From Gluconacetobacter johannae (GTDB taxonomy: Bacteria > Pseudomonadota > Alphaproteobacteria > Acetobacterales > Acetobacteraceae), in the NCBI RefSeq assembly GCF_014174305.1, contig NZ_JABEQH010000004.1, positions 1 to 64,000 on the forward strand: a stretch of 64,000 nucleotides of DNA, given 5' to 3'. A model generated the notes under the pieces. That model searched no databases and was not told the origin of the DNA. It saw only the letters and a program-made list of their open reading frames with translations. Both the position numbers and the translations under genes were made by a program. Shown here in pieces: positions 1-64,000 of the stretch. The stretch's first letter is position 1, and every line of letters starts with the position of its first letter.

Positions 1-1
1 T

Positions 2-541
2 CTGATGCGAGACCGGACGGCAACGAGCAATCGCCTCAAAACCTTGACGATCGACTTGCTGAAACGCCATGGCCGACATCGTTTGCGGCAGATTGAAGTG
101 CAGATCGCTTCTCTCGATGCCGCCATCGCAGCGTTGGTGGCAGAAGACCCGCACCTGTCTCGCCGGCGGGACGTGCTGGCCAGCATCCCGGGTCTTGGCC
201 TGATCACGGCCCACGCGCTGCTGGCCGACATGCCGGAACTCGGCACGATGGAGGAAGGCCAGGCTGCCGCTCTGGCCGGGCTCGCCCCGATCACCCGCCA
301 GTCCGGAACATGGCGGGGAAGAAGTTTCATTCAGGGCGGCAGGGCTGCCATCCGGCAAGCACTCTACATGCCAGCCATCGTCGCCATGCGCTTCAACTCC
401 GATCTCAAGCGGCTCTACGACCGACTGACCACCATCGGAAAGCACGCCAAAGTCGCCATTACCGCCATCATGCGAAAACTCATCGTTCTCGCCAACGCGC
501 TGTTGCGGGACAACCGCCTCTGGACGCCAAAAGCCGCTTGA
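2..541 (+). CDS. IS110-family transposase, C-terminal part (cut by window edge)
   Basis: This is the C-terminal half of an IS110/IS116/IS902-type transposase, which moves its element without terminal inverted repeats. The frame is open through base 2, so the gene begins before the window and the N-terminal DEDD/RuvC-like domain is not visible. About 178 residues remain of a family that is usually 300-400 long. The visible part matches the C-terminal transposase domain: a helix-hairpin-helix-like stretch (SIPGLGLITA), then the conserved QSGTWRG and GGRAAIRQALY segments, whose serine is thought to be catalytic. It ends with a normal TGA 15 bases before a convergent lipoprotein gene. Nothing in the visible part looks broken, but activity cannot be judged from half a gene. 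Confidence 0.9.
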   Translation: MMRDRTATSNRLKTLTIDLLKRHGRHRLRQIEVQIASLDAAIAALVAEDPHLSRRRDVLASIPGLGLITAHALLADMPELGTMEEGQAAALAGLAPITRQSGTWRGRSFIQGGRAAIRQALYMPAIVAMRFNSDLKRLYDRLTTIGKHAKVAITAIMRKLIVLANALLRDNRLWTPKAA

Positions 542-556
542 TCACAACGGATACTC

Positions 557-748
557 TCAGGGGCAGGGGGGATGGGTGCCGTCGGGGCAGACAACGTCGG
601 TGCCGCGTGGAACGACGATGACCTTGTGGTCGCGGGGGGCGTCGTCCCCGTCGCCGCTGGCGGAACTGCACGCGGCCAGCGGCACGATGGCGATGCACGC
701 CCCGAGTGTGAGGGGGCGCAGAAACCGTGTCGCGTTGTCGATCCACAT
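557..748 (-). CDS. Small lipoprotein, 63 aa, unknown function
   Basis: A short membrane-anchored lipoprotein of unknown function. Residues 1-27 form a lipoprotein signal: basic start, hydrophobic core (LGACIAIVPLA) and a lipobox LAAC with the lipidated cysteine near residue 27. The mature part is only about 36 residues, acidic then proline/cysteine-containing (CPDGTHPPCP), with no recognised domain. It lies downstream of metF on the same strand, with about 118 bases and a hairpin between them, so it may have its own promoter. The signal is clear enough that I accept it as a gene despite its size. Confidence 0.65.
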   Translation of the reverse strand: MWIDNATRFLRPLTLGACIAIVPLAACSSASGDGDDAPRDHKVIVVPRGTDVVCPDGTHPPCP

Positions 749-771
749 TGCGGGACGTCTTCCTGATGGAG

Positions 772-795
772 CCGGGACGCAGGTGCGGGTCCCGG
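772..795 (-). terminator. Hairpin after metF, possible terminator
   Basis: A 7-bp stem CCGGGAC/GTCCCGG (772-778 and 789-795) with a 10-base loop lies between the end of metF and the start of the downstream lipoprotein gene. There is no T-tract, so it is only a possible terminator or stabiliser for the metF message. Confidence 0.35.
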
Positions 796-866
796 ATGAC
801 CACTCATCGCCCGGCGCCCATCACAGTTGCCACGATCGGGAAAGATTTTCGCGATGCGGCGCAGTG

Positions 867-1760
867 TTATTGCGGGTTGACCAGCAGCCGGCACAGCGCC
901 TGGCAGGCCTCTGCGCGGTTGAGCGTATAGAAATGGAACCGCGACACGCCCCCCGCCCGCAACTGGCGGCACAGTTCGGCCGCCGTCGCCGTGGTGACCA
1001 GCGCGCGCGTCGCGGGCTGGTCGTCCAGCCCGTCGAACAGGCGGCGCATCCAGTCGGGAACGCGCGCGCCGCACATGTCGGCGAATTTATAGGCCTGGGC
1101 GATGTTGGCCACCGGCAGGATGCCGGGCAGGATTTCAGCGTCGATGCCGGCGGCGGCGGCCCTGTCGCGAAAGCGCAGGAAGGTTTCGGCCTCGAAGAAA
1201 AACTGCGTGATCGCCCGGGTGGCGCCCGCGTCGATCTTGGCCTTCAGATTGTCCAGGTCCGCCTGTGGGCTGGCGGCGTCGGGATGGGTTTCGGGATAGG
1301 CCGCGACCGAGATCTCGAACGGCGCGATCCGCCGCAGCCCCGCCACCAGCGCCGCCGCGTTCTCGTATCCGTCCGGATGCGGCACGAAGCGGCTGCCCGG
1401 CGTCGTGGGGTCGCCGCGCAGGGCCACGATATGGCGTATGCCGGCCGCCCAGTAGGCCCGCGCCACGTCGTCGACCTGCCCCCGTGTCGCATCGACGCAG
1501 GTCAGGTGCGCCGCTACCGGCACCGAGGTGTCGTGGGCCAGGGCCGCGATGGTCGCCAGCGTGCGGTCGCGCGTCGAGCCGCCCGCGCCATAGGTGACCG
1601 ACAGGAAGCGTGGCCCCAGCGGCGCCAGCGCCCCGACCGTCTGCCGCAGGCCGTCTTCCATCTTCGTGCTCTTGGGCGGAAAGAATTCGAACGAAACCTC
1701 GACCGGGCCCAGGGCGGGGACATGCGACAGCGGACGCACGGCGGTAAGGGGGAATGGCAT
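867..1760 (-). CDS. metF: 5,10-methylenetetrahydrofolate reductase
   Basis: Cytoplasmic FAD enzyme that reduces 5,10-methylene-THF to 5-methyl-THF, the methyl donor for methionine synthesis. The 297-residue length is normal for bacterial MetF. Family segments are clear: the N-terminal FEFFPPKS strand, SVTYGAGGSTRDRT, AHLTCV and ALRGDP, followed by the TIM-barrel continuation to the end. It starts 13 bases after the stop of an ArsR-type regulator fused to a methyltransferase, so the two form an operon on the minus strand. That context points to control by the state of the methionine/SAM cycle through the operator upstream of the regulator. Confidence 0.95.
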   Translation of the reverse strand: MPFPLTAVRPLSHVPALGPVEVSFEFFPPKSTKMEDGLRQTVGALAPLGPRFLSVTYGAGGSTRDRTLATIAALAHDTSVPVAAHLTCVDATRGQVDDVARAYWAAGIRHIVALRGDPTTPGSRFVPHPDGYENAAALVAGLRRIAPFEISVAAYPETHPDAASPQADLDNLKAKIDAGATRAITQFFFEAETFLRFRDRAAAAGIDAEILPGILPVANIAQAYKFADMCGARVPDWMRRLFDGLDDQPATRALVTTATAAELCRQLRAGGVSRFHFYTLNRAEACQALCRLLVNPQ

Positions 1761-1773
1761 GCAGCCGGCTCCT

Positions 1774-2721
1774 TTATGAAAAGCTCTGGATTTTTGCGGG
1801 AGGGCGGCGACCCAGCCACAGCTTGACGGTCAGTTCGCCGTCGAGATGCGTGGGGCGCGCGCAGGACAGGCCGGCGGCCTTGAACCACGCCGCCATCTGC
1901 CCGTCCGTGAAGCCCAGGCGGACATGGGCATCGCGGTCGCGCAGGTCCTCGCGGTCGTGGGCCGCGAAATCGACGATCAGCAGGCGGCCGCCCGCGTCCA
2001 GCAGGCGCGCGGCCTCGGCGATCGCGGCGGCGGGATGCTGCGCGTAATGCAGCACCTGGTGCATGATGGCGACGTCCGCCGACCCGGCGGGCAGGGGCAG
2101 GGCGTAGATATCGCCCTGCCGCAGTTCGGCGCGGTCCAGCCCGGCCTGGGCCAGCTTGGTGCGCGCCAGGCGCAGCATGGCCGGGCTGCGGTCGAAGCCG
2201 ATGGCGCACTCCGCCTTGCGGCCCAGCAATTCCATCATCCGGCCGGTACCGGTGCCGATATCCACCAGCCGGCCGATCGGCTCGGGCGCCAGCACCCGTT
2301 CGATCGCGGCCTCGACGTCGCCTTCGGCGACGTGGAGCGAGCGAATGGCGTCCCATTCCGCCGCATGGGTCTCGAAATATTCCTCGGCGGCGCTGGCGCG
2401 CACCGCCCGCACCGCCTTCAGCCGGGCGATATCGGCATCGGCGTCCGGGCCGTCGCCCCGCGTCCATTGGTCGATTGCAGCGAAGACCGGCGCCAGGTCC
2501 TGCGCCGGTCCCAGGGTCAGGAAGACCCAGCTGCCTTCCTTGCGCCGCTCGGCCAGGCCGGCATTGACCAGGATTTTGACATGGCGGGACACGCGCGGCT
2601 GGCTCTGCCCCAGCACCTGGGCGATTTCGCCGACCGAGAGTTCCATCGACCGCAGCAGCGCCAGGATACGCAGGCGGGTCGGGTCGGCCAGCGCCTGAAA
2701 GATGAGCAGCGGACGATGCAT
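1774..2721 (-). CDS. ArsR-family regulator fused to SAM-dependent methyltransferase
   Basis: A 315-residue two-domain protein. Residues 1-85 are an ArsR/SmtB winged helix (ALADPTRLRILALL, then the recognition helix around QSQPRVSRHVKIL). Residues 150-260 are a class I methyltransferase with motif I VDIGTGTG (153-160), an acidic strand-2 end, and the later LLIVDF strand. No cysteine cluster for metal sensing is visible in the helix-turn-helix part, so the ligand is more likely a small molecule. Fusions of this kind sit next to metF or other methionine-cycle genes in alphaproteobacteria. An inverted repeat 9-30 bases upstream of its ATG is a likely autoregulatory operator. I infer that it controls metF; what the methyltransferase domain modifies is unknown. 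Confidence 0.88.
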   Translation of the reverse strand: MHRPLLIFQALADPTRLRILALLRSMELSVGEIAQVLGQSQPRVSRHVKILVNAGLAERRKEGSWVFLTLGPAQDLAPVFAAIDQWTRGDGPDADADIARLKAVRAVRASAAEEYFETHAAEWDAIRSLHVAEGDVEAAIERVLAPEPIGRLVDIGTGTGRMMELLGRKAECAIGFDRSPAMLRLARTKLAQAGLDRAELRQGDIYALPLPAGSADVAIMHQVLHYAQHPAAAIAEAARLLDAGGRLLIVDFAAHDREDLRDRDAHVRLGFTDGQMAAWFKAAGLSCARPTHLDGELTVKLWLGRRPPAKIQSFS

Positions 2722-2729
2722 GGCGGATA

Positions 2730-2751
2730 CATATAACGATATCCTTATATG
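2730..2751. promoter_or_regulatory. Candidate ArsR-type operator for the metF operon
   Basis: A perfect inverted repeat CATATAA-N8-TTATATG lies 9-30 bases upstream of the ArsR-methyltransferase ATG. Its size, AT-rich arms and position over the likely -10 region match operators of ArsR/SmtB repressors. The inner bases CGATATCC include another small dyad (GATATC). Autoregulation is inferred. Confidence 0.6.
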
Positions 2752-2907
2752 TGCAAATTATATTGGTCCGATTTTTCCGCGGCATGGTTCTGAGCGCCGC
2801 CGGTGCCGTCCCCGTCGGGTAGCCAGCGGGGGCAGGATCCTATAAGGCGCGTGCTCGCGAAATGGTGTGGGGCCGTTTCGATGGGGTGTTGCGCGCGGGA
2901 TGGAGTC

Positions 2908-3472
2908 ATGACGTTCCAGTTTGCCAGCCGGATGCAGCATGTCGGGCCGTCGGCCATCCGCGAACTGCTGCGCCTGGGCGCCGATCCGGACGTGATCTCG
3001 TTCGGTGGGGGCTACCCCGACGCTTCCCTGTTTCCCACCGATGCGCTGTCCCGCCTGTTCGGCGACGTGCTGGCGGCCCAGGGCGCCACGGCGTTGCAAT
3101 ATATCGTCTCCAACGGCATTGCGCCGCTGCGCGCCCAGATCGCGGAACGGGCGTGGCGCGACGGGATTGCGTGCGACGCCGATCCTGAACGGGGGGCAGC
3201 AGGGGCTGGACCTGGTGGCGAAGATGATGCTCGATCCGGGTGACGTCGTCATCACCGAGGACCCGACCTTCCCGGCCGGCTTCGACGCGGCGCGCTTCAT
3301 GGCGGAAACGATGCTGCCGCGCGCGAGGCTGGCCTATGTGCCCGGCGAAAGCTTCTTCCCGGTCGCCGGGCACGCCAATCATGCCCGGATCAGCTATTCG
3401 ACGCAGGACGAGGCTACGATCGTGCACGGCATGACCCTGCTGGGCGGCCTGCTGACCGAGGCCCTGGGGTGA
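2908..3472 (+). pseudogene. Broken PLP-dependent aminotransferase (LysN/MocR-like fold type I)
   Basis: Remnant of an aminotransferase of the 2-aminoadipate/LysN-like family. The first frame (from ATG 2908) reads MTFQFASRMQ...ISFGGGYPDASLFP...LQYIVSNGIAPLRAQIAERA, the normal N-terminus. Near 3180 the homology jumps to another frame, which carries LNGGQQGLDLVAKMMLDPGDVV and EDPTFPAGFDAARF. That frame then passes directly to the C-terminal AYVPGESFFPVAG and ISYSTQDEATIVHGMTLLGG segments. So it has one frameshift plus an in-frame internal deletion of roughly 170-190 residues. The deletion removes the region that holds the PLP-binding lysine. Only about 188 of some 400 residues remain, and no active enzyme can be made. 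Confidence 0.85.
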
Positions 3473-3592
3473 CCCGCCACCCGTGACGAGGCCGGCGCGA
3501 TGTCGTAATGCTGGTCGATCCGGCTTCGGAACGGTGCCGGTCGGCCGCTGCCTGCCCTGCCTTCATTTTCATTCGCAAGGAAACGTCCAGAC

Positions 3593-5185
3593 GTGTCACC
3601 CCATCTGAATCGCGCCCTCGGCCCCTGGCAACTGCTGTTCACCGGGCTCAGCGCCATGATCGGGTCGGGCTGGCTGTTCGGCGCCCAGCGCGCGGCGGCG
3701 ACGGCCGGGCCGGCCGCCAGCCTGGCGTGGCTGCTAGGGGCGTTCATCGCCCTGGTCATCGCCGGCGTGGCCACCGAACTGGGCGCGATGTTCCCGGTGG
3801 CGGGCGGGATGGTGCGGTACGCCAATGTCACGCACGGGCCGTTGATCGGCTTCATGGCGGCCAGCGCCAACTGGATCGCGATCGTCAGCGTGGTCCCGAT
3901 CGAGGCCGAGGCCTCGGTCCAGTACATGAGCTCGTGGTCCTATCCCTGGGCGCGACAGCTCTATCAGGGCGGCGAGCTGACATCGTCGGGCCTGGCCGTG
4001 GCGGCGGGCCTGGTGGTGGTGTATTTCCTGCTCAACCTGTGGGGGATACGGCTGTTCGCCCGCGTCAACGTGCTGGTGACGCTGTTCAAGATCATCGTGC
4101 CCACCACCACGGCCGTGGCCCTGATGCTCAGCAGCTTCCATGCCGGCAACCTGGTCGGCAGCGATACCGGCGGGTTCATGCCCTACGGCCTGTCGGGGAT
4201 CCTGACGGCGGTTGCGACCTCGGGCATCGTCTTCGCCTTCAACGGGTTCCAGAGCCCGTTGAACCTGGCGGGCGAGGCCCGTGATCCGGGCCGGACCATT
4301 CCCTTCGCCGTCCTCGGTTCGGTCGGGATCGCGACGATCGTGTATCTGCTGCTGCAATTCGCCTATCTGGGCGCGGTCCGGCCTGGGGCCGGGGGATGGG
4401 CCGGCCTTGCGTTTTCCTCGCCGTTCGCGGAACTGGCCGTCGCCTTCAACCTCAACTGGCTGGCGATGGTGCTGTATTTCGATGCCTTCGTCTCGCCCAG
4501 CGGAACGGGGACGACCGACATGGCGACCAGCGCGCGCATGACGCTGGGCATGCAGCGCAACGGGACGATGCCGGCGGTGCTGGGCCGCATCCATCCGCTG
4601 TACGGCGTGCCGCGCCCGGCGTTGTGGTTCAACCTGGGCGTGTCGTTCGCGTTTCTCTATTTCTTCCGGGGCTGGGGCATCCTGGCGTCGGTCATTTCGG
4701 TCTGTACGATCATTTCCTACCTGATGATCCCGATTTCGGCGCTGTCGCTGCGGTACAGCATGCCGGAGCACGCGCGTCCGGTCCGGGTGCCGGCGATGCG
4801 CGTCACCGGCACGCTGGCGTTCGTGTTCTCGTCGCTGCTGCTGTACTGGGCGCGCTGGCCGCTCAGCGGCGACATCATCCTGCTGCTGCTGATGTTCCTG
4901 CCGGTCTATGCCTGGTTCCGCCGGCATGATGGCTGGGAGCGCCATCGCGCCGCCTGCCGCCATGCGGTCTGGTTCATGGTCTATCTGCCGACGATCGCCG
5001 CCCTGTCCTATGTCGGCAGCCGGCCGTTCGGCGGGCTGGGGTGGATTCCTTATGGCTGGGACCTGGCGGTGGTGGCCGGGGTGTCGGTGCTGTTCTGCGA
5101 ATGGGGCGTGCGTAGCGCGATGGACACGCCCGACCTGTCGGCGATCGCTGAAGAGGACGACCTGCCGGCGTTCGGCGGGCACTGA
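3593..5185 (+). CDS. APC-family amino acid permease
   Basis: Inner-membrane amino acid/proton symporter of the APC superfamily, 530 residues with about 12-14 hydrophobic segments. The N-terminus has the family signature around helix 1 (GLSAMIGSGWLFG) and later the conserved FAFNGFQSPLNLAGEARDP stretch near helix 6. It looks closest to the aspartate-transporter (YveA/AspP-like) branch, but substrate cannot be assigned from sequence alone. I use the GTG at 3593, which follows an AAGGAAA ribosome site by 9 bases. It stands alone between the aminotransferase remnant and the convergent Wza gene, whose stop is 14 bases away. Confidence 0.85.
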   Translation: MSPHLNRALGPWQLLFTGLSAMIGSGWLFGAQRAAATAGPAASLAWLLGAFIALVIAGVATELGAMFPVAGGMVRYANVTHGPLIGFMAASANWIAIVSVVPIEAEASVQYMSSWSYPWARQLYQGGELTSSGLAVAAGLVVVYFLLNLWGIRLFARVNVLVTLFKIIVPTTTAVALMLSSFHAGNLVGSDTGGFMPYGLSGILTAVATSGIVFAFNGFQSPLNLAGEARDPGRTIPFAVLGSVGIATIVYLLLQFAYLGAVRPGAGGWAGLAFSSPFAELAVAFNLNWLAMVLYFDAFVSPSGTGTTDMATSARMTLGMQRNGTMPAVLGRIHPLYGVPRPALWFNLGVSFAFLYFFRGWGILASVISVCTIISYLMIPISALSLRYSMPEHARPVRVPAMRVTGTLAFVFSSLLLYWARWPLSGDIILLLLMFLPVYAWFRRHDGWERHRAACRHAVWFMVYLPTIAALSYVGSRPFGGLGWIPYGWDLAVVAGVSVLFCEWGVRSAMDTPDLSAIAEEDDLPAFGGH

Positions 5186-5199
5186 CGTCCGGCCAGGCG

Positions 5200-5802
5200 T
5201 CAGAAATACCGTTCGTAGATGGTGATGACGTCGCCGGGTTGCAGCAGGGAATCGCGCCGTACCCGGCCCTCGATCGTCCGGCCGGACCCGCCCGCGTCGC
5301 TGCGGACGTCGCCGGCATGGTCGGTCACCGCGCGGTAGGTATAGCCGCCGGCCAGCGCGACGGCGCTGAGCATGGTCATGCCGGGCATGTAGGGATACTG
5401 GCCGGGATGGGCGACCTCGCCCAGCACGAAGATCGGCCGGTACTGGGTGACCTCGACCGAGACGCTGGGGCGGTTGAGGATGCCCTTGCTGGTCAACTGG
5501 TCCACGATCAGCGCCTGCAGCTCGCGGGTCGTCAGGCCCGATGCCTGCAGCGAGCCGATCAGGGGGAACGCGATCTGGCCGTTGTCGCCGACGGTGAACG
5601 TGTTGCTGAGTTGCAGGTCGTTATAGGTCAGCACCCGCAACTGGTCGCCGGCGCCCAGCCGGTACGCGCCGGGGGTGGGCGGCGGCAGGGGCGGAAGCTG
5701 GCCGGCGCATCCCGACAGCAGCATCGCCAGCACGCCGACACCGGGCCAACGGATGCGGCGCGGCGATGGGGCCGTGTGGGGGCGATCTTTCTGCACGGTC
5801 AT
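5200..5802 (-). CDS. gumB: Polysaccharide export lipoprotein (Wza/GumB-like)
   Basis: Outer-membrane polysaccharide export protein that forms the exit channel for the exopolysaccharide. From ATG 5802 it is 200 residues, short like GumB of Xanthomonas. A lipoprotein signal ends in LLSGCAG, followed by a proline-rich stretch. Then comes the Poly_export domain (AYRLGAGDQLRVLTYNDLQLS, DNGQIAFPLIGSL) and one SLBB-type domain (VLGEVAHPGQYPYMPGMTMLSAVALAGGYT). The ATG at 5802 has a GGAG site about 7 bases upstream; the reading frame extends further up without signal. It is the last gene of the minus-strand exopolysaccharide block and lies 22 bases after the beta-barrel gene. Confidence 0.9.
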   Translation of the reverse strand: MTVQKDRPHTAPSPRRIRWPGVGVLAMLLSGCAGQLPPLPPPTPGAYRLGAGDQLRVLTYNDLQLSNTFTVGDNGQIAFPLIGSLQASGLTTRELQALIVDQLTSKGILNRPSVSVEVTQYRPIFVLGEVAHPGQYPYMPGMTMLSAVALAGGYTYRAVTDHAGDVRSDAGGSGRTIEGRVRRDSLLQPGDVITIYERYF

Positions 5803-5824
5803 CTTCACTCTCCGGTCATGATGG

Positions 5825-7165
5825 CTATTCGGCGAAATTGAACCCGATGGCGACATAGTTGCTGGCAAAGGTCGATTTCCGGTCGTTGAACAGCGGGTCG
5901 GACGTCTGGCCGCCGTGGGAATAGTTGTTGACATGGCTGAAGGACAGGTTGGCGGTGAGGTAGCGATTTATCGTCCAGTTGACCGATGCCCCGAATTTGA
6001 ACAGCGTCTGGGTGCGCGATTGCGTGCCGGCCACGGTCTGCCCGGTGACGCTCATGCCGCCCTCGGCGAACCCCCGCAGCACGATGTTCCGGCGCAGTTC
6101 GTGGTCGATCTGGATACGTCCGTCCGTCACCGTCTGGTTGCGCGCGAAGGGCGAGGTCGGGTCGATGATGCGGCGGTAGAAGAACACGGTGACCGTATCC
6201 AGCAGGGTCGGGGTCCAGATCGTGTCGATCTCGAATGTCGGCGTGGTCACGGCGGGGGCCGGGCTGCGGGTGAAATGGCGGGTCTCGCCCCCCGCCAGCA
6301 GGCGGTAGCGGACGACCGAATCCCCATTCAGGTCCAGCCCGGCGAAGGCCGCCCCATCGACATAGTCATTCGGCGTTTCCCCCTGGGTCGGCACGAACTG
6401 CGCCGCCGAGGCGCGCAGGATCAGCACGGCGGCGTTGCCGGTCGACAGTTCGAAGCGCGATGTCAGCATGCCGGTTTCCAGATGGTGGCTCAGGCTGCCG
6501 TAATCGGTGTCGATGCCGCCCCCCGTCGCCTTGCCGAACGAGAAATCCTGGTAGATCGCCGAGGGGCTCAGGCTGAAGCGCCCGAACAGCCTGTTATAGG
6601 TCAGGCGGTAATCGTCGGCCGTGTAGGGCACCGGGCGCGACACGCCGAAATTCCCCAGATCCGTGGAATTCAGGTGCAGCACGTAATGCGTATAGCCCGC
6701 CGACAGCGTGTCGCGGCCCAGGGACAACGACCCGCCGGCCCCGGTCGTCCAGTTGGTGTAGTTCGCCACCGGGATTTCGGGAAAGCGCCGGTCGCCCACG
6801 CTGGCGAACACGCCCAGCGCATGGCGGCTCCAGTCCGAATTGATCCGCACGCCGCCGTTGCTGTCCAGTTCGGCGCTCTGGGTGTTGGGGGTGGCCAGGG
6901 TGTTGGTGTTGTATCCGGCATTGAACGAGGCCGACGGCCGGACGACGAAGCTGCCGACATGGATGCCGGTGGGCTGGTGCTGCAGCAACTGGCGCATGGT
7001 GACCGTATCGGCCAGGTCCGGAGCGGTATAGCCGGGAAGATCGACCGGAAAATATTGCGAAATCAGCTGTGCCCGCGCCGATGGTCCCGCGAGCAGGCAG
7101 GGCAGGGCCGCGACCGCGCGGATGGCCAGACGGAATCGGTTTCTCGCCGCCGGTCGCCCGATCAT
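5825..7165 (-). CDS. Outer-membrane beta-barrel protein of the exopolysaccharide locus
   Basis: A 446-residue secreted protein with a signal peptide (about residues 1-32, ending SARA-QL). Its body is made of alternating aromatic/polar beta strands, such as SFNAGYNTNTL, ALGVFASVGDRRFP and LTANLSFSHVNNYS. It has the look of the BBP2-type outer-membrane barrels found in gum-like and acetan-like loci. A role in polymer secretion or anchoring beside Wza is inferred. Its ATG overlaps the stop of the preceding glycosyltransferase gene by one base (TGATG), so translation is probably coupled. No catalytic motif is visible. Confidence 0.75.
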   Translation of the reverse strand: MIGRPAARNRFRLAIRAVAALPCLLAGPSARAQLISQYFPVDLPGYTAPDLADTVTMRQLLQHQPTGIHVGSFVVRPSASFNAGYNTNTLATPNTQSAELDSNGGVRINSDWSRHALGVFASVGDRRFPEIPVANYTNWTTGAGGSLSLGRDTLSAGYTHYVLHLNSTDLGNFGVSRPVPYTADDYRLTYNRLFGRFSLSPSAIYQDFSFGKATGGGIDTDYGSLSHHLETGMLTSRFELSTGNAAVLILRASAAQFVPTQGETPNDYVDGAAFAGLDLNGDSVVRYRLLAGGETRHFTRSPAPAVTTPTFEIDTIWTPTLLDTVTVFFYRRIIDPTSPFARNQTVTDGRIQIDHELRRNIVLRGFAEGGMSVTGQTVAGTQSRTQTLFKFGASVNWTINRYLTANLSFSHVNNYSHGGQTSDPLFNDRKSTFASNYVAIGFNFAE

Positions 7166-8337
7166 CAGGACAGGGTGCCCCGCTGTGCCGCATCGACGGG
7201 CATTGCGCGGATCGGCGCCGGATTCTGCCCGGCATGGGTCAGCACGTCGCGATACAGGTCGGCATAGCGCCGCGCGACGTCGTTCCAGTCATAGGCCGCC
7301 GCCGCCGCGATGGCCTGCTCGCGCACCGCGCGCACATGGTCGTCGCCATGGGCGGCCAGGACGTTTCGGGCGATGCCGTCCGTGTCTTCGGGCGAGCCGA
7401 TGACGCCGATGCCGGTCTGGGTGACCAGGCGGCGGAACGGCACGATGTCGCTGACGATCGGGATCAGCCCGGCCGACAGGGCCTCGACGGCGGCCAGTCC
7501 GAACCCCTCGTGCCGCGACAGGCAGCCGTAATAGCTGGCCTGACCCAGCAGGGCCCGCAATTCCGTATCCGACGGCCCGATGACGAAGCGCACGGCGTCG
7601 CCCACGCCGGCCGCCCGGGCCGCCGCCGCCAGGTCCTGTTCGGTCTGGTCGGCGGGACGGCCGGCCACGATCAGGCGCCAGTCCGCGCCCTCCATGCGTA
7701 GCCGCGCCAGCAGGGGAAACAGCCGGTCGATCTGCTTGTGGCGGGAAAACCGGCCGAAGCTGATGATGGTCCGCGTAGGCGCGCCCGAGGCCGCGTTGCG
7801 GAATTTATCCTGGTTGATGCCGTTCTCGATGGTCGTCAGCCGGCCGCGCGCCACCTTGTCGAACATCAGGGCGTCGCTGTGGCTGCACGCCACGATGCGG
7901 TCGTAGCCGCGGACCGAGGCGCGGGTGACCGAGCCGAACCACAGCGCCTTGATCGCATGCAACGCCTGCGTGTGGAAGAAGCCGCCATGCGTCGAGGCCA
8001 CCAGCGGCCGGCGGTGCAGCCATCGCGTCAGCGCCAGGGCGTCGAAGAAGAAGTCGATGGCATGGACATGCACCAGGTCGGCGTCGCCCAGATGGCGGAA
8101 GACGCCGGGTGCGACCGGGTAGCGGGTCGATCCCCGCCAGGCGATGCGCCGGACCGGCACGCCCTGCACGGTTTCCGTGGGTGACAGGCGGTCCGGCTGG
8201 CCGAAGACCCGGTCCAGCGTCAGCACCCGCGCGTCGAGGCCCAGGCTTTCCCGCTGGATCCGCGCCAGGCTCAGGACCGAATCCTCCAGCCCGCCGACCG
8301 ACGGGCTGAACTGGCGGACGATATGAAGAACTTTCAA
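7165..8337 (-). CDS. gumH: GT4 glycosyltransferase, GumH/AceC-like mannosyltransferase
   Basis: Cytoplasmic glycosyltransferase of family GT4 (GT-B fold), 390 residues. The N-terminus MKVLHIVRQFSPSVGGLEDSV matches the GumH/AceC group, which adds alpha-mannose from GDP-mannose to the lipid-linked cellobiose. The GT4 core shows a glycine-rich acceptor loop (SVGG), IISFGRFSRHKQIDRL, and the donor-site E-x7-E motif in SRHEGFGLAAVEALSAGL. It lies between gumC and the barrel gene in the same operon (10-base gap to gumC; one-base overlap downstream). The mannose assignment rests on similarity to GumH and on context, so the exact donor is inferred. Confidence 0.82.
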   Translation of the reverse strand: MKVLHIVRQFSPSVGGLEDSVLSLARIQRESLGLDARVLTLDRVFGQPDRLSPTETVQGVPVRRIAWRGSTRYPVAPGVFRHLGDADLVHVHAIDFFFDALALTRWLHRRPLVASTHGGFFHTQALHAIKALWFGSVTRASVRGYDRIVACSHSDALMFDKVARGRLTTIENGINQDKFRNAASGAPTRTIISFGRFSRHKQIDRLFPLLARLRMEGADWRLIVAGRPADQTEQDLAAAARAAGVGDAVRFVIGPSDTELRALLGQASYYGCLSRHEGFGLAAVEALSAGLIPIVSDIVPFRRLVTQTGIGVIGSPEDTDGIARNVLAAHGDDHVRAVREQAIAAAAAYDWNDVARRYADLYRDVLTHAGQNPAPIRAMPVDAAQRGTLS

Positions 8338-8347
8338 TACCGATCCC

Positions 8348-10519
8348 TCATGAATTGTGATGCAGAGCGATGCGCCGCGTATCCTGGCGGCCGTATCGTG
8401 CGCCGGGATGCGCCGTTGCGTGTTCCTCGGCCATCGAGACTACGACGCCCGAGACATGGGCGCCGTAGGAGCGCAGGCGCTCAATGGACGACAGGACGGC
8501 GCTGCGCGAGGTGCTGAGCCAGCGGCAGATGAAGACCGTCTGGTCGGCCAGCGCGCCGTAGACCAGCCCGTCCGGCATGGCCAGCAGCGGCGGGCTGTCG
8601 ATGACGATCAGGCTGTAGGACCGGCCAAGCTCTTTCAGCATCTCGCGCAGGCGCGCGATTTCCGTGGTGTCGAAGGGAAACAGCTTGGGCGCGCCGGCGG
8701 GCAGGAAATCGACACCGGTTTCGGGGTCCGGGCGCACCACCTCGCCCACCGACGCTTCGCCTGCCAGCAGTTCGGTCAAGCCGGGACAAAGGGGCGAGCG
8801 GCCGGGCGTGCCTTCGCGATGGTCGCCGTCGATGACCAGCACCGGCTGGCCGCCCGTGCGGGCCAGGCCCGCCAGCCAGGCCGCCAGCGAACTCTTGCCC
8901 TCGCCGGCCGAGGCCGAGGCGACGACGACGACCCGTCCCCGGCCGGTGGTCTTCGGCGCGGACAGCGACAACTGCGCCAGCAGGCTGCGTACGGCTTCGC
9001 TGGCGGGAGAAAACGGGTTGTCCAAGACATGGCGCCGCACGGACCGGCGGTCGCGCCCGGCAATCCGGGGAATGGCGGTCAGCAGCGGCAGGCCGACCAG
9101 CGCGCGCAGTTGTTCGACCTCGCCGAAGCCCGACGAAAACAGGTCGCGCAGGAACACCGCCCCGGTGGCCGCCACCAGCGACAGCACGACGACGCCCATC
9201 AGCAGCTTCCTGCGGTTGGGGAAGGTCGCGCTGTCGGGGGCGGCGGCGTGCGAGACGAAGGCGACCGGCGGTTGCAGCAGGGCGACCCGGTCGACCAGTT
9301 CCTTCGACCGTTCGAGGAAGGCCTCGTACACGTCCCGCGCGCTCTGGGCCTCCTGCGTCAGCATGCGATATTCCGCCTGCGGCGAGCCCTGGCTGCTGGC
9401 CTCCTGGCGCAGCCGGTCCAGGTCGTGGGCCAGTTGGGCGACCTCGGCGCGGGCGGACATCGCATCCTCGTTGATCGAGGCCAGGGCCGCGTGCGTCTCG
9501 GCGGCCAGGCTGGCGCGCGTGGTGGCGATCTGCTGGTCCAGTCCGGCCAGGTCGGGGTGATGCGGCCCCAGGGCGGCGGCCTTCTGCATGCGCGCGCTGT
9601 CCAGTTGCTGCAGGGTGTTGGCGGTCGCCACCAGGATCGGCTGCTGGGTCAGCGCGACCAGCCCCCGGGCCTCGCCGCGTGCGCTGGCGCGGGCCAGGGC
9701 GTCGGCCCGGGCCTCGGCCGCCGCCAGGCGGCCCTGGGCCTGCGTCAGGCTGACGGCGGTTTCCGACATTTCCCGTTCGATCAGCGGGCCGTTGCCGGCG
9801 CCGTCGCCGGTGTTGGACAGCTTGTGCGTGGCGTTGAACGTGCTGGCGTTGGTCGCGGCTTCCAGCCACCGTTCGCGCAGCTGCGCCGTGCGGCTGTCCA
9901 CCCACGCCGCCGTGCGGTTCAGGTCCGCCCGCTGCCGGTCCAGGGCCAGTTGCTGGTACTGAATGACGAACGCGTTCGCCAGGTCGGCGGCCCGCCGGCC
10001 GTCATCGGCGTTGACGGTGATGCTGATGATGCGCGACCGCGGCATCGGCGCGATCGTGACGGCGGCCAGCAGCCTGTCCACCTGCGCCTGAGCCTCGGCG
10101 CCGGGGTCGGCCCTGGTCGCCTTCGGGCAGGCCGGGTACAGGCCGTGCGCGCAGAGCATGCCTTTCAGGCTGAAGCCGGTCCGGCCGGCCGGTGCCGGCA
10201 GGCTGTGCAGCACGGCGGCCGCGACATCGCGCGATTGCAGCAGCCCGGCCTGGGTCGCCAGTTCATCATCGCTCAGGCTTTCGGCCTGCTGCCCCCCGCG
10301 CGTGCCGACCGGATCGCTGACGGTCGGCGAGACGACGACCGTGGCGGTGGCCACGAACGACCGCCTGAGCGACAGCGTCGCCCCGCATCCCACGATGAAG
10401 GTGCCGATGCCGACCGCGAGGAACAGGCGGTGATAGCGGCGCAGCAGGCGCACGCCGTGCAGGATGATGGTCCTGCCGTCGCGCTGGCTCAGGGTGATCG
10501 TCGACAGGCGGTCGTTCAT
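8348..10519 (-). CDS. gumC: Chain-length determinant / Wzc-like ATPase (GumC-type) fusion
   Basis: A 723-residue inner-membrane co-polymerase controlling polymer length and export. Residues 1-60 hold the first membrane segment (LFLAVGIGTFIVGCG), followed by a long periplasmic Wzz/coiled-coil region. A second membrane segment lies near residue 435 (LLMGVVVLSLVAATGAVFL), followed by a cytoplasmic ATPase domain. The kinase domain shows Walker A (ASAGEGKSSLA), an altered Walker A' (VLVIDGDHRE) and Walker B (LIVIDSPPLL). The usual C-terminal tyrosine cluster of BY-kinases is missing; only one tyrosine (GARYGRQ) is present in the tail. It lies in the minus-strand block between gumM (57 bases upstream) and gumH. 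Confidence 0.88.
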   Translation of the reverse strand: MNDRLSTITLSQRDGRTIILHGVRLLRRYHRLFLAVGIGTFIVGCGATLSLRRSFVATATVVVSPTVSDPVGTRGGQQAESLSDDELATQAGLLQSRDVAAAVLHSLPAPAGRTGFSLKGMLCAHGLYPACPKATRADPGAEAQAQVDRLLAAVTIAPMPRSRIISITVNADDGRRAADLANAFVIQYQQLALDRQRADLNRTAAWVDSRTAQLRERWLEAATNASTFNATHKLSNTGDGAGNGPLIEREMSETAVSLTQAQGRLAAAEARADALARASARGEARGLVALTQQPILVATANTLQQLDSARMQKAAALGPHHPDLAGLDQQIATTRASLAAETHAALASINEDAMSARAEVAQLAHDLDRLRQEASSQGSPQAEYRMLTQEAQSARDVYEAFLERSKELVDRVALLQPPVAFVSHAAAPDSATFPNRRKLLMGVVVLSLVAATGAVFLRDLFSSGFGEVEQLRALVGLPLLTAIPRIAGRDRRSVRRHVLDNPFSPASEAVRSLLAQLSLSAPKTTGRGRVVVVASASAGEGKSSLAAWLAGLARTGGQPVLVIDGDHREGTPGRSPLCPGLTELLAGEASVGEVVRPDPETGVDFLPAGAPKLFPFDTTEIARLREMLKELGRSYSLIVIDSPPLLAMPDGLVYGALADQTVFICRWLSTSRSAVLSSIERLRSYGAHVSGVVVSMAEEHATAHPGARYGRQDTRRIALHHNS

Positions 10520-10576
10520 GCGGGTCTCGACTTCCGGAAAAAGGGGGCTCGCGTGGCCGGGTCGGCGGGGTGGACG

Positions 10577-11398
10577 TCAGGCTTGCGGCCGCTCGGGCCG
10601 GATTTTCCAGCGCAGGACATGCAGGCCGAAGACCGGCAGCCCCAGCAGGTAACGACGCCACAGCCGCCTGGGTTCGCGCACCAGCCTGACCAGCCATTCC
10701 AGGCCCATGTTGGCGACCCATCGCGGGGGCCGGCGGACGCGGCCGGCCGCGTGATCGACCAGCGCGCCGGCGGTGATGGCGATGGTCGGCGGCAGACGGT
10801 CCCAGTGATCGTAAAGCCACCGTTCCTGTCGGGGCATTCCCATATTCACCAGCAGCAGGGTCGGGCGCGTGGCGTTGATCTGCCGGACGATGTCCTCGGA
10901 GTCCGCCGATCCGGGACGGGCATCGAAAAATCCGTTCCGCACGCCCGCCGTGCGGACGCCGTAGCGTTGCTCGTAGGTACGCGCGGCATGTTCCGCGGTG
11001 TCCTGCGTCCCGCCCAGCCAGAACAATGATGCGTCGCGGCCCAGCTGTTGCAGGACGGGACCGATCCATTCGGGCGGGGTGGTGCGGTGCGGCCGCCGGC
11101 CGATCAGGAACGCCGCCGCAAGCTGGACGCCCGCGCCGTCGCAGAATGCGATATCCGCCCGGTCGAACAGGTCGCGCAGCCAGCGCTCGCGTTGCGACAG
11201 GACGACGCAATGCGCGTTGGCGTTCACGACCAGCATCCTGCCGCCCCGCCGCGCGGCCTGTGCCACGGTGTCGGCCAGCGCGTCGCGCGGAATGTCCAGA
11301 AGGCGCAGCCCCATGACGCGCAGCGCGTCGAACGGCGGGGACGCATCGCGGGGCGCGTCCGCCGCGCGCGCCGGGGGGGAGATCACATCAGAAGGCAT
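10577..11398 (-). CDS. gumM: WecG/TagA/CpsF-family glycosyltransferase (GumM-like)
   Basis: GT26-family membrane-associated glycosyltransferase, 273 residues. In gum/acetan systems GumM adds the second glucose to the lipid-linked first glucose. Family motifs are present: LVVNANAHCVVLS, the conserved acidic site in AFCDGAGVQLAA, LFWLGGTQDTAEHAA, and LLLVNMGMPRQERWLYDH followed by ITAGALVDHAAG. The C-terminal basic/aromatic segment (GLEWLVRLVREPRRLWRRYLLG) is the usual membrane-contacting tail. Its start overlaps the gumD stop by 11 bases, so it is co-transcribed with the priming transferase, fitting the second step of repeat-unit assembly. Confidence 0.88.
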   Translation of the reverse strand: MPSDVISPPARAADAPRDASPPFDALRVMGLRLLDIPRDALADTVAQAARRGGRMLVVNANAHCVVLSQRERWLRDLFDRADIAFCDGAGVQLAAAFLIGRRPHRTTPPEWIGPVLQQLGRDASLFWLGGTQDTAEHAARTYEQRYGVRTAGVRNGFFDARPGSADSEDIVRQINATRPTLLLVNMGMPRQERWLYDHWDRLPPTIAITAGALVDHAAGRVRRPPRWVANMGLEWLVRLVREPRRLWRRYLLGLPVFGLHVLRWKIRPERPQA

Positions 11399-12887
11399 GT
11401 TTGCTGAAAACCTCGCGCAGGACGGTCAGGGCCAGGATCTTCAGGTCGAAACGCAGTGACCATTTCTGCATGTATTCCAGGTCGAACTCCACGCGCCGGC
11501 GCAGGTCGTCCAACGTCACCAGTTCGCCGCGCGCGCCGTTGACCTGGGCCCAGCCGGTGATGCCCGGCTTGACCTGATGGCGGATGACATATTCGGCCAA
11601 TGCATCGTCCAGCAGCATGCCGTCGGCGCGGGTATGCGGGGCATGGGGGCGGGGACCGACCAGGGACATCTCGCCGCGCAGGACGTTCAGAAGCTGCGGC
11701 AGTTCGTCCAGGCTCAGCCGCCGCAGCCATTTGCCGATCCGGGTCACGCGCGGATCGTCGCGCGACGTCTGCCTGGCTGCCATCACGTCGGACATGTTGG
11801 CGTACATGCTGCGGAACTTGAACACCATGAAGTTGCGATTGTTGTAGCCCAGACGGGGCTGCCTGAAGAATACCGGACCCGGCGAGGTCATCTTGATGGC
11901 GATTGCGATCAGGCCCATCAGCGGGGCCAGCATCGCAAGGGCGGTGGCGCCCAAAACCACGTCCAGCATCGTCTTGCGGACGATCTGCCACTCGGACAGC
12001 GGCCGGCGCTGCAACACCAGCAGGGCGAAGGGCCCCAGCCGTTCGATCGGCAGCAGCACGTCGATGCCATGCACCACATTGGGCATTACATAGACATCGG
12101 ACAGGACGCTGCGGAGCCGCCAGCTGATTTCGGCGACATGATCCACTGGGTCGGAACTGGGTGGAATGGCAAGGATGATCGCATGCAGACGGGATTCCCG
12201 GCTGCGCGCAATCAGGTCGTCCAGCGTGCCGTCGGTCACGGTGGAATCCAGCGCCGTGTCGTGGTCGTCGAACACGCCGATCATCCGGTAGGTCGGGCCG
12301 GCTTCCTCGGCGACGCGCGCCGCGACCTTGGTTGCGACCTCGTCGCTGCCGATCACGGCAATGTTCCGGGCCAGATGGCGCGTGGCGGAAGGATGTTGCA
12401 GGATCAGGATTTCGCCGCCGCGCAGCACGCACAGGGTTGCGGCACAGATCCCGAGCCAGACCAGCGACAGCGCAATGATCTGGGCCGTGGGCCGGTGCAG
12501 CATGTACAGGACGACGAAATGCAGCAATGCGCCCATCACAAGCGGGGGCGTCAGATATCGAACCTGTGCCGAAATATGAAGGATGTTCGGGATATAGAGC
12601 AGTGAACGCTTTTTGGGGATCATCAGGAACCCGAGGGCTGACATCAGGTCGGCCAGGGGCAGCGCCACATGTCCGTTCCCCATCAGGATGGTCGGTTCGA
12701 CATGCGTGCACAGGATGGTCGCGCCAAGGACGCCGAAGGCGTCGAGGCTGGTGGTCACGCCGGCCATGACCGGGTGATGATACGGGTAAGACCTGGCGCC
12801 GGTCGCCCCCGATGGCTGGGGTTCATCCACAAGGCCGTCGTTCGACAGGCTGATCGCGTCCTGCAACCGGCCGAATGATTCGCTCAT
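11388..12887 (-). CDS. gumD: Undecaprenyl-phosphate glucose-1-phosphate transferase (GumD/AceA-like)
   Basis: Priming enzyme of exopolysaccharide synthesis. It transfers glucose-1-phosphate from UDP-glucose to undecaprenyl phosphate at the inner membrane. From ATG 12887 it is 499 residues. The N-terminal third has several membrane segments, followed by a CoA-binding-like Rossmann part ([18 protein letters not shown]). The C-terminal bacterial sugar transferase domain shows [46 protein letters not shown] and [18 protein letters not shown] chose 12887 over the in-frame ATG at 12908 because a perfect AGGAGG (12895-12900) sits 7 bases before it. It heads the operon gumD-gumM-gumC-gumH-barrel-wza. 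Confidence 0.93.
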
Positions 12888-12894
12888 GCGAGGA

Positions 12895-12900
12895 CCTCCT
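12895..12900 (-). promoter_or_regulatory. Perfect ribosome binding site deciding the gumD start
   Basis: AGGAGG on the minus strand, 7 bases before ATG 12887. It lies inside the longer alternative reading from 12908, which has no such signal, so it decides the start codon. Confidence 0.75.
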
Positions 12901-12960
12901 GGGGGCACGCCACTGTCGATAACGACCGTTCTGATCGCTCCGGAATTAAGGGCCGAAAAA

Positions 12961-12976
12961 CGTCTTTTTTAAGACG
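12961..12976 (-). terminator. Small terminator-like hairpin in the gumD leader
   Basis: On the minus strand CGTCTT-AAAA-AAGACG is followed directly by TTTTT, the form of a weak intrinsic terminator. It lies 73-89 bases upstream of the gumD ATG, so it would sit in the leader if transcription starts further up. The 9-mer AAAAACGTC (plus strand) occurs at 12956 and again at 12985, giving an alternative partner for the stem. An attenuator is possible; a 6-bp stem may also be chance. Confidence 0.35.
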
Positions 12977-13131
12977 AAGGTTTCAAAAACGTCATAAATT
13001 CTTTTGTGTTTTTCTTGGAAATGGCGCTCTTTGCGCGCACCTCTCCAGGGCCGGCATCCGCGTGTCGCGGTCGGTCTATGGATCTGGTATTGTAAAACGC
13101 CGTACTATAAAACGGATTTACGGACCATCGC

Positions 13132-13175
13132 ACATGTTCGCCCTCGGGAAACCCAAGGGCGCATCTGGAACATGT
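13132..13175. repeat. Compound inverted repeat upstream of gumD
   Basis: Outer arms ACATGTTC and GAACATGT (13132-13139, 13168-13175) enclose an inner hairpin: GCCCT/AGGGC, a C-A mismatch, then GGG-AAA-CCC with a three-base loop. A 7-base bulge separates inner and outer 3' arms. The arms are perfect. It could be a protein-binding dyad or an RNA structure in the gumD leader, 245-288 bases before the start codon. Confidence 0.6.
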
Positions 13176-13250
13176 CAGTGTGAATCGACAATAAGGATCG
13201 AATTGTGGCGCTGTCCATTCTTTTGTGACGGGAATTTCAGAATCCGCACC

Positions 13251-13294
13251 GGGAACGGGATAAAATGCAATATCCCGCACCCATGCCCGTTCCC
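13251..13294 (-). terminator. Hairpin after ugd, probable terminator
   Basis: GGGAACGGG (13251-13259) pairs with CCCGTTCCC (13286-13294), 10 bases past the end of ugd on the minus strand. A second pairing, GGGATA/TATCCC, competes inside the loop. No T-run follows, but the 9-bp stem and its position make it the likely end or attenuation point of the ugd transcript. Confidence 0.5.
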
Positions 13295-13303
13295 TTTCCG
13301 GTT

Positions 13304-14629
13304 TTACGGGCGGCCTACGGAACTGTAGCGCAGGCCATGCGCCCGCATGGCCTGCGGGTCCCAGATGTTACGCAGATCGACGATGACGTCGCCTTTCATC
13401 ACGTCGCGCAGTCTGGATGGCGACAGGGCCCGGAATTCGTTCCATTCCGTCAGGACGACAAGCGCATCCGCGCCGGCCGCCGCGTCCAGCGGGTCGGTGC
13501 AGTACTGGGTGGCCTCGGGCAGCAGGGGGCGGGCCGGGACCATGCCGACGGGGTCGAAGGCGCGCAGGCTGGCCCCCGCGGCGGCCAGCCGGTGCAGGAT
13601 GGGAATCGAGGAAGCTTCGCGCATGTCATCGGTTTCCGGCTTGAAGGTCAGGCCCAGGATGCCGATCGTCAGGCCCGACACGCTGCCGCCGCAGGCCGCG
13701 ATGACGCGGTCGGCCATGCGCGTCTTGCGCGTGTCGTTGATGTCCACCGTCGTTTCGATCAGGCGCATCGGCGACCCCGCGTCCTGCGCGATATGGACCA
13801 GGGCCAGCGTGTCCTTGGGAAAGCACGACCCGCCGAAACCCGGGCCGGGATGCAGGAATTTCCGGCCGATACGGTTGTCCAGGCCGATACCGCGTGCGAT
13901 ATCGTGGACTTCGGCACCGACTTTCTCGCACAGGTCCGCGATTTCGTTGATGAAGGTCACCTTCATCGCCAGGAAGGAGTTGGCCGCGTATTTCGCCAGT
14001 TCCGCCGTTTCCAGGCCGGTGAACAGGATCGGGGCTTCGATCAGGTAGAGCGGCCGGTAGAGGCGGCGCAGGATCTCGCGCGCGCGCTCGCCCCCGCCGG
14101 GCCGGGTGGTGTCGGTGCCGATGATGACGCGGTCGGGGCGCATGAAATCGCCAATGGCGTTGCCTTCGCGCAGAAATTCCGGATTGGAGGCGACGTCGAA
14201 ATCCAGGTCCGGCCGGACGCGGCGGATCAGGTCGGAGACCTGCCGCCCGGTTCCGACCGGAACGGTCGATTTCGTGACCACGACGGCGTAGTCGTTCATG
14301 CATTTGGCGATCTGTTCCGCCGCCGCATAGACATAGCGCAGGTCGGCATGGCCGTCGCCGCGCCGGGTCGGCGTGCCCACGGCGATGAAGATGGCCTCGG
14401 CCCCCTGCACCGCCTTTTCGATGTCGTCGCCGAAGGTCAGGCGCCCGGCGGCCACATTGTCGGCGACCAGCTTGTCCAGGCCGGGTTCGTAGATGGGGAT
14501 CCGGCCTTCGCGTAGTGCCGCCAGCCGGCCGGGATCGGTTTCGACGATGGCCACGTCGGTGCCGAATTCGGCGAAGCAGGCCCCCGACACCAGCCCGACA
14601 TAGCCACCACCAATCATCGCGATCTGCAT
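13304..14629 (-). CDS. ugd: UDP-glucose 6-dehydrogenase
   Basis: Cytoplasmic NAD-dependent enzyme that oxidises UDP-glucose twice to UDP-glucuronate, the donor for the GumK-like transferase in this locus. The 441-residue length is typical. It has the N-terminal Rossmann motif MIGGGYVGLVSGACFAEFG, the catalytic lysine region NSFLAMKVTFINE, and the catalytic cysteine in GPGFGGSCFPKDT. The C-terminal NAD/UDP-binding domain shows IGILGLTFKPETDDMREA. It lies 52 bases after the GT2 gene and before a hairpin, so it probably belongs to the gumK-GT4-GT2-ugd transcription unit. Confidence 0.96.
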   Translation of the reverse strand: MQIAMIGGGYVGLVSGACFAEFGTDVAIVETDPGRLAALREGRIPIYEPGLDKLVADNVAAGRLTFGDDIEKAVQGAEAIFIAVGTPTRRGDGHADLRYVYAAAEQIAKCMNDYAVVVTKSTVPVGTGRQVSDLIRRVRPDLDFDVASNPEFLREGNAIGDFMRPDRVIIGTDTTRPGGGERAREILRRLYRPLYLIEAPILFTGLETAELAKYAANSFLAMKVTFINEIADLCEKVGAEVHDIARGIGLDNRIGRKFLHPGPGFGGSCFPKDTLALVHIAQDAGSPMRLIETTVDINDTRKTRMADRVIAACGGSVSGLTIGILGLTFKPETDDMREASSIPILHRLAAAGASLRAFDPVGMVPARPLLPEATQYCTDPLDAAAGADALVVLTEWNEFRALSPSRLRDVMKGDVIVDLRNIWDPQAMRAHGLRYSSVGRP

Positions 14630-14681
14630 GATCCACTCCTGTCAAAGATGTTGTTCGTCCCGCCGGGCCGCGCCGGCCCGG

Positions 14682-15656
14682 TCATGCCGACCGCCAGATG
14701 GCGATGCGGCGGTGGAGTGCGCGGCCGACCTGCCGCCCGATGCGCGGGACGAAGGACGGCCGTCGCAGCGCACGCGCCGCCAGGGCGCCGACGGCCCCGC
14801 GACGGATCGCCTGCGAAAAGAAATGCGCGTCGTCCAGCCGGGACAGGCCCTCGGCGCGGCGCAGCAGCAGGGCGGCCAGGCCGGGGGCCGACCGGATGGC
14901 CGGATGCGCGGTGAGGTCGATGGCCGCCCGCGCCAGCGCGCCATAGGCGATGGTGGTGCGCGTCATGTCCGACGCCTTGCGGCTGACGGCCCCTTCGCGC
15001 TGGGTATAGAGATAATGCGCCGTATCGAGGATCCTGAAGCGCGCCCCGTGCAGCAGCAGGGTCACCATGAAGGTGAAATCCTCGCCATGGCGTTGCGCGG
15101 TCGGGTAGCGGATGCCCGATGAAAGCAGGAAGGCGCGCCGGATCATCGGCTTGAGCAATCCCCAGTCGGGGCCGCGTCCATCGGCCAGGTTGTGGGCCAG
15201 ATAGGTCTCGACGGCGACGGGGCCGGGGGGAATGGCCCCGGGGCCGATGGCGCGGCCGGTCGTCCGGGCGGCGGCCGCGTCGTAGTCCAGCAGGTCGTCC
15301 GCCACGATGTCGGCCGCCGGGTCGCAGGCGACGAGGCCGGCCAGCGCCGCCAGCCGGTCGGGCGCATAGGCGTCGTCGGCGTCGAGGATTGCGATCCAGT
15401 CGCCGGTCGCCTGCGCGATGCCCATGTTGCGCGCCGCCGCCGGGCCGCCGTTCGCCGCCATGCACAGCAGGCGCACGCTGGGGTGGCGCCGGGCCAGCGC
15501 CGCCACGATGTCGCGCGTCGCATCGCTGGAACAATCGTCCACCACCAGGATCTCGGCGGCGGGCAGGCTCTGCACCAGCACCGAGCTGATCGCCCGCTCG
15601 ACGAAGGGGGCTGCGTTGAAGACCGGCATGATGACGGTGATGGCGATACCGGTCAT
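14682..15656 (-). CDS. GT2-family glycosyltransferase, exopolysaccharide repeat-unit assembly
   Basis: Cytoplasmic glycosyltransferase of family GT2 (GT-A fold), 324 residues from ATG 15656. The N-terminus shows the nucleotide-sugar fold ITVIMPVFNAAPFVERAI, then LVVDDCSSDATRDI, the NGGPAAARNMGI loop and the metal-binding DxD in IAILDADDAY. The C-terminal region is variable, as usual. The frame runs far upstream of 15656, but only the part from there carries homology; the rest shadows the GT4 gene. Its ATG overlaps the GT4 stop (ATGA). The sugar it adds is unknown; it is probably one of the outer residues beyond the glucuronate. Confidence 0.85.
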   Translation of the reverse strand: MTGIAITVIMPVFNAAPFVERAISSVLVQSLPAAEILVVDDCSSDATRDIVAALARRHPSVRLLCMAANGGPAAARNMGIAQATGDWIAILDADDAYAPDRLAALAGLVACDPAADIVADDLLDYDAAAARTTGRAIGPGAIPPGPVAVETYLAHNLADGRGPDWGLLKPMIRRAFLLSSGIRYPTAQRHGEDFTFMVTLLLHGARFRILDTAHYLYTQREGAVSRKASDMTRTTIAYGALARAAIDLTAHPAIRSAPGLAALLLRRAEGLSRLDDAHFFSQAIRRGAVGALAARALRRPSFVPRIGRQVGRALHRRIAIWRSA

Positions 15657-16837
15657 GGGCGCGTACCCGCCAGGCGGTCGTACAGATCTTCCAGCGCGTC
15701 GGTGCAGGTCCGGATGTCGTGCTGCTGGCGCACGAAGCGGCTGCCGGCGGCGCCCAGCCGGTCGGCCAGGGCGTCGTCGGTCAGCACCGCCAGCAGCCGG
15801 TCGGCCAGGGCGTCGACATCGCCCTCGGCAAAGGCGTAGCCGGTCCGGCCGTCGATCATCCCCTCGGTCACGCCGCCCCGGGCCGAGGTGACGACCGGGA
15901 CGCCGCTGGCCTGGGCCTCCAGCAGCACCAGCGGCAGGCCCTCGGCGTCGCCGCTGGTCGCGGTGATGCTGGGCAGGCAGAAGACGCGCGCCTGGCCCAT
16001 CAGCGCCTGCACCCTGTCGCGCGACACCGCGCCGGTGAAGACCACGTTGCCCATCGTGGCGGCCTGCGCCTCCAGCAACGGGCGTTCGGGGCCGTCGCCC
16101 GCCACGACCAGCCGCGCCGCCGGCAGGATTTGCCCGATCCGGCCGAAGGCCTCGATCAGGAACCGGCATCCCTTCTTCTCGACCAGCCGCCCCAGGAACA
16201 GGATCAGCGGCGGCCGGCGGCCCGGCGACGGGTCCTGGGGGGTGAAGCGGCCGGGATTGATGCCGATATGGCGAATATGGACCCGGTCCGGCGGCAGGCC
16301 CACGGCAATCGCGGCGTCGCGGATATGGTCGGACACGGCCACGAAACTGACCTCGGGCCGGGACGCCAGCCGTTCGAGGCGGCGGGGATAGGCCTTCCAG
16401 CGCCGCCCGGACCGTCCGGCGGCGAACCAGTCCATGTGGGTGGTGATGTCGGCCCCGTGCAGCGTCACCAGCAGCGGCACCGATAGCGAGCGGGCCAGAT
16501 GCCATGCCTCGACCCCGTCGAACCCGAAATGGGCATGGATCAGGGATGGCTGCACATGATGCGCGATCCGGGTCAGGCCGGGGGGCGCCAGGTCCAGCGT
16601 GCGGGCCACCAGGCTGCGGGCGCGCTGGGGCAGCGTCGCCGGACCGACATAGCGCGTCCGGGCGGCCAGTCCGTCCAGGGGCAGCCGGTCGACCAGGCGT
16701 TCGCCGATCATGACCGGCTTCCACCGTTGCAGGGCCAGGGACTGGTCCCGCACGAAGGTTTCGGACAGCGGCAGGATCTCGGTCCGGTAGATCCCCACGG
16801 TCGGACAATCCGTCACGGCGCTGGTCTTCTGGAGCAT
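15653..16837 (-). CDS. GT4-family glycosyltransferase, exopolysaccharide repeat-unit assembly
   Basis: Glycosyltransferase of family GT4 (GT-B fold), 394 residues. It opens with a short IYRTEILPLSETFVRDQ segment seen in colanic/capsular GT4 enzymes. It then shows HAHFGFDGVEAWHLAR, LLVTLHGADITTH, LILFLGRLVEKKGCRFLIEAF, and the donor-site E-x7-E motif in DAEGLPLVLLEAQASGVPVV. It overlaps the GT2 gene by 4 bases and follows the GumK gene by 27 bases, so it works in the same assembly line. The donor sugar cannot be read from the sequence. Confidence 0.86.
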   Translation of the reverse strand: MLQKTSAVTDCPTVGIYRTEILPLSETFVRDQSLALQRWKPVMIGERLVDRLPLDGLAARTRYVGPATLPQRARSLVARTLDLAPPGLTRIAHHVQPSLIHAHFGFDGVEAWHLARSLSVPLLVTLHGADITTHMDWFAAGRSGRRWKAYPRRLERLASRPEVSFVAVSDHIRDAAIAVGLPPDRVHIRHIGINPGRFTPQDPSPGRRPPLILFLGRLVEKKGCRFLIEAFGRIGQILPAARLVVAGDGPERPLLEAQAATMGNVVFTGAVSRDRVQALMGQARVFCLPSITATSGDAEGLPLVLLEAQASGVPVVTSARGGVTEGMIDGRTGYAFAEGDVDALADRLLAVLTDDALADRLGAAGSRFVRQQHDIRTCTDALEDLYDRLAGTRP

Positions 16838-16864
16838 CCTGTATTCCTTCCTGTCGTGGTCGGA

Positions 16865-17971
16865 TCAGATCCTGGTGTCGGAATAGGCGTGGGGGGTCAT
16901 GATGCGGTCCACGACCTCGTCCCAGCCCAGCATGGGTGTGTCGATCGGCGTGTCGTGCGCCAGGGCGGCGTCGACCGCGCGTTCGATCGACGCCGGGTCG
17001 CCGGGCGCGTATCCATAGCGCCCCGGCTGGTCGCCCCGGGCGAATTCCGGGCAGACCGCCGGTATGCCGAACAGCCCGAATTGCCGCAGTTTCAACGAGG
17101 TGTCGATCAGATAGCGGGGCGTCTGCCGGTCCAGATAGGGCGCCACGCCGAAGGCGGCGTGCTGGACGAAGGGCAGCGTCTGTTCGAACGGCATTTCGCC
17201 ATGGACGATGATGTTCGGGGCCGACAGGCCCGCCGCCGCCTTGCCCGCCCCGATGATGTGGAAGTCGATGTCCCCAAACGCCGCCGCCGCGATCGAGAAA
17301 AAGGTCGCGTCGAACAGCATGGATCCGACCGAGACGCAGCTGCGGCGCGGGCCGTAGGGATCGGCGTAGCGTCGCTGGGCGATGGATCGGTCGATGCCCT
17401 GCGGCACGAAGACCGACGACCGCGCGTGCGGCATGCCGTCGCGCAGCAGCCGCGACGGCAGCCGAACGGTGTCGATGCTGTCGAAATTGGCCCGGAACCG
17501 CCGCTTGATCGTTTCGGCGCAATCGACGACGTCCAGATCGTCGGAGGCCAGATAGACGATCCTGGCGGCCGGATTCAGGCGGCGTGCATCCTCGATGAAG
17601 ACCGGCGCCATGCCGGATTCGATGAAGATTGTGTCGGCCTCGCACAGCCATTGTCGTGGAATGCGCGGAATGAGCCTGCGATAGAGCCAGAACATGGATT
17701 CCTCGACCCGGGCCAGGGCGGGACGGCGCAGGTTGAACGGATGCCAGCTTGTGCGCCACAGAAAACATTCGACATGATCGACGGTCTCTACCCGGTTGGC
17801 CCGGGGGGCCAGGTCGGTGCGCGTGTCGCCGCGATATTCTGATAGTCGGCTGAGACCGATGGAAAAGAAGCGTGTCCGTCCACGCTTCGCCAGTTCCGCC
17901 GTAATGAAATGGACGCTCGCCTTCCGGCGGGACCGGTAATCATGCACGGATATGACAAGCGAATTCGTCAT
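16865..17971 (-). CDS. gumK: GumK-like UDP-glucuronate:glycolipid glucuronosyltransferase
   Basis: Membrane-associated inverting glucuronosyltransferase (family GT70) that adds glucuronate to the lipid-linked mannosyl-cellobiose. Similarity to Xanthomonas GumK is visible along the whole 368 residues: the N-terminal VISVHDYRSRRKASVHFIT, RFFSIGLSRLSEYRGDTR, CFLWRTSWHPFNLRRP, VSVGSMLFDATFF, FHIIGAGKAAAGL and IIVHGEMPFEQTLPFVQHA. The catalytic aspartate (D157 in GumK) corresponds to D144 in YLASDDLDVV. Ugd, which makes its donor, is encoded three genes downstream. It is the first gene of the minus-strand block and faces the acyltransferase gene across a 499-base divergent region. Confidence 0.93.
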   Translation of the reverse strand: MTNSLVISVHDYRSRRKASVHFITAELAKRGRTRFFSIGLSRLSEYRGDTRTDLAPRANRVETVDHVECFLWRTSWHPFNLRRPALARVEESMFWLYRRLIPRIPRQWLCEADTIFIESGMAPVFIEDARRLNPAARIVYLASDDLDVVDCAETIKRRFRANFDSIDTVRLPSRLLRDGMPHARSSVFVPQGIDRSIAQRRYADPYGPRRSCVSVGSMLFDATFFSIAAAAFGDIDFHIIGAGKAAAGLSAPNIIVHGEMPFEQTLPFVQHAAFGVAPYLDRQTPRYLIDTSLKLRQFGLFGIPAVCPEFARGDQPGRYGYAPGDPASIERAVDAALAHDTPIDTPMLGWDEVVDRIMTPHAYSDTRI

Positions 17972-18470
17972 GCGTACGATCTGCCTCTTCTTCTTTACGG
18001 GCCGCGTCGGAAAGGATGCGGTATCTGTTCAGATAGAAAACAAGGCGTCCGGCATCGGAAGCGCACGATGCCGAAACGTTTACGGGATGGATGGCGGAAA
18101 TGCAAGAAAATCGAGTCCTGCAAACAAAAATGAGTCACCCGCTATCCGGACGGAAAATGAGGCTTTTTTTTGACGAATTGATGGGCCGGGTGTGGCGCAC
18201 CTTACGGATTCTGCATTTTCCGGAAATTTTTCCAAGGATGCGATGTTGTGCTTGCGAGGCGTCGCGGGATGAGGATAAGGCTGAGTCCGGGCGGGTGACG
18301 GGCAGCGCTGGTCAAGGCGCTGGACGGGTTGCATTCCGGTCCGTATTTTTCAGCAAGATCCATATTTCTGGTCTCTTTTCCGGCGGGCGGGACCCGTTGC
18401 GTGACGTGGCGTGCCGCCATGCCCTGGCGGCGGCCGGCCAACGGATTTTCTCTGGAGGAAGGACGGGCGG
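17972..18470. other. Divergent promoter region of the exopolysaccharide locus
   Basis: 499 bases between the divergent gumK and acyltransferase genes, with no convincing gene on either strand; the short reading frames here have no family look or ribosome site. The middle is less GC-rich than the flanks and contains a run of eight T (near 18164-18171). Promoters for both exopolysaccharide transcription units must lie here, but I could not identify a clear operator. Confidence 0.55.
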
Positions 18471-19670
18471 ATGTCGGACCATCTGTTTACGGAACGATCT
18501 GAAAAAACGTATCTTCAGCAGCTTACTTCCATCCGTGGCGTGGCGTGCCTGGCCGTTCTGGTCGGACATGTGATCCAGACCATCCGCTATGATCCGCTGC
18601 CGCCGGCGCCGCATCGGCACTGGATGCGCGACCTGGTCACCTATGCGTTCAATGCCCAGGGCGCGGTGTTGCTGTTCTTCGTCCTCAGCGGCTGCGTCCT
18701 GTCGCTGTCGCTGCGCCGGGTCGTCACGTTCGACCGGCAGACCCTCGCGGGGTTCTATGTCCGGCGGGCCTTCCGCATCTATCCGTTGCTCTGGGTGTCG
18801 GTGTTTTTCTCGATTGTTGTTACAACGTACGTGCGCGCCTCGATGGATATCGGGGTCTATGTGGACTGGCTGGCGCGTAATCTGGGCTCCACACTTTCGC
18901 CGGCGCATGTGGGGCTGGCGCTGGTGGGGGCCTATACCCGTTATAACGGTCCGATGTGGTCGCTGCGGGTCGAGCTGATCTTCTCGATCTTCTTCCCCGG
19001 CATTCTTCTGCTGATGCGCGCCCGGCGCCTGCGGGGCTGGGCGCTGGCCGGGCTGTTCGTCATGGCGCTGGTGCCCATGCCGTCGGAGATCGGGCTGAAT
19101 TTCGGCCTGGCGTTCGCGCTGGGGGCGCTGGTCCCGCTGATGCCGCCGATCGGCTGGGCGTCTTCGGCGCTGGTTCCCGTGGCGGCGACGCTGGTGCTGA
19201 TGTACGACCGCCTGGCCCTGGGCGGTCATGCTGTGCCGGAACAGATCTATGACGTGATCGAGACCCTGGCCGCGTTCGTCATCGTGCGCGACCTCTACGC
19301 CTCGGGCCGGTCCTTCGGCGTGCTGACCAGCCGGATTGCCGTTAAGGTGGGCGAACTGTCCTACAGCATCTATCTGCTGCACCTGCCCATTCTGCTGCTG
19401 GTCTTCGACCTGATGCAGCAGTGGATGGGCCTGGCCCCCCTGCTGGCCCATCCGGGATGGAGCCAGGCCATGCTGGCGGTGCTGACGATCGGGGTGACGG
19501 TTGTGGTCTCCAGCCTGACCTACAGGGTGGTCGAACTGCCGCTGCATAATATCGGACGGGGGCTGGCGCGCCGCATCGACCGTCCAGCACCCGCCACGGC
19601 CGGCTGGCGAAACGATGCCGCGCCGCGCGCGTTGCCGGCCACGGGCCTGGAATACGAGCGCGAATCATGA
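18471..19670 (+). CDS. Acyltransferase family 3 membrane protein (exopolysaccharide acylation)
   Basis: Integral-membrane acyltransferase of the OafA/GumF-GumG/ExoZ type that probably adds acetyl groups to the exopolysaccharide. 399 residues from ATG 18471, with about ten membrane segments. Family hallmarks: QLTSIRGVACLAVLVGHV near the N-terminus with the conserved histidine, FFVLSGCVLSLSL, RRAFRIYPLLWV, and MWSLRVELIFSIFFP. I chose ATG 18471 because AAGGA lies 7 bases upstream; the frame runs 60 bases further without a signal. It starts the plus-strand block, and its stop overlaps the next start (ATGA). Confidence 0.87.
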   Translation: MSDHLFTERSEKTYLQQLTSIRGVACLAVLVGHVIQTIRYDPLPPAPHRHWMRDLVTYAFNAQGAVLLFFVLSGCVLSLSLRRVVTFDRQTLAGFYVRRAFRIYPLLWVSVFFSIVVTTYVRASMDIGVYVDWLARNLGSTLSPAHVGLALVGAYTRYNGPMWSLRVELIFSIFFPGILLLMRARRLRGWALAGLFVMALVPMPSEIGLNFGLAFALGALVPLMPPIGWASSALVPVAATLVLMYDRLALGGHAVPEQIYDVIETLAAFVIVRDLYASGRSFGVLTSRIAVKVGELSYSIYLLHLPILLLVFDLMQQWMGLAPLLAHPGWSQAMLAVLTIGVTVVVSSLTYRVVELPLHNIGRGLARRIDRPAPATAGWRNDAAPRALPATGLEYERES

Positions 19671-20974
19671 CCATCGCATATGCGACACCGGGCCGTGTGC
19701 TGGCGACATCGGGCGACCCGCAAGGCGGAAAATATCTGGTGGTCGCGGGTGGCGTATTCAACCTGTGGTTGTGTTTCGTCGCCACCCGGGGTTGGCTGCA
19801 TGTCGGCAACGCCCAGATCGCGGCGGTGGAACTTACGATCATGGCTGTCGGATTCTACATGATCCGAAACCGGATCGACAGGAACGCAATCTGGATCATG
19901 GCGGTGACGTGCGGCTTCCTGGCCGGCGCGAAGCTGGTCAATCCCGCGATCAGCTTCAAGATCCTGCATGATTTCGGGATCATGTATATTTTCTATCAGC
20001 TTGGCCGGATGGCGTCCGAACGGACGGCGCGTTCGACGATCCGGATCCTGATGGTGCTGGTCCTGGCCGTCGGCTTCGTCGAGCTTGTCTTTACCCAGGC
20101 CTTCGCCCAGGCTTTCAATATCTGGGACTATTACGTCCAGAAGGGTGTCATTTCCAGCGATACGGTGAATTACAGCAACACCAATCTGTTCCTCAGCGGC
20201 AATCGTGGGGCAGGCGCCGGCCGCACCTTCTTCGAATCCGTCTTCGGGCCGCATCGTGTCTCGTCCATCTTTCTGGAACCTGATTCGTTGGGGAATTTTT
20301 CCGCCGTCGTGTTCGCATGGTGCCTCAGCGTCTCGAAAAACCGACCCGGCCGGCGATGCGTCATGTTGTACATCCTGGCGGCCCTGTGTTTTGTCCTGGC
20401 CGATTCCCGCTTCGCGTCGGGGTGCTGCGCGCTGATGCTGATGCTGCGGCTGACGCCGCTGTGCCGGGTGGCGCTGGTGACGTTCCTGCTGCCGCTGCTG
20501 GTGGCCACGGCCCTGACGCTGGTCGGTTCGTTTCACGAACTGCCGGGCGTCCTGCCGGCCATCCTGAAGGACGATCTATCCGGTCGGCTGGTCTTTTCCG
20601 GCCGTCTGCTGGACTACTGGCATGTCGGGCAATGGTTCGGCATGGCGCCGTCGCAGGTCTACACGTCGGATACCGGCTATGCCTATGTCCTGAACAACCT
20701 GGGGGCGATCCTGACGCTGTTCTATCTGGGCCTGTTCGCGTTCCGGCCCCCGCGCTCGCGCGAGGGCGAGATCATGAGGGCGATGATGTCGGTCTATTTC
20801 GCGACATCGCTGTGCATCGGGGCATCGGTTTTCACGATCAAGACGGCGGCCCTGCTGTGGTTCCTCTACGGAACGACCGAAGCCGGGCCTGCCGCGCCGG
20901 ATGGCGCATCCGCGCGCCGGCGCCCTGCGGCCCGTCGCCCGGTCATGTCCGCCATGACCGAAATCGCGGCCTGA
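19667..20974 (+). CDS. gumE: Wzy/GumE-like exopolysaccharide polymerase
   Basis: Polytopic inner-membrane protein of 435 residues with about 10-12 hydrophobic segments, likely the polymerase that joins lipid-linked repeat units at the periplasmic face. Polymerases are poorly conserved. The evidence is the topology, the large loop containing RTFFESVFGPHRVSSIFLEPDSLGNFSAVVFA, which resembles the GumE loop, and the ADSRFASG segment typical of O-antigen-ligase-like proteins. Context supports it: ATGA overlap with the acyltransferase, the flippase two genes later, and no other polymerase candidate in the locus. Confidence 0.75.
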   Translation: MTIAYATPGRVLATSGDPQGGKYLVVAGGVFNLWLCFVATRGWLHVGNAQIAAVELTIMAVGFYMIRNRIDRNAIWIMAVTCGFLAGAKLVNPAISFKILHDFGIMYIFYQLGRMASERTARSTIRILMVLVLAVGFVELVFTQAFAQAFNIWDYYVQKGVISSDTVNYSNTNLFLSGNRGAGAGRTFFESVFGPHRVSSIFLEPDSLGNFSAVVFAWCLSVSKNRPGRRCVMLYILAALCFVLADSRFASGCCALMLMLRLTPLCRVALVTFLLPLLVATALTLVGSFHELPGVLPAILKDDLSGRLVFSGRLLDYWHVGQWFGMAPSQVYTSDTGYAYVLNNLGAILTLFYLGLFAFRPPRSREGEIMRAMMSVYFATSLCIGASVFTIKTAALLWFLYGTTEAGPAAPDGASARRRPAARRPVMSAMTEIAA

Positions 20975-20995
20975 TCCTGATTTATGGGAAATGCC

Positions 20996-21991
20996 ATGCG
21001 TATGCTGACATATTTGCGCTGTGCCGCAGTGCTGTTGTTGCCGGCGGGCCTGTCCGCGCCGGGCGTGGCGCAGGAGTACAGGGGGGTGAATCTGGCGGGG
21101 GCGGCTTATTCCTCGAACAAGATTCCCGGCCGATATGGCTATGACTATCTGTTTCCCAAACCTGGTGAAGTGGAATATTTCCGGGGGAAGGGGATGAACA
21201 TCTTCAGGATCTCGGTGCTGTGGGAACGGTTGCAGCCGGCCCGCCAGGGCGCGCTGGACCCGGCCTATCTGGGCCGGCTGCGCGATTTCATCGCCGAGGC
21301 GAGCCGGTCGGGCGCGAAAGTCATCATCGACGTGCATGATTACGGCCGCTATCGCGGTGTGCCGATCGGCACGGACCCCGTGACATCGGCCGATTTCCGG
21401 GATTTCTGGACTCGTATGGCGACCGCGTTCGGTGGAAGCCCTGGCGTCATGTTCGGCCTGATGAACGAACCGCAACTGCATTCGGCCGACGCCTGGCGCG
21501 ATATCCAGCAGCAGGCCATCCTGGGCATCAGGGGGGCGGGGGCGAAAAACCCCGTCCTGGTGTCGGGAATTGCCTGGGATGCCGCGCATAATTTCGCGAC
21601 GGTGAACGGACCGGCCTTGCAGTCCCTGCAAGACCCTGCACACGCCCTGGTGTACGAGGTCCACGAATATTTCGACGGCGACAGTTCGGGGCGCAGTCCC
21701 GACTGCATTCCCCAAAGCCAGGTCGTCGGCCGCCTGGCGCCGTTCACCGCCTGGCTGCGCCAGACCGGCCATAAGGGGTTCCTGGGGGAATTCGGGGTCG
21801 GCCGCAACGACATATGCCTGCAGGGCCTGGACCGGGTCGGGTCCTATCTGGCGGCGAATGCCGATGTGTGGACCGGGTGGACCTACTGGGCGGCGGGGCC
21901 GCTGTGGGGCGAATACATGTATACGCTGGAACCGAAGAACGGAACCGACCGGCCGCAAATGGCGGTGTTGCAGAAATATCTTTCCCGGTGA
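20996..21991 (+). CDS. Secreted glycoside hydrolase family 5 (endoglucanase-like)
   Basis: Exported GH5 beta-glucanase of about 330 residues. A signal peptide (MRMLTYLRCAAVLLLPAGLSAPGVA-QE) precedes a single catalytic barrel. Segments GVNLAGAAYSS, KGMNIFRISVLWERLQP and VIIDVHDYGRY are typical. The acid/base glutamate lies in FGLMNEPQ and the nucleophile in GFLGEFGVG, about 107 residues apart, as the family requires. Two ATGs are possible (20984 and 20996); I take the second because it begins the signal peptide. It sits inside the polymer assembly operon, so trimming or clearing of the cell's own glucan-backbone polymer in the periplasm is a reasonable inference. Confidence 0.87.
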   Translation: MRMLTYLRCAAVLLLPAGLSAPGVAQEYRGVNLAGAAYSSNKIPGRYGYDYLFPKPGEVEYFRGKGMNIFRISVLWERLQPARQGALDPAYLGRLRDFIAEASRSGAKVIIDVHDYGRYRGVPIGTDPVTSADFRDFWTRMATAFGGSPGVMFGLMNEPQLHSADAWRDIQQQAILGIRGAGAKNPVLVSGIAWDAAHNFATVNGPALQSLQDPAHALVYEVHEYFDGDSSGRSPDCIPQSQVVGRLAPFTAWLRQTGHKGFLGEFGVGRNDICLQGLDRVGSYLAANADVWTGWTYWAAGPLWGEYMYTLEPKNGTDRPQMAVLQKYLSR

Positions 21992-22016
21992 CAGGCGCGA
22001 TGGAAGGCATGGTGCG

Positions 22017-23171
22017 ATGACGGACCCGATTATCGACGTTCTGGTGCCGGCCTATGATGCGGGGCGGACGATCCGCGCGTCGATCGACAGCCTGCGCGGC
22101 CAGACCATCCGGAATATCCGGATCGTGGTCGTCGATGACGGCTCGACCGACCAGACGGGCCGCATCCTGGCCGAACTGGCCCGCGAAGATGGGCGGATCA
22201 GGGTGCTGACGCAGGCCAACCAGGGGATCGTGGCGGCATTGTCCCATGGGCTTGAGGCGTGCCGCGCGCCATTCGTCGCGCGGCACGATGCCGACGACCT
22301 GGCGGCCCCCGACCGTCTGGAACGGCAGATACGCTATCTGGAGGACCATCCGGAGTGCGTCGCCGTGTCGGGCGGGGGGACGCATATCGACGCCGACGGC
22401 CGGCCGACCGGCGGGCGGGTGCGCCTGGCGTCGGTGGAAGCCGCCGATCCGGCCTGGGCGCCCGCGCGCGAGCCCTATCTGCCGCAGCCCTTTCTGCTGA
22501 TGCGGCGGGCGGCGTTCGACCGGGTGGGCGGTTATCGCAGCCTGGCGGTCGCCGAGGACAGCGACCTGTACTGGCGCCTGTCCGAAATCGGCGTGGTGCG
22601 GAACATCGACCATAGCTTCGGATCGTACCGTGTGCATGCCGGAAGTATTTCAAGCCGGTCGATCCGCAATGGCCGGTCGCTGGCGTTCTGGTCCCAGATG
22701 GCGGCCCTGTCGGCGCGGCGACGACGGGCCGGCCAGCCGGATCTGTTCTTCACGCCTGACGTGATGCGCCAGCGCGAGGCATCGATCACGCTGGATGATT
22801 TCTTCCAGATCGGATGCCTGGGCCTGACGGCCGAGGAGCGATCATGGCTGGCGCTGGCGCTGGGCCTGAAACTGGCGGCGCTGGCGCTCTATCGGCCTTA
22901 CGAACTGGACAGCGCCGATTGCGATTTCATTCGCCGCGCGTTGCGGGACCGGCCCCGGTCCATGACGGCTGCAAACCGGGCGGAGATGGCGGACCTGCTG
23001 ATGGCGACCGCGACGCGCCTCGCGATCCATGGCCGCATGGGCGACGCGGCGAAGCTGGTCTCGCCGGCCCGCTATCCCGTGCTGCTGGGGCGCATCTCGT
23101 TCCGTCTGGTGTTGCCGGCGGGGCTGCGACAGGTCGTCAAGCGCGCGGCCGGACGCGTCCAGCCGGCCTGA
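22017..23171 (+). CDS. GT2-family glycosyltransferase, exopolysaccharide repeat-unit assembly
   Basis: Cytoplasmic GT2 glycosyltransferase, 384 residues from ATG 22017. The first 200 residues carry the fold: IDVLVPAYDAGRTIRASIDSL, VVVDDGSTDQTGRIL, NQGIVAALSHGLEACRAPFVARHDADD with the metal-binding acidic motif, and the later AEDSDLYWRLSEIG and FGSYRVHAGSIS. The C-terminal 180 residues are helical and unassigned. It lies between the GH5 and flippase genes, with a 12-base gap to the flippase gene. A GGAAGG lies about 9 bases before the start. The sugar added is unknown. Confidence 0.85.
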   Translation: MTDPIIDVLVPAYDAGRTIRASIDSLRGQTIRNIRIVVVDDGSTDQTGRILAELAREDGRIRVLTQANQGIVAALSHGLEACRAPFVARHDADDLAAPDRLERQIRYLEDHPECVAVSGGGTHIDADGRPTGGRVRLASVEAADPAWAPAREPYLPQPFLLMRRAAFDRVGGYRSLAVAEDSDLYWRLSEIGVVRNIDHSFGSYRVHAGSISSRSIRNGRSLAFWSQMAALSARRRRAGQPDLFFTPDVMRQREASITLDDFFQIGCLGLTAEERSWLALALGLKLAALALYRPYELDSADCDFIRRALRDRPRSMTAANRAEMADLLMATATRLAIHGRMGDAAKLVSPARYPVLLGRISFRLVLPAGLRQVVKRAAGRVQPA

Positions 23172-23183
23172 TGCCGGTGGACC

Positions 23184-24740
23184 ATGACGGATCATTTGGG
23201 GGGATTCATGACGGCACGGGCGGAACGATCGGACGGACGGCAGGGCGGCCTGGGCAAGGCGGCCACCAGCGGCTTCCTCTGGCTGCTGGTGCAAAGCGTC
23301 GCGGCGCGGGGGATCGGCTTCGTGTCGCAACTGGCGCTGGCGTGGCTGCTGACGCCGGCCGATTTCGGTGTCATCGGCCTGGCCTATACCGTGTTCGGCA
23401 TCGCCAATGCCCTGGTCAGTTTCGGGGTCGATGACGTGCTGCTGCAACGCCAGAAGGCGATCATGTTCTGGACCGCGCCTGCCTTCTGGATCTGCCTGTC
23501 GCTGGGCGTGCTGGGCATGGTGGGCATGCTGGCTGCGGCGCCGTTCGCCGCGCGCTGGTATCATTCCCCCGAGCTGGTGGGGCTGATCGCGGCCCTGGCC
23601 GTGGCGACGCCGATCAAGACGCTGGCCACCGTGCCCTCGGTCAAAATCCGCGCCGACATGAATTTCCGGTTTCTGGCCGCCTACAACACGTTTGAAATCT
23701 TCGCGTTGCAGCTTGGCACGATCCTGCTGGCGTGGCTGGGCTGCGGGGCCTACAGCTTCGCCATCCCCATCCCGGCGCTTGCGGTCATCAAGGCGGCGCT
23801 GTTCTGGTGGAAGGCGCCGCCGCGCATCGGCCGGCTGTTCCGGAAGGTGCAGTTGCATTACATACTGGGCAGCAGCACCACGGTCTTCGCCACCCGGACG
23901 ATCATCGAGATCGTCAACCAGGGCGATTATATCGTGCTGGGGCTTATCGCCTCGCATTCCGTGGTCGGCCTGTATTTCTTCGCCTTCCGCTTTTCGGCGC
24001 AGCCGGTTCGTATGCTGGCCGGGAATTTCATCAATGTGCTGCTGCCGGCATTCGCCCAGTTGCGGGCCGACCCGTTGCGCCAGACCGAGGCCGCGCTGAA
24101 GGCGTGCCGCCTGCTGGCCTATATGGTCGTGCCGTTCTGCTTCATGCAGGCCGCCCTGGCGGGGCCGGGGCTGCATGTCCTGTTCGGCGAACGCTGGATC
24201 AAGGCGGTGCCGTACGTGCAGATCCTGAGCATGGGCCTGCCTTTCGACGCGGTGTCGTGGATCACCGGGTCGCTGTTGAGCGCGCGGCGCGAATTCCGCG
24301 CCGGGCTGGTCTTCGCCCTGATCTCGGCGCCGATCTTCTTCGGCATGGCGATCGCGGGGGGGCTTCTGGGCAGCGCGTTCGGCGTGGCGGTGGCGGTGGC
24401 GCTCTATTATTTCACATATCCACCGCTCTGCTCGCTGCTGATCCTGCATCGGTGCGGTGTCGGGGTTGGCCGGGTTCTCGAACTCTATGTCATGCCGTTT
24501 TTGGTGTCCGCGCTGTCGATCGGCGGCGGCTGTCTGATCTCGCTGTTGCCGCTGGTCCGGACCTACGACCTTGCCAGGATCGTCGTGATCGGTGTCGTCG
24601 GCACGGGGTTGTATCCCGTCATTCTCTATGTGCTGCGGCGGGATGTCTTCGATCAGCTTTGCGACCGGTTCGGCGGGATCGTCGGAAAATTCCGCCGGGT
24701 CAGGATCGTCGCCCCGCAGGCGGTGGCGTCCGGCGGCTGA
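23184..24740 (+). CDS. gumJ: Wzx-type lipid-linked oligosaccharide flippase (GumJ-like, PST family)
   Basis: Polytopic membrane protein of 518 residues with about 12-14 membrane segments, of the PST/MOP flippase superfamily. It should move the lipid-linked repeat unit across the inner membrane before polymerisation. The N-terminal helix pattern GFLWLLVQSVAARGIGFVSQLALAWLLTP and the LTPADFGVIGLAYTVFGI segment are typical, as is the second-half FGERWIKAVPYVQILSM. An alternative ATG lies at 23208 after a GGGGGG run. It ends the plus-strand block, and its stop is 12 bases from the stop of the convergent dioxygenase gene. Confidence 0.87.
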   Translation: MTDHLGGFMTARAERSDGRQGGLGKAATSGFLWLLVQSVAARGIGFVSQLALAWLLTPADFGVIGLAYTVFGIANALVSFGVDDVLLQRQKAIMFWTAPAFWICLSLGVLGMVGMLAAAPFAARWYHSPELVGLIAALAVATPIKTLATVPSVKIRADMNFRFLAAYNTFEIFALQLGTILLAWLGCGAYSFAIPIPALAVIKAALFWWKAPPRIGRLFRKVQLHYILGSSTTVFATRTIIEIVNQGDYIVLGLIASHSVVGLYFFAFRFSAQPVRMLAGNFINVLLPAFAQLRADPLRQTEAALKACRLLAYMVVPFCFMQAALAGPGLHVLFGERWIKAVPYVQILSMGLPFDAVSWITGSLLSARREFRAGLVFALISAPIFFGMAIAGGLLGSAFGVAVAVALYYFTYPPLCSLLILHRCGVGVGRVLELYVMPFLVSALSIGGGCLISLLPLVRTYDLARIVVIGVVGTGLYPVILYVLRRDVFDQLCDRFGGIVGKFRRVRIVAPQAVASGG

Positions 24741-24752
24741 TGAATGGGGCTC

Positions 24753-25619
24753 TTAACGTCCGGGGAGGCGTTGCCCCGTCCGGGCCCTTAGTGTATGCCG
24801 GGCCTTCTGCAGCAGCCGTATGATCGGGGGTGGCAGGGTATTATGCAGCGCGCTTTGCAGGCGTGCGCTTGCCGACTGGCCCGGTTGCGAAACATAGACA
24901 GTCGTCGATTTCATCTCTGGTGTTGCGTCATTGGTGTAGAAATAGGCGATCAGCGCCTTGCGTTCGAGGCCGGGCCGGATATGGGCCGGATGCCCGTGAG
25001 CGGCTATTTTCGACTGTTCCATCAGCACGGTCCGCCCGAAAAGAGGCGCGATCTCCACCGCGCGAGCGGACGGCCGTACCGACCAGAGCTCCAGATTGCC
25101 CCCATTTCGGCTGTCCCAATCCGGATTGAGGTACGTCAGCATCGCCAGGCGATTGGTCAGGTGGGTCTGGGGATGTTTCTGGAAGTCGATGTGCAGGTCG
25201 AAATGTCCGCCGCCCGCCACCACATGCATGCCGCCGCCGTAAAGGGACGGATCGGGGAGAAGGTTTTCGATGCCCGTCAGGCTGGTCAGGAGACGAAGAA
25301 ACGGACCTGAGTAAACGAAGTCGAAATATCGTTGTATATTGAATGGAAGATCGGAATTCGGCATCGTCCCCATCTTCTTCTGCAGGGCCGTGTCGTAGGA
25401 TTTCCATTGCCAGTCGGTCCGGTGGCGATAGTCGTCCAGTATCGGCAAGAGCCAGCTTGCCGGGAATAGATCGTCGATGATGAGGTGTGGGAAAGGGGGC
25501 GCCGACTGATAGCTGCCGCGTAACCGTTCGACCGGCTCTTTCAGGCCGAGCGCGCGGACCGTGAAAGGAGGCGTTGACCCCATGTCGGACTGTCTATCGT
25601 CGGAAATGGTCGGACCCAT
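24753..25619 (-). CDS. 2-oxoglutarate/Fe(II)-dependent dioxygenase (prolyl-4-hydroxylase-like)
   Basis: Soluble non-heme iron oxygenase of about 288 residues. Numbering below counts from a TTG two codons upstream of ATG 25619. The metal-binding triad is visible: HxD at H145/D147 within GGHFDLHIDFQ, and the distal histidine at 210 or 212 in AAHGHPAH. R222 in ERKALIAYFY is the likely 2-oxoglutarate ligand. NRLAMLTYLNPDW between them is typical of the P4H fold. The substrate is unknown. It is convergent with the flippase gene and precedes no other gene closely, but it sits between two clear exopolysaccharide genes. A hydroxylated sugar, lipid or acyl group is a possible target. Confidence 0.85.
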   Translation of the reverse strand: MGPTISDDRQSDMGSTPPFTVRALGLKEPVERLRGSYQSAPPFPHLIIDDLFPASWLLPILDDYRHRTDWQWKSYDTALQKKMGTMPNSDLPFNIQRYFDFVYSGPFLRLLTSLTGIENLLPDPSLYGGGMHVVAGGGHFDLHIDFQKHPQTHLTNRLAMLTYLNPDWDSRNGGNLELWSVRPSARAVEIAPLFGRTVLMEQSKIAAHGHPAHIRPGLERKALIAYFYTNDATPEMKSTTVYVSQPGQSASARLQSALHNTLPPPIIRLLQKARHTLRARTGQRLPGR

Positions 25620-25678
25620 GTTCAATCGCTCATCGCAGGTGGGGGGCTATCTCATATTTAAAAAATCATGTCGTGGTT

Positions 25679-26824
25679 CTACAGCCTGCCGGCGCTATTG
25701 CTCCCGACCATGCGTTGCGATGCACCGCGCGGTTTCAGGTTCAGGAAAATTCTTGTCTGCTCTGTCAGGGGTTTTTCCAGGTACCTGTGCATCAGCAGGC
25801 CCAGGACGATCGCGGCCAGCACGTTGGCCGGGTGCAGCAGAATGGTTGCCAGGACGGGCAATCCCGACAGGTCGGCGGCCTTGCCGATCATCCTGCCGGT
25901 CACGTCGAATGCGATCTGCTGGAACAGATATATCGCATAGGATGCCGCGCCCAGTTCCAGCAGGATACGGCTACGCGGCATATATCCCGCGCGTTCGAGG
26001 GCCAGGACCGCCGACACGATGAAGATCGCTCCCGCCCCGAACAGCAGGTCGTGGTGGAACGGGACGAGAAGAAGAAAGCCGGCCGTCAGGGCGGCTGTCG
26101 CGCCGGCAATCCACCCGCCGGGCATCCGGTTCAGCCGGATGCCGTAAAGGCGCCCCAGCAGCATGCCGGCGAGAAATTCCAGAAGCAGGGGCGAGGTATA
26201 GACGGTCAGGGCCGGTGTGTGGGGCGGCCAGACGGCGCCCAGCATGACAAGAGCGCCGAACAGGACGCTCAGCACGCCGAGGCGCCGCGAACTGTCCAGC
26301 ATCAGGAGTGCACCGAAAATCAGATAGAAAAAAACCTCGTACTGCAACGTCCAGCCCAGATAGAGCGTCGGCCAGACATGGCCGCCCGGCCCCCAGGCGG
26401 GAATGAACAGCAGCGAGGCCAGAAGGTGCCCGGCGCTCCGGTCGGTGACCGATGGTGTGAAGATGCCTCCGGCCGCCAGCAGGACCGTCAGGGCCGTGGC
26501 GGCCCAGTACGGCGGGACGATGCGCGCGAGGCGGTCCAGATAGAAATGTCGCGGCCCGATATCGCGTCCATCGGTCAGCGCGATCATGATGAATCCGCTG
26601 ATGACGAAGAACAGGTCGACACCGTGCTGGAAAAATTGAATGGAAGGAAGGATATTTTGGAACTGGTGAAACAGCACGACGCCGATCGCGGCCACGGCCC
26701 GGAGATATTGAAGCGAAACGATCGTGTTGCGGCCGCGCAGATGGTCGGGCGACGGGGCCGCAACAGTGTCGGCCCTCCGGTCCGGCGGGCCTCGATCGGC
26801 GCGAGCGGGGTGGGGCATCCGCAT
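25679..26824 (-). CDS. Acyltransferase family 3 membrane protein (ExoZ-like)
   Basis: Second integral-membrane acyltransferase of the locus, 381 residues from ATG 26824, with about ten membrane segments. Hallmarks: SLQYLRAVAAIGVVLFHQF with the conserved histidine, GVDLFFVISGFIM, FYLDRLARIVPPYW, and WTLQYEVFFYLIFG. This is the succinoglycan ExoZ-type subgroup. An ATG at 26896 extends the frame by 24 residues without a ribosome site; the one at 26824 has GGAG about 10 bases before it. It probably adds a second acyl group to the exopolysaccharide, or a different position from the first enzyme. Confidence 0.85.
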   Translation of the reverse strand: MRMPHPARADRGPPDRRADTVAAPSPDHLRGRNTIVSLQYLRAVAAIGVVLFHQFQNILPSIQFFQHGVDLFFVISGFIMIALTDGRDIGPRHFYLDRLARIVPPYWAATALTVLLAAGGIFTPSVTDRSAGHLLASLLFIPAWGPGGHVWPTLYLGWTLQYEVFFYLIFGALLMLDSSRRLGVLSVLFGALVMLGAVWPPHTPALTVYTSPLLLEFLAGMLLGRLYGIRLNRMPGGWIAGATAALTAGFLLLVPFHHDLLFGAGAIFIVSAVLALERAGYMPRSRILLELGAASYAIYLFQQIAFDVTGRMIGKAADLSGLPVLATILLHPANVLAAIVLGLLMHRYLEKPLTEQTRIFLNLKPRGASQRMVGSNSAGRL

Positions 26825-26972
26825 TATGGGGCTCCGTCCTACGTCATGCTGCAAGGACGCCAGGATATCGCATCCCGCCGGGTCTGACAGGACCATAATG
26901 ATCGGATTGGGAAATCGTTCCGATATTTCTTCATGGAATGGGCGGGTCCGTGGCGACCCACCCGCTCCGGAC

Positions 26973-28049
26973 CTATGCCACCGCCGGCAAGGTCGCCATG
27001 TCGATGACGAAGCGGTATTTCACGTCGGACCGCAGCATCCGTTCGTAGGCGGTCTCGATCTGGTCCATGCGGATCATTTCGATATCGGCGGTGATGCCGT
27101 GTTCGCCGCAGAAATCGAGCATCTCCTGGGTTTCGGGGATGCCGCCGATCAGCGAGCCGGCGAAGCTGCGGCGCTTCATCAGCAGGCCGAACACCGAAAC
27201 CGGCAGGGGGTCTTCGGGCGCGCCGACCTGCACCAGGGTGCCGTCGCGCTTCAGCAGGTTCAGGTAGGCGTTGATGTCGTGGTTGGCGGCGACCGCGTCC
27301 AGGATGAAGTCGAACCGCCCCGTCTCACGCGCCATGGCGTCCGGGTCGCGCGACAGCACCACCTGGTGCGCGCCGAGGCGAAGCCCGTCCTCGACCTTGC
27401 TGGCCGAGGTGGTGAACAGCACGACCTCGGCCCCGAAGGCGCGGGCGAACTTCACCCCCATATGGCCCAGCCCGCCCAGCCCCACGATGCCGACGCGCTG
27501 GCCCGGCCCGACCTTCCAGTGGCGCAGCGGCGAATAGGTCGTGATGCCGGCGCACAGCAGCGGCGCCACGGCGGCGGGGTCCAGAGTGTCCGGCACCTTC
27601 AGCACGAAGGCCTGGTCGACCACGATGGCGCGGGAATAGCCGCCGAAGGTGATGCCGCGCCCGTGGCGGTCCTGTCCGTTGTAGGTGCCGACGAATCCAT
27701 TCTCGCAATATTGCTCGAACCCGTCGCGGCAGCTCTGGCAGGTGCGGCAGGAATCGACCAGGCAGCCGACGCCTACCAGGTCGCCGGCCCTGAAGCGGGT
27801 GACCGATGCGCCCGTTTCCGCCACGCGTCCGACGATCTCGTGGCCCGGCACGCAGGGATAGATCGTGTTGCGCCACTCGTTGCGCGCCTGGTGCAGGTCG
27901 GAATGACAGACGCCGCAGAACAGGATGTCGATGCGGACGTCCTCGGGCCCGGTATCACGCCGCTCGAACCCGAAAGGGGCGAGGGGCGCATCGGCGGCGG
28001 TGGCGGCGTAACCTGTGCATGCGAACATGGATGGAGGCTCCGTGGTCAT
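26973..28049 (-). CDS. Zinc-dependent NAD(P) alcohol dehydrogenase (YahK/CAD-like)
   Basis: Cytoplasmic medium-chain dehydrogenase of 358 residues that interconverts aldehydes and primary alcohols. It has the catalytic zinc site CGVCHSDLH and GHEIVGRVAETG, and the structural zinc cysteines in DSCRTCQSCRDGFEQYC. The cofactor motif is GLGGLGHMGVKFA, and the subgroup motif GITTYSPLRHWKVGPG places it near YahK and cinnamyl alcohol dehydrogenases. These usually prefer NADPH and broad aldehyde substrates. A small aldo/keto reductase remnant lies directly upstream, suggesting an older aldehyde-reducing gene pair. Confidence 0.93.
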   Translation of the reverse strand: MTTEPPSMFACTGYAATAADAPLAPFGFERRDTGPEDVRIDILFCGVCHSDLHQARNEWRNTIYPCVPGHEIVGRVAETGASVTRFRAGDLVGVGCLVDSCRTCQSCRDGFEQYCENGFVGTYNGQDRHGRGITFGGYSRAIVVDQAFVLKVPDTLDPAAVAPLLCAGITTYSPLRHWKVGPGQRVGIVGLGGLGHMGVKFARAFGAEVVLFTTSASKVEDGLRLGAHQVVLSRDPDAMARETGRFDFILDAVAANHDINAYLNLLKRDGTLVQVGAPEDPLPVSVFGLLMKRRSFAGSLIGGIPETQEMLDFCGEHGITADIEMIRMDQIETAYERMLRSDVKYRFVIDMATLPAVA

Positions 28050-28105
28050 GAGGGGAATGGGTCGCGGGACGTTCGGTCAGGTCCTGTCCGTGGGGCGGCG
28101 ACGGT

Positions 28106-28267
28106 ACGATGGGCGCCCGGGCGTTCCAGCATCCAGCCGGGATATTCTGCGGGCAGGGCGCTGACGCTGTCCAGCGTGTGCAGGTCCTGTTCGGACAGTG
28201 CGATCGTGGTTGCGCCGATATTGTCGGTCAACTGCCCTGGCGTGCGGGCGGCGCCCGCCCCGATCCC
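28106..28267 (-). pseudogene. C-terminal remnant of an aldo/keto reductase
   Basis: On the minus strand the frame reads GIGAGAARTPGQLTDNIGAT, then LSEQDLHTLDSVSALPAEYPG and WMLERPGAHR. This is the standard C-terminus of aryl-alcohol-type aldo/keto reductases, where the quoted stretch ends the barrel. No N-terminal part is present upstream: the sequence before it belongs to the end of the porin gene region and shows no family similarity. About 54 of roughly 330 residues survive. Confidence 0.75.
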
Positions 28268-28310
28268 CTGACACGCGCCTGTGCGTTTCAGGGGGTGTCC
28301 GGGCCTGGCG

Positions 28311-30068
28311 TCAGAACGTGAAGTCGAGGTTGGACTGGACATAGGCCCCCGAGGTCGCGCCGCCGCGTGTGAACGCGTGCGAGGCGAACAGATATTCGCC
28401 ATCGAGGCTGAGGGTGATGTGCCGCGTGGCGCGCCAGGTGAAGCTGCCCTGCGGGATGGTCGCGGTATAGGCCCCGCCGCGCGGCCGGTAGGCATAAAAG
28501 GTATTGCTGTCCGTATAGACCGCGTCATTGACGCTGTTGCGCCAGACGACGGGCGCCTTCAGCAGCAGGCTGGTATTCGTGCTGGTGGTCAGGGTGACCA
28601 GTGGCCCGACATCAATGATGTTCGACAGGCCCAGGTCCGTGCTGAGGTCGAGGTAATAGGCGCTGGGCACCCAGGGAGAGAGGAAATTGCCCCAGCTTCC
28701 GGTCGCGCCCTTGCGGGTGTCGCCGCCCGACATGTCGTCGGCCTGCACGCCGATCGACGGCTTGCCCCACCATGTGGCGAAGCGCCAGGACAGGGTGGCG
28801 TTGAACCCGTAGGCCGAAACCGGGCGGCTGGGTCCGTTCTTCGCGGCGTTGAAATACCCGCCCTGCCACATGCCGCCGGCCGAGAATTCGAGCGGTCCCG
28901 CATTGCCCCAGATCCGCATGCCCGGCGTGTCACGCCGGGTCGAGCCCGCCTGGGTGCCGAAGATCGAACCGCCCTGCTTCGGGATCGGGCTGCTGGCCAG
29001 CAGGTAGCCCAGGTAGAACGCGTCCACGAAGATCTGGCTTTTCTGGCCCAGGGCGGTGAATTGCGGCACCGCGTAGGACGTGTAGGCGCCGAACAGGCGC
29101 GAGCGGTATCCAACCTGATCGTGGAAGGGCAGATACGGGTTGGCGTTGGTCAATGTCAGGTCGAACAGATCGACCCGGAACCGCTTCCAGAACGCATATC
29201 CGCGGATGCCGTTCCACGAATAGGGAAGGGTGGGATAGACGCTGCCGGCCGACACATAGGGGGGCACATCCAGGAAGGTCATGCGTCCGACCATGACGCC
29301 TGTCGTCGCCCCCAGCAGCTTGCCGCGCACCTCGACGAACGCCTGCTGCGCGTCCAGCTTGGAGCGCCAGCGGCCGTTATAGCCATAGTAATTCATGCCG
29401 CCGGCCTGGCCGCTCATCAGTTCGCCATAGAGGCGGACATGTTCGCCCAGATGCAGGTCGGCGCCCAGGTTGAAGCGCAGGGTGGACCGGTAGGAGGGTG
29501 ACCGCTTCACCGCGCCGAACTGCGCGAACTGGTCGTAGAATCCGTGATGGCGGAAATTGCCGCTCAGCGTCAGGTAGACCGATCTGGAGTCGTTGAGCGG
29601 GATGTATTTCAGGGGGTCGGCCCAGTCGATGTGATTGCGGGCCAGTTTCAGGCTCGACCAGTCCTCGGCCCAGCGCGATACGGCATAGTACCCCACCGTG
29701 CCGAAGCCGGCCGCCGCGGCGGTCGCGGTGTTGAAGACGCCCCACGGCCCCTGGTGCAGCAGCGCCGGGGGCAACGGGTGCAGATTCAGCAACTGCGGTT
29801 GTCCGTACAGTTCCGGCCGGCTGGTCAGTGGCGGCAGCAGGCTGGGTGCGGACGGCTGCGGCGGCGTGCCTCGGGCCGCCGTGGGGCGCGCGGCGGATGG
29901 TCCGCCGGGCTCGGCCGGCGCAAGCTGGATACGGGCGCCGGAGATGTCGGCGGTGGTCGGCGTCGCGTGGGCCGGCAGGGTGAATGCAATGCTCGCTGTC
30001 ACGGGGAGTATGCCCCGTCTGAAATGTCGCAGGGAAGGAAAGAGCGAAAACCTTGGAAAGACATGCAT
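28311..30068 (-). CDS. Alginate-export (AlgE)-like outer-membrane porin
   Basis: Exported outer-membrane protein of 585 residues from ATG 30068. A signal peptide (ending LPAHA-TP) is followed by a proline-rich linker, then a large barrel ending in NLDFTF, with a terminal phenylalanine as in most porins. Repeated strands such as VYLTLSGNFRHHGFYDQF, VRLYGELMSGQAGG, AFVEVRGKLLGATTGVMVGRMTFLD and GIRGYAFWKRFRVDLFDL fit the alginate-export domain family. In organisms without alginate this family serves other solutes. It is not in the exopolysaccharide block. I take it as a general oligosaccharide or organic-acid pore of unknown substrate. Confidence 0.78.
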   Translation of the reverse strand: MHVFPRFSLFPSLRHFRRGILPVTASIAFTLPAHATPTTADISGARIQLAPAEPGGPSAARPTAARGTPPQPSAPSLLPPLTSRPELYGQPQLLNLHPLPPALLHQGPWGVFNTATAAAAGFGTVGYYAVSRWAEDWSSLKLARNHIDWADPLKYIPLNDSRSVYLTLSGNFRHHGFYDQFAQFGAVKRSPSYRSTLRFNLGADLHLGEHVRLYGELMSGQAGGMNYYGYNGRWRSKLDAQQAFVEVRGKLLGATTGVMVGRMTFLDVPPYVSAGSVYPTLPYSWNGIRGYAFWKRFRVDLFDLTLTNANPYLPFHDQVGYRSRLFGAYTSYAVPQFTALGQKSQIFVDAFYLGYLLASSPIPKQGGSIFGTQAGSTRRDTPGMRIWGNAGPLEFSAGGMWQGGYFNAAKNGPSRPVSAYGFNATLSWRFATWWGKPSIGVQADDMSGGDTRKGATGSWGNFLSPWVPSAYYLDLSTDLGLSNIIDVGPLVTLTTSTNTSLLLKAPVVWRNSVNDAVYTDSNTFYAYRPRGGAYTATIPQGSFTWRATRHITLSLDGEYLFASHAFTRGGATSGAYVQSNLDFTF

Positions 30069-30239
30069 GATCGGGTCTTTTTCTTTTTTGATCTTGGGGT
30101 CGGTCACAGTCATGCGATGACTACAACTCTGCCCTGCATGTGTTGTGGAACATTAGTCGCGGGTCGTCACTTCGAATTTGCGTGTTCTCTCGCTTTCCTT
30201 GCGCGCGGCCGTTTTTTATCAGTAAAGCCGGAGTGACAG

Positions 30240-30253
30240 GCCGCGAACGCGGC
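30240..30253 (-). terminator. Hairpin after adenine deaminase gene
   Basis: GCCGC-GAAC-GCGGC hairpin a few bases past the stop of the adenine deaminase gene on the minus strand. The stem is short (5 bp) and no T-run follows, so it is only a weak terminator candidate. Confidence 0.3.
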
Positions 30254-30256
30254 GGG

Positions 30257-31966
30257 TCAGCCGATCAGCGTCATCCGATCGACATCGACCAGGCCGTGAT
30301 CGGTGATCTTCAGGCGCGGGACCACCGGCAGCGGCAGGAAGGCCAGTTGCAGGAACGGTTCGTCCAGCGTTACACCCATCGCGCGGGTCGCCGCGCGCAG
30401 GGCCTCCAGCCGGTCGCGCACCTCCTCGAACGGCGCGTCGCTCATCAGGCCCGCGATCGGCAGCGGCAGTTCCTCGCGCACCTGCCCGTCCTCGACGATC
30501 ACGAACCCGCCGCCGATCTGGGCCAGGCGGTTCACGGCGGCCGCCATGTCATCGTCATCGACGCCGACGACGCAGATATTGTGGGCGTCGTGCCCGACCG
30601 AGGACGCCAGCGCCCCGCGCCGCAGCCCGAACCCGCGCACGAAGCCCCGGCCCATGTTGTCGTTCAGCCCGTGCCGCGCGACGACCGCGACCTTGGCCAC
30701 GTCCAAATCGGGGCGCGCCCGTACCGCGCCCGCATGGCTGCCGAGGTCGATCGTCAGGAAATCGGTGATGATCTGTCCGGGGATGATGCCGATCACGGGC
30801 ATGTCCCGGCCATCGCCCGCCACCGTGAAATCGGCCGGGGCCAGTGGACGGCGCAGATGCACGCTGTCCCGTCCCGGGGCGTCGATGACCGGCCGCGCCG
30901 CCAGCGCTGGGCCGATGGGCCGCCCGCCCGCCAGCACATCCGACACCACGCAGCCCTCCAGATCGTCAAGGAAGACGATGTCGGCCCGCTTGCCGGGCGC
31001 CAGCATTCCGCGATCGGTCAGCCCGAATGCCCGCGCCGCCGACAGGCTGGCCGCGCGATAGGCGGCCAGCGGCGGCACGCCACGGGCGATGGCGCTGCGG
31101 ATCAGGAAGTCGATATGGCCTTCGTGCGCGATTTCCAGCGGATTGCGGTCGTCGGTGCAGAAGGCCAGGAACGGCGAGGTCGCGACCGTCAGCAGCGGCG
31201 CCAGCGCCGCCAGGTCCTTGCAGACCGACCCCTCGCGGATCAGCACGGTCATGCCCTTGCGGATCTTTTCCAGCGCCTCGTCCGCGCGGGTGGCCTCGTG
31301 GTCGGTCGAGATGCCGGCGGACAGGTAGCCGTTCAGCCGCTGGCCGGTCATCAGCGGGGCATGTCCGTCGATATGCCGCCCCGCGAAAGCCACCAGCTTG
31401 TCCATGCAGTCGTCCGCGCAGGACAGGACGCCGGGCATGTTCATGAATTCGGCCAGCCCGATCACCTTGGGGTGGTCCATGAACGGGGTCAGCGCATCGG
31501 CCCGCAGCACGGCGCCCGAGGTTTCCAGCGCGGTCGAGGGCACGCAGCTCGACAGGTTGACGCGCAGGTCCATGACCATCCGCGTTGCGGCGTCCAGGAA
31601 ATAGCGCAGCGCCGCAACGCCCAGCACGTTCGCCATCTCGTGCGGGTCGCAGATCGCGGTGGTGACCCCGTGCGGCAGCACGCAGCGTTCGAATTCGAAC
31701 GGCGTGACCAGCGAGGATTCGATATGCAGGTGCGTATCGATGAAGCCCGGAACGACGATCCGGTCATGACCCTCGATGATCGTGGCCCCGTCATAGCGGC
31801 CCAGCGTGCCGACGATGGTGTCGCCGCAGATCGCGATGTCGGTCGGGATCAGTTCCCCGGTCACCAGGTCGAGCAGCCGGACGTTCCGGACCACCAGCTC
31901 GGGGGTTTGCTGCCCGCTTCCCTGGCGGATCCGGCGGGCGAGGACGTCGTGCGATATCGTGCTCAT
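30257..31966 (-). CDS. ade: Adenine deaminase
   Basis: Cytoplasmic metal-dependent amidohydrolase that converts adenine to hypoxanthine in purine salvage. From ATG 31966 it is 569 residues, the usual length. Motifs: the metal-binding [55 protein letters not shown], and the C-terminal domain [23 protein letters not shown] chose 31966 because AGGA lies 7 bases before it, while the upstream in-frame start at 32002 has none. A small membrane-protein gene lies 61 bases upstream on the same strand; a shared function is not obvious. Confidence 0.94.
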
Positions 31967-32027
31967 GACATTCCTAAGCACAATCGGGGGCGTCGCGTCC
32001 ACCGCATCCGCGTCCCTGGGAACGCCC

Positions 32028-32441
32028 TCAACGGCCGGAAACGGGGGCTTCGTCCAGGGCGATGACGGTCTGGCTGATGGACACGTTGCCGGACATCGGG
32101 CTGTCGGCGGTGCGGGTGTCGATGCCGTGCGTGATCTGGCGCAGGTCGGCCAGTTCGGCGCGTACGTCGTCCAGGATTTCGATCAGGGCGGCATGGTCGG
32201 CCGCCGCCCGTTCGTCCGAACTGCGCGACAGGATGGCGCTACCCACCATCAGGGCCGGCAGCGCCACAAGCTGGATGCAGTTGCTGACATAGAGCAGCGT
32301 ATTCTGCCAGGCCGGGGCGGCCACCGGCAGCAGCGAGAAGAACAGGAACGCATAGACGCACCAGATGCTGCCGAAGATCACCGTCAGCCGGATCGCGACC
32401 CGGTCGTTGAGCGCATTGATGAACGTCCTGCCCGTGGTCAT
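32028..32441 (-). CDS. Small two-helix membrane protein (low-affinity iron permease-like topology)
   Basis: A 137-residue inner-membrane protein with two hydrophobic segments ([19 protein letters not shown] and [22 protein letters not shown]). They are followed by a charged, coiled-coil-like stretch ([28 protein letters not shown]). The layout, two helices then [20 protein letters not shown], resembles the low-affinity iron permease and DUF1003 groups. The similarity is by pattern only and no metal motif is visible. It sits between the MHS transporter and adenine deaminase genes on the same strand. Confidence 0.6.
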
Positions 32442-32550
32442 TGCCTGTTCGCCCCGTTGTCGCGGCCTGTCCTGCCGATGGGCGTATCAGTTGGGCGGCC
32501 GCTCCGCCATATCCCGCGCCGAAAGGCAGATATTCACCGTCGCCGGCACG

Positions 32551-33903
32551 TCACGCCCCGGACAAATGCCCCTTGCCCTCGTCCGGGGCGGCCGCGTTGC
32601 CGGCCCGGCTGCCGGGGGTGGGGCTGGTCTGGCCCGGCATGGCCCACAGGGCGAACGCGCCGGCCAGCGCCGTTGCGCTGACATACAGCGCCGGGGCATA
32701 GGGGCTGTGGGTCACCAGGGCCGAGACGCATGCCGGCGTCAGACCGCCGAAGATCGCGTAGGACAGGTTGTAGGAGAACGACAGGCCGGAAAAGCGGACC
32801 GCGGCCGGAAACGCCCCGACCATGGCAATCGGCACCAGGCTGACATAGCTGCCGCCGAAGCCGGCCAGGGCGGCCAGCGGCAGGAACCAGCCGGGATGGG
32901 CCGGGGCCAGGTCATACAGGCCCCAGGCGCCCAGGACCAGCAGGCCCACCACCGGCGGGATCATGGCGCGCAATCCCCACCGGTCGGTGCCCGCGCCGAC
33001 CAGCACCGCGGCCACGGTGATGGACAGCGTGGCGACAAGGCTGGCGTACAGCGTCGCGGACGGCGAAAACCCGTGCAGCGTCTGCAACAGAGCCGGCATC
33101 ATCAGCAGCAGGACCACGATTGCCGCCGTCAGCGTCCAGGTCGCCATGATCGACAGCATGACCGCCAGGCGATGTTCGGCCAGGATGGTGGCCAGCGGCA
33201 GCCGCCGGGCCAGTTCGGCACGCGCGTGCATTTCGGCGAAGACCGGCGTTTCCTCCAGCCAGCGGCGCAGGACCATCGCGATCAGGCCGAACACCCCGCC
33301 CAGAAGAAAGGGAATCCGCCAGCCCCAGTCGGCCACGGTGGCGGGCGGCAAGGCCGTGTTCAGCGCCAGCGCCACCAGCGACCCGATCAGCATGCCCGCC
33401 GTCAGCCCGCCGGTCAGCAGGCCGCAGGCCAGCCCGACGCGGCCCGCGCCGGCATGTTCGGCGACGAAGACCCATCCGCCCGGGGCCTCGCCGCCGATCG
33501 CGGCGCCTTGCAGCACGCGCAGCACCAGCAGCGCCAGCGGCGCGCCCACCCCCAGCATGCCGAAACCGGGCAGCAGGCCCATCAGCAAGGTCGGCACCGC
33601 CATCAACAGGACGCTGAAGGCGAACATTTTCTTGCGGCCCAGCGTGTCGCCGAAATGCGCCATGATGACGCCGCCCAGCGGCCGCGCCAGGTAGCCGGCC
33701 CCGAACAGGCCGAACGTCTCGGTCTGGCGTAGCCAGTCGGGCTGGGCGGCGGGGAAGAAATGCTGGGCGATGATCTTCGCGAAATAGGCGAAGATCACGA
33801 AGTCGTAGAATTCCAGCGCCCCGCCGAGGGCGGCGAGGGCCAGGGTACGCAACTCCCCGCCGCTCAGGCCGGCGGGGCGCTGCGCGACGACGGTCGAGGA
33901 CAT
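32551..33903 (-). CDS. MFS transporter, metabolite:H+ symporter (MHS) type
   Basis: Inner-membrane secondary transporter of about 450 residues with 12 membrane segments. The first helix has ALGGALEFYDFVIFAYF, typical of the MHS branch (shikimate, proline/betaine and citrate carriers). The loop signature GYLARPLGGVIMAHFGDTLGRKK and the RVLQGAAIGGEAPGGWVFVAEHA motif are also typical. Substrate is unknown. In-frame starts at 33936 and 33966 exist; 33903 (MSSTVVAQ) fits best with the short N-terminal tails of the family. No operon partner is evident. Confidence 0.85.
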   Translation of the reverse strand: MSSTVVAQRPAGLSGGELRTLALAALGGALEFYDFVIFAYFAKIIAQHFFPAAQPDWLRQTETFGLFGAGYLARPLGGVIMAHFGDTLGRKKMFAFSVLLMAVPTLLMGLLPGFGMLGVGAPLALLVLRVLQGAAIGGEAPGGWVFVAEHAGAGRVGLACGLLTGGLTAGMLIGSLVALALNTALPPATVADWGWRIPFLLGGVFGLIAMVLRRWLEETPVFAEMHARAELARRLPLATILAEHRLAVMLSIMATWTLTAAIVVLLLMMPALLQTLHGFSPSATLYASLVATLSITVAAVLVGAGTDRWGLRAMIPPVVGLLVLGAWGLYDLAPAHPGWFLPLAALAGFGGSYVSLVPIAMVGAFPAAVRFSGLSFSYNLSYAIFGGLTPACVSALVTHSPYAPALYVSATALAGAFALWAMPGQTSPTPGSRAGNAAAPDEGKGHLSGA

Positions 33904-33996
33904 CGGGCGGGGTCCATGTTCGTTACGCGGGATGTGCATCCACCACGAAGCCGCGCGGAATTGCAAGTCTTCCCCCCGTCCGTCGCCGGCGGGCGG

Positions 33997-34410
33997 TCAG
34001 GGGGCCGCGTCGCATCCGACCATCCACGATATGCCGAACCTGTCGACCAGCATGCCGAATTGCGGCGCCCAGAAGGTCTGCTGCAAGGGCATGGTGATGC
34101 TGCCGCCGTCCGACAGGGCGGTGAAGATCAGTTCGGCGTCCTTCGCGGTGTCGGCGGTGATCGAGATGGAGAACCCGGCCGGCGTCACCGCCTTGTCCGG
34201 CATGCCGTCCGATCCCATCAGGACCTGCCCGCCCACCGTCAGCGCCGCGTGGCAGATACGCCCGCGCTGGTCGGCGGGGACGCTGTCGGCCATCGGCGTG
34301 TCGGCGAAGGTCATCATGGCCGTGATTTCGCCGCCCAGCGCGGCCTGGTAGAAGGCGAAGGCCTCGCGGCATCTGCCGTCGAAGGCGTGGATATAGGCGT
34401 TGATCCTCAT
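33997..34410 (-). CDS. VOC-superfamily protein (PhnB-like)
   Basis: A 137-residue cytoplasmic protein of the PhnB-like glyoxalase/VOC group, with the usual start MRINAYIHAFDGRCREAFAFYQAALGGEI. It continues with the paired beta-alpha-beta-beta-beta units: ICHAALTVGGQVLMGSD, then FSISITADTAKDAELIFTALSDGG, and ends FGMLVDRFGISWMVGC. These proteins bind metal or small molecules, but most have no known reaction. AGGAAAG lies about 9 bases before the ATG. It is a single gene, divergent from the YaiI-family gene. Confidence 0.85.
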   Translation of the reverse strand: MRINAYIHAFDGRCREAFAFYQAALGGEITAMMTFADTPMADSVPADQRGRICHAALTVGGQVLMGSDGMPDKAVTPAGFSISITADTAKDAELIFTALSDGGSITMPLQQTFWAPQFGMLVDRFGISWMVGCDAAP

Positions 34411-34571
34411 GTCGGCGGTCTTTCCTGTTGGAACCTGTCTGGGATCGCGCCGGGCGCGGACGGATCCTGATCCAGGCGCCGCGACATCCGCAAGATTTTC
34501 GTCTTATGACCGTGCCCTTGCCGCGCGGCCCGGGCACGGTAGGATTGGCGTCGGACAGAGAAAGGGGGCGG

Positions 34572-35051
34572 ATGACCCGCATTTTCATCGACGCGGACGC
34601 CTGTCCGGTCAAGGACGAGGTCTATCGCGTCGCCCTGCGCTACGGACTTGGGGTGTTCGTCGTGTCCAATCGCATGATGGCGGTGCCGGACATGCCGCTG
34701 ATCGAACGGGTGGTGGTGGACCACGGCCCCGATGTCGCGGACGACTGGATCGTGGAACGGGCCGGGCCGGCCGATATCGTCGTCACCGCCGATATTCCCC
34801 TGGCGGCGCGCTGTGTGGCCGGACAGGTCGCGACCCTGGACCCCAAGGGGCGTCTGTTCGACGCGGATTCGATCGGCATGACCCTGGCCATGCGTAACCT
34901 GATGGACGATCTGCGCTCGACGGGGGCGGTGACGACGCATAACCGGCCGTTCGGCAAGGCCGACCGGTCGGCCTTCCTCTCGGCGCTGGATACGCTCATC
35001 GTCCGCCTGCGGCGGCGGCCCGTCCCCATCCGGCGGCCGGCGGAAGGGTAG
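34572..35051 (+). CDS. YaiI/YqxD-family (DUF188) protein
   Basis: Cytoplasmic protein of 159 residues matching the YaiI/YqxD family throughout: MTRIFIDADACPVKDEVYRVALRYG, FVVSNRMMAVP, VVVDHGPDVADDWIVERAGPADIVVTADIPLAARC, and the end THNRPFGKADRSAFLSALD. The conserved aspartates suggest a PIN-like nuclease fold, but no function is established. I use ATG 34572, preceded by a purine-rich AAAGGGGGCGG. It ends 7 bases from the stop of the convergent uvrA-like gene. Confidence 0.92.
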   Translation: MTRIFIDADACPVKDEVYRVALRYGLGVFVVSNRMMAVPDMPLIERVVVDHGPDVADDWIVERAGPADIVVTADIPLAARCVAGQVATLDPKGRLFDADSIGMTLAMRNLMDDLRSTGAVTTHNRPFGKADRSAFLSALDTLIVRLRRRPVPIRRPAEG

Positions 35052-35058
35052 GGAAAGA

Positions 35059-37572
35059 CTATCCGCCCATGACCCGGCGCAGGAACGGCGCGGTGCGGCT
35101 GTCCAGGGCCTGGGCGATGTCGGCCGGACGTCCGGCGGCGACGACCCGCCCGCCGACGTCGCCGGCCCCTGGGCCCAGATCGACGATCCAGTCGCCGGCG
35201 GCGGCCACGCGCATGTCGTGTTCGGCCACGATGACGGTGTGGCCAGCGGCGACCAGGCTGTCCAGATGGGTCATCAGCCGGTCCACGTCCGACGGATGCA
35301 GCCCGGTCGTCGGTTCGTCCAGCACATACAGCGTGTGGCCGCGTCGCTGCTTCTGCAGTTCGGTGGCTAGCTTGATGCGCTGGGCCTCGCCGCCCGACAG
35401 TTCCGTCGCCGGCTGGCCCAGCCGCAGATAGCCCAGCCCGCCCCGGCGCAGCGTATCCAGGCTGATCTCCAGCGCCGGATGGTCGGCGAACAGGGCGTAG
35501 GCGTCGTCCACGTTCAGGCCCAGGATGTCGGCGATCGAATGGCCGCGATAGGTGACTTCCAGCACCTCGGGCCGGTAGCGCGCGCCATGGCAGGTGGGGC
35601 AGGGAGCATAGACGCTGGGCAGGAACAGTAGCTCCACCATCACCGCGCCCTCGCCCTCGCAGGTCGGGCAGCGCCCCTTGGGCAGGTTGAAGGAAAACCG
35701 CCCGGCATCGTAGCGGCGGCTGCGCGCAAGGTCGGTGTCGGCGAACAGCTTGCGTACCGTGTCGAACAGCCCCGTGTAGGTGGCCAGGTTCGATCGCGGC
35801 GTCCGGCCGATCGGCTTCTGGTCGATCATCACCAGCCGCCGCACCCCGGCCAGCCCGTCGGCCACATGACCCTGCGGTTCGCGGACGGCGGGAGCTGGGC
35901 CGTCCTGCGCGCCGTCATGCGTTTCGACCGGAAGGGCCTGGCCCAGCGCGCGGGCGACGATGCCGACCAGCGCCTGGCCCACCAGGCTGGACTTGCCCGA
36001 TCCGGATATGCCGGTGACGGTCGTGAACGCGCCCAACGGGAAGCCGACCTCCAGCCCCGCCAGATTGTTCCATGTCACGTCCGCCAGCCGCAGCCACCCG
36101 CGCGGTTCGCGCGGCGCGCGGGCGATCGGGGCGGGGAGTGCGAACAGATAGGGTCGCGTCCGCGACCCGGCGACGTCGCGCAGGCCGTCCGGCGGGCCGC
36201 TGTACAGGATCTCGCCTCCGCGCTCGCCGGCGTCGGGGCCGACATCGACGATCCAGTCCGCGCGGCGGATGACATCCAGATTATGCTCGACCACGAACAG
36301 CGAATTTCCGGCTGCGCGCAATCCGTCCAGCGCCGCCAGCAGCGCCTGGGTGTCGGCGGGGTGCAGGCCCGACGACGGTTCGTCCAGCACATAGACGACG
36401 CCGAACAGGCTGGATCGGATCTGCGTTCCCAGCCGCAGGCGCTGGTATTCGCCGGGCGACAGGGTCTGCACCCCGCGATCGAGCTGAAGATAGCCCAGCC
36501 CCAGATCCAGCAGTACGCCGATCCGCCCGATCAGATCGGCGGCGATGCGCCGGGCCACGATGTCGGTCGCCTCGGCGCCCGTCGTCCTGGCCGCGGGCTT
36601 CAGCAGGTCCGCGATCCGCGCCAGGGGCAGGGCGGCAAGCTGTGCGATGTCCAGCCCGGCGAAGGTGACGCGCAGCGCATCGGGGTTCAGGCGCCGGCCA
36701 TGGCAGGACGGGCAATCGGTCGCGACCATGAAGGATTCGGCGCGCTTACGCATCGCCGCACTCTGCGATTTGGCGAAGGTCTGCGTCACGTAGCGCCGCG
36801 CGCCGGTGAAGGTGCCGTTATAGGACGGCTCGATACCATGGGCGATCGCGCGCCGCACCGCGTCGCGGTCCAGGCCGGGATAGACCGGGACGGTCGGCGT
36901 CTCGTCGGTGAACAGGATCCAGTCGCGGGTGTCGCGGGGCAGGTCGCGCCAGGGGCAGTCGACGTCGATGCCCAGCGTAATCAGGATATCGCGCAGGTTC
37001 TGTCCCTGCCAGGCGGTCGGCCAGGCGGCGACGGCCCGATCGCGGATCGACAGGCTGTCGTCGGGCACCAGCGTCCGTTCGGTGACGTCGTGGACCCGCC
37101 CCAGCCCGTGGCAGCGGGGGCAGGCCCCCATCGGCGTGTTGGGCGAGAAGGATTCGGCCTCCAGCATCGCCAGGCCGGGTGGGTAGGTTCCGGCGCGGGA
37201 ATAGAGCATTCGCAGCAGGTTCGACAGCGTGGTGATGCTGCCGACCGACGACCGGCTGGTGCTGCCGCCGCGCTGCTGCTGCAACGCCACGGCGGGCGGC
37301 AGGCCGTCGACGGAATCGACGTCGGGAACGGGCATCTGCTGAAACAGCCGCCGCGCGTAGGGCGAGACCGATTCCAGATAGCGGCGCTGGGCCTCGGCAT
37401 ACAATGTGCCGAAGGCCAGCGACGATTTGCCCGAGCCCGACACGCCGGTGAACACCACCAGCCGGTCGCGCGGCAGGTCCAGGCTGACGTCGCGCAGGTT
37501 ATGTTCCCGCGCCCCCCGTACGCGCACGGCGTCCGTGGGTGTGGTGGTGTCGCGCGTCGGGTCAGGGGTCAT
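35059..37572 (-). CDS. UvrA2-type ABC ATPase (class II UvrA)
   Basis: A DNA-binding tandem ABC ATPase of 837 residues, about 100 shorter than canonical UvrA. It has the first Walker A GVSGSGKSSLAFGTLYAE, a zinc-finger CPRCHGLG, and the first signature LSPGEYQRLRLGTQIR. The second Walker A is GISGSGKSSLVGQAL, with a second zinc site CPTCEGEG...CPTCHGARY and signature LSGGEAQRIKLATEL. The shortfall falls in the first half, where canonical UvrA carries its UvrB-binding insertion, so this looks like a class II UvrA (UvrA2/DrrC type). Such proteins are linked to resistance to DNA-damaging drugs rather than main excision repair. No uvrB or drug cluster is nearby. Confidence 0.9.
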   Translation of the reverse strand: MTPDPTRDTTTPTDAVRVRGAREHNLRDVSLDLPRDRLVVFTGVSGSGKSSLAFGTLYAEAQRRYLESVSPYARRLFQQMPVPDVDSVDGLPPAVALQQQRGGSTSRSSVGSITTLSNLLRMLYSRAGTYPPGLAMLEAESFSPNTPMGACPRCHGLGRVHDVTERTLVPDDSLSIRDRAVAAWPTAWQGQNLRDILITLGIDVDCPWRDLPRDTRDWILFTDETPTVPVYPGLDRDAVRRAIAHGIEPSYNGTFTGARRYVTQTFAKSQSAAMRKRAESFMVATDCPSCHGRRLNPDALRVTFAGLDIAQLAALPLARIADLLKPAARTTGAEATDIVARRIAADLIGRIGVLLDLGLGYLQLDRGVQTLSPGEYQRLRLGTQIRSSLFGVVYVLDEPSSGLHPADTQALLAALDGLRAAGNSLFVVEHNLDVIRRADWIVDVGPDAGERGGEILYSGPPDGLRDVAGSRTRPYLFALPAPIARAPREPRGWLRLADVTWNNLAGLEVGFPLGAFTTVTGISGSGKSSLVGQALVGIVARALGQALPVETHDGAQDGPAPAVREPQGHVADGLAGVRRLVMIDQKPIGRTPRSNLATYTGLFDTVRKLFADTDLARSRRYDAGRFSFNLPKGRCPTCEGEGAVMVELLFLPSVYAPCPTCHGARYRPEVLEVTYRGHSIADILGLNVDDAYALFADHPALEISLDTLRRGGLGYLRLGQPATELSGGEAQRIKLATELQKQRRGHTLYVLDEPTTGLHPSDVDRLMTHLDSLVAAGHTVIVAEHDMRVAAAGDWIVDLGPGAGDVGGRVVAAGRPADIAQALDSRTAPFLRRVMGG

Positions 37573-37862
37573 GTCGTCGTCATCTTCCGGTCGTCGGGTC
37601 CTGGTGGCGGTCTAGACCATAACCGCGCCCTGGCGATGATCGGAACCGACATGGACCCGTCCGCACCGGGCGAAGGGCAGTTATTTCGCGATCGGGAGGA
37701 ACGCGTGGTCGCCGTCCGCCGGCTGTCCATGCCCGCACGCGGTGCCTGGGATGGGAAAGAGGCCGTTGTGGCGGGTTGCGGCGCGACGCAGGATGTTGGT
37801 GTCAGAAAATGTCCCCTCCGCATCACGATGGCGGAGCGGGCGCAGGAAAGGCAGGAAATTGC

Positions 37863-38408
37863 ATGAATTATCGTTCTGACCGGACGTTACGCGGGCGGAT
37901 CGCGACCTTTGCCGTCTTGGCCCTGTCGGCGGCGGGCCTCATGGGCGGCGGCGCTCTGGCCGAGGAGTGTCCCATGGGTCATCACCACATGCATGCCGGG
38001 ATGAGCATGATGGCGAAGGCGCATTTCGGTGCGTCGGGCATGCCGTTCGACCTGTCGCGCACGCTTCATATTTTTACGCCGCTGCCGGGCGGCGGCGAGC
38101 AGGATGTGGTGTCGACGGACAACGATGCGGCCCAGATCGCGCTGATCCGCCAGCATCTTTCCGTCCAGGCGGGCCTGCGCGCCAAGGGGGATTACAGTGG
38201 TCCGGCTGCCATGCATGGCCTGACCATGCCTGGGTTGCAGGCACTGGCCGCCGGGGCCGGGCGCATGCACATCCAGTTTGTTCCGCTGCCGGCCGGCGGA
38301 CGCATTCTGTACGAGAGCAAGGATCGGGCGCTGGTCAGGGCTGTTCATGAATGGCTCCACGCGCAGGCGTGCGACCACGGGGCAGACGCAATGTTGTCTC
38401 ACCAGTAA
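37863..38408 (+). CDS. Exported His/Met-rich small protein, possible metal (copper) function
   Basis: 181 residues from ATG 37863, preceded by AGGAAA about 7 bases upstream. A signal peptide (TFAVLALSAAGLMGGGALA-EE) is followed by a His/Met-rich segment CPMGHHHMHAGMSMM. The rest resembles an uncharacterised family found in many proteobacteria, with LSRTLHIFTPLPGGGEQDVVS, then ALIRQHLSVQAGLRAKGDYSGPAAMHGLTMPGL and an end DHGADAML. The His/Met segment suggests binding of Cu(I) or another soft metal in the periplasm. The next gene on the same strand codes for a methionine-rich outer-membrane protein, strengthening that guess, which remains an inference. Confidence 0.72.
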   Translation: MNYRSDRTLRGRIATFAVLALSAAGLMGGGALAEECPMGHHHMHAGMSMMAKAHFGASGMPFDLSRTLHIFTPLPGGGEQDVVSTDNDAAQIALIRQHLSVQAGLRAKGDYSGPAAMHGLTMPGLQALAAGAGRMHIQFVPLPAGGRILYESKDRALVRAVHEWLHAQACDHGADAMLSHQ

Positions 38409-38488
38409 CTGGCGATTCAACGATTCCGCTTCGCCCGGTCGCGCGGAGCGTGATGCGGAACGCTCTCTGAAGTCAGATCGTGACAGTA

Positions 38489-38520
38489 ACTATATTCGTC
38501 TATATATGGACGAATATAGT
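38489..38520. promoter_or_regulatory. 32-bp perfect inverted repeat before the Met-rich outer-membrane gene
   Basis: ACTATATTCGTC-N8-GACGAATATAGT: two perfect 12-base arms separated by TATATATG. It lies 27 bases upstream of the preferred ATG at 38548. Size and symmetry suit a dimeric repressor operator; as RNA it would form a 12-bp hairpin. A metal-responsive regulator is plausible from the neighbouring genes but not shown. Confidence 0.7.
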
Positions 38521-38547
38521 GAGGGAGCGGGGCTGCGGGTTGGCGTG

Positions 38548-39864
38548 ATGGGACAGCGATCGGAAGCGGGCACAAGGAAACGGCAGGGGCAACCGGGCGC
38601 GGCCCTGATGGCGGGGTGTCGATTGATCGTAACCGCCTTCGCGACGGCGCTGGCGGTTGCACATGGGTCGGCCCATGCACAAGGCGATTCGGCGCTCGGG
38701 GGGCGCAGGCCCGATGCCTGCGCGGGCGCAACCGATCGTGCGGTCGGCGCGCCGTCCAGCACCACACAGGTCGATGTATGCGGCACGCCGCCGCGTCGTT
38801 CGTGGCTACGGCAGATCCTCGATCACAAAAGCAGCGAGACCTTCGGCGACAGCGCGATCGTGCGCGGCGACACCATCCACCACGGGCTGGGGCGGGTTGC
38901 CGCTCCGGCGGCGTTGCCCGGGGCCAGGATGATGGCGAGCGGGCATGTTTCCCTGATGTTCAGCCCCGGTTTCATGGGCATGCAGGGGAATATGGTCGGC
39001 GATCACACTGTTTCATCGGGCGCGATCGCGACAACGTACAACGCGGTGACCGGCTCGAAAATCCGCGTCGTTCCCGATGGCATGAACGCGCAGATGTACA
39101 TGTTCGGCGTGATGTATGCGGTTTCCGACTGGCTGAACGTCAGCGTCATGTCCAGTTGGACGCGCAAATACATGCGTATGACCACGTACAAGGGCATGAT
39201 GGGGAGTACCGTTCTGGGGTCCAACAGCGGAAGCACCAGCGGGTTCGGAGATACCAGCGTAAACGCGATCGTCCGATTTTATCAGGACCAGCATACGCAT
39301 CTGCATCTCAACTTCGGGCTGGGCCTGCCCAGCGGCTCCACCACGGAGACGATTACGATGCTCGCGCCCATGGGGATGCGTATGCAGATGCGCGCGCCCT
39401 ACGGGATGCAGATGGGAACCGGTTCCGTCGAGGCGCTGCCCGGCCTGACCTATCTGGGAACGGCGGGCCGCTGGTCGTGGGGCGGCGCGTTCCGCGCGCG
39501 CATTCCCTTCGCCCGGAACAGTCACGATTACAACTGGGGGGCGATGTACGAGGAAGATCTGTGGGGCGGCTATCTTCTGCCCGGCGACATGGTTCTTTCG
39601 TTTCGCGTCGACTATACGCGCCAGGACCGGATCGGCGGACGCGACCTGATGATAAATGGACCGGGGCAACCGATGAATCCGGTCTATTACGGCGGCCAGC
39701 GCCTTCAGCTTCTGGGGGGACTGGACATCGACGGCCACAGCCTGGGGCTGCCTGGCTACAGTCATTTCGCGATCGAGGGTGGCAAGCCGGTCTATCAGAA
39801 GCTGAACGGCCCACAGCTCAGCGCGGAATGGCAGATCGGCGCCCGCATCAGCGAGATGTTCTGA
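38548..39864 (+). CDS. Methionine-rich outer-membrane beta-barrel protein
   Basis: About 438 residues, exported by a signal peptide (MAGCRLIVTAFATALAVAHGSAHA-QG). The mature part is a beta-barrel of the putative 'transporter' type (phenol-degradation MetA-like). It shows RMMASGHVSLMFSPGFMGMQG, MYMFGVMYAVSDWLNVSVMSSW, HLHLNFGLGLPSGS and GSVEALPGLTYLGTAGRWSWG. Methionine is strikingly frequent (MGMRMQM, YGMQMG). Relatives occur in copper-related loci, as I recall the family. Starts at 38506, 38548 and 38608 are possible. The 38506 ATG lies in the loop of a perfect inverted repeat, so 38548 or 38608 is more likely. It follows the His/Met-rich exported protein gene by about 140 bases. Confidence 0.75.
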   Translation: MGQRSEAGTRKRQGQPGAALMAGCRLIVTAFATALAVAHGSAHAQGDSALGGRRPDACAGATDRAVGAPSSTTQVDVCGTPPRRSWLRQILDHKSSETFGDSAIVRGDTIHHGLGRVAAPAALPGARMMASGHVSLMFSPGFMGMQGNMVGDHTVSSGAIATTYNAVTGSKIRVVPDGMNAQMYMFGVMYAVSDWLNVSVMSSWTRKYMRMTTYKGMMGSTVLGSNSGSTSGFGDTSVNAIVRFYQDQHTHLHLNFGLGLPSGSTTETITMLAPMGMRMQMRAPYGMQMGTGSVEALPGLTYLGTAGRWSWGGAFRARIPFARNSHDYNWGAMYEEDLWGGYLLPGDMVLSFRVDYTRQDRIGGRDLMINGPGQPMNPVYYGGQRLQLLGGLDIDGHSLGLPGYSHFAIEGGKPVYQKLNGPQLSAEWQIGARISEMF

Positions 39865-39885
39865 CGTCTTCCGCTACCGGGGTGT

Positions 39886-40686
39886 TCAGGGCTTGCGCGC
39901 CATATACATCGGCGTAACGAAATGTCTTTCGACCTGGCCGCCGAATTCGTCTTCGACCAGACTGGTCAGGTCATCGAGCAGTTTTTGCCGTGCGTGCTCG
40001 CCGGCGTTCACGACTTCCGAAAATGTCGCCGCCAGGGCGCGGACCTGGCCCGCGTCCATCTGGATCGTCCACCGGAGAACATCCACGACCGGATCTTCAA
40101 ACCCGGCCTGCTTCAGATCGGCGATCCGGGCGTCGATATCGAGCCCGAATGGCCGCCGCCCCGGCGCCCATGCCGGCGAACTCCGTAGACCCCGGAACAG
40201 GGCGCCCGCGCGCTGGTGAAACGCATCCGGTGCATCCGGATCGCCGAAAACGTTCCACCACATGGTCCACCAGCCGCCGGGCCTGAGTGCGCGGACAATT
40301 TTCCGCAAGGCTTCCCCCTGGGGCAACCAGTGAAACGCGGTCGCTGCAAAGCCCAGATCGTAGGCCCCATCGGGCAGGACCGCCTCTTCCCAGGAGGTCG
40401 CCATGATGTCCAGCATGGGCCAGTCGTTGCCTGCCAGATCGGCCAGATGCCGGGTGAGACGCGCATCCGGCTCCACGGCCGTCAACTGTGCCGGTCGGTC
40501 GGCCAGCAGGGGAAACGTGGCCTTTCCCGTTCCGGCCCCGATCTCGAACAGGCGCGCGCCGGTAATCGTGCATCGTTCCCGCAAAGCCGCATAAACGGCG
40601 TCCGGATAGGGCGGCCGGGCTGCCTCGTAGCTGTCGGGATTGCCGCCGAACGCTGTGCGCCCGGCCTGGAGCGGAAGGCTGCTCAT
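39886..40686 (-). CDS. Class I SAM-dependent methyltransferase
   Basis: Cytoplasmic methyltransferase of 266 residues from ATG 40686. The SAM-binding motif I is LFEIGAGTGKAT, followed by LTAVEPDARL and later FAATAFHWLPQGEALRKIVRALRPGGWW. This is the pattern of the UbiE/BioC-like Methyltransf_11 group, and the start GRTAFGGNPDSYEAARPPYP is a familiar opening of this subgroup. The substrate is unknown. Its start overlaps the end of the nucleotidyltransferase gene (ATGA), so the two are co-translated. Confidence 0.88.
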   Translation of the reverse strand: MSSLPLQAGRTAFGGNPDSYEAARPPYPDAVYAALRERCTITGARLFEIGAGTGKATFPLLADRPAQLTAVEPDARLTRHLADLAGNDWPMLDIMATSWEEAVLPDGAYDLGFAATAFHWLPQGEALRKIVRALRPGGWWTMWWNVFGDPDAPDAFHQRAGALFRGLRSSPAWAPGRRPFGLDIDARIADLKQAGFEDPVVDVLRWTIQMDAGQVRALAATFSEVVNAGEHARQKLLDDLTSLVEDEFGGQVERHFVTPMYMARKP

Positions 40687-41468
40687 GGTTCGCTCCTTGG
40701 TCGGATGCGCCAGGAGGACGGCGCGGGGCGGCAATCGCCATCGAACAGCGGCCCCCCATGGGGCTGCATTTCGCGTTCGGCGAGCGCAATGACGTCTTCG
40801 CATTTTCCTGACACAAACAAAATGCGGAAGGCGTGTTCGTACCGGACGGCCAGATCGGCATCCACGGCCGCAAGAAGCCGAGGCGCCCATTTGCCCGCAC
40901 CGTTCCATCGGCCTCGCCCCCGCAATGACAGTTCGACCAGTCGAGGATACAGGGTGGCGCCGATCGCCAGGATCTCGCCTGGACGGCGTTCACCACGCAG
41001 GTCGTCGATTGCGTCCGTGATGTCGTAGCGCAGGGCATCGCGTTCGCCCGGCGCCAGCGGGGGCGGCCCGTCGGCGAGGCGCCGCGCCATGTCCCGTTGC
41101 AGCGCCCGCGCACGGTCGGCGTCTCCGATGATCTTGCCTTCGGCGATCATGTTGAGGATGCTGGGGCGACCCCGCGCCACATCCGCGTCCACGAACCACG
41201 CAAGCGTCTCCGGATCGTGGACGAATGCTTCGATCGGAAAGCCATCGGCGGTGAAAGATTCGCGCCGCGCCGTTTCCAGACGATCGTGGATCACCACCAG
41301 ATCGATGTCGGACAGGTATGTGCCGTCACCCCGCATGATCGAACCCGCCGCAAACGCGAAAGCGGCGTCTGCATAGCGCGTGGCGACGACCGCCTTCGCC
41401 ACAGTCAAGGCTTCGATCGGGGTCGGGATCGTCACGTCTCTCGCTGGCCCTTTCCGCTGTCCGGTCAT
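40683..41468 (-). CDS. Nucleotidyltransferase-fold protein
   Basis: A 261-residue cytoplasmic protein with the Pol-beta nucleotidyltransferase signature GSIMRGDGTYLSDIDLVVIH (GS-x8-DxD) near residue 45. It has a long helical C-terminal part resembling aminoglycoside-type nucleotidyltransferases. These enzymes transfer a nucleotide to a small molecule or protein; the target here is unknown. From ATG 41468 it lies 10 bases after the flavin reductase stop and overlaps the methyltransferase start by 4 bases, so three genes form a minus-strand unit. Confidence 0.82.
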   Translation of the reverse strand: MTGQRKGPARDVTIPTPIEALTVAKAVVATRYADAAFAFAAGSIMRGDGTYLSDIDLVVIHDRLETARRESFTADGFPIEAFVHDPETLAWFVDADVARGRPSILNMIAEGKIIGDADRARALQRDMARRLADGPPPLAPGERDALRYDITDAIDDLRGERRPGEILAIGATLYPRLVELSLRGRGRWNGAGKWAPRLLAAVDADLAVRYEHAFRILFVSGKCEDVIALAEREMQPHGGPLFDGDCRPAPSSWRIRPRSEP

Positions 41469-41478
41469 ATGCGCCGGT

Positions 41479-42150
41479 TCAGGCATCCGGGGCAGCATCC
41501 AGGGCGCGCACCATCGCCGTCACGTCGTCCTCGCCGGCCGGGCGGTTCATGTCGAACATTGCGTTCTCGGTGATCCCGGCATAGCGGCCCAGGCCGCCGG
41601 CGCGCAGGATGGGGTGGGCGCGGGCGGTGTCGTACACCCCGTCGACCAGCATGGCCCGGTCGATATGCACCGCGATGACCTCGCCCAGGATCATCCAGCT
41701 TTCGAGTTCCGCGCCTTCCTTGTCGCGAAGGGGGAACAATTGGGTCAGCCGGCATTCGAAATTGACCGGGCTGGCGTGGACGCGCGGCGCGCCGACCAGC
41801 CGCGCGGGCGCCTGCGCCAGGCCGGCCAGCGCGAATTCGTCCTGCGGCACGGCGGCGGAGGTCAGATTCATCCGGGCGGCCATAGGGCGGGTGGCGAGGT
41901 TCCACACAAATTCGGCGGTGTCACGGATGTTGGCCACCGTGTCCTTCCAGCCCACGCTGGCGAAGCCGATGATCGGCGGGCGATAGTTGAAGGCGTTGAA
42001 AAAACTGTAGGGCGCCAGATTGGCGCGGCCCTGGGCTGACCGGGTGGAAATCCACCCGATCGGGCGCGGCCCGACGATGGCGGAAAACGGATCATGGCGC
42101 AGCCCATGCCCGTTACGCGGCTCGTAGTAATGGACGTCGTCGCCTGCCAT
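41479..42150 (-). CDS. Flavin reductase-like FMN-binding protein
   Basis: FMN-binding split-barrel protein of the flavin reductase-like group, 223 residues from ATG 42150. Family segments are clear: SAIVGPRPIGWISTRSAQGRANLAPYSFFNAFNYRPPIIGFAS, DTVANIRDTAEFVWNLAT, FECRLTQLFPLRDKEGAELESWMILGEVIAVHID, and the ending GLGRYAGITENAMFDMNRP. The longer subgroup containing YYEPRNGHGL is common in alphaproteobacteria; its electron acceptor is unknown. AGGGA lies about 8 bases before 42150, which decides the start. Confidence 0.9.
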   Translation of the reverse strand: MAGDDVHYYEPRNGHGLRHDPFSAIVGPRPIGWISTRSAQGRANLAPYSFFNAFNYRPPIIGFASVGWKDTVANIRDTAEFVWNLATRPMAARMNLTSAAVPQDEFALAGLAQAPARLVGAPRVHASPVNFECRLTQLFPLRDKEGAELESWMILGEVIAVHIDRAMLVDGVYDTARAHPILRAGGLGRYAGITENAMFDMNRPAGEDDVTAMVRALDAAPDA

Positions 42151-42230
42151 GAGTTCGTCCCTGCTTGCCAAGTCGTTTCCCGTGCAGACAGGATATGGGC
42201 AAGGAACGATCCGTCGTCGAGGGGCAGGCG

Positions 42231-43766
42231 CTACAGCGTGGCGATCACTTTCAGGCCGACCAGCGCGGCGTCGGGGATGCGGGACGTTTCACCGGGGCGG
42301 ATCATGTACTGGAATTCCGGTTGCAGCGTGATGCCCTGCATCGGCGTGAAGCCGTAATAGGCCTCGATCACCGACGAATTGGTCTGCGGCGCCAGTACCA
42401 TCGCGCCCAGCGGCAGACCGGCCTGCTGGCGGATCGCCTGGCCGTCATACAGCCGGTCGCTGACATGGTACCAGGAATACAGCACGCCGATCCGGTCTTT
42501 CGGCCGCGACGGGATGAAGCCGGGGAAGGACCCGCCGACATAGACCTCGTCGGCGATGGTCGAGACGTGGGGGGTGTTGTGCAGATAGCCCGCCATCACG
42601 TACCCGCCATCCATCTGGCCGTGTCCGCCGGCGCGGTAGATCATCTGGTCCGTCATGATCCAGACCGAATCCCGGGGCGCCGAGCTTTTCTGTTCGGCGA
42701 GCGCGGCCGGGACGGCGCCCAGCGAGTCCGGATAGCGGGTGCTGTCGTGGGCGAAGCCCAGCACATAGTGACCCGGCAACCGGTTCCGGCCCAGGAAAGG
42801 CTGCCAGGTGAATTCGATCGGCAGCATCAGGCCGGTGCTGGGCTCGCTGCCCCAGGCCCAGCCGCTGGGATTGCTGGCCAGCGGGGCCACGTTGTAGGCG
42901 CCGACCTGCAGCATCGTGTCGCGGGTCGGGCGCATGCGGAATCGCGCCCCCCAGGTGGCCTTCGGATACACGCTGAACCCGGCATCGACCTTCAGCGCCA
43001 CCGGGGCCGAGCAGGTGACCATGAACGAGCAGATCAGCGGCGACGTGGCGAAGACGTGCGTCAGAGACATGCGTCCGAAGGTGACGTCCGCGCGGTTGTT
43101 CAGGAATTTCTTCTCGGCATAGAAATCCACCAGATGCGCGACCGAATGGCCGGACAGGCCGTACACTTCCATCAGGCTGATATAGGGTTCGCCCACCCGG
43201 TCGCGTGAGACCTCGCGGCCCACACGTTCCATGACCAGGGTATGGACCGTCCAGCCCTTCAGCCCGGCCATCCGTTCCAGGTCGAAATTGACCTGCAACG
43301 TCAGTTCGTGGACATAGTCCATGCCGCGCTGCTGCCCGCCATTGATGTTGGCCATGGCCTCACCCTTGTAGGTGAAGTTGAACGCCACGCCGTGTTGCGC
43401 CAGGCGGGATCGGAAAGGCTGCAACTGCGGAATCAGATGTCCCGATGCCTGTGCCGGGATGAAATACGGATCGGTCATGTCGGAGTCGCGCAGGGCGTCC
43501 CAGCGGTCCGGCAGCAATGACGACACCGCCTCGCCCCGGAACAGCGGGTCCAGTTCGTTCTTCAGCGGGGCGCGCGGCGATATCCCTGCCTTGGGCGGCA
43601 CGGCCGCCCGTGGGGTCGAAGGTGGTGCGGCGTCCCGGGAGGTGACGGTCGGCGCGGCCTCGCCGGACGTGGGGACCGACAGCATAACGGAAAGAAAGAC
43701 GCCTGCCATTTTTAGGGACTGTGGTATGCGGCGAAAGCATAGCGTCGCCATCACGCTGTATTTCAT
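42231..43766 (-). CDS. OprB-family carbohydrate-selective porin
   Basis: Outer-membrane porin of about 511 residues. A signal peptide (MAGVFLSVMLSVPTSGEA-AP) and proline-rich linker precede the OprB barrel: GVAFNFTYKGEAMANINGGQQRGMDYVHELTLQVNFDLERMAGLKGWTVH, FYAEKKFLNNRADVTFGRMSLTHVF, and the second half GVLYSWYHVSDRLYDGQA with VIEAYYGFTPMQGITLQPEFQYMIRPG. OprB proteins admit sugars such as glucose. Acetic acid bacteria carry many copies that feed periplasmic dehydrogenases; one such operon lies just across the intergenic region. Two adjacent ATGs (43766, 43772) are possible starts. Confidence 0.9.
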   Translation of the reverse strand: MKYSVMATLCFRRIPQSLKMAGVFLSVMLSVPTSGEAAPTVTSRDAAPPSTPRAAVPPKAGISPRAPLKNELDPLFRGEAVSSLLPDRWDALRDSDMTDPYFIPAQASGHLIPQLQPFRSRLAQHGVAFNFTYKGEAMANINGGQQRGMDYVHELTLQVNFDLERMAGLKGWTVHTLVMERVGREVSRDRVGEPYISLMEVYGLSGHSVAHLVDFYAEKKFLNNRADVTFGRMSLTHVFATSPLICSFMVTCSAPVALKVDAGFSVYPKATWGARFRMRPTRDTMLQVGAYNVAPLASNPSGWAWGSEPSTGLMLPIEFTWQPFLGRNRLPGHYVLGFAHDSTRYPDSLGAVPAALAEQKSSAPRDSVWIMTDQMIYRAGGHGQMDGGYVMAGYLHNTPHVSTIADEVYVGGSFPGFIPSRPKDRIGVLYSWYHVSDRLYDGQAIRQQAGLPLGAMVLAPQTNSSVIEAYYGFTPMQGITLQPEFQYMIRPGETSRIPDAALVGLKVIATL

Positions 43767-43818
43767 GTTCATTCTTCTGTTTTACTGCGTGTCACGACCG
43801 GATTTTTATGGCTTTATG

Positions 43819-44051
43819 ACTTTTATGTGATCGTAACGAACAAGGGAAACATGCGGAAGGCATGTCGGATCGACGGTCGTACGTCCTGTCCTTGCAGGGA
43901 AAAAACGGTCCTGGCGTCGAGGCCGAAAGAGCTTTCCCACGATTTTCCATGATTTGAAATAGGGGTGACGGTATATCTGTTCAAATCGGTACGGATATAC
44001 CGGGTCAATCCTGATTTCTTAGACTAACAATACTTGTTAACTTTTATGTGA
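43819..44051 (+). repeat. Direct 12-bp repeat ACTTTTATGTGA (two copies)
   Basis: The 12-mer ACTTTTATGTGA occurs at 43819-43830 and again at 44040-44051, in the same orientation and 221 bases apart. The first copy lies about 55 bases before the porin start, the second on the dehydrogenase side. It could be a shared regulator site; both lie in AT-rich DNA, so chance is not excluded. Confidence 0.45.
43951..44002. promoter_or_regulatory. Two interlocked inverted repeats
   Basis: GATTTGAA (43951-43958) pairs with TTCAAATC (43980-43987). Interlocked with it, CGGTATATC (43969-43977) pairs with GATATACCG (43994-44002) across 16 bases. All arms are perfect. The overlap means only one can form as RNA at a time, or two dimeric proteins could share the site. 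The function is unknown. Confidence 0.5.
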
Positions 44052-44160
44052 ACAAAAGGGGTGTGGTCCTTTTAATGTGTCGAGGATATTTATTTTTTGA
44101 AGAAGCTGTGTTGATCGCAAGCTGTGTGACCTTGGGTGGACAGAAGGCATCGCGATTTTT

Positions 44161-44174
44161 TTTGTTATAACAAA
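44161..44174. promoter_or_regulatory. Perfect 14-bp palindrome TTTGTTATAACAAA
   Basis: A 14-base perfect palindrome about 240-253 bases before the first gluconate dehydrogenase gene (ATG 44414). It looks like a small repressor operator. No regulator gene lies next to it. Confidence 0.5.
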
Positions 44175-44213
44175 CAATGGTCGCAAGGATAGAAAGACGG
44201 GCTATCGCAGGCG

Positions 44214-44233
44214 CATGTAAAGTTCATGTAAAG
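44214..44233 (+). promoter_or_regulatory. Tandem 9-mer repeat, 11-base period (OmpR/PhoB-like spacing)
   Basis: CATGTAAAG occurs twice with a two-base spacer, giving an 11-base period on one face of the helix. Such direct repeats are typical for OmpR/PhoB-type response regulators. It lies about 180-200 bases before the dehydrogenase operon. The assignment is by spacing only. Confidence 0.4.
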
Positions 44234-44413
44234 GCAGGGCTATCATGCGCTGCCGTCATCGCAATGGCCATGTCGATAAATATATAACGTTTAAGTAACA
44301 AAAAACGCCTGCACGCGGGTTTCGGGCGGCTGCGGCAGGGGGACGGAATGACCGGTCGTCCTGCCGTTCAGACATGGCGCGGCCCCGATATGCGAAAGGA
44401 ACAGGATGTGAGC

Positions 44414-45118
44414 ATGACCCAACCGGACCGGAGAGGTTTTCTCCGCACGCTCGTCTCGGCCGGCCCGGCCGCGGCCCTGGCCGTGGGCGCGGCCCCCGCG
44501 GTCGGCCATGCCGTGGAAACGCCCGAAGCGTCCGGCGGGGCCTACGCGCCGCGCTATTTCACCGCTGCGGAGTGGCGGTTCCTGCGGGCTGCCGCGGACA
44601 TCCTGATCCCCGCCGACGAGAACGGTCCGGGCGGCGCCGCCGTCGGTATTCCGGAATTCATCGACGGCCAGATGGAGATGCCTTACGGGCACGGCAAGCT
44701 GTGGTTCATGGGCGGCCCGTTCCATCCCGAGGTGGCGCCCGAACTCGGCTATCAGCTCGACCTGGTGCCGCGCGATATCTATCGGCGGGGTATCGGGAAT
44801 TTCGATGCCTGGTGCGTGAAGACGCATGGCAGGCCTTTCGCGGACCTCGCGGTCGCCGAACAGACCGCCGCGATGCATGACCTGGAAGCCGGCCGGATCG
44901 TCTTCGCGGACGTGCCCTCGGCCACGTTCTTCGGCTTTCTGCTGACGAACACGAAGGAAGGGTTCTTCGCCGATCCGATCCATGGCGGAAACAAGGGCAT
45001 GGCCAGCTGGAAGATGATCGGCTTCCCCGGTGTGCGGGCCGATTACATGGACTGGATCGACCGTCCCAACACGCCATACCCCTACGGGCCGGTGTCGATT
45101 TCCGGCGAGAGAGCGTAA
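44414..45118 (+). CDS. Gluconate 2-dehydrogenase subunit 3 (small subunit, Tat-exported)
   Basis: Small subunit of a membrane-bound FAD gluconate dehydrogenase, 234 residues from ATG 44414. It starts with a twin-arginine signal (DRRGFLRTLVSAGPAAALAVG), which also carries the flavin subunit to the periplasm, as this subunit does in the family. The subunit-3 domain is clear: YFTAAEWRFLRAAADILIPADENGPGG, IPEFIDGQMEMPYGHGKLWFMGGPF, and FFGFLLTNTKEGFFADPIHGGNKGMASWKMIGFPG. AGGA lies 7 bases before 44414, favouring it over 44348 and 44390. The flavoprotein gene follows after 5 bases. Confidence 0.92.
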   Translation: MTQPDRRGFLRTLVSAGPAAALAVGAAPAVGHAVETPEASGGAYAPRYFTAAEWRFLRAAADILIPADENGPGGAAVGIPEFIDGQMEMPYGHGKLWFMGGPFHPEVAPELGYQLDLVPRDIYRRGIGNFDAWCVKTHGRPFADLAVAEQTAAMHDLEAGRIVFADVPSATFFGFLLTNTKEGFFADPIHGGNKGMASWKMIGFPGVRADYMDWIDRPNTPYPYGPVSISGERA

Positions 45119-45123
45119 ATCCG

Positions 45124-46902
45124 ATGACCATCACCATGAAAAAGAAGGACGTGGTCCTGATCGGGTTCGGCTGGACCGGGGCGATCCTGGGCCAGGAACT
45201 GACCGAGGCGGGGCTGGACGTCCTGGCGCTGGAACGCGGCGAGATGCGCGACACGCCGACCGATGCGCGCTATCCGCAGGTGATCGACGAACTGGCCTAT
45301 TCGATCCGGGGCAAGCTGTATCAGGACCTGTCGCGCGAGACGGTGACGGTTCGCCACGGGGTGGACGACCTGGCGGTGCCGTACCGCCAGCACGGGTCGT
45401 TCCTGCTGGGCAATGGCGTCGGCGGGGCGGGCCTGCACTGGAACGGCATGCATTACCGCGTCCTGCCGGAGGAACTGCAGCTTCGTACCCGCTACGAGCA
45501 GCGCTACGGCAGGCATTTCATCCCCGAAGGCATGACCATCCGCGATTTCCCCGTCACCTATGACGAGCTGGAGCCGTTCTTTACCAAATTCGAGTATGTG
45601 TGCGGAACGTCGGGCAAGGCCGGCAACCTGGGCGGCCGGAAGATCGAGGGCGGCAATCCGTTCGAGGGCCCGCGCAGCAAGGACTACCCCACGCCGCCGC
45701 TGCATAACGGTTATGGCGCCGATCTGGTCTGGAAGGGCGCGGTCGAGGCCGGGTTCCATCCGTACTACGCGCCGGCGGCCAATTGCTCCACGCCGTACAC
45801 CAACCCCTACGGCGTTCGCCTGGGGCCGTGCAATTTCTGCGGGTTCTGCGAAAACTACGCCTGCTACATGTATTCCAAGGCGTCGCCGCAGACCACGATC
45901 CTGCCGGTCCTGCTACGCAAGCCGAATTTCGAGGTCCGGCCCCGCGCGCAGGTGCTGAAGATCAACCTCGATTCGACGGGAAAGAAGGCTACCGGCGTCA
46001 CCTATGTCGATGGCAAGGGGCGCGAGATCTTCCAGCCGGCCGACCTGGTCATCGTCACGGCCTACCAGATGCACAATGTGCGTCTGCTGCTGCTGTCGGG
46101 GATCGGAAAGCCCTACAATCCGAAGACCGGCGAAGGCGTGGTCGGCATGAACTATGCCTACCAGGCGATGGGCGGGGTGGAGGTACTGCTGCCGTCGGGC
46201 ACGCGGCTCAACCCGTTCATCGGCACCGGGGCGGGCGGCGTTTCGATCGACGACGTGAACGGCGACCAGTTCGATCATGGTCCGCTGGGGTTTGTCGGGG
46301 GCGCCAGCGTGCGTCATGTGCGCCTGGGCGGTCGCCCGATCCAGATGACCCCGACCGTGCCCGGCACCCCGAAATGGGGCAGCGCCTGGAAGTCGGCCGT
46401 CAAGGACACCTACCAGCGCGAACTGCATATCGACCTGTCGGGGTCGGTGGCGGCGTATCAGGATGTCTATCTCGACCTCGACCCGACCTATCGCGATTCA
46501 TATGGCCAGCCGCTGCTGCGCCTGACCTACAACTGGCACGATAACGAAGCCCGGCTGATGCACCATGTCGGCGACAGGATCAGCGAGATCGCCAAGGCGA
46601 TGAACGCGGAAAAATACTGGGTGACCAACCGGGTGACTCCCGGCGCGAAATACGATGTCCGCTTTTACCAGAGCACCCATACCACCGGCGGGGCGATCAT
46701 GGGCGCCGATCCGCGCAACAGCGTGGTCAACCGCTACCTGCAAAGCTGGGACGTGCCCAACGTGTTTGTGATGGGCTCCAGCGCCTTCCCGCAGAACATG
46801 GGCTACAACCCGACCGGCCTGGTCGGCGCGCTGGCCTACTGGGCGGCCAAGGCCATCCGGGAGCAGTACCTGAAAAACCCCGGCCCCCTGGTGCAGGCGT
46901 AA
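45124..46902 (+). CDS. Gluconate 2-dehydrogenase flavoprotein (large subunit, GMC family)
   Basis: Catalytic FAD subunit of 592 residues, GMC oxidoreductase family. It oxidises gluconate, or a related keto-sugar acid, in the periplasm and passes electrons to the cytochrome subunit. The FAD motif is VLIGFGWTGAILGQELTEAG, followed by GNGVGGAGLHWNGMHYR. The cysteine cluster GPCNFCGFCENYACYMY (C236, C239, C242, C247) fits the iron-sulfur site of this group. The C-terminal FYQSTHTTGGAIMGADPRNSVVN and SSAFPQNMGYNPTGLVGALAYWAA hold the catalytic histidine and asparagine. It has no signal of its own and depends on the Tat signal of subunit 3. A 2-ketogluconate or sorbitol dehydrogenase is the main alternative. 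Confidence 0.92.
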   Translation: MTITMKKKDVVLIGFGWTGAILGQELTEAGLDVLALERGEMRDTPTDARYPQVIDELAYSIRGKLYQDLSRETVTVRHGVDDLAVPYRQHGSFLLGNGVGGAGLHWNGMHYRVLPEELQLRTRYEQRYGRHFIPEGMTIRDFPVTYDELEPFFTKFEYVCGTSGKAGNLGGRKIEGGNPFEGPRSKDYPTPPLHNGYGADLVWKGAVEAGFHPYYAPAANCSTPYTNPYGVRLGPCNFCGFCENYACYMYSKASPQTTILPVLLRKPNFEVRPRAQVLKINLDSTGKKATGVTYVDGKGREIFQPADLVIVTAYQMHNVRLLLLSGIGKPYNPKTGEGVVGMNYAYQAMGGVEVLLPSGTRLNPFIGTGAGGVSIDDVNGDQFDHGPLGFVGGASVRHVRLGGRPIQMTPTVPGTPKWGSAWKSAVKDTYQRELHIDLSGSVAAYQDVYLDLDPTYRDSYGQPLLRLTYNWHDNEARLMHHVGDRISEIAKAMNAEKYWVTNRVTPGAKYDVRFYQSTHTTGGAIMGADPRNSVVNRYLQSWDVPNVFVMGSSAFPQNMGYNPTGLVGALAYWAAKAIREQYLKNPGPLVQA

Positions 46903-46912
46903 GGAGGACCTG

Positions 46913-48232
46913 ATGATGACCAGACATCTCTCCGCCGCCGCCCTGCTTGCCGGCCTGGCGTTCGCATCGGGCGGCGCGCACGCGGCCGACGATGCCCAGG
47001 TGGCGCGTGGCGCCTATATCGCCCGCGCCGGCGATTGCGTGGCCTGCCATACCGCGACGGGCGGGGCGCCCTTCGCCGGGGGGCTGGCCATCCAGACCCC
47101 GATGGGGCGGATCTATTCGACCAACATCACGCCGGACCCGGAGACCGGGATCGGGACCTACGATTTCGCGGCGTTCGACCGCGCGGTGCGTGGCGGGGTC
47201 AACCAGGCGGGCCACCGCCTGTATCCGGCCATGCCGTACCCGTCCTACGCCCGTGTCAGCCCCGACGACATGCAGGCGCTGTATGCCTATTTCATGCATG
47301 GGGTGAAGCCGCAGCATCAGCCCAACCGGCCCGCCGACATCGCGTGGCCGCTGTCGATGCGCTGGCCCCTGATGGTCTGGGACGCGATGTTCGCCCCGTC
47401 ACCCGCGACCGCAACGGCGCCGCCGTCCGGTTCCGCCGATCAACTGGCGCGCGGGCGCTATCTGGTGGTGGGGCTGGAACATTGCGGGTCGTGCCATACG
47501 CCGCGTGGCTTCGCCCTGCAGGAAAAGGCGCTGACCGACGTGGACGGGACGGCCTATCTGTCGGGCGCGCCGATCGACGGCTGGCTGGCCAAGAGCCTGC
47601 GGTCGGACGGGCCTGACGGGCTGTCGGCATGGTCGGTGCGGGATATCGTCACGTTCCTCAAGACCGGCCGCACCGACCAGGTCGCCGCGTTCGGCGGCAT
47701 GAAGGACGTCGTGGTCCACAGCACCCAGTATCTGAACGATGACGACCTGACGGCCATCGCCCTCTATCTCAAGAGCCTGGGCGGCAAGGGTGGCGCGGCG
47801 CCGGCGCTGCGCCCCGACGCCACGGCCACGACGGCGCTGCGGACCGGACACGACCTGCCGCGGGGCGGTCGCGTCTTCCTCGATAATTGCGCGGCATGCC
47901 ACCGGACCGGCGGCCAGGGCTATGACGGCGTCTTCCCGCGCCTGGCGCTCAGTTCCGTCGTCAACAGCGCCGATCCGATGTCGCTGGTCCGGATCGTGCT
48001 GGAAGGGTCGCGGATGGCGCCCACGGCGGGCGCGCCGGCGGCCTTCGGGATGCCGGGCCTGGGGTGGCGGCTGGATGACCGGGACGTGGCGGATGTCGTG
48101 ACGTTCATCCGGACAAGCTGGGGCAACCATGGCGCGCCGGTCAGCGCGGAGGATGTCGCGCGGATCCGCAGGACGATCAACAGCGGACCGACGCCGGAAA
48201 GCAGGAACACCGTCGATCCGTCACCATCGTGA
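46913..48232 (+). CDS. Gluconate 2-dehydrogenase cytochrome c subunit (triheme)
   Basis: Membrane-attached triheme cytochrome c of 439 residues that passes electrons from the flavoprotein to ubiquinone. A signal peptide (ALLAGLAFASGGAHA-AD) is followed by three heme sites: CVACH at 42, CGSCH at 191 and CAACH at 326. The sequence between them (GGLAIQTPMGRIYSTNITPD, AMPYPSYARVSPDDMQALYAYF) is the standard pattern of alcohol, gluconate and sorbitol dehydrogenase subunits. It follows the flavoprotein after 10 bases, with AGGAGG upstream, completing the small-large-cytochrome order of the operon. Confidence 0.94.
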   Translation: MMTRHLSAAALLAGLAFASGGAHAADDAQVARGAYIARAGDCVACHTATGGAPFAGGLAIQTPMGRIYSTNITPDPETGIGTYDFAAFDRAVRGGVNQAGHRLYPAMPYPSYARVSPDDMQALYAYFMHGVKPQHQPNRPADIAWPLSMRWPLMVWDAMFAPSPATATAPPSGSADQLARGRYLVVGLEHCGSCHTPRGFALQEKALTDVDGTAYLSGAPIDGWLAKSLRSDGPDGLSAWSVRDIVTFLKTGRTDQVAAFGGMKDVVVHSTQYLNDDDLTAIALYLKSLGGKGGAAPALRPDATATTALRTGHDLPRGGRVFLDNCAACHRTGGQGYDGVFPRLALSSVVNSADPMSLVRIVLEGSRMAPTAGAPAAFGMPGLGWRLDDRDVADVVTFIRTSWGNHGAPVSAEDVARIRRTINSGPTPESRNTVDPSPS

Positions 48233-48278
48233 CGGCGGTCCGGGCGAAGCTCGGACGAAACCAGGGGGGAGTAAGACG

Positions 48279-48776
48279 ATGATCGGCAAGACGGCACGCT
48301 ATATGCCGGCGTTCTTCCTGGGGCTTGCGCTGGTCGCAGGCCCCATGGCGACACGGGCGGCGACGCCGGGGCTGGCCTCGCGGCCGGTCCTGACCCTGGC
48401 GCTGGCCGAACGTCTGCTGCAGGCCGCGCTGCATGAGGCCACGCGCAACGGGTGGCCCGGCGTCGTCGCCGTTGTCGACGATGCCGGGCAGGTGGTGGCC
48501 TTGGCGCGGATGGACAATGCCTATATGCGTGCCAGTGTCGATCTGGCGCCGGGAAAGGCCCGGACGGCGGTGATGTTCCGCCGTCCGACCGCGGTGCTGG
48601 AAGGCGCGATCGACGGGCCGCGCCCGGCGCTGGTGACGGCGCAGGGCTATGTCATGATGAAAGGGGGCGAACCCATCGTCATCGATGGCCAGGTCGTCGG
48701 CGGAATTGGCGTGTCGGTCGATACGCCCGATCATGACGAACAGATTGCACAGGCCGCCCTGACAGTATTGAAATAG
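48279..48776 (+). CDS. Exported GlcG/HbpS-family (DUF336) protein
   Basis: A 165-residue exported protein. A signal peptide (FFLGLALVAGPMATRA-AT) precedes a complete GlcG/HbpS domain: LTLALAERLLQAALHEATRNGWPGVVAVVDDAGQVVALARMD, ASVDLAPGKARTAVMFRRPT, and GGEPIVIDGQVVGGIGVSVDTPDHDEQIAQAAL. Members bind heme or help oxidase complexes, but most are uncharacterised. It comes 46 bases after the cytochrome subunit with a GGGGGAG site before ATG 48279, and a strong hairpin follows it. So it is the fourth gene of the gluconate dehydrogenase operon and may support heme or flavin loading in the periplasm (inference). Confidence 0.85.
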   Translation: MIGKTARYMPAFFLGLALVAGPMATRAATPGLASRPVLTLALAERLLQAALHEATRNGWPGVVAVVDDAGQVVALARMDNAYMRASVDLAPGKARTAVMFRRPTAVLEGAIDGPRPALVTAQGYVMMKGGEPIVIDGQVVGGIGVSVDTPDHDEQIAQAALTVLK

Positions 48777-48778
48777 AC

Positions 48779-48796
48779 CCGGCCCCTCGGGGCCGG
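48779..48796 (+). terminator. Strong hairpin ending the gluconate dehydrogenase operon
   Basis: CCGGCCCC-TC-GGGGCCGG immediately after the stop of the GlcG/HbpS-like gene: an uninterrupted GC stem of 7-8 bp. No T-run follows, but position and stem strength mark the likely 3' end of the operon. Confidence 0.6.
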
Positions 48797-48838
48797 ACCG
48801 CGCGTAGAAACATAAAAGCAAGAACGCGAGCGAATCAC

Positions 48839-49171
48839 ATGGGAGAGACCAGCCTGACCCGGGCCGAGGAGCGCTTCATACGATGGGCCTTCGGCACTTA
48901 TTCGGGGCATAATCCATCCCTGTCGGACGGGATCATCCTGCCGACGTGGAAAAGCGGGCCACGCACCGGCCAGCCGCGCATCCCGGCATCCATCCGCGAC
49001 CTGCTGGCGCGCGGGCTGTTGCGGGTCGCGGTCGAAGACGGGGCGCCGCGCGCTTATTTCACCCATAACGGCATGACGGCCGTGCGCCGGATGTTCGTCA
49101 AGCCCCGCTTCGATGCCGGACGCTATATCCATCTGCTGCGCGAAGTGGAGAACGGGGCCGATCCGGGCTGA
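48839..49171 (+). CDS. Conserved-looking small protein, 110 aa, unknown
   Basis: I do not recognise this family. The protein is 110 residues, soluble, with no signal or membrane segment: an N-terminal helix (LTRAEERFIRWAFGTYSG), a middle basic part (PTWKSGPRTGQPRIPASIRDLLARGLLRVAVEDG), and a C-terminal helix (GMTAVRRMFVKPRFDAGRYIHLL). The SIRDLLARGLLRVA...RAYFTHNGMTAVRRM layout is like a small winged-helix 'leaf' in which the last part forms strands, but no DNA-binding claim can be made. It lies 42 bases after the operon hairpin, and a second hairpin overlaps its end, so it is probably its own unit. Confidence 0.65.
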   Translation: MGETSLTRAEERFIRWAFGTYSGHNPSLSDGIILPTWKSGPRTGQPRIPASIRDLLARGLLRVAVEDGAPRAYFTHNGMTAVRRMFVKPRFDAGRYIHLLREVENGADPG

Positions 49172-49184
49172 TCGCCGGCCCCGT
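49152..49184 (+). terminator. Hairpin overlapping the end of the 110-aa gene
   Basis: ACGGGGCCG (49152-49160) pairs with CGGCCCCGT (49176-49184), with the stop codon TGA inside the 15-base loop. This 9-bp GC stem probably ends transcription before the pdc promoter region. Confidence 0.5.
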
Positions 49185-49214
49185 CATCATGGCTTCTGTC
49201 AAAATCCGCGCCGG

Positions 49215-49228
49215 TTGATTCACATCAA
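49215..49228. promoter_or_regulatory. Perfect FNR-type box upstream of pyruvate decarboxylase
   Basis: TTGAT-TCAC-ATCAA matches the FNR/ANR consensus (TTGAT-N4-ATCAA) at all ten defined positions. It lies just past the hairpin of the preceding gene and about 413 bases before the pdc ATG. If it works as a class II site, transcription would begin near 49263 and give a leader of roughly 380 bases. Oxygen-dependent control of pdc is inferred. Confidence 0.65.
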
Positions 49229-49640
49229 CGCGCCGCCCTTGCCGCGCGTCTATGGAAAGCGGGATCACGAGAGAATCCGGACGCTGCCGCACGTTGGGGG
49301 AATTCGGTTCTTTCGGGGGCGGTGCGTACAGACCCGGCCAGTTCCGGACGGTCCATGCTGTGACGGGAAATCCGTTTGTAATAACGGAAAAGGAAGAAGT
49401 CCCATGCGACGATTGGCCTTGTGTCCGGGGCCGGTCCGGATCCACGATCCCGCCGCGGGACGGCATATGGATGCGACCGCACTTATGAACGCACGATCGT
49501 CGTTATGTCTGGATTGTTCCAGGTTTCGGTCCGGACCTGGATCGGAAGACGTGCATGCCGGACGATGCTGTGTCCCGCGGGGCCCATGGAAGGGCCCGGC
49601 GGTTGGATAGCGGCTGTCAACAGGACAGGGAAGCACAAGA
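49229..49640. other. Long leader region of pdc
   Basis: About 410 bases between the FNR-type box and pdc. The only candidate gene is a 68-codon frame at 49404-49610 with a strong ribosome site; otherwise I see no gene, no clear terminator and no recognised riboswitch. The GGGAAG ribosome site of pdc lies about 9 bases before its ATG. Confidence 0.5.
49404..49610 (+). CDS. Candidate small leader ORF before pdc (68 aa)
   Basis: A 68-codon frame with AAGGAAGAAG 4-13 bases before its ATG, the best ribosome site in the region. It ends 30 bases before pdc. The product (starting MRRLALCPGPVRIH) is cysteine-containing (C7, C35, C38, C54, C55; including CLDC) and arginine-rich, with no family I recognise. 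It could be a translated leader coupled to pdc or a chance frame; the codon pattern is not persuasive. Confidence 0.3.
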   Translation: MRRLALCPGPVRIHDPAAGRHMDATALMNARSSLCLDCSRFRSGPGSEDVHAGRCCVPRGPWKGPAVG

Positions 49641-51332
49641 ATGACATATACCGTAGGGATGTATCTGGGCGACCGGCTGAAGCAGATCGGCCTCGACCAT
49701 CATTTCGCCGTAGCCGGGGATTACAACCTCGTCCTGCTCGATCAATTGCTGAAAATCGACGGGATGGAGCAGGTCTATTGCTGCAACGAACTGAATTGCG
49801 GTTATAGCGCCGAAGGGTATGCGCGGGCGAAGGGGGCGGGCGCCGCCATTGTCACGTTCAGCGTCGGCGCAATTTCCGCGTTCAACGCGGTCGGTGGCGC
49901 ATATGCGGAAAACCTGCCGCTGATCCTGATTTCCGGCGCGCCGAACTCGAACGATCATGGCAGCGGGCACATCCTGCACCATACGATCGGCACGCCCGAC
50001 TATGCCTATCAGATCGAGATGGCGCGCCGCATCACCTGCGCCGCGGTCTCGATCATCTCGGCCGACGAGGCGCCGGCGAAGATCGATCACGCGATCCGCA
50101 CCGCCCTGCGCGAGCGCAAGCCCGCCTATATCGAAATCGCGTGCAACGTCGCCGGCGCGGCCTGCGCGCGCCCCGGCCCCGTCAGCGCCGTGCTGTCGCA
50201 GGTGCCCGGCGACGCCGCGACGCTGGAGGCGGCGGTCGAGGCGATCGCGGCCTTCCTGGCGAAGCGCGACAAGGTGGCGATCCTGGTCGGCAGCAAGCTG
50301 CGCGCGGCCGATGGCGGGGAGGGCGCGGTGGCGCTGGCCGACGCGCTGGGGTGCGCCGTGGCGACGATGGCCGCCGCCAAGAGCTTCTTCCCCGAAAACT
50401 ATCCGAACTATATCGGCACCTATTGGGGCGAGGCCAGCAGCCCCGGCGCGCGCGAGATCTTCGACTGGGCCGACGGCATCCTGTGCCTGGGCTGCGTGTT
50501 CAACGATTATTCCACCGTGGGCTGGACCGCATGGCCCCGCGGCGCGAACGTCGTGCAGGCCGATATCGGCACGGTGACGCTGGACGGGCAGGTCTTTGAC
50601 GGGCTGCACCTGAAGGACCTGCTGACGGCCCTGGCGGCGCGCCTGGCGGGCCAGCCGAAGAAGGGGGGCACGATGACGGAATACCGTCGTATCGTCGGCG
50701 CACCCGCGCCGGTGGACAGCGCGGCCCCGACCGCCAAGCTGACGCGCGCCGAAATGGCGCGGCAGATCGGCGCGCTGCTGACGCCCGAGACGACGCTGCT
50801 GGCCGAAACCGGCGATTCCTGGTTCAACGCCATGCGTATGAAGCTGCCGCAGGGGGCGCGCGTCGAGTTCGAAATGCAGTGGGGGCATATCGGGTGGTCC
50901 GTTCCCGCGACGTTCGGCTACGCCGTGGCGGAACCCAAGCGCCGCATCATCACCATGGTGGGTGACGGGTCGTTCCAGCTGACCGCGCAGGAAGTCGCGC
51001 AGATGGTGCGGCGCGGGCTGCCGGTGATCGTGTTCCTGGTGAACAACCACGGCTACACGATCGAGGTCGAGATCCACGACGGACCGTACAACAACATCAA
51101 GAACTGGGACTACGCCGGCCTGATCGAGGTCTTCAACGCCGGAGAAGGGAAGGGGCGCGGCTTCCGTGCGACCACCGGCGCCGAAATGGCCGAGGCCGTG
51201 CGGGCGGCGCTGGACAATCACGGCGGCCCGACGCTGATCGAATGCATCATCGACCGGGACGACTGCACCAGCGAACTGATTTCGTGGGGACGCCGGGTGG
51301 CGACCGCGAATGCCCGTCCGCCGGCGAAATAG
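49641..51332 (+). CDS. pdc: Pyruvate decarboxylase
   Basis: Cytoplasmic thiamine-diphosphate enzyme converting pyruvate to acetaldehyde and CO2. 563 residues, the usual length for bacterial PDC as in Gluconacetobacter, Acetobacter and Zymomonas. Key parts: the catalytic glutamate region [19 protein letters not shown], the double histidine in [15 protein letters not shown], and the ThDP-binding motif [14 protein letters not shown] (GDG at 441-443) ending in NN at 468-469 ([17 protein letters not shown]). True PDC is rare in bacteria and a hallmark of several acetic acid bacteria. A perfect FNR-type box lies far upstream, and an MFS carrier gene follows after a strong hairpin. Confidence 0.96.
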
Positions 51333-51348
51333 CGGCAGGCAGGCTCTG

Positions 51349-51373
51349 GCCCCGCGCCATTCCGGCGCGGGGC
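51349..51373 (+). terminator. Strong hairpin between pdc and the MFS gene
   Basis: GCCCCGCGCC-ATTCC-GGCGCGGGGC: a perfect 10-bp GC stem with a 5-base loop, 17 bases after the pdc stop. No T-run follows. It may end or reduce transcription into the MFS gene, or protect the pdc message 3' end. Confidence 0.6.
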
Positions 51374-51396
51374 ACCTTCACGGGACGATGTGACAC

Positions 51397-52692
51397 ATGT
51401 CCGTAATATCCGCCAATTTTTCGGCCGCGCCCTCACAACGGGCCGACAAGGCGAACCCGTCCGCGCTGCGGCCGCTTTATGTGCTGGCCTGGTTCCTGTG
51501 CGCGGCCTTCTATTTCTACCAGTACGCCGTACGCTCGGCGCCGGGCGTGATGCAGGAAGAACTGACCCAGGCCTGGGGGGGCAATCATATCGGGTCGATG
51601 ATCGCGGCCTATTACGTCGCGTACGCCCTGATGGCCCTGGTGGCGGGCGTCCTGCTGGACCGTTATGGCGCGCACGCCACCATTCCGTCGGGCATCGCCG
51701 TGGTGGCGGTGGGGTGTCTGGTCTTCGCCCAGGGCGGCGAGGCCGCGGGCATGGGTGGCTTCGTTTTGCAGGCGATGGGCGCGATCTTCGCCTTCATCGG
51801 CTCGTCCTATGTCGCGGCCCGTTACCTGCCGCCGCGGATGCTGGCGCTGTTCGTGGGGCTGACGCAGTGCCTGGGCATGGCGGGCGCCGCCTTCGGGTCC
51901 AAACCCGTTCATCTGCTGATCGATCCGGCGGGCGGCGTTCATATGGCCTGGCAGCAGGTCTGGCTGGGCTTCGCCGCCCTCGGCGCCGCGCTGGCGGTCG
52001 CCACCTGGGTGGTGATGCCGCGCGAGGGCGGCGACAGCCACGCCCATCACGGCCCGCTGTCGGCCGGCAGCCTGATGCTGCCCTTCCGCACGGTCTTCGC
52101 CAATCGGCAAAGCTGGATCGCCGGCGCCATCGGCGGGCTGCTGTTCGTTCCCACCACCATCGGGGCGCTGGTGTGGGGCACGCTGATGCTGCATGTGGGC
52201 GAGGGCACGTCGATGGCCTTCGCGGCGTCGGATGTCTCGATGGTGCCGATCGGCTGGGTCATCGGCTGCCCGCTGCTGGGCTACATCTCGGACCGGATCG
52301 GGCGGCGGCGGCCGGTGCTGATCGGGGGGGCGGCGGTGCTGCTGGCGGCCTGCCTGGTGGCTGTCTATGTCCCCGTCGGGATCATGCCGCGCTATTCGGT
52401 GGCGCTGGTCATGGGAATTGCATCCGGGGCGGCGATGATCCCGTTTTCCAGCATGAAGGAAATCAATCCGCCGCAACTGAAGGGCACGGCGGCGGGGGTC
52501 ATGAACTTCATGGTGTTCCTGACGACCGGCATCATGTCGCCCGTCGTCTCGGCGTTGATGGGCAATGGCGAACAGGTGTCCATGCCGACGATCCAGCATG
52601 CATTCCTGCCGCTGATCGCCGGCGTCGCGGTGGCGATCGGCCTGGCGTTCTGCCTGCGCGAGACGGGATGGAAGGTGCATCCGGAGGGCTGA
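51397..52692 (+). CDS. MFS transporter downstream of pdc
   Basis: Inner-membrane secondary transporter of 431 residues with 12 membrane segments. The first half has AFYFYQYAVRSAPGVMQEEL and the motif-A-like loop GVLLDRYGAHATIP; the second half has GYISDRIGRRRPVLIGG. The opening, with its tyrosine-rich helix and RSAPGVM, recalls the sugar-phosphate/organic-anion carrier branch. The substrate is unknown. It starts 64 bases after pdc on the same strand, separated by a hairpin. A carrier for pyruvate or lactate would fit the context, but nothing in the sequence proves it. Confidence 0.82.
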   Translation: MSVISANFSAAPSQRADKANPSALRPLYVLAWFLCAAFYFYQYAVRSAPGVMQEELTQAWGGNHIGSMIAAYYVAYALMALVAGVLLDRYGAHATIPSGIAVVAVGCLVFAQGGEAAGMGGFVLQAMGAIFAFIGSSYVAARYLPPRMLALFVGLTQCLGMAGAAFGSKPVHLLIDPAGGVHMAWQQVWLGFAALGAALAVATWVVMPREGGDSHAHHGPLSAGSLMLPFRTVFANRQSWIAGAIGGLLFVPTTIGALVWGTLMLHVGEGTSMAFAASDVSMVPIGWVIGCPLLGYISDRIGRRRPVLIGGAAVLLAACLVAVYVPVGIMPRYSVALVMGIASGAAMIPFSSMKEINPPQLKGTAAGVMNFMVFLTTGIMSPVVSALMGNGEQVSMPTIQHAFLPLIAGVAVAIGLAFCLRETGWKVHPEG

Positions 52693-52710
52693 AACACGCC
52701 CGGTGCCCGG

Positions 52711-53103
52711 TCAGTCCAGGGGCCCCTTGCCGGGCGGACGCGGGGCGTGGCAGCCTTGGCACAGGCGGACGGGCCCGCCGGGGCGGCCCTGTTCGCGCCG
52801 GCGGATGTGGCAGGATTCGCAGAACTGGTGGAACGTCGCCTCGACCCGGGGGGCCTGTCCGGGCTCGGTCTTGTGGCAGGCGATGCAGTCCTGCCGCGGC
52901 AGGCGCGCCATGCGCGATTGCGCGTAGTTATGGTGGCAGGCAATGCAGTTGATCGCCGTGTGATCGGTGTGCGCGAAACGCAGCGGCAATGCCGGATGGG
53001 CCGTCACGGATTGCACATGCAGCCTGTCGACCGCCCACCCCGCCGCCGCCAGAAGGACCACCCCGAACATCGCGCCGCACACCCGGCCCGGGCCACCCGT
53101 CAT
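52711..53103 (-). CDS. Membrane-anchored tetraheme cytochrome c
   Basis: A 130-residue multiheme cytochrome. Residues 8-25 (VCGAMFGVVLLAAAGWAV) form an uncleaved anchor or signal. Four heme sites follow within 67 residues: CIACH at 53 (followed by a second histidine), CIACH at 73, CESCH at 95 and CQGCH at 115. Extra histidines (H45, H48, H58, H92) could serve as distal ligands, as in class III cytochromes c3/c7. It overlaps by 4 bases (ATGA) with the gene for a di-heme b-type membrane protein, so the pair should form one complex moving electrons between the quinone pool and the periplasm. Final donor or acceptor is unknown. Confidence 0.85.
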   Translation of the reverse strand: MTGGPGRVCGAMFGVVLLAAAGWAVDRLHVQSVTAHPALPLRFAHTDHTAINCIACHHNYAQSRMARLPRQDCIACHKTEPGQAPRVEATFHQFCESCHIRRREQGRPGGPVRLCQGCHAPRPPGKGPLD

Positions 53104-53837
53104 CCGGGGCCGCCATGCGGCGTAACCGTGGCGTAGCCCACTGCCGACAGCACACTGGCCGCCAGCATCAGGGCCACGATGGTCCGGGCATGGATGGACA
53201 TGTTGCGCCATCGCTTTCGGCCGGGGGCCGCGCGGTTCCGGCCCGGCCGCAGCAGCCACCGCACCGGTGTCCATGAGGCGGCCCCGGCGGTCAGCGCCGC
53301 GCAGAGCGCCGTCTTCCATGTGGTGTTCACATGCAGTCCGGCCGCGGCCACATGGAAGGCCGACAGCGGCAGCGTGGCGTAGGCGATGACGGAATGACCG
53401 ATCCGGAACCGCCGCGCCGTGCGCCACAGCGCGTGGCGTACGCCATGCAGGCCCGACAGCGCCGCCGCCAGCATCAGGCACGCGGCTGCCAGCCCCGCCA
53501 GCATCGGCCAGGGACCCGACGGCAGCAGGTCGTCGACCAGCAACGGCGCGACCCATAGGGGCGGCACGATATGCAGGCCCAGCAGGACCAGCGCGCCGGC
53601 GCCCAGCCCCCGATGCAGCACCATGAAGAACTTGCCGTCGCAGTTCGGCCAGGCCGTGGGCCGTCCGTTCAGCATGAACAGGCCCAGCAGCACGACAAAG
53701 GCGGCAAAGCCCGCCGCGTCGGCCATATCCCACGACAGGCCGACGCCCGGTGGCGGCGACGCCAGCAGGAAGACGGCCGGCCCGATCAGGACCAGCCCCA
53801 CCAGTGCGGCGGCCAGGACAGCGATCTCGGCCTTCAT
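53100..53837 (-). CDS. Ferric reductase-like b-type heme membrane protein
   Basis: Inner-membrane protein of 245 residues with about six to seven membrane segments. Two histidine pairs spaced 14 residues lie in neighbouring helices: H75/H89 (in VLHRGLGAGALVLLGLH) and H148/H162 (in GHSVIAYATLPLSAFH). This is the arrangement that holds two hemes b in ferric reductase/YedZ-type domains. There is no cytoplasmic flavin domain, so electrons probably come from quinol. It is the upstream partner of the tetraheme cytochrome (ATGA overlap). I chose ATG 53837 because it begins the first membrane helix; the longer frame upstream has no support. Confidence 0.82.
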   Translation of the reverse strand: MKAEIAVLAAALVGLVLIGPAVFLLASPPPGVGLSWDMADAAGFAAFVVLLGLFMLNGRPTAWPNCDGKFFMVLHRGLGAGALVLLGLHIVPPLWVAPLLVDDLLPSGPWPMLAGLAAACLMLAAALSGLHGVRHALWRTARRFRIGHSVIAYATLPLSAFHVAAAGLHVNTTWKTALCAALTAGAASWTPVRWLLRPGRNRAAPGRKRWRNMSIHARTIVALMLAASVLSAVGYATVTPHGGPG

Positions 53838-53887
53838 GGCCGCCCGTCGCGGCCCATCGCCGGCGGGGCCACCGTTAAAACGGTTCC

Positions 53888-54760
53888 TCAGGCCCCGGCC
53901 AGCGAGCGGCGGCGCAAGGGCATGGTCATGCAATGGATGCTTCCGCCCCCCTGCGAGAACTGGTCCAGCTCCGGATCCAGCACCGTCAGCCCCTCGGCCC
54001 GCAGCATCTCGTTGACGCGGGTGGAATGGCGGGGGCTGACGACTCGCCCGTCGCCCAGAGCCAGCACGTTGCACGCCATGTCCCGCATCGCTTCCTTGTA
54101 GGTCACCGGCAGCAGGCGGATGCCCTGTGCGCGGAACCAGTCCAGATCGGCGTCCGCCAGGGCGTCGGGCGCGACCAGGGCCAGCTTGTCCGCCACCATC
54201 GAGAAGACGACGTCCAGATGCAGGAAATGGTCCGAAAAGCGGATCATGCGCGTCTGCCATCCGGCCTCGTCGAACCAGCCGGTGAATTCCTCGGCCCCCG
54301 CGGTGTCGGTCCGGGTGCCGGTGACGCCCACCGCCAGCAGGCCGGGGCTGATGACGTGGATGTCGCCGCCCTCGACATGGCCGCGGGTCGCGGTCTTCCA
54401 GATCTCGCCCTCGCCGTAGAACGATTCGATCAGCGCCTTTTCCCCCTTGCGTTCCTGGCGGAACAGGCTGGTGACGACGGTGCCGAACGGCGTCGTCTGC
54501 GAGCTGTCGCGGGTATAGACCTGATAGGGCAGGCCGGGCTGGGGGGTGAGGAAATGGCAGGCGACGTCCGCGCCGCGCAGCGCGTCCACCATCTCGTCGA
54601 ACTGCTTGCGGACCGCGTGCGTTTCGGGCTTGCGGCCGTTCTCCAGGCTCAGGATCGCGATGTCGTTGCTGGGGATCCAGTCATAATAGGTGGGCGGGCA
54701 GAGCAGGACGTCGTCCAGATGTCCGGTCTCGCTGTCGATGAACCACTGATTGCTGCTCAT
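53888..54760 (-). CDS. Arginine deiminase / DDAH-family hydrolase
   Basis: Cytoplasmic guanidino-group modifying enzyme, 290 residues from ATG 54760. It follows the beta-propeller pattern of the DDAH/arginine-deiminase superfamily: VYTRDSSQTTPFGTVV, HVEGGDIHVISPGLLAVG with the catalytic acidic/histidine region, FLHLDVVFSMVADKLALV, and the nucleophile cysteine in GGGSIHCMTMPLRR. The exact substrate (arginine, dimethylarginine or agmatine) is not clear. A ureohydrolase with its own transporter lies 1.6 kb away, so the region as a whole may handle guanidino compounds. An upstream ATG (54808) is also possible. Confidence 0.85.
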   Translation of the reverse strand: MSSNQWFIDSETGHLDDVLLCPPTYYDWIPSNDIAILSLENGRKPETHAVRKQFDEMVDALRGADVACHFLTPQPGLPYQVYTRDSSQTTPFGTVVTSLFRQERKGEKALIESFYGEGEIWKTATRGHVEGGDIHVISPGLLAVGVTGTRTDTAGAEEFTGWFDEAGWQTRMIRFSDHFLHLDVVFSMVADKLALVAPDALADADLDWFRAQGIRLLPVTYKEAMRDMACNVLALGDGRVVSPRHSTRVNEMLRAEGLTVLDPELDQFSQGGGSIHCMTMPLRRRSLAGA

Positions 54761-54962
54761 ATCCCCTGGAATCCTCGCCGGAAAATCTGATGTCTCGATC
54801 GGTATCATAGGGAAGGACGTTACGGTATCCGATAGCAGGGGATGCAAGTGAACTTTGCGATCCGTTCAATCGTCATCCGGCCCCGGCTCTTCTCCCAGCC
54901 CCTTCTCATTGTCCACGCCGGTCTGTATGGGCTGGGGCCGGATGACTGGCGCGGGCGGTCCT

Positions 54963-54967
54963 GGAGG
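54963..54967 (+). promoter_or_regulatory. Ribosome binding site deciding a TTG start
   Basis: GGAGG 5 bases before TTG 54973. It supports the TTG as the epimerase start, giving the complete N-terminal strand MRILMTGTAGFIG. Confidence 0.7.
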
Positions 54968-54972
54968 TTTTC

Positions 54973-55980
54973 TTGCGTATTCTCATGACCGGGACGGCGG
55001 GGTTCATCGGCTTCCATCTGGCGCTGCGGCTGCTGGATGAGGGGCACGACGTCACGGGCATCGACGGCATGACCCCCTATTACGATGTCGCGCTGAAGCA
55101 GGCACGGCATGCCCGCCTGCGCGCACGGCCGGGCTTCACCTGCCATGAGTTCATGCTGGAGGAGTCCCGCGCGCTGGCCCGGACCTGCCGCGCGGCGCAG
55201 CCCGACATCGTCATCCATCTGGCGGCGCAGGCGGGGGTGCGGTACAGTCTGGAGAACCCCAGCGCCTATGTCAGCGCGAATGTGGTGGGCACCCATAATC
55301 TGCTGGAACAGGTGAAGGATCTGCCGGTCCGGCATTTCATCCTGGCCTCGACCTCGTCGGTCTACGGCGCCAGCCCCGAAATCCCGTTCTCCGAGGATCT
55401 GCCGTGCAACCAGCCGTTGAGCCTGTATGCCGCGACCAAGAAGGCGTGCGAGGACATCGGCCATTCCTACGCCCATCTGCATGGCCTGCCGATCACCGCC
55501 TGCCGGTTCTTCACCGTCTACGGGCCGTGGGGGCGGCCGGATATGGCGCTGTTCCGCTTTACCCGCAACATCCTCGCCGGTCTGCCGATCGACGTCTACA
55601 ACGGCGGGGACATGGAGCGCGACTTTACCTATGTCGACGACCTGGTCGAGGCCGTCTGTCGCCTGCTGCCCCTTCCACCCGCCCCGGCGAGCCAGGCCGG
55701 GCATGGCGCCAGCCCGGTCGCGCCCTATCGCGTGGTGAATGTCGGCGGGGGGCGGCCGGTCGGCCTGCGGGATTTCATCGTCGCCATCGAACGGGCCACG
55801 GGCCGCGAGGCGATCCGCAACATGCTGCCGATGCAGCCGGGCGACGTGCCGCGCTCGTGGGCGGATTGCGGGGTGCTGGAACGCCTGACCGGCTTTCATC
55901 CCGCCACGCCCTTGCAGGCCGGGGTGGATGCCTTCGTCGCCTGGTACCGCCAATGGTATCGGAGCGCGGACGGGGCGTGA
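54973..55980 (+). CDS. NAD-dependent sugar-nucleotide epimerase (UDP-glucuronate 4-epimerase-like)
   Basis: Cytoplasmic short-chain epimerase of 335 residues. The start is TTG 54973, with GGAGG just before it. It has the Rossmann motif GTAGFIGFHLALRLL, the subgroup segment GIDGMTPYYDVALKQARHARL, AAQAGVRYSLENPSAYVSAN, the catalytic serine in STSSVYG and the YxxxK pair in YAATKKACE. RFFTVYGPWGRPDMALFRFTRNILAG and GDMERDFTYVDDLVEAV are typical of UDP-glucuronate 4-epimerases, which make UDP-galacturonate for surface polysaccharides. It stands far from the exopolysaccharide locus. An active UDP-glucuronate supply from Ugd fits this function. Confidence 0.9.
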   Translation: MRILMTGTAGFIGFHLALRLLDEGHDVTGIDGMTPYYDVALKQARHARLRARPGFTCHEFMLEESRALARTCRAAQPDIVIHLAAQAGVRYSLENPSAYVSANVVGTHNLLEQVKDLPVRHFILASTSSVYGASPEIPFSEDLPCNQPLSLYAATKKACEDIGHSYAHLHGLPITACRFFTVYGPWGRPDMALFRFTRNILAGLPIDVYNGGDMERDFTYVDDLVEAVCRLLPLPPAPASQAGHGASPVAPYRVVNVGGGRPVGLRDFIVAIERATGREAIRNMLPMQPGDVPRSWADCGVLERLTGFHPATPLQAGVDAFVAWYRQWYRSADGA

Positions 55981-56405
55981 CGCGGCGCGATATTATCCAC
56001 AGAATTGGGGACAATCCTGTGGGTGGTACTGGGGGGGATGATCGGACAATGACCATCTTCATCGCGGGAATCGCGAGTCACCGGGAATCGGGCCGTCAAT
56101 GGACGAGGTAGGGAGCGGGCGGGTCCCGATCGTCTTCGCCCCGACGATCCCGGCGGACTGCCATGCGCGGGTCCGCGTAGCCCCGCATTTCCGGCGGTGG
56201 CTGGCGGCCGCGGCGGGGTTCGACCTGCGGCGGGTCGCGGTGGACAGCGTGACGATATTCCGCGCATCGGCAGGACCGACGCCAAGACGCTGCTGTGGTT
56301 CTACATGTATCGCGCCCGGGCGGCCCGCGCCGGGGCGTGACGGCCTTGCCGGATCGGCGGAAACCATGGATATTCCGATTTTCATGTCGTGATCGGAATA
56401 TTCCA
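55981..56405. other. Intergenic region with a single DnaA-box-like 9-mer and a broken small ORF
   Basis: About 425 bases between the epimerase and ureohydrolase genes. It has one perfect TTATCCACA (55993-56001), of which CCACAG pairs with CTGTGG (56017-56022). It also holds a frameshifted small reading frame at 56099-56340. No other feature is seen. Confidence 0.5.
56099..56340 (+). pseudogene. Possible frameshifted small gene, about 80 aa
   Basis: From ATG 56099 the frame reads a plausible soluble segment (PIVFAPTIPADCHARVRV, RRWLAAAAGFDLRRVAVDSVTIFR) and then becomes unlikely. Switching frame at 56263 gives RIGRTDAKTLLWFYMYRARA and a TGA at 56338-56340. The join is natural in amino acid content. 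I recognise no family. It may be a decayed or mis-sequenced gene, or chance in GC-rich DNA. Confidence 0.35.
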
Positions 56406-57365
56406 ATGGAACCAGACGACTGCCAGCCGGTTGATGCCGCACGCGTGCCTCGTTTCGCCGGTCTTGCGACCTTCATGCGCCTGCCGTACCGGGAATCGGC
56501 AGCGGGCCTGGATGTGGCGCTGTACGGCATCCCGTGGGATGGGGGCACCACCAATCGCGCCGGCGCGCGGCATGGCCCGCGCGAGGTCCGCAGCCAGTCC
56601 AGCATGATGCGTAGCGTCCATCACGTGACCGGCCTGCAGCCGTTCCGCATCGCCCGTGTGGCCGATGTCGGCGATCTGTCGGTCAATCCGACCGATATCG
56701 GGGACACGTTGGAACGGATCGCGGCGGGGGTGGCGGCAATCGTGCGGGCGGGGGCGATCCCGCTGGGAGTCGGGGGCGATCATCTGACAACCTTGCCCGT
56801 GCTGCGTGCCGTGGCACGGTCGGGGCCGGTGGGCCTGATCCAGTTCGACGCCCATTCGGACACCAACGACACCTATTTCGGCAACAGCCCCTACACCCAT
56901 GGCACGCCGTTCCGCCGCGCGATCGAAGAGGGGATCCTTGACCCGAGGCGCACGATCCAGATCGGCCTGCGCGGGTCGCTCTATGACCCGGCCGAGCATG
57001 ACTGGGCCAGGGCACAGGGCATACGGACGATGTATATGGAGGAATGCGTGCGCCTGGGCCCCGAGCGGGTCATGGAGGAGGCGCGGCGGGTCGCGGGGGA
57101 TGGCCCGACCTACGTGACCTTCGATATCGACTGCCTGGACCCCTCGATGGCGCCGGGGACAGGTACGCCGGAAATCGGCGGCTTCACCACGCGCGAGGCC
57201 CAGCAGATGCTGCGCCTGCTGGACGGCGTCCGGATCGTCGGCGCCGACGTGGTGGAGGTCGCGCCGCCCTTCGACCTGTCCGGCATCACCGCGCTGGCGG
57301 GGGCGACCGTTCTGTTCGAACTGCTGTGCGTCGTCGCGTCGGGTTGCCGGCAGGCCCGTGGTTAA
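56406..57365 (+). CDS. Ureohydrolase (agmatinase / guanidinobutyrase-like)
   Basis: Metal-dependent ureohydrolase of 319 residues from ATG 56406 that cleaves a guanidino compound to urea and an amine. The bimetal site is complete: VGGDHLTTLP, DAHSDTND and FDIDCLDPSMAPGTGTPE. The N-terminal LDVALYGIPWDGGTTNRAGARHGPREVRSQS is typical of the agmatinase branch that also includes guanidinobutyrase and guanidinopropionase. The next two genes code for a DUF3311 protein (starting 8 bases before this stop) and a sodium:solute symporter, so the substrate is probably taken up from outside rather than made inside. Confidence 0.92.
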   Translation: MEPDDCQPVDAARVPRFAGLATFMRLPYRESAAGLDVALYGIPWDGGTTNRAGARHGPREVRSQSSMMRSVHHVTGLQPFRIARVADVGDLSVNPTDIGDTLERIAAGVAAIVRAGAIPLGVGGDHLTTLPVLRAVARSGPVGLIQFDAHSDTNDTYFGNSPYTHGTPFRRAIEEGILDPRRTIQIGLRGSLYDPAEHDWARAQGIRTMYMEECVRLGPERVMEEARRVAGDGPTYVTFDIDCLDPSMAPGTGTPEIGGFTTREAQQMLRLLDGVRIVGADVVEVAPPFDLSGITALAGATVLFELLCVVASGCRQARG

Positions 57366-57630
57366 GGCGGTTTCCCGGACGATCGCGCCGCAGGGTACCG
57401 CGCGGAGACGGCGGGACGTCCGTGCTCCGCTGTGGAGAATTCCGGTCGGGGTGGGCCTTCCCTTCGTCGCGGTCGACCTGGCGTTGCCGCTGCTGGACCG
57501 CGTGGGGGGAACGGTGCTGGGGTTTCCCACGGTGGTGTTCTGGCTGTTCGCGTGGTTCGTCCTGACCAGCGTCTGCCTGTCCGCCGTCTGGTTCCTGCAT
57601 GACCGCCACCGGGCGGACGAGGCGGGCTGA
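57358..57630 (+). CDS. DUF3311 small membrane protein, partner of the symporter
   Basis: A 90-residue inner-membrane protein with two hydrophobic segments: WRIPVGVGLPFVAVDLALPLLDRVGG and VLGFPTVVFWLFAWFVLTSVCLSAVWFL. The P-F-P-x-x-x-x-W pattern after the first loop is DUF3311-like. Such proteins are coded just before sodium:solute symporters in many proteobacteria and are thought to be small subunits. The start is GTG 57358, overlapping the ureohydrolase stop by 8 bases; the symporter gene follows after 44 bases. The three genes form a unit. Confidence 0.82.
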   Translation: MVKAVSRTIAPQGTARRRRDVRAPLWRIPVGVGLPFVAVDLALPLLDRVGGTVLGFPTVVFWLFAWFVLTSVCLSAVWFLHDRHRADEAG

Positions 57631-57674
57631 TACCCCCCGCGCATTCGACAGGCCAACGGAAAGAAAGCCCCTTC

Positions 57675-59087
57675 ATGGCGACAGTGACGTTTTGCCTCGT
57701 GATCCTGTTGTCGCTGGCGATCGCGCTGTATTCCCGGCGGGGACATCATCACCAGGGGTCGCGGGATTTCTTCGTTGCCTCCGGGCAGTTCGGTGGGGTG
57801 CTGCTGTTCTTCCTGGCGGTGGGCGAGACCTACAGCATCGGCAGCGTCCTGGGATTTCCGGCCGGGACGTTCAGTCACGGCACCGCGTTCGTCATCTGGT
57901 TCCTCAGCTATATCGTCCTGGCCTATCCCGTCGGCTATTTCCTCAACCCCTGGATCTGGCAGGCCGGGCGGGACCATAACGCCATCACCATGGCCGATCT
58001 GTTCCGGCACCATTTCGGCAGCCGCGCGGTCGAGGTCGCGATGGCGCTGAACGCCATCCTGTTCCTGATCCCGTTCGGCGACCTGCAATTCACCGGCCTC
58101 CTGGCCGTGCTGCAGGGGTTCGGCTGGCCGGTTCCGACAGTCGTCATCACGACGGTGGCGGCGGTGACGGCCTTCTTCTGGGTGGCGCTGTCGGGGATCC
58201 GGGCGCCGGCCTATGTGTCGATCCTGAAGGACGTCATGATGATCGTCGCCGTCGTGGCGGCCGGTGTCGCGGCGCTGCTGGCCTCGGGCCATCTGCCCGA
58301 TGTCCGGCAGGCTGGGCAGGATATCGCGCAAATCCGCCCGACCGGACGCGAGGAGGCGTTCGCCATGTCCACGGTGGTGCTGCAGGCCATCGGTTTCTGC
58401 GTCGCGCCCCAGACGATCGCCTTCCTGTTTACCGGCCGGTCGCGACGGATCGTCCGGCGCAACCAGATCCTGATGCCGCTTTACATGCTGATGTTCCCGT
58501 TCCTGTACTGGGTCGCGGATTATGCGCGGCGGTCGGGGATGCCGCTGCATGCGCCCAACGATGCTTTCATGGCAGTATCCCTGGCCCTGTTGCCGGGGTG
58601 GATGGACGGGTTGGTGGCGGCGGCCTGCGCGCTGTCGGCGTTGGTCGTGCTGGCGGGGATCTGCCTGGCCATCGGCCCATTGGTGTCGCACAATCTGCTG
58701 CATGGCCTGTCGGATCGCCAGCAGCGTTACGGGGCGCAGATCGTGATTGCGGTCTATCTGCTGTTCTCGATCGTCAGCGCGGCGCATGCGTCGGGCGTGA
58801 TGATTAAGTTCAACACCATGTACTATTTCGGCGTCACGCAGGTGGCGCCCGGCATATTCGCCATCCTGGCGGCGCGGGCCGTCAGCCCCGCGGCCGTGGT
58901 CGCTGGGCTGGTGGCGGGCGATCTGCTGTCGGTCGGGCTGTATCTGGGCGACATCGACCTGGGCGGGATCAATCCGGGCCTGGTCGGCCTGGTGACGAAC
59001 GCCGCCATCCTGTGGGGCGGCAGCCGCCTGCTGCCCAGCCGGGCGCTGGTGCCGATCCTGCGGCGGGACGAGATGCCGCGTCAGTGA
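57675..59087 (+). CDS. Sodium:solute symporter (SSS family)
   Basis: Inner-membrane sodium-coupled symporter of 470 residues with about 13 membrane segments. Family features: RDFFVASGQFGGVLLFFLAVGETYSIGSVLGFPAGTF near the first two helices, the YPVGYFLNPWIWQAGR loop, and ALSALVVLAGICLAIGPLVSHNLLHG further on. It follows the ureohydrolase and DUF3311 genes and most likely brings in the guanidino substrate. Its stop lies within 7 bases of the convergent stop of the SGNH-like gene; the two coding regions overlap tail to tail. Confidence 0.9.
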   Translation: MATVTFCLVILLSLAIALYSRRGHHHQGSRDFFVASGQFGGVLLFFLAVGETYSIGSVLGFPAGTFSHGTAFVIWFLSYIVLAYPVGYFLNPWIWQAGRDHNAITMADLFRHHFGSRAVEVAMALNAILFLIPFGDLQFTGLLAVLQGFGWPVPTVVITTVAAVTAFFWVALSGIRAPAYVSILKDVMMIVAVVAAGVAALLASGHLPDVRQAGQDIAQIRPTGREEAFAMSTVVLQAIGFCVAPQTIAFLFTGRSRRIVRRNQILMPLYMLMFPFLYWVADYARRSGMPLHAPNDAFMAVSLALLPGWMDGLVAAACALSALVVLAGICLAIGPLVSHNLLHGLSDRQQRYGAQIVIAVYLLFSIVSAAHASGVMIKFNTMYYFGVTQVAPGIFAILAARAVSPAAVVAGLVAGDLLSVGLYLGDIDLGGINPGLVGLVTNAAILWGGSRLLPSRALVPILRRDEMPRQ

Positions 59088-60454
59088 TCGCGCCCGGCCA
59101 CCCTGACGTCCGGCGTGGCGTCGCGTATGTCGGCCATGGCCTGAAGGATCCGCTGGCGCAGGGCGACCTGCATCTGCCCGCTCTGGTGGATGCCGTCCGG
59201 CAGGTGCTGGCCGGCACCCAGTTCGGCGGCCAGGGCATCGACGTCGATGATGGTCAGTTCGCGCGTCTCGGCGATGTCGTGGAGCATCAGGTTCTGCTCC
59301 TTGGCCGCGATGTTCGACAGCGTGGCGCTCATGGGCGCGTCGAAGGCCATGTAGTTCGATATATCCTCGTAGCCGGATGTGGACATGCGGTTCAGGACGA
59401 GGATCCGGCCCCCCGTGGTGCGGGCGAGCGTGTCGATCAGCTTCTCGTAATCCTGGCGAATGACGTCGATGGATCGCTTGACCGGTTCGAAGGCGCTGCT
59501 CAGCCAGGCCTGGATGGCCGGCCCGGCGGCGGCCTGATGGTGACGCATGATATGCAGATGATACCCGAGCGTGCGATGGCGCAGGATGGATTGCGGCTCG
59601 GCACTGAGGGAGAGCAGGGCGGCATCCGGAGGTCCCAGGCGGCGGGTCCCGGTGGAGGAGATGATGTTGTAATTGTCTTTCAGGGGCGTGTTCCGCAGCA
59701 CCGACAAAAGGGCGCCGGCGAACATCCAGTCGTCGGCCGTCGGCGGAACGGCGGACGTGCCGAGAAAACGGCGCAGATCCTCGGCAAGCGCGTCGAACTG
59801 GGCCGGCGTCCGGGTGAGTTGGTCCAGCAGCACGGGCGCGCAGGGCGCCACCGGGTGATCGGGCACGAAGACGAACTGCATCGCGTCCGAGGCGGCTTCG
59901 AACATTTCCAGGAAAGCGCACTGCTCCCCCAGGATGACCCCCGTCGCGTCGCACAGGCCCAGGCTGAGGAGCGTGACGGGGGTTTCGCCTTCCTCGCACC
60001 ACCAGCCGCGACTGCGGCCGTTCCAGCCCGGCAGCAGGCCCGAATGCACGTCGGCCAGCGCGGTCATGCGCCGTCCCGCGACCACCATAAGGCGCAGCCG
60101 TCCCGGATCGCCCTCCTCGACCGGCTGGTCGGGTTCGATATGCCCCAGGACCGTGTCCGGCTTCCAGGCATCGACCCCGCGAATGCTCAGATAGCCGCCG
60201 CGGGCCATTTCCGGATGGATGGTCAGCCGGCCGCTGACGCGGGGGGCGAAGACCACCTGCAATTCCAGTTCATCGGCGACCGCGTGATGGCGGCCGACGC
60301 GGACGCTGGCCGGCTCCAGGCTGACATTGCAATAGGCGATGGGTTGACCGGCACGGCAGAACTGGCCGCTCTCGCGCAGCCAGCGCAATCCGGAGCGCAC
60401 GATGGCATAGCCATCCGACGCCAGCGGCCCGAACCGCAGGGGAATTCCGTTCAT
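59081..60454 (-). CDS. SGNH-hydrolase-like protein with unassigned N-terminal domain
   Basis: 457 residues from ATG 60454, with no signal peptide or membrane segment. Residues 1-115 are beta-rich and look like a barrel-sandwich (lipoyl-type) fold: AGQPIAYCNVSLEP, VFAPRVSGRLTIHPEMARGGYLSIRG, VLGHIEPDQPVEEGD. The C-terminal half ends in a segment typical of SGNH/GDSL hydrolases: RILVLNRMSTSGYED, then LTIIDVDALAAELG and LPDGIHQSG, giving the D-x-x-H pair. I did not find a clear first-block serine, so activity is uncertain. It overlaps the small lipoyl-like gene by 4 bases (ATGA). The family is unfamiliar to me. Confidence 0.7.
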   Translation of the reverse strand: MNGIPLRFGPLASDGYAIVRSGLRWLRESGQFCRAGQPIAYCNVSLEPASVRVGRHHAVADELELQVVFAPRVSGRLTIHPEMARGGYLSIRGVDAWKPDTVLGHIEPDQPVEEGDPGRLRLMVVAGRRMTALADVHSGLLPGWNGRSRGWWCEEGETPVTLLSLGLCDATGVILGEQCAFLEMFEAASDAMQFVFVPDHPVAPCAPVLLDQLTRTPAQFDALAEDLRRFLGTSAVPPTADDWMFAGALLSVLRNTPLKDNYNIISSTGTRRLGPPDAALLSLSAEPQSILRHRTLGYHLHIMRHHQAAAGPAIQAWLSSAFEPVKRSIDVIRQDYEKLIDTLARTTGGRILVLNRMSTSGYEDISNYMAFDAPMSATLSNIAAKEQNLMLHDIAETRELTIIDVDALAAELGAGQHLPDGIHQSGQMQVALRQRILQAMADIRDATPDVRVAGRDH

Positions 60455-60819
60455 GAATGGCTCCCCGTCCACATGCCGTCGTGATGGATGATGCCCGCGA
60501 TGGTGTAGCGCACCTGGCGCGTCGTCTCCTGGTCGATCGGTTCGGAAGGATCGGTGCTGAACAGCGCGATCCGGTCGCCAAGGGCGCAGTGCTGTCCGGG
60601 CTGGACGTCGATTTGCCGAAGATAGACCGCCTCGCGCAGCACCAGCCGGTAGAACGACACGGGCGGGCATTCCTGGGCGAATGCGCTGCTGAGATCGACG
60701 CTCAGATCCATCAGCTTGCTTCCCAGCCGAAGCGAATCGTCCCTGGCGCTATACAGACATTCTACGGTGGCGCCGGACATCTGCGGAACGATGACGGGAA
60801 GCTTGAATTCGTAAAGCAT
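60451..60819 (-). CDS. Small lipoyl-domain-like protein, 122 aa, unknown
   Basis: 122 residues from ATG 60819, soluble. The first half (LPVIVPQMSGATVECLYSARDDSLRLGSKLMDLSVD) follows the repeat of a biotinyl/lipoyl domain but without the modified lysine. The second half (FYRLVLREAVYLRQIDVQPGQHCALGDRIALFSTD) follows the same pattern again. So it may be a free-standing barrel-sandwich domain like the N-terminal part of the next protein. GGGA lies about 6 bases before the ATG; ATG 60831 is an alternative. It is coupled to the SGNH-like gene by an ATGA overlap and lies 142 bases after the transglutaminase-like gene. Function unknown. Confidence 0.6.
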   Translation of the reverse strand: MLYEFKLPVIVPQMSGATVECLYSARDDSLRLGSKLMDLSVDLSSAFAQECPPVSFYRLVLREAVYLRQIDVQPGQHCALGDRIALFSTDPSEPIDQETTRQVRYTIAGIIHHDGMWTGSHS

Positions 60820-60961
60820 TATCGGTCCCATTATATGAAAAAGACGAATGATGCAGGCGTATGAGCCGAACAGGATCGAACAGGACGATAGTTTGGACGA
60901 CGGCTCGTACAACGATCCTGATATCCGCGGGTTTTCCCCGGTATCTTAAAAAAGCCTTATT

Positions 60962-62158
60962 TTAGCTGATGGCGACATGGTCGCTGTAGATGGGGGCGCC
61001 GTCGGCGCCGATCAGGCTGATATCGACGCCATCGCCCCTGGAGGTCTGCAGGATGCGCCAGGTCGGCGGGATCGCCACGCCCACGGCCCCGGTGAAGAGC
61101 CGGGGCAGGCATTGGGTGACCATGCGGGCGTCCACCCGCCCGAAAAAATGGTCGCGCCACGCAGGGTCGCGGCCGCCTTTCGACAGGTCCCAACTCATGA
61201 AATCGAACGACGCCCATCCCTGGCCGTCGAGCCAGACCTCCGACCAGTAATGCAGCGTCGGCGAGCGCTGATAGAGAAAATGTCCGCTCACCAGCCGGGC
61301 CGGGATGCCCCGCGCCCGGCAGAGCGCGACAAAAAACGACGATCCGAGCTGGCAATCGCAGCATCTGGCTTCGAGAACCCAGTCGAGGGGGGCGTCGAGC
61401 CTGACCTGGTCATAATGCACGGGGCCGGAAAGGAACGCGTCGATCATGAAATCCCAGAAGGCACGTACCGCGACCTCCGGCGACGCCGATCCGCCCAGCC
61501 GCCGCGCAAGGGCGGCGACCGGCGCGGACAGCTTAATCAACCCTTCGTCCGGCTTCAGGTACAGATCGCCATCCGGCCGGTCGGCAGCGTCCAGGCCCGA
61601 TCGCGGGCGGAAGCAGATGTCGGCGCCGATGCTGATATCCTCCCCCGCCGAAGGGGGGACCTGCACGTCCAGACGTCCGTCACTCAGGACGCAGGTTGCG
61701 CCGTGATCGGGGACCTGGGCGCGGATATCCAGAAAATCGCAGCGATGACGCAGCGGCAGGCCCAGTCTCAGGCGCCTTGCCCGGCCAGGGGGGGCATTGC
61801 GGAAATTGTAGGTCCGCCGGAGGGTCACCGTGACCGGTCCATCCGCCTTCGCGGCCAGGTCGCCGACCAGTTGGCGGCTGGTCGTCACGTAATGAGTCTG
61901 CCAGAAATCATCGTCGCCGATGGTCCCGGCATATTTAAGGAAATGCACTACTTCGACGGGATCGAAGAATCGCCGTCCCGCCGGGTCGGGACGAACGCCG
62001 AGGCCACAGCCGATCCAGCGGTCCAGGGCCTGTCGCGCGGTGACCCGGGCATGATCGGTGTCGTCGCAGAATGCCCAGCCCAGCAGCAGAAGACTGTCCA
62101 GAATGCGGTCTTCATCGACGGCTCTGTATCGGTCGTCAAACTTCAGCATCGTCGTCAT
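60962..62158 (-). CDS. Transglutaminase-like cysteine protease-fold protein
   Basis: 398 residues from ATG 62158, soluble, no signal. The C-terminal domain has the complete transglutaminase-like triad: C269 in CCDCQLGSSFFVALCRARGIPARLVSGHF, H303 in LHYWSEVWLDGQGW, and D319 in ASFDFMSWD. The N-terminal 225 residues have beta-strand and helical parts of no known family. Such enzymes cut or join peptides. GGAG lies 7 bases before the start. It opens a set with the lipoyl-like and SGNH-like genes; a carrier gene lies 44 bases upstream. The function of the set is unknown. Confidence 0.85.
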   Translation of the reverse strand: MTTMLKFDDRYRAVDEDRILDSLLLLGWAFCDDTDHARVTARQALDRWIGCGLGVRPDPAGRRFFDPVEVVHFLKYAGTIGDDDFWQTHYVTTSRQLVGDLAAKADGPVTVTLRRTYNFRNAPPGRARRLRLGLPLRHRCDFLDIRAQVPDHGATCVLSDGRLDVQVPPSAGEDISIGADICFRPRSGLDAADRPDGDLYLKPDEGLIKLSAPVAALARRLGGSASPEVAVRAFWDFMIDAFLSGPVHYDQVRLDAPLDWVLEARCCDCQLGSSFFVALCRARGIPARLVSGHFLYQRSPTLHYWSEVWLDGQGWASFDFMSWDLSKGGRDPAWRDHFFGRVDARMVTQCLPRLFTGAVGVAIPPTWRILQTSRGDGVDISLIGADGAPIYSDHVAIS

Positions 62159-62202
62159 CGACGCTCTCCGGGGAACATATGTCAGATATGGGACGTCGCG
62201 TC

Positions 62203-62583
62203 CTACGATGCGCGCGCCATCAGCACGACGCCGGAGACGATCACGGCTAACCCCACGACCCGCATCGGATGGATGTTCTCGCCGAGAAAGATGATTCCGG
62301 CGAGGACGGTCAGAACGATGCCGAACGCGACGCAGGGATAGGCCTGGGACACGTCGATACGCGCCAGCACCAGAAGCCATACGACGGCGCTCAGGCCAAA
62401 GGCCAGCAGGCCCAGGACGACCGGCACATTCAGCGCGATCACCGACACCGCGTCCCAGACGCCGGACCGGTTCGCGATCGCGGCCTGGACCGCCCGGTCC
62501 GACATTCCCGTCTTCAGCAGGATCTGGGCGGAGGAGGACAGCAGGACGCTGATAAGTACAAGACCGATTGTTCCGAATGTCAT
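62203..62583 (-). CDS. EmrE/SMR-like small membrane transporter (ArnE/F-like)
   Basis: Inner-membrane protein of 126 residues with four hydrophobic helices: TIGLVLISVLLSSSAQILLKTG, VIALNVPVVLGLLAFGLSAVVWLLVL, AYPCVAFGIVLTVLAGIIFLGE, and VVGLAVIVSGVVLMAR. The AQILLKTGM and ENIHPMRVVGLAVIVSGVVLM patterns are those of the SMR/DMT branch that includes the ArnE/ArnF lipid-sugar flippases. Its ATG overlaps the stop of the large membrane protein (ATGA), so the pair acts together, most likely moving and using a lipid-linked sugar. Confidence 0.8.
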   Translation of the reverse strand: MTFGTIGLVLISVLLSSSAQILLKTGMSDRAVQAAIANRSGVWDAVSVIALNVPVVLGLLAFGLSAVVWLLVLARIDVSQAYPCVAFGIVLTVLAGIIFLGENIHPMRVVGLAVIVSGVVLMARAS

Positions 62584-64000
62584 GGCGTGGATACCCCTGG
62601 CGCGGCGAAGACGCAAAGACGGTCAAATCGAGCCGCCTGTGCCTGTGAATCGGCCTGCGTGCAGCCATCGACCACATAGGCGATGCCGTGAGCCGCGGCA
62701 TAGGACAGGCGTTGAGGAAGAGTCTGCAATGTTCTGACCTCCGTTACCCTGCTCCGCCATGTCTGGTAATAGGCGGGCGCCCACATCACGGCGGCCCCGG
62801 CCTGGGCGAATACCCATGCCTGCCGGTGGGAAAAATAGGGGAATACGACGACGCCCGCGGACAGTTGTTCCTGATCCGCGCTGGCTCTGGGAAACATGCC
62901 CGAATCCCGCAGGGCCCCAGGGGGGACGAGAAATACAGCGTCGGGCTTCGTCTGGGTCCTGGCCCATGTACCCAGGGCCTGCCACTCATTTCGTCGGGCG
63001 ATATCGGCGCGGTCGGATGCCATGGCGTGATAGATCCGCGCCACGTTGAACAGCACGACAGGCAGCAGCAGGGCCGCTGGCGCGTAAACGCGCCATGAGC
63101 CGGTTATGACCGGCGATGTCCGCTGCCACAGCAATAGCGGAATAGCCAGCGGCAGCAGAGGTTTGAGCGAGCAGGACAGCAGGATAAGCGCGGGCGCCCA
63201 CACGAGACGGTCCATCTCGTTGCGGGAAAAGATCCATCTGGTTGACAGGGCCGCGATGGCGGTCGCCGCCATCAGATGCACCGTGCTTCCCGATCGCAGC
63301 AGGTGCAGGTTCAGCAGCATGCGCGCATGGGTCGCGAAGGGAAGGAAAACGCCGAAGATCCAGACTGCCGCCGCCCCGCATAATGCGGCTGTCAGATACG
63401 AACCGGGCGCACGCAGCATCTGCGCGGCGAGTACGCCGCAGCAGAAAACGCCCGTCAGCAGGCACACATCCCGAAAGGAGATGGTCCATATCAGGAAATG
63501 ATCCGGATAGAACGACGTCAGATAGGTGACGTAATCGAAATCTGCCGGCCTGGCATACGGATTGCTCAGGATGTTGTAGACGACGGGCGCGGCCAGCAGC
63601 CCGAAGAGCACAAGACCCACGCCTGCTTGCCGCAGAAGCGCCGGCCACGTCCATTCATGCCGTCGTCCCTGGGACCACAGGATGAAGGCGAGAGGAACCG
63701 CGGTCCAGACGGCGATGAAGGCGTTGATGAAGAACGTCACGCCGTTCATGGCAAAGGCGGCGGTGACGCGCCCCCGCGCCGCCCAGGCCAGGGCCAGAAG
63801 TGTCGTTCCGTTCGCCAGTTCGGATTGCGTGAAGTTGTTAATCAGCAGGCCTCCGCCCCCTGCATGGGAAAAGGCATGCAACGGTGAGGAGACGGCGAGA
63901 AGCGCCGTGAAGACCAGGCGTTCTTTCGGACTGTCGATTCCCAAAAGGCTTGCCCATGACAGGAAGCCGAGGAACAGAAGGGTTCGCGACAGGATCTGGA
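62580..64000 (-). CDS. Large polytopic membrane protein, GT-C-like (start lies beyond window)
   Basis: At least 473 residues are visible, and the frame stays open to base 64000, so the N-terminus is missing. Ten or more hydrophobic segments are followed by a soluble C-terminal part of about 130 residues (WQALGTWARTQTKPDAVFLVPPGALRDSGMF...). The WARTQTKPDAVFLVPP opening is like the periplasmic domain after the membrane part in GT-C family glycosyltransferase-like proteins. No catalytic aspartate loop is visible in this part, as it would be in the missing N-terminus. Its ATGA coupling to an EmrE/ArnE-like carrier supports a role with lipid-linked sugars. A specific function cannot be given. Confidence 0.6.
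   Translation of the reverse strand, partial: QILSRTLLFLGFLSWASLLGIDSPKERLVFTALLAVSSPLHAFSHAGGGGLLINNFTQSELANGTTLLALAWAARGRVTAAFAMNGVTFFINAFIAVWTAVPLAFILWSQGRRHEWTWPALLRQAGVGLVLFGLLAAPVVYNILSNPYARPADFDYVTYLTSFYPDHFLIWTISFRDVCLLTGVFCCGVLAAQMLRAPGSYLTAALCGAAAVWIFGVFLPFATHARMLLNLHLLRSGSTVHLMAATAIAALSTRWIFSRNEMDRLVWAPALILLSCSLKPLLPLAIPLLLWQRTSPVITGSWRVYAPAALLLPVVLFNVARIYHAMASDRADIARRNEWQALGTWARTQTKPDAVFLVPPGALRDSGMFPRASADQEQLSAGVVVFPYFSHRQAWVFAQAGAAVMWAPAYYQTWRSRVTEVRTLQTLPQRLSYAAAHGIAYVVDGCTQADSQAQAARFDRLCVFAAPGVSTP

Follow-up and report, generated by a model that had tools for sequence, protein, structure and literature searches.

A conserved set of at least nine genes from Gluconacetobacter johannae, with an E1 pair, lipoyl-family proteins, SGNH-like proteins, and a transglutaminase-like protein, as a possible acyl-transfer system

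What connects three neighboring genes that encode a transglutaminase-like, a lipoyl-like, and an SGNH-like protein? All three are found on the minus strand of the window, i.e. the 64,000-nucleotide stretch of Gluconacetobacter johannae DNA analyzed here, and a preliminary description had regarded them as a unit of their own. The gene assignments, based on homology searches and ORF lists, give a different picture: SGNH1, LIPL, and TG are part of a larger conserved unit of at least nine genes, which is cut by the window, as six further core genes are located upstream of TG on the same contig, C4 (Table 1). They encode an E1 alpha/beta pair of the 2-oxo-acid dehydrogenase type, a lipoyl protein that stands alone (LIPOYL), a glycosyltransferase of family 2, and the SGNH paralogs SGNH2 and SGNH3.

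Table 1. Positions of the core genes and of two accessory neighbors
Feature	Position	Strand	Description
SGNH1	59081..60454	(-)	457 aa; C-terminal SGNH-like domain, no domain assigned to the N-terminal half
LIPL	60451..60819	(-)	122 aa; single lipoyl domain without lysine
TG	60962..62158	(-)	398 aa; transglutaminase-like protein
SMR-like membrane protein	62203..62583	(-)	Accessory; nearest NCBIfam model ArnF, score below its cut-off
Membrane protein, 571 aa	62580..64000 in the window	(-)	Accessory; whole gene C4:62580-64295
LIPOYL	C4 66296-66601		Core, past window end
E1 beta	C4 66630-67619		Core, past window end
E1 alpha	C4 67609-68544		Core, past window end
SGNH2	C4 68541-69401		Core, past window end
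GT2a (family-2 glycosyltransferase)	C4 69398-70456		Core, past window end
SGNH3	C4 70453-71250		Core, past window end

The nine genes recur together at ten other loci in our comparison, belonging to other Acetobacteraceae and to one genome of another alphaproteobacterial family, and SGNH1, LIPL, and TG stand together at every one of these loci. The preliminary description had considered that homologs which are never neighbors elsewhere would speak against a common system, and the opposite is observed. It had also named the company of the same carrier genes as a sign of a system; the SMR-like gene and the membrane-protein gene are found at 5 of the 10, and for this reason we no longer count them as core parts. 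Both are absent from L050 and L054 (stretches of 18-19 kb), where all nine core genes are present and flanked on both sides by other genes, so that a hand-over to this putative carrier and membrane protein is not borne out. Strong matches to the SGNH1, TG, and SGNH3 profiles occur in the same 9 genomes out of 299 of the order. No relatives of SGNH1 were found in viral contigs and no matches of SGNH1 or TG among plasmids; since the proteins tried had no match in these collections, the idea of a plasmid or phage trait was dropped.

The nine-gene set is compact and occurs in Gluconacetobacter. In its own genome, it is located in an exopolysaccharide locus, with Wzc-like and extra glycosyltransferase genes adjoining it; judged by eye, no polysaccharide locus is evident around it in L050 and L054. 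We found no description of this combination of genes in one open-licence collection of papers, and it may be in print elsewhere.

The E1 pair carries the thiamine-diphosphate domains (E1_dh, E 4.1e-58; Transket_pyr, E 3.3e-37; Transketolase_C, E 2.8e-29), both subunits strongly match PDH E1, and the His and Glu positions are common to the cluster E1 and to the PDH and acetoin E1 of the same genome. LIPOYL matches Pfam Biotin_lipoyl (E 1.2e-10), among NCBIfam models that of the acetoin dehydrogenase E2 fits it best, with a score far below the cut-off, and the modifiable lysine motif ETHKA is kept in 9 of 9 members. By its domain match and motif, LIPOYL is a stand-alone lipoyl protein with a modifiable lysine, predicted to be lipoylated.

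LIPL is, judging by its profile, homologous to lipoyl domains as well, given that its residues 1-98 align to LIPOYL (hhalign probability 97.2, E 3.9e-11), and no Pfam lipoyl match is obtained in any of the nine members of its family. It had been described as two lipoyl-like halves devoid of the modified lysine. The absence of the lysine stands, as the hairpin shows in its place a longer loop with Cys-Pro-Pro in all nine members (invariant residues Cys51-Pro52-Pro53), whereas the two-domain reading was dropped: the alignment to LIPOYL is a single one, and LIPL is one lipoyl domain. A lipoyl domain is itself quasi-two-fold. The structure prediction for LIPL (5 rows) gave an unusable model, with a mean pLDDT of 42.9.

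An E1 pair next to a glycosyltransferase could also indicate two-carbon sugar branching of the AviB1/AviB2 or Pau11/Pau12 type, in which the E1 pair would attach a pyruvate-derived acetyl to a sugar carbon and the other proteins would act before or after. According to the available passages of PMC4425429 and PMC4753412, such clusters are known to hold PDH-like E1 pairs beside glycosyltransferases, with no CAT E2. The E1 of the nine-gene set could by itself serve carbon-branching. Nevertheless, we consider this explanation quite improbable, given that a dedicated LIPOYL with its invariant lysine adjoins E1 beta at all ten other loci, that LIPL is a second member of the lipoyl family, and that the available text of PMC4425429 has "lipo" in two reference titles only.

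The LIPL and SGNH1 genes are coupled through an ATGA overlap, as initially described, and a 4-base overlap (ATGA, GTGA, or TTGA) is found at 8 of the 9 other junctions examined, L029 being included provided that the first of its two in-frame ATGs is the start; the L054 junction is TGATG. In agreement with the reported lack of signal peptides, SGNH1, LIPL, and TG show no 19-residue hydrophobic window above 1.6, and the nine-gene system is probably cytoplasmic.

The SGNH label of SGNH1 holds, at the level of profiles, through its paralog SGNH3, because the SGNH1 profile matches that of SGNH3 (hhalign probability 98.5, E 1.9e-15), which itself lies above the Pfam cut-off for Lipase_GDSL_2 (35.4 bits, cut-off 32.9). 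Pfam gives no match for SGNH1 of the window and a sub-cut-off one for 4 of the 9 family members. An Asp420-x-x-His423 motif is invariant in the C-terminal SGNH-like domain (9/9 members). The third lipoyl domain suspected at the N-terminus of SGNH1 was not recovered: profile comparison gave probabilities of 2.9 and 1.7, and in one member of nine a half-motif of Biotin_lipoyl_2 is weakly matched (residues 25-41, E 0.0051). Against solved structures, the SGNH1 profile has no match and that of SGNH3 has five weak ones, the best being a GDSL lipase (E 0.0097). In the SGNH3 alignment, the His of Asp-x-x-His is present in 6/6 sequences and the Asp in 5/6, and by eye there is no first-block Ser at the usual position; in SGNH2, which looks degenerate, neither Asp-x-x-His nor the first-block Ser is evident. 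These features of SGNH3 and SGNH2 make classical SGNH catalysis doubtful in this set. The catalytic Ser of SGNH1 was not placed, since its structure prediction (5 rows; mean pLDDT 40.7) is unusable.

TG matches Pfam Transglut_core (E 2.6e-16, 60.3 bits for a cut-off of 23), and its complete Cys-His-Asp triad, already noted in the preliminary description, corresponds to Cys269, His303, and Asp319, which are invariant in the 7 aligned sequences. From this domain match and these residues, TG is assigned to the transglutaminase-like superfamily, with an intact triad. Enzymes of the transglutaminase fold, such as AdmF, can form amides from thioesters. This intact triad, together with the presence of TG in the nine genomes that also carry the rest of the set, would be consistent with TG as the main handler, moving an acyl group from a lipoyl thioester to an amine, or trimming or joining a peptide (which comes near to the preliminary description), with the SGNH proteins removing or transferring esters. 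We give this reading little probability. Neither a peptide precursor nor an amino-sugar gene or an adenylating enzyme was recognized among the genes of the set, TG is conserved less well across lineages than SGNH1 and LIPL (39-43% in its distant members), and its profile has three weak matches among solved structures (best E 0.012). The earlier proposal of a cytoplasmic system acting on a peptide or an acylated compound is retained in part: the conserved neighbors without export signals and the nature of the parts fit an acylated compound, whereas nothing beyond the transglutaminase fold itself was found to favor peptide processing.

The two CAT-fold E2 domains (PF00198) of the genome are located on contigs C13 and C2, and none was found on C4 when the contigs of this genome were searched. 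It is very improbable that the set is simply a variant of a catabolic dehydrogenase for 2-oxo acids or acetoin which happens to lie beside polysaccharide genes, even if its E1 and lipoyl proteins resemble those of PDH and acetoin dehydrogenase, given this absence of CAT from C4, the 32-39% identity of the cluster E1 subunits to the PDH and acetoin E1 of the same genome (55-97% among clusters), and the glycosyltransferase, TG, and SGNH genes always alongside, including at L050 and L054, which lack an evident polysaccharide locus. That lipoyl domains can function alongside acyltransferases of a hydrolase fold is shown by the acetoin dehydrogenase of this genome (contig C8), in which the partner of the lipoyl domain is an alpha/beta-hydrolase acyltransferase.

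We tentatively favor, without going so far as to call it probable, that the nine genes form an acyl-transfer system, i.e. a split 2-oxo-acid-dehydrogenase-like machine in which the E2 acyltransferase is replaced. For such a system, we infer the following reactions, acyl group, and acceptor. The E1 pair with thiamine diphosphate would decarboxylate a 2-oxo acid and reductively acylate LIPOYL, and the acyl-dihydrolipoyl thioester would be passed to an SGNH-fold acyltransferase, perhaps SGNH1, rather than to a CAT-fold E2. LIPL, translationally coupled to SGNH1, may be a docking or relay subunit, whose invariant Cys51 could become acylated. SGNH3 and the degenerate SGNH2 may assist or act at other positions, and TG might be a second, cysteine-based acyltransferase or a trimming enzyme, perhaps forming an amide, such that the SGNH proteins, TG, or both would stand in for E2. 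The acceptor would be a sugar, glycan, or glycoside made by the linked glycosyltransferase, and a housekeeping E3 would re-oxidize the dihydrolipoyl group.

A more specific version, possible but rather unlikely, is that a lipoyl thioester instead of acyl-CoA is the donor for glycan or glycoside acylation, with the functions of E2 distributed over a free lipoyl carrier, a lipoyl-domain relay devoid of the lysine, in which an invariant Cys replaces the lipoyl-lysine, and acyltransferases of the SGNH and transglutaminase folds, sugar decoration being fed directly by a 2-oxo acid. If the acyl-transfer reading is right, bacterial sugars could receive acyl groups via lipoyl thioesters of a dedicated dehydrogenase-like complex and not from acyl-CoA, a further E2 chemistry, of the SGNH or transglutaminase fold, would exist beside CAT and the alpha/beta hydrolase, and a role would emerge for a lipoyl domain that has a conserved cysteine and no lysine.

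Compared to a classical E1-E2-E3 complex, the set has the E1 alpha/beta pair and a lipoyl domain with a modifiable lysine, but no CAT-fold E2 on its contig. Acetoin dehydrogenase (AcoA-AcoB-AcoC) likewise has E1 alpha, E1 beta, a lipoyl domain, and a hydrolase-fold protein replacing CAT; in the nine-gene set, however, each of these last two parts has a gene of its own, an SGNH-like fold takes the place of the alpha/beta-hydrolase E2 that AcoC combines with its lipoyl domain, and LIPL, TG, a glycosyltransferase, and two further SGNH paralogs are added. QncN/QncL/QncM and SclQ1-4, which transfer a C2 glycolyl unit to an ACP, also bring together E1-like proteins, lipoyl domains, and acyltransferase domains for biosynthesis, but, as far as the available text of PMC6335953 goes, their acyltransferase domain is within the lipoyl protein and the unit is accepted by an ACP, of which no counterpart was recognized in the nine-gene set. 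A transketolase is reported for azinomycin in the available part of PMC9570651. AviB1/AviB2 (avilamycin) and Pau11/Pau12 (paulomycin), proposed to carry out two-carbon sugar branching, have in common with the set a PDH-like E1 pair encoded among genes for making a sugar, whereas no lipoyl carrier, LIPL, SGNH, or TG is mentioned in the available passages (PMC4425429, PMC4753412). The capsule protein WcbI, comparable by description, is a putative acyltransferase that is encoded in a polysaccharide locus and supposed to require a partner, but it binds CoA and is described as having a novel fold in the available text of PMC4104973.

The end of the window (C4:1-64000, in a genome of 3.63 Mb) cuts through a gene system, the rest of which lies upstream on the same contig, C4. 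A transglutaminase-like protein (TG), a lipoyl-domain homologue (LIPL) and an SGNH-like protein (SGNH1) belong to a set of nine genes with a lipoyl carrier (LIPOYL), two E1 subunits, a glycosyltransferase (GT2a) and two more SGNH proteins (SGNH2, SGNH3). Farther upstream on C4, a domain scan found additional glycosyltransferases and a Wzc-like protein, and a sugar transferase was recognized by eye, as were further genes for exopolysaccharide. On the opposite side, a plus-strand gene (57675-59087), by eye a multi-pass sodium-symporter-type transporter, converges on SGNH1 and overlaps its end by 7 bases.

Gene set and neighbouring module in Gluconacetobacter johannae
Feature	Position	Strand	Remark
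SGNH1	59081-60454	minus	SGNH-like
LIPL	60451-60819	minus	lipoyl-domain homologue without lysine
TG	60962-62158	minus	Transglut_core domain
SMR-like protein	62203-62583	minus	ArnE/ArnF-like
Membrane protein, 571 residues	C4:62580-64295	minus	runs past window end
HAD-UbiA	C4:64490-65929	minus	near decaprenyl-phosphate phosphoribosyltransferase models
LIPOYL, 101 residues	C4:66296-66601	minus	lysine present
E1 beta	C4:66630-67619	minus	PDH E1 homologue
E1 alpha	C4:67609-68544	minus	PDH E1 homologue
SGNH2	C4:68541-69401	minus	degenerate-looking
GT2a	C4:69398-70456	minus	family-2 glycosyltransferase
SGNH3	C4:70453-71250	minus	SGNH1 paralogue

The system is real and conserved. SGNH1 relatives occur in Gluconacetobacter azotocaptans, G. 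tumulisoli, Nguyenibacter vanlangensis and one MAG (4 loci), and more came from the family, order and class genome samples. We compared ten other loci (L029, L031-L034, L049-L052 and L054, with a single entry for the MAG and with L049 and L052 closely related). The preliminary description had singled out SGNH1, LIPL and TG as a set, and these three indeed stay together at 10/10 loci; LIPOYL, E1 beta and E1 alpha are also present at all ten, with TG truncated by contig ends at two loci and E1 alpha likewise at two. SGNH2 and GT2a are present at eight, the remaining two being short contigs that end earlier. True SGNH3 is found at six, the locus or contig stopping short of its site in the other four; among genomes lacking it at the locus, a genome-wide search placed SGNH3 about 10 kb away in G214 and G218 and on a separate contig in G182. 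In one of the closely related pair (G147, L052:4361-5372), GT2a matches in two pieces, possibly reflecting a frame change, while L049 gives one whole match.

LIPL-SGNH1 and LIPOYL-E1 beta-E1 alpha are convergent at 8/10 loci, versus a single strand in L031, L034 and G. johannae, where HAD-UbiA, the membrane protein and SMR lie in between. The same genes thus co-occur in varying arrangements, indicating that their company survived rearrangement. The LIPL/SGNH1 junction is an ATGA overlap in G. johannae; a 4-base overlap (ATG, GTG or TTG start) recurs at 8/9 other junctions, the ninth being TGATG. The SMR-like and membrane proteins, earlier proposed as partners, occur at only 5/10 loci, and HAD-UbiA at six; these three form a neighbouring module (window 62203-64000, C4 to 65929) which resembles the combination of a flippase, a membrane transferase and a lipid-linked sugar donor. 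In N. vanlangensis, an opposite-strand gene between TG and LIPL (L032:657-1874) resembles, by eye, a membrane acyltransferase of the AT3/OpgC type.

SGNH1 was found in 3/100 genomes of the family sample, 10/299 of the order sample (nine strong; G022 a 42-residue match, E 2.3e-4), 2/385 of the class sample, own genome included, and 1/398 of the phylum sample, the own genome. In the order sample, TG (E<=1e-30) and SGNH3 (E<=1e-20) profiles each matched 9/299 genomes, identical to the nine with strong SGNH1 matches, with thresholds chosen by us, scoring limited to the few best candidates in each genome, and profiles built partly from those nine (three did not feed TG, four SGNH3 and four SGNH1). 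TG alone matched 24/100 family genomes at E<=1e-3; apart from those in G053, G060 and the own genome, the matches are weak (best E 5e-8), mostly short and over the transglutaminase core. The family of G596 gave 2/10 matches, one covering the SGNH domain only. Only 7/14 genomes of the genus have SGNH1, so the set has a patchy distribution, through loss or movement between lineages.

The E1 subunits of the clusters share 55-97% identity with E1 alpha/beta of G. johannae's cluster; the PDH and acetoin E1 subunits of its genome share 32-39% with them. Glu68 and His136 of E1 beta and His237 of E1 alpha, which we take to be catalytic, also occur in these PDH and acetoin subunits. R-S-I-G in 6/6 aligned cluster E1 alpha sequences (including L003:7613-8545), versus R-x-H-G in the PDH and acetoin E1 alpha, may mark a different substrate, another 2-oxo acid. 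LIPOYL keeps E-T-H-K-A in 9/9 sequences. LIPL is homologous to LIPOYL (tblastn about 1e-6; hhalign 97.2, E 3.9e-11), although Pfam lipoyl models matched none of nine LIPL members. It aligns once along the lipoyl domain, rather than as the two halves initially described; a joint alignment bears out the lack of a modifiable lysine, as a loop longer by about eleven residues stands in place of the lysine hairpin. Cys51-Pro52-Pro53 is the sole run of three invariant residues in the nine sequences, with identity down to 34%.

The TG triad noted previously holds (Transglut_core, E 2.6e-16; Cys269, His303 and Asp319 invariant in 7/7 sequences), as does the lack of signal peptides in TG, LIPL and SGNH1 (hydrophobic windows all <=1.6). 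Asp420-x-x-His423 is kept in 9/9 SGNH1 sequences; the suggested lipoyl-like SGNH1 N-terminus is hinted at in 1/9 members and found no support in profile comparison. Profile comparison makes SGNH1 and SGNH3 paralogues, and an own-genome SGNH1 search hit a paralogous site about 10 kb upstream (C4:70534-71034). SGNH3 has His in 6/6 and Asp in 5/6 sequences; by eye, its first block lacks a serine at the usual position. SGNH2 appears degenerate.

The genome encodes two classical E2 acyltransferase (CAT) domains, on contigs C13 and C2, and an own-genome search found none on C4. Contig C8 carries a complete acetoin dehydrogenase (L064:6934-10087) with E1 alpha, E1 beta and a lipoyl plus alpha/beta-hydrolase E2 (481.7 bits against a cut-off of 307 for the acetoin E2 model), so this genome already has a lipoyl domain partnered by a hydrolase fold. 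In the nine-gene set, that role would fall to an SGNH-like protein paired with a lysine-less lipoyl domain. LIPOYL would be acylated by E1 from a 2-oxo acid, and the acyl group would leave the lipoyl thioester via the LIPL-SGNH1 pair and/or the TG cysteine, towards a sugar or glycan that the linked glycosyltransferases build. The observations comprise gene content, co-occurrence, homology, conserved residues and the absence of CAT from the contig; each reaction, the acyl group and the acceptor are inferred, and the mechanism is plausible. A small glycoside could also be the acceptor, because by eye the set lies outside a polysaccharide locus at L050 and L054, and a second family-2 glycosyltransferase adjoins TG (L050:13274-14131, L051:905-1675, L054:16759-17544; mutual identity 41-54%); the G. 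johannae stretches that were searched yielded no counterpart of this enzyme at E 1e-4.

A search of one open-licence library found no publication on the nine-gene combination, which is apparently undescribed. As far as described in the portions of the sources consulted, it is absent from three related systems: E1-like proteins that work with lipoyl and acyltransferase domains to deliver a glycolyl unit to an ACP (PMC6335953), the CoA-binding protein WcbI, a putative acyltransferase for capsule that is believed to depend on a partner (PMC4104973), and pairs of PDH-like E1 subunits for which two-carbon branching of sugars has been proposed, with a loading step called unknown (PMC4425429, PMC4753412). 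Those portions of the sugar-branching papers mention no lipoyl carrier, whereas the nine-gene set has LIPOYL.
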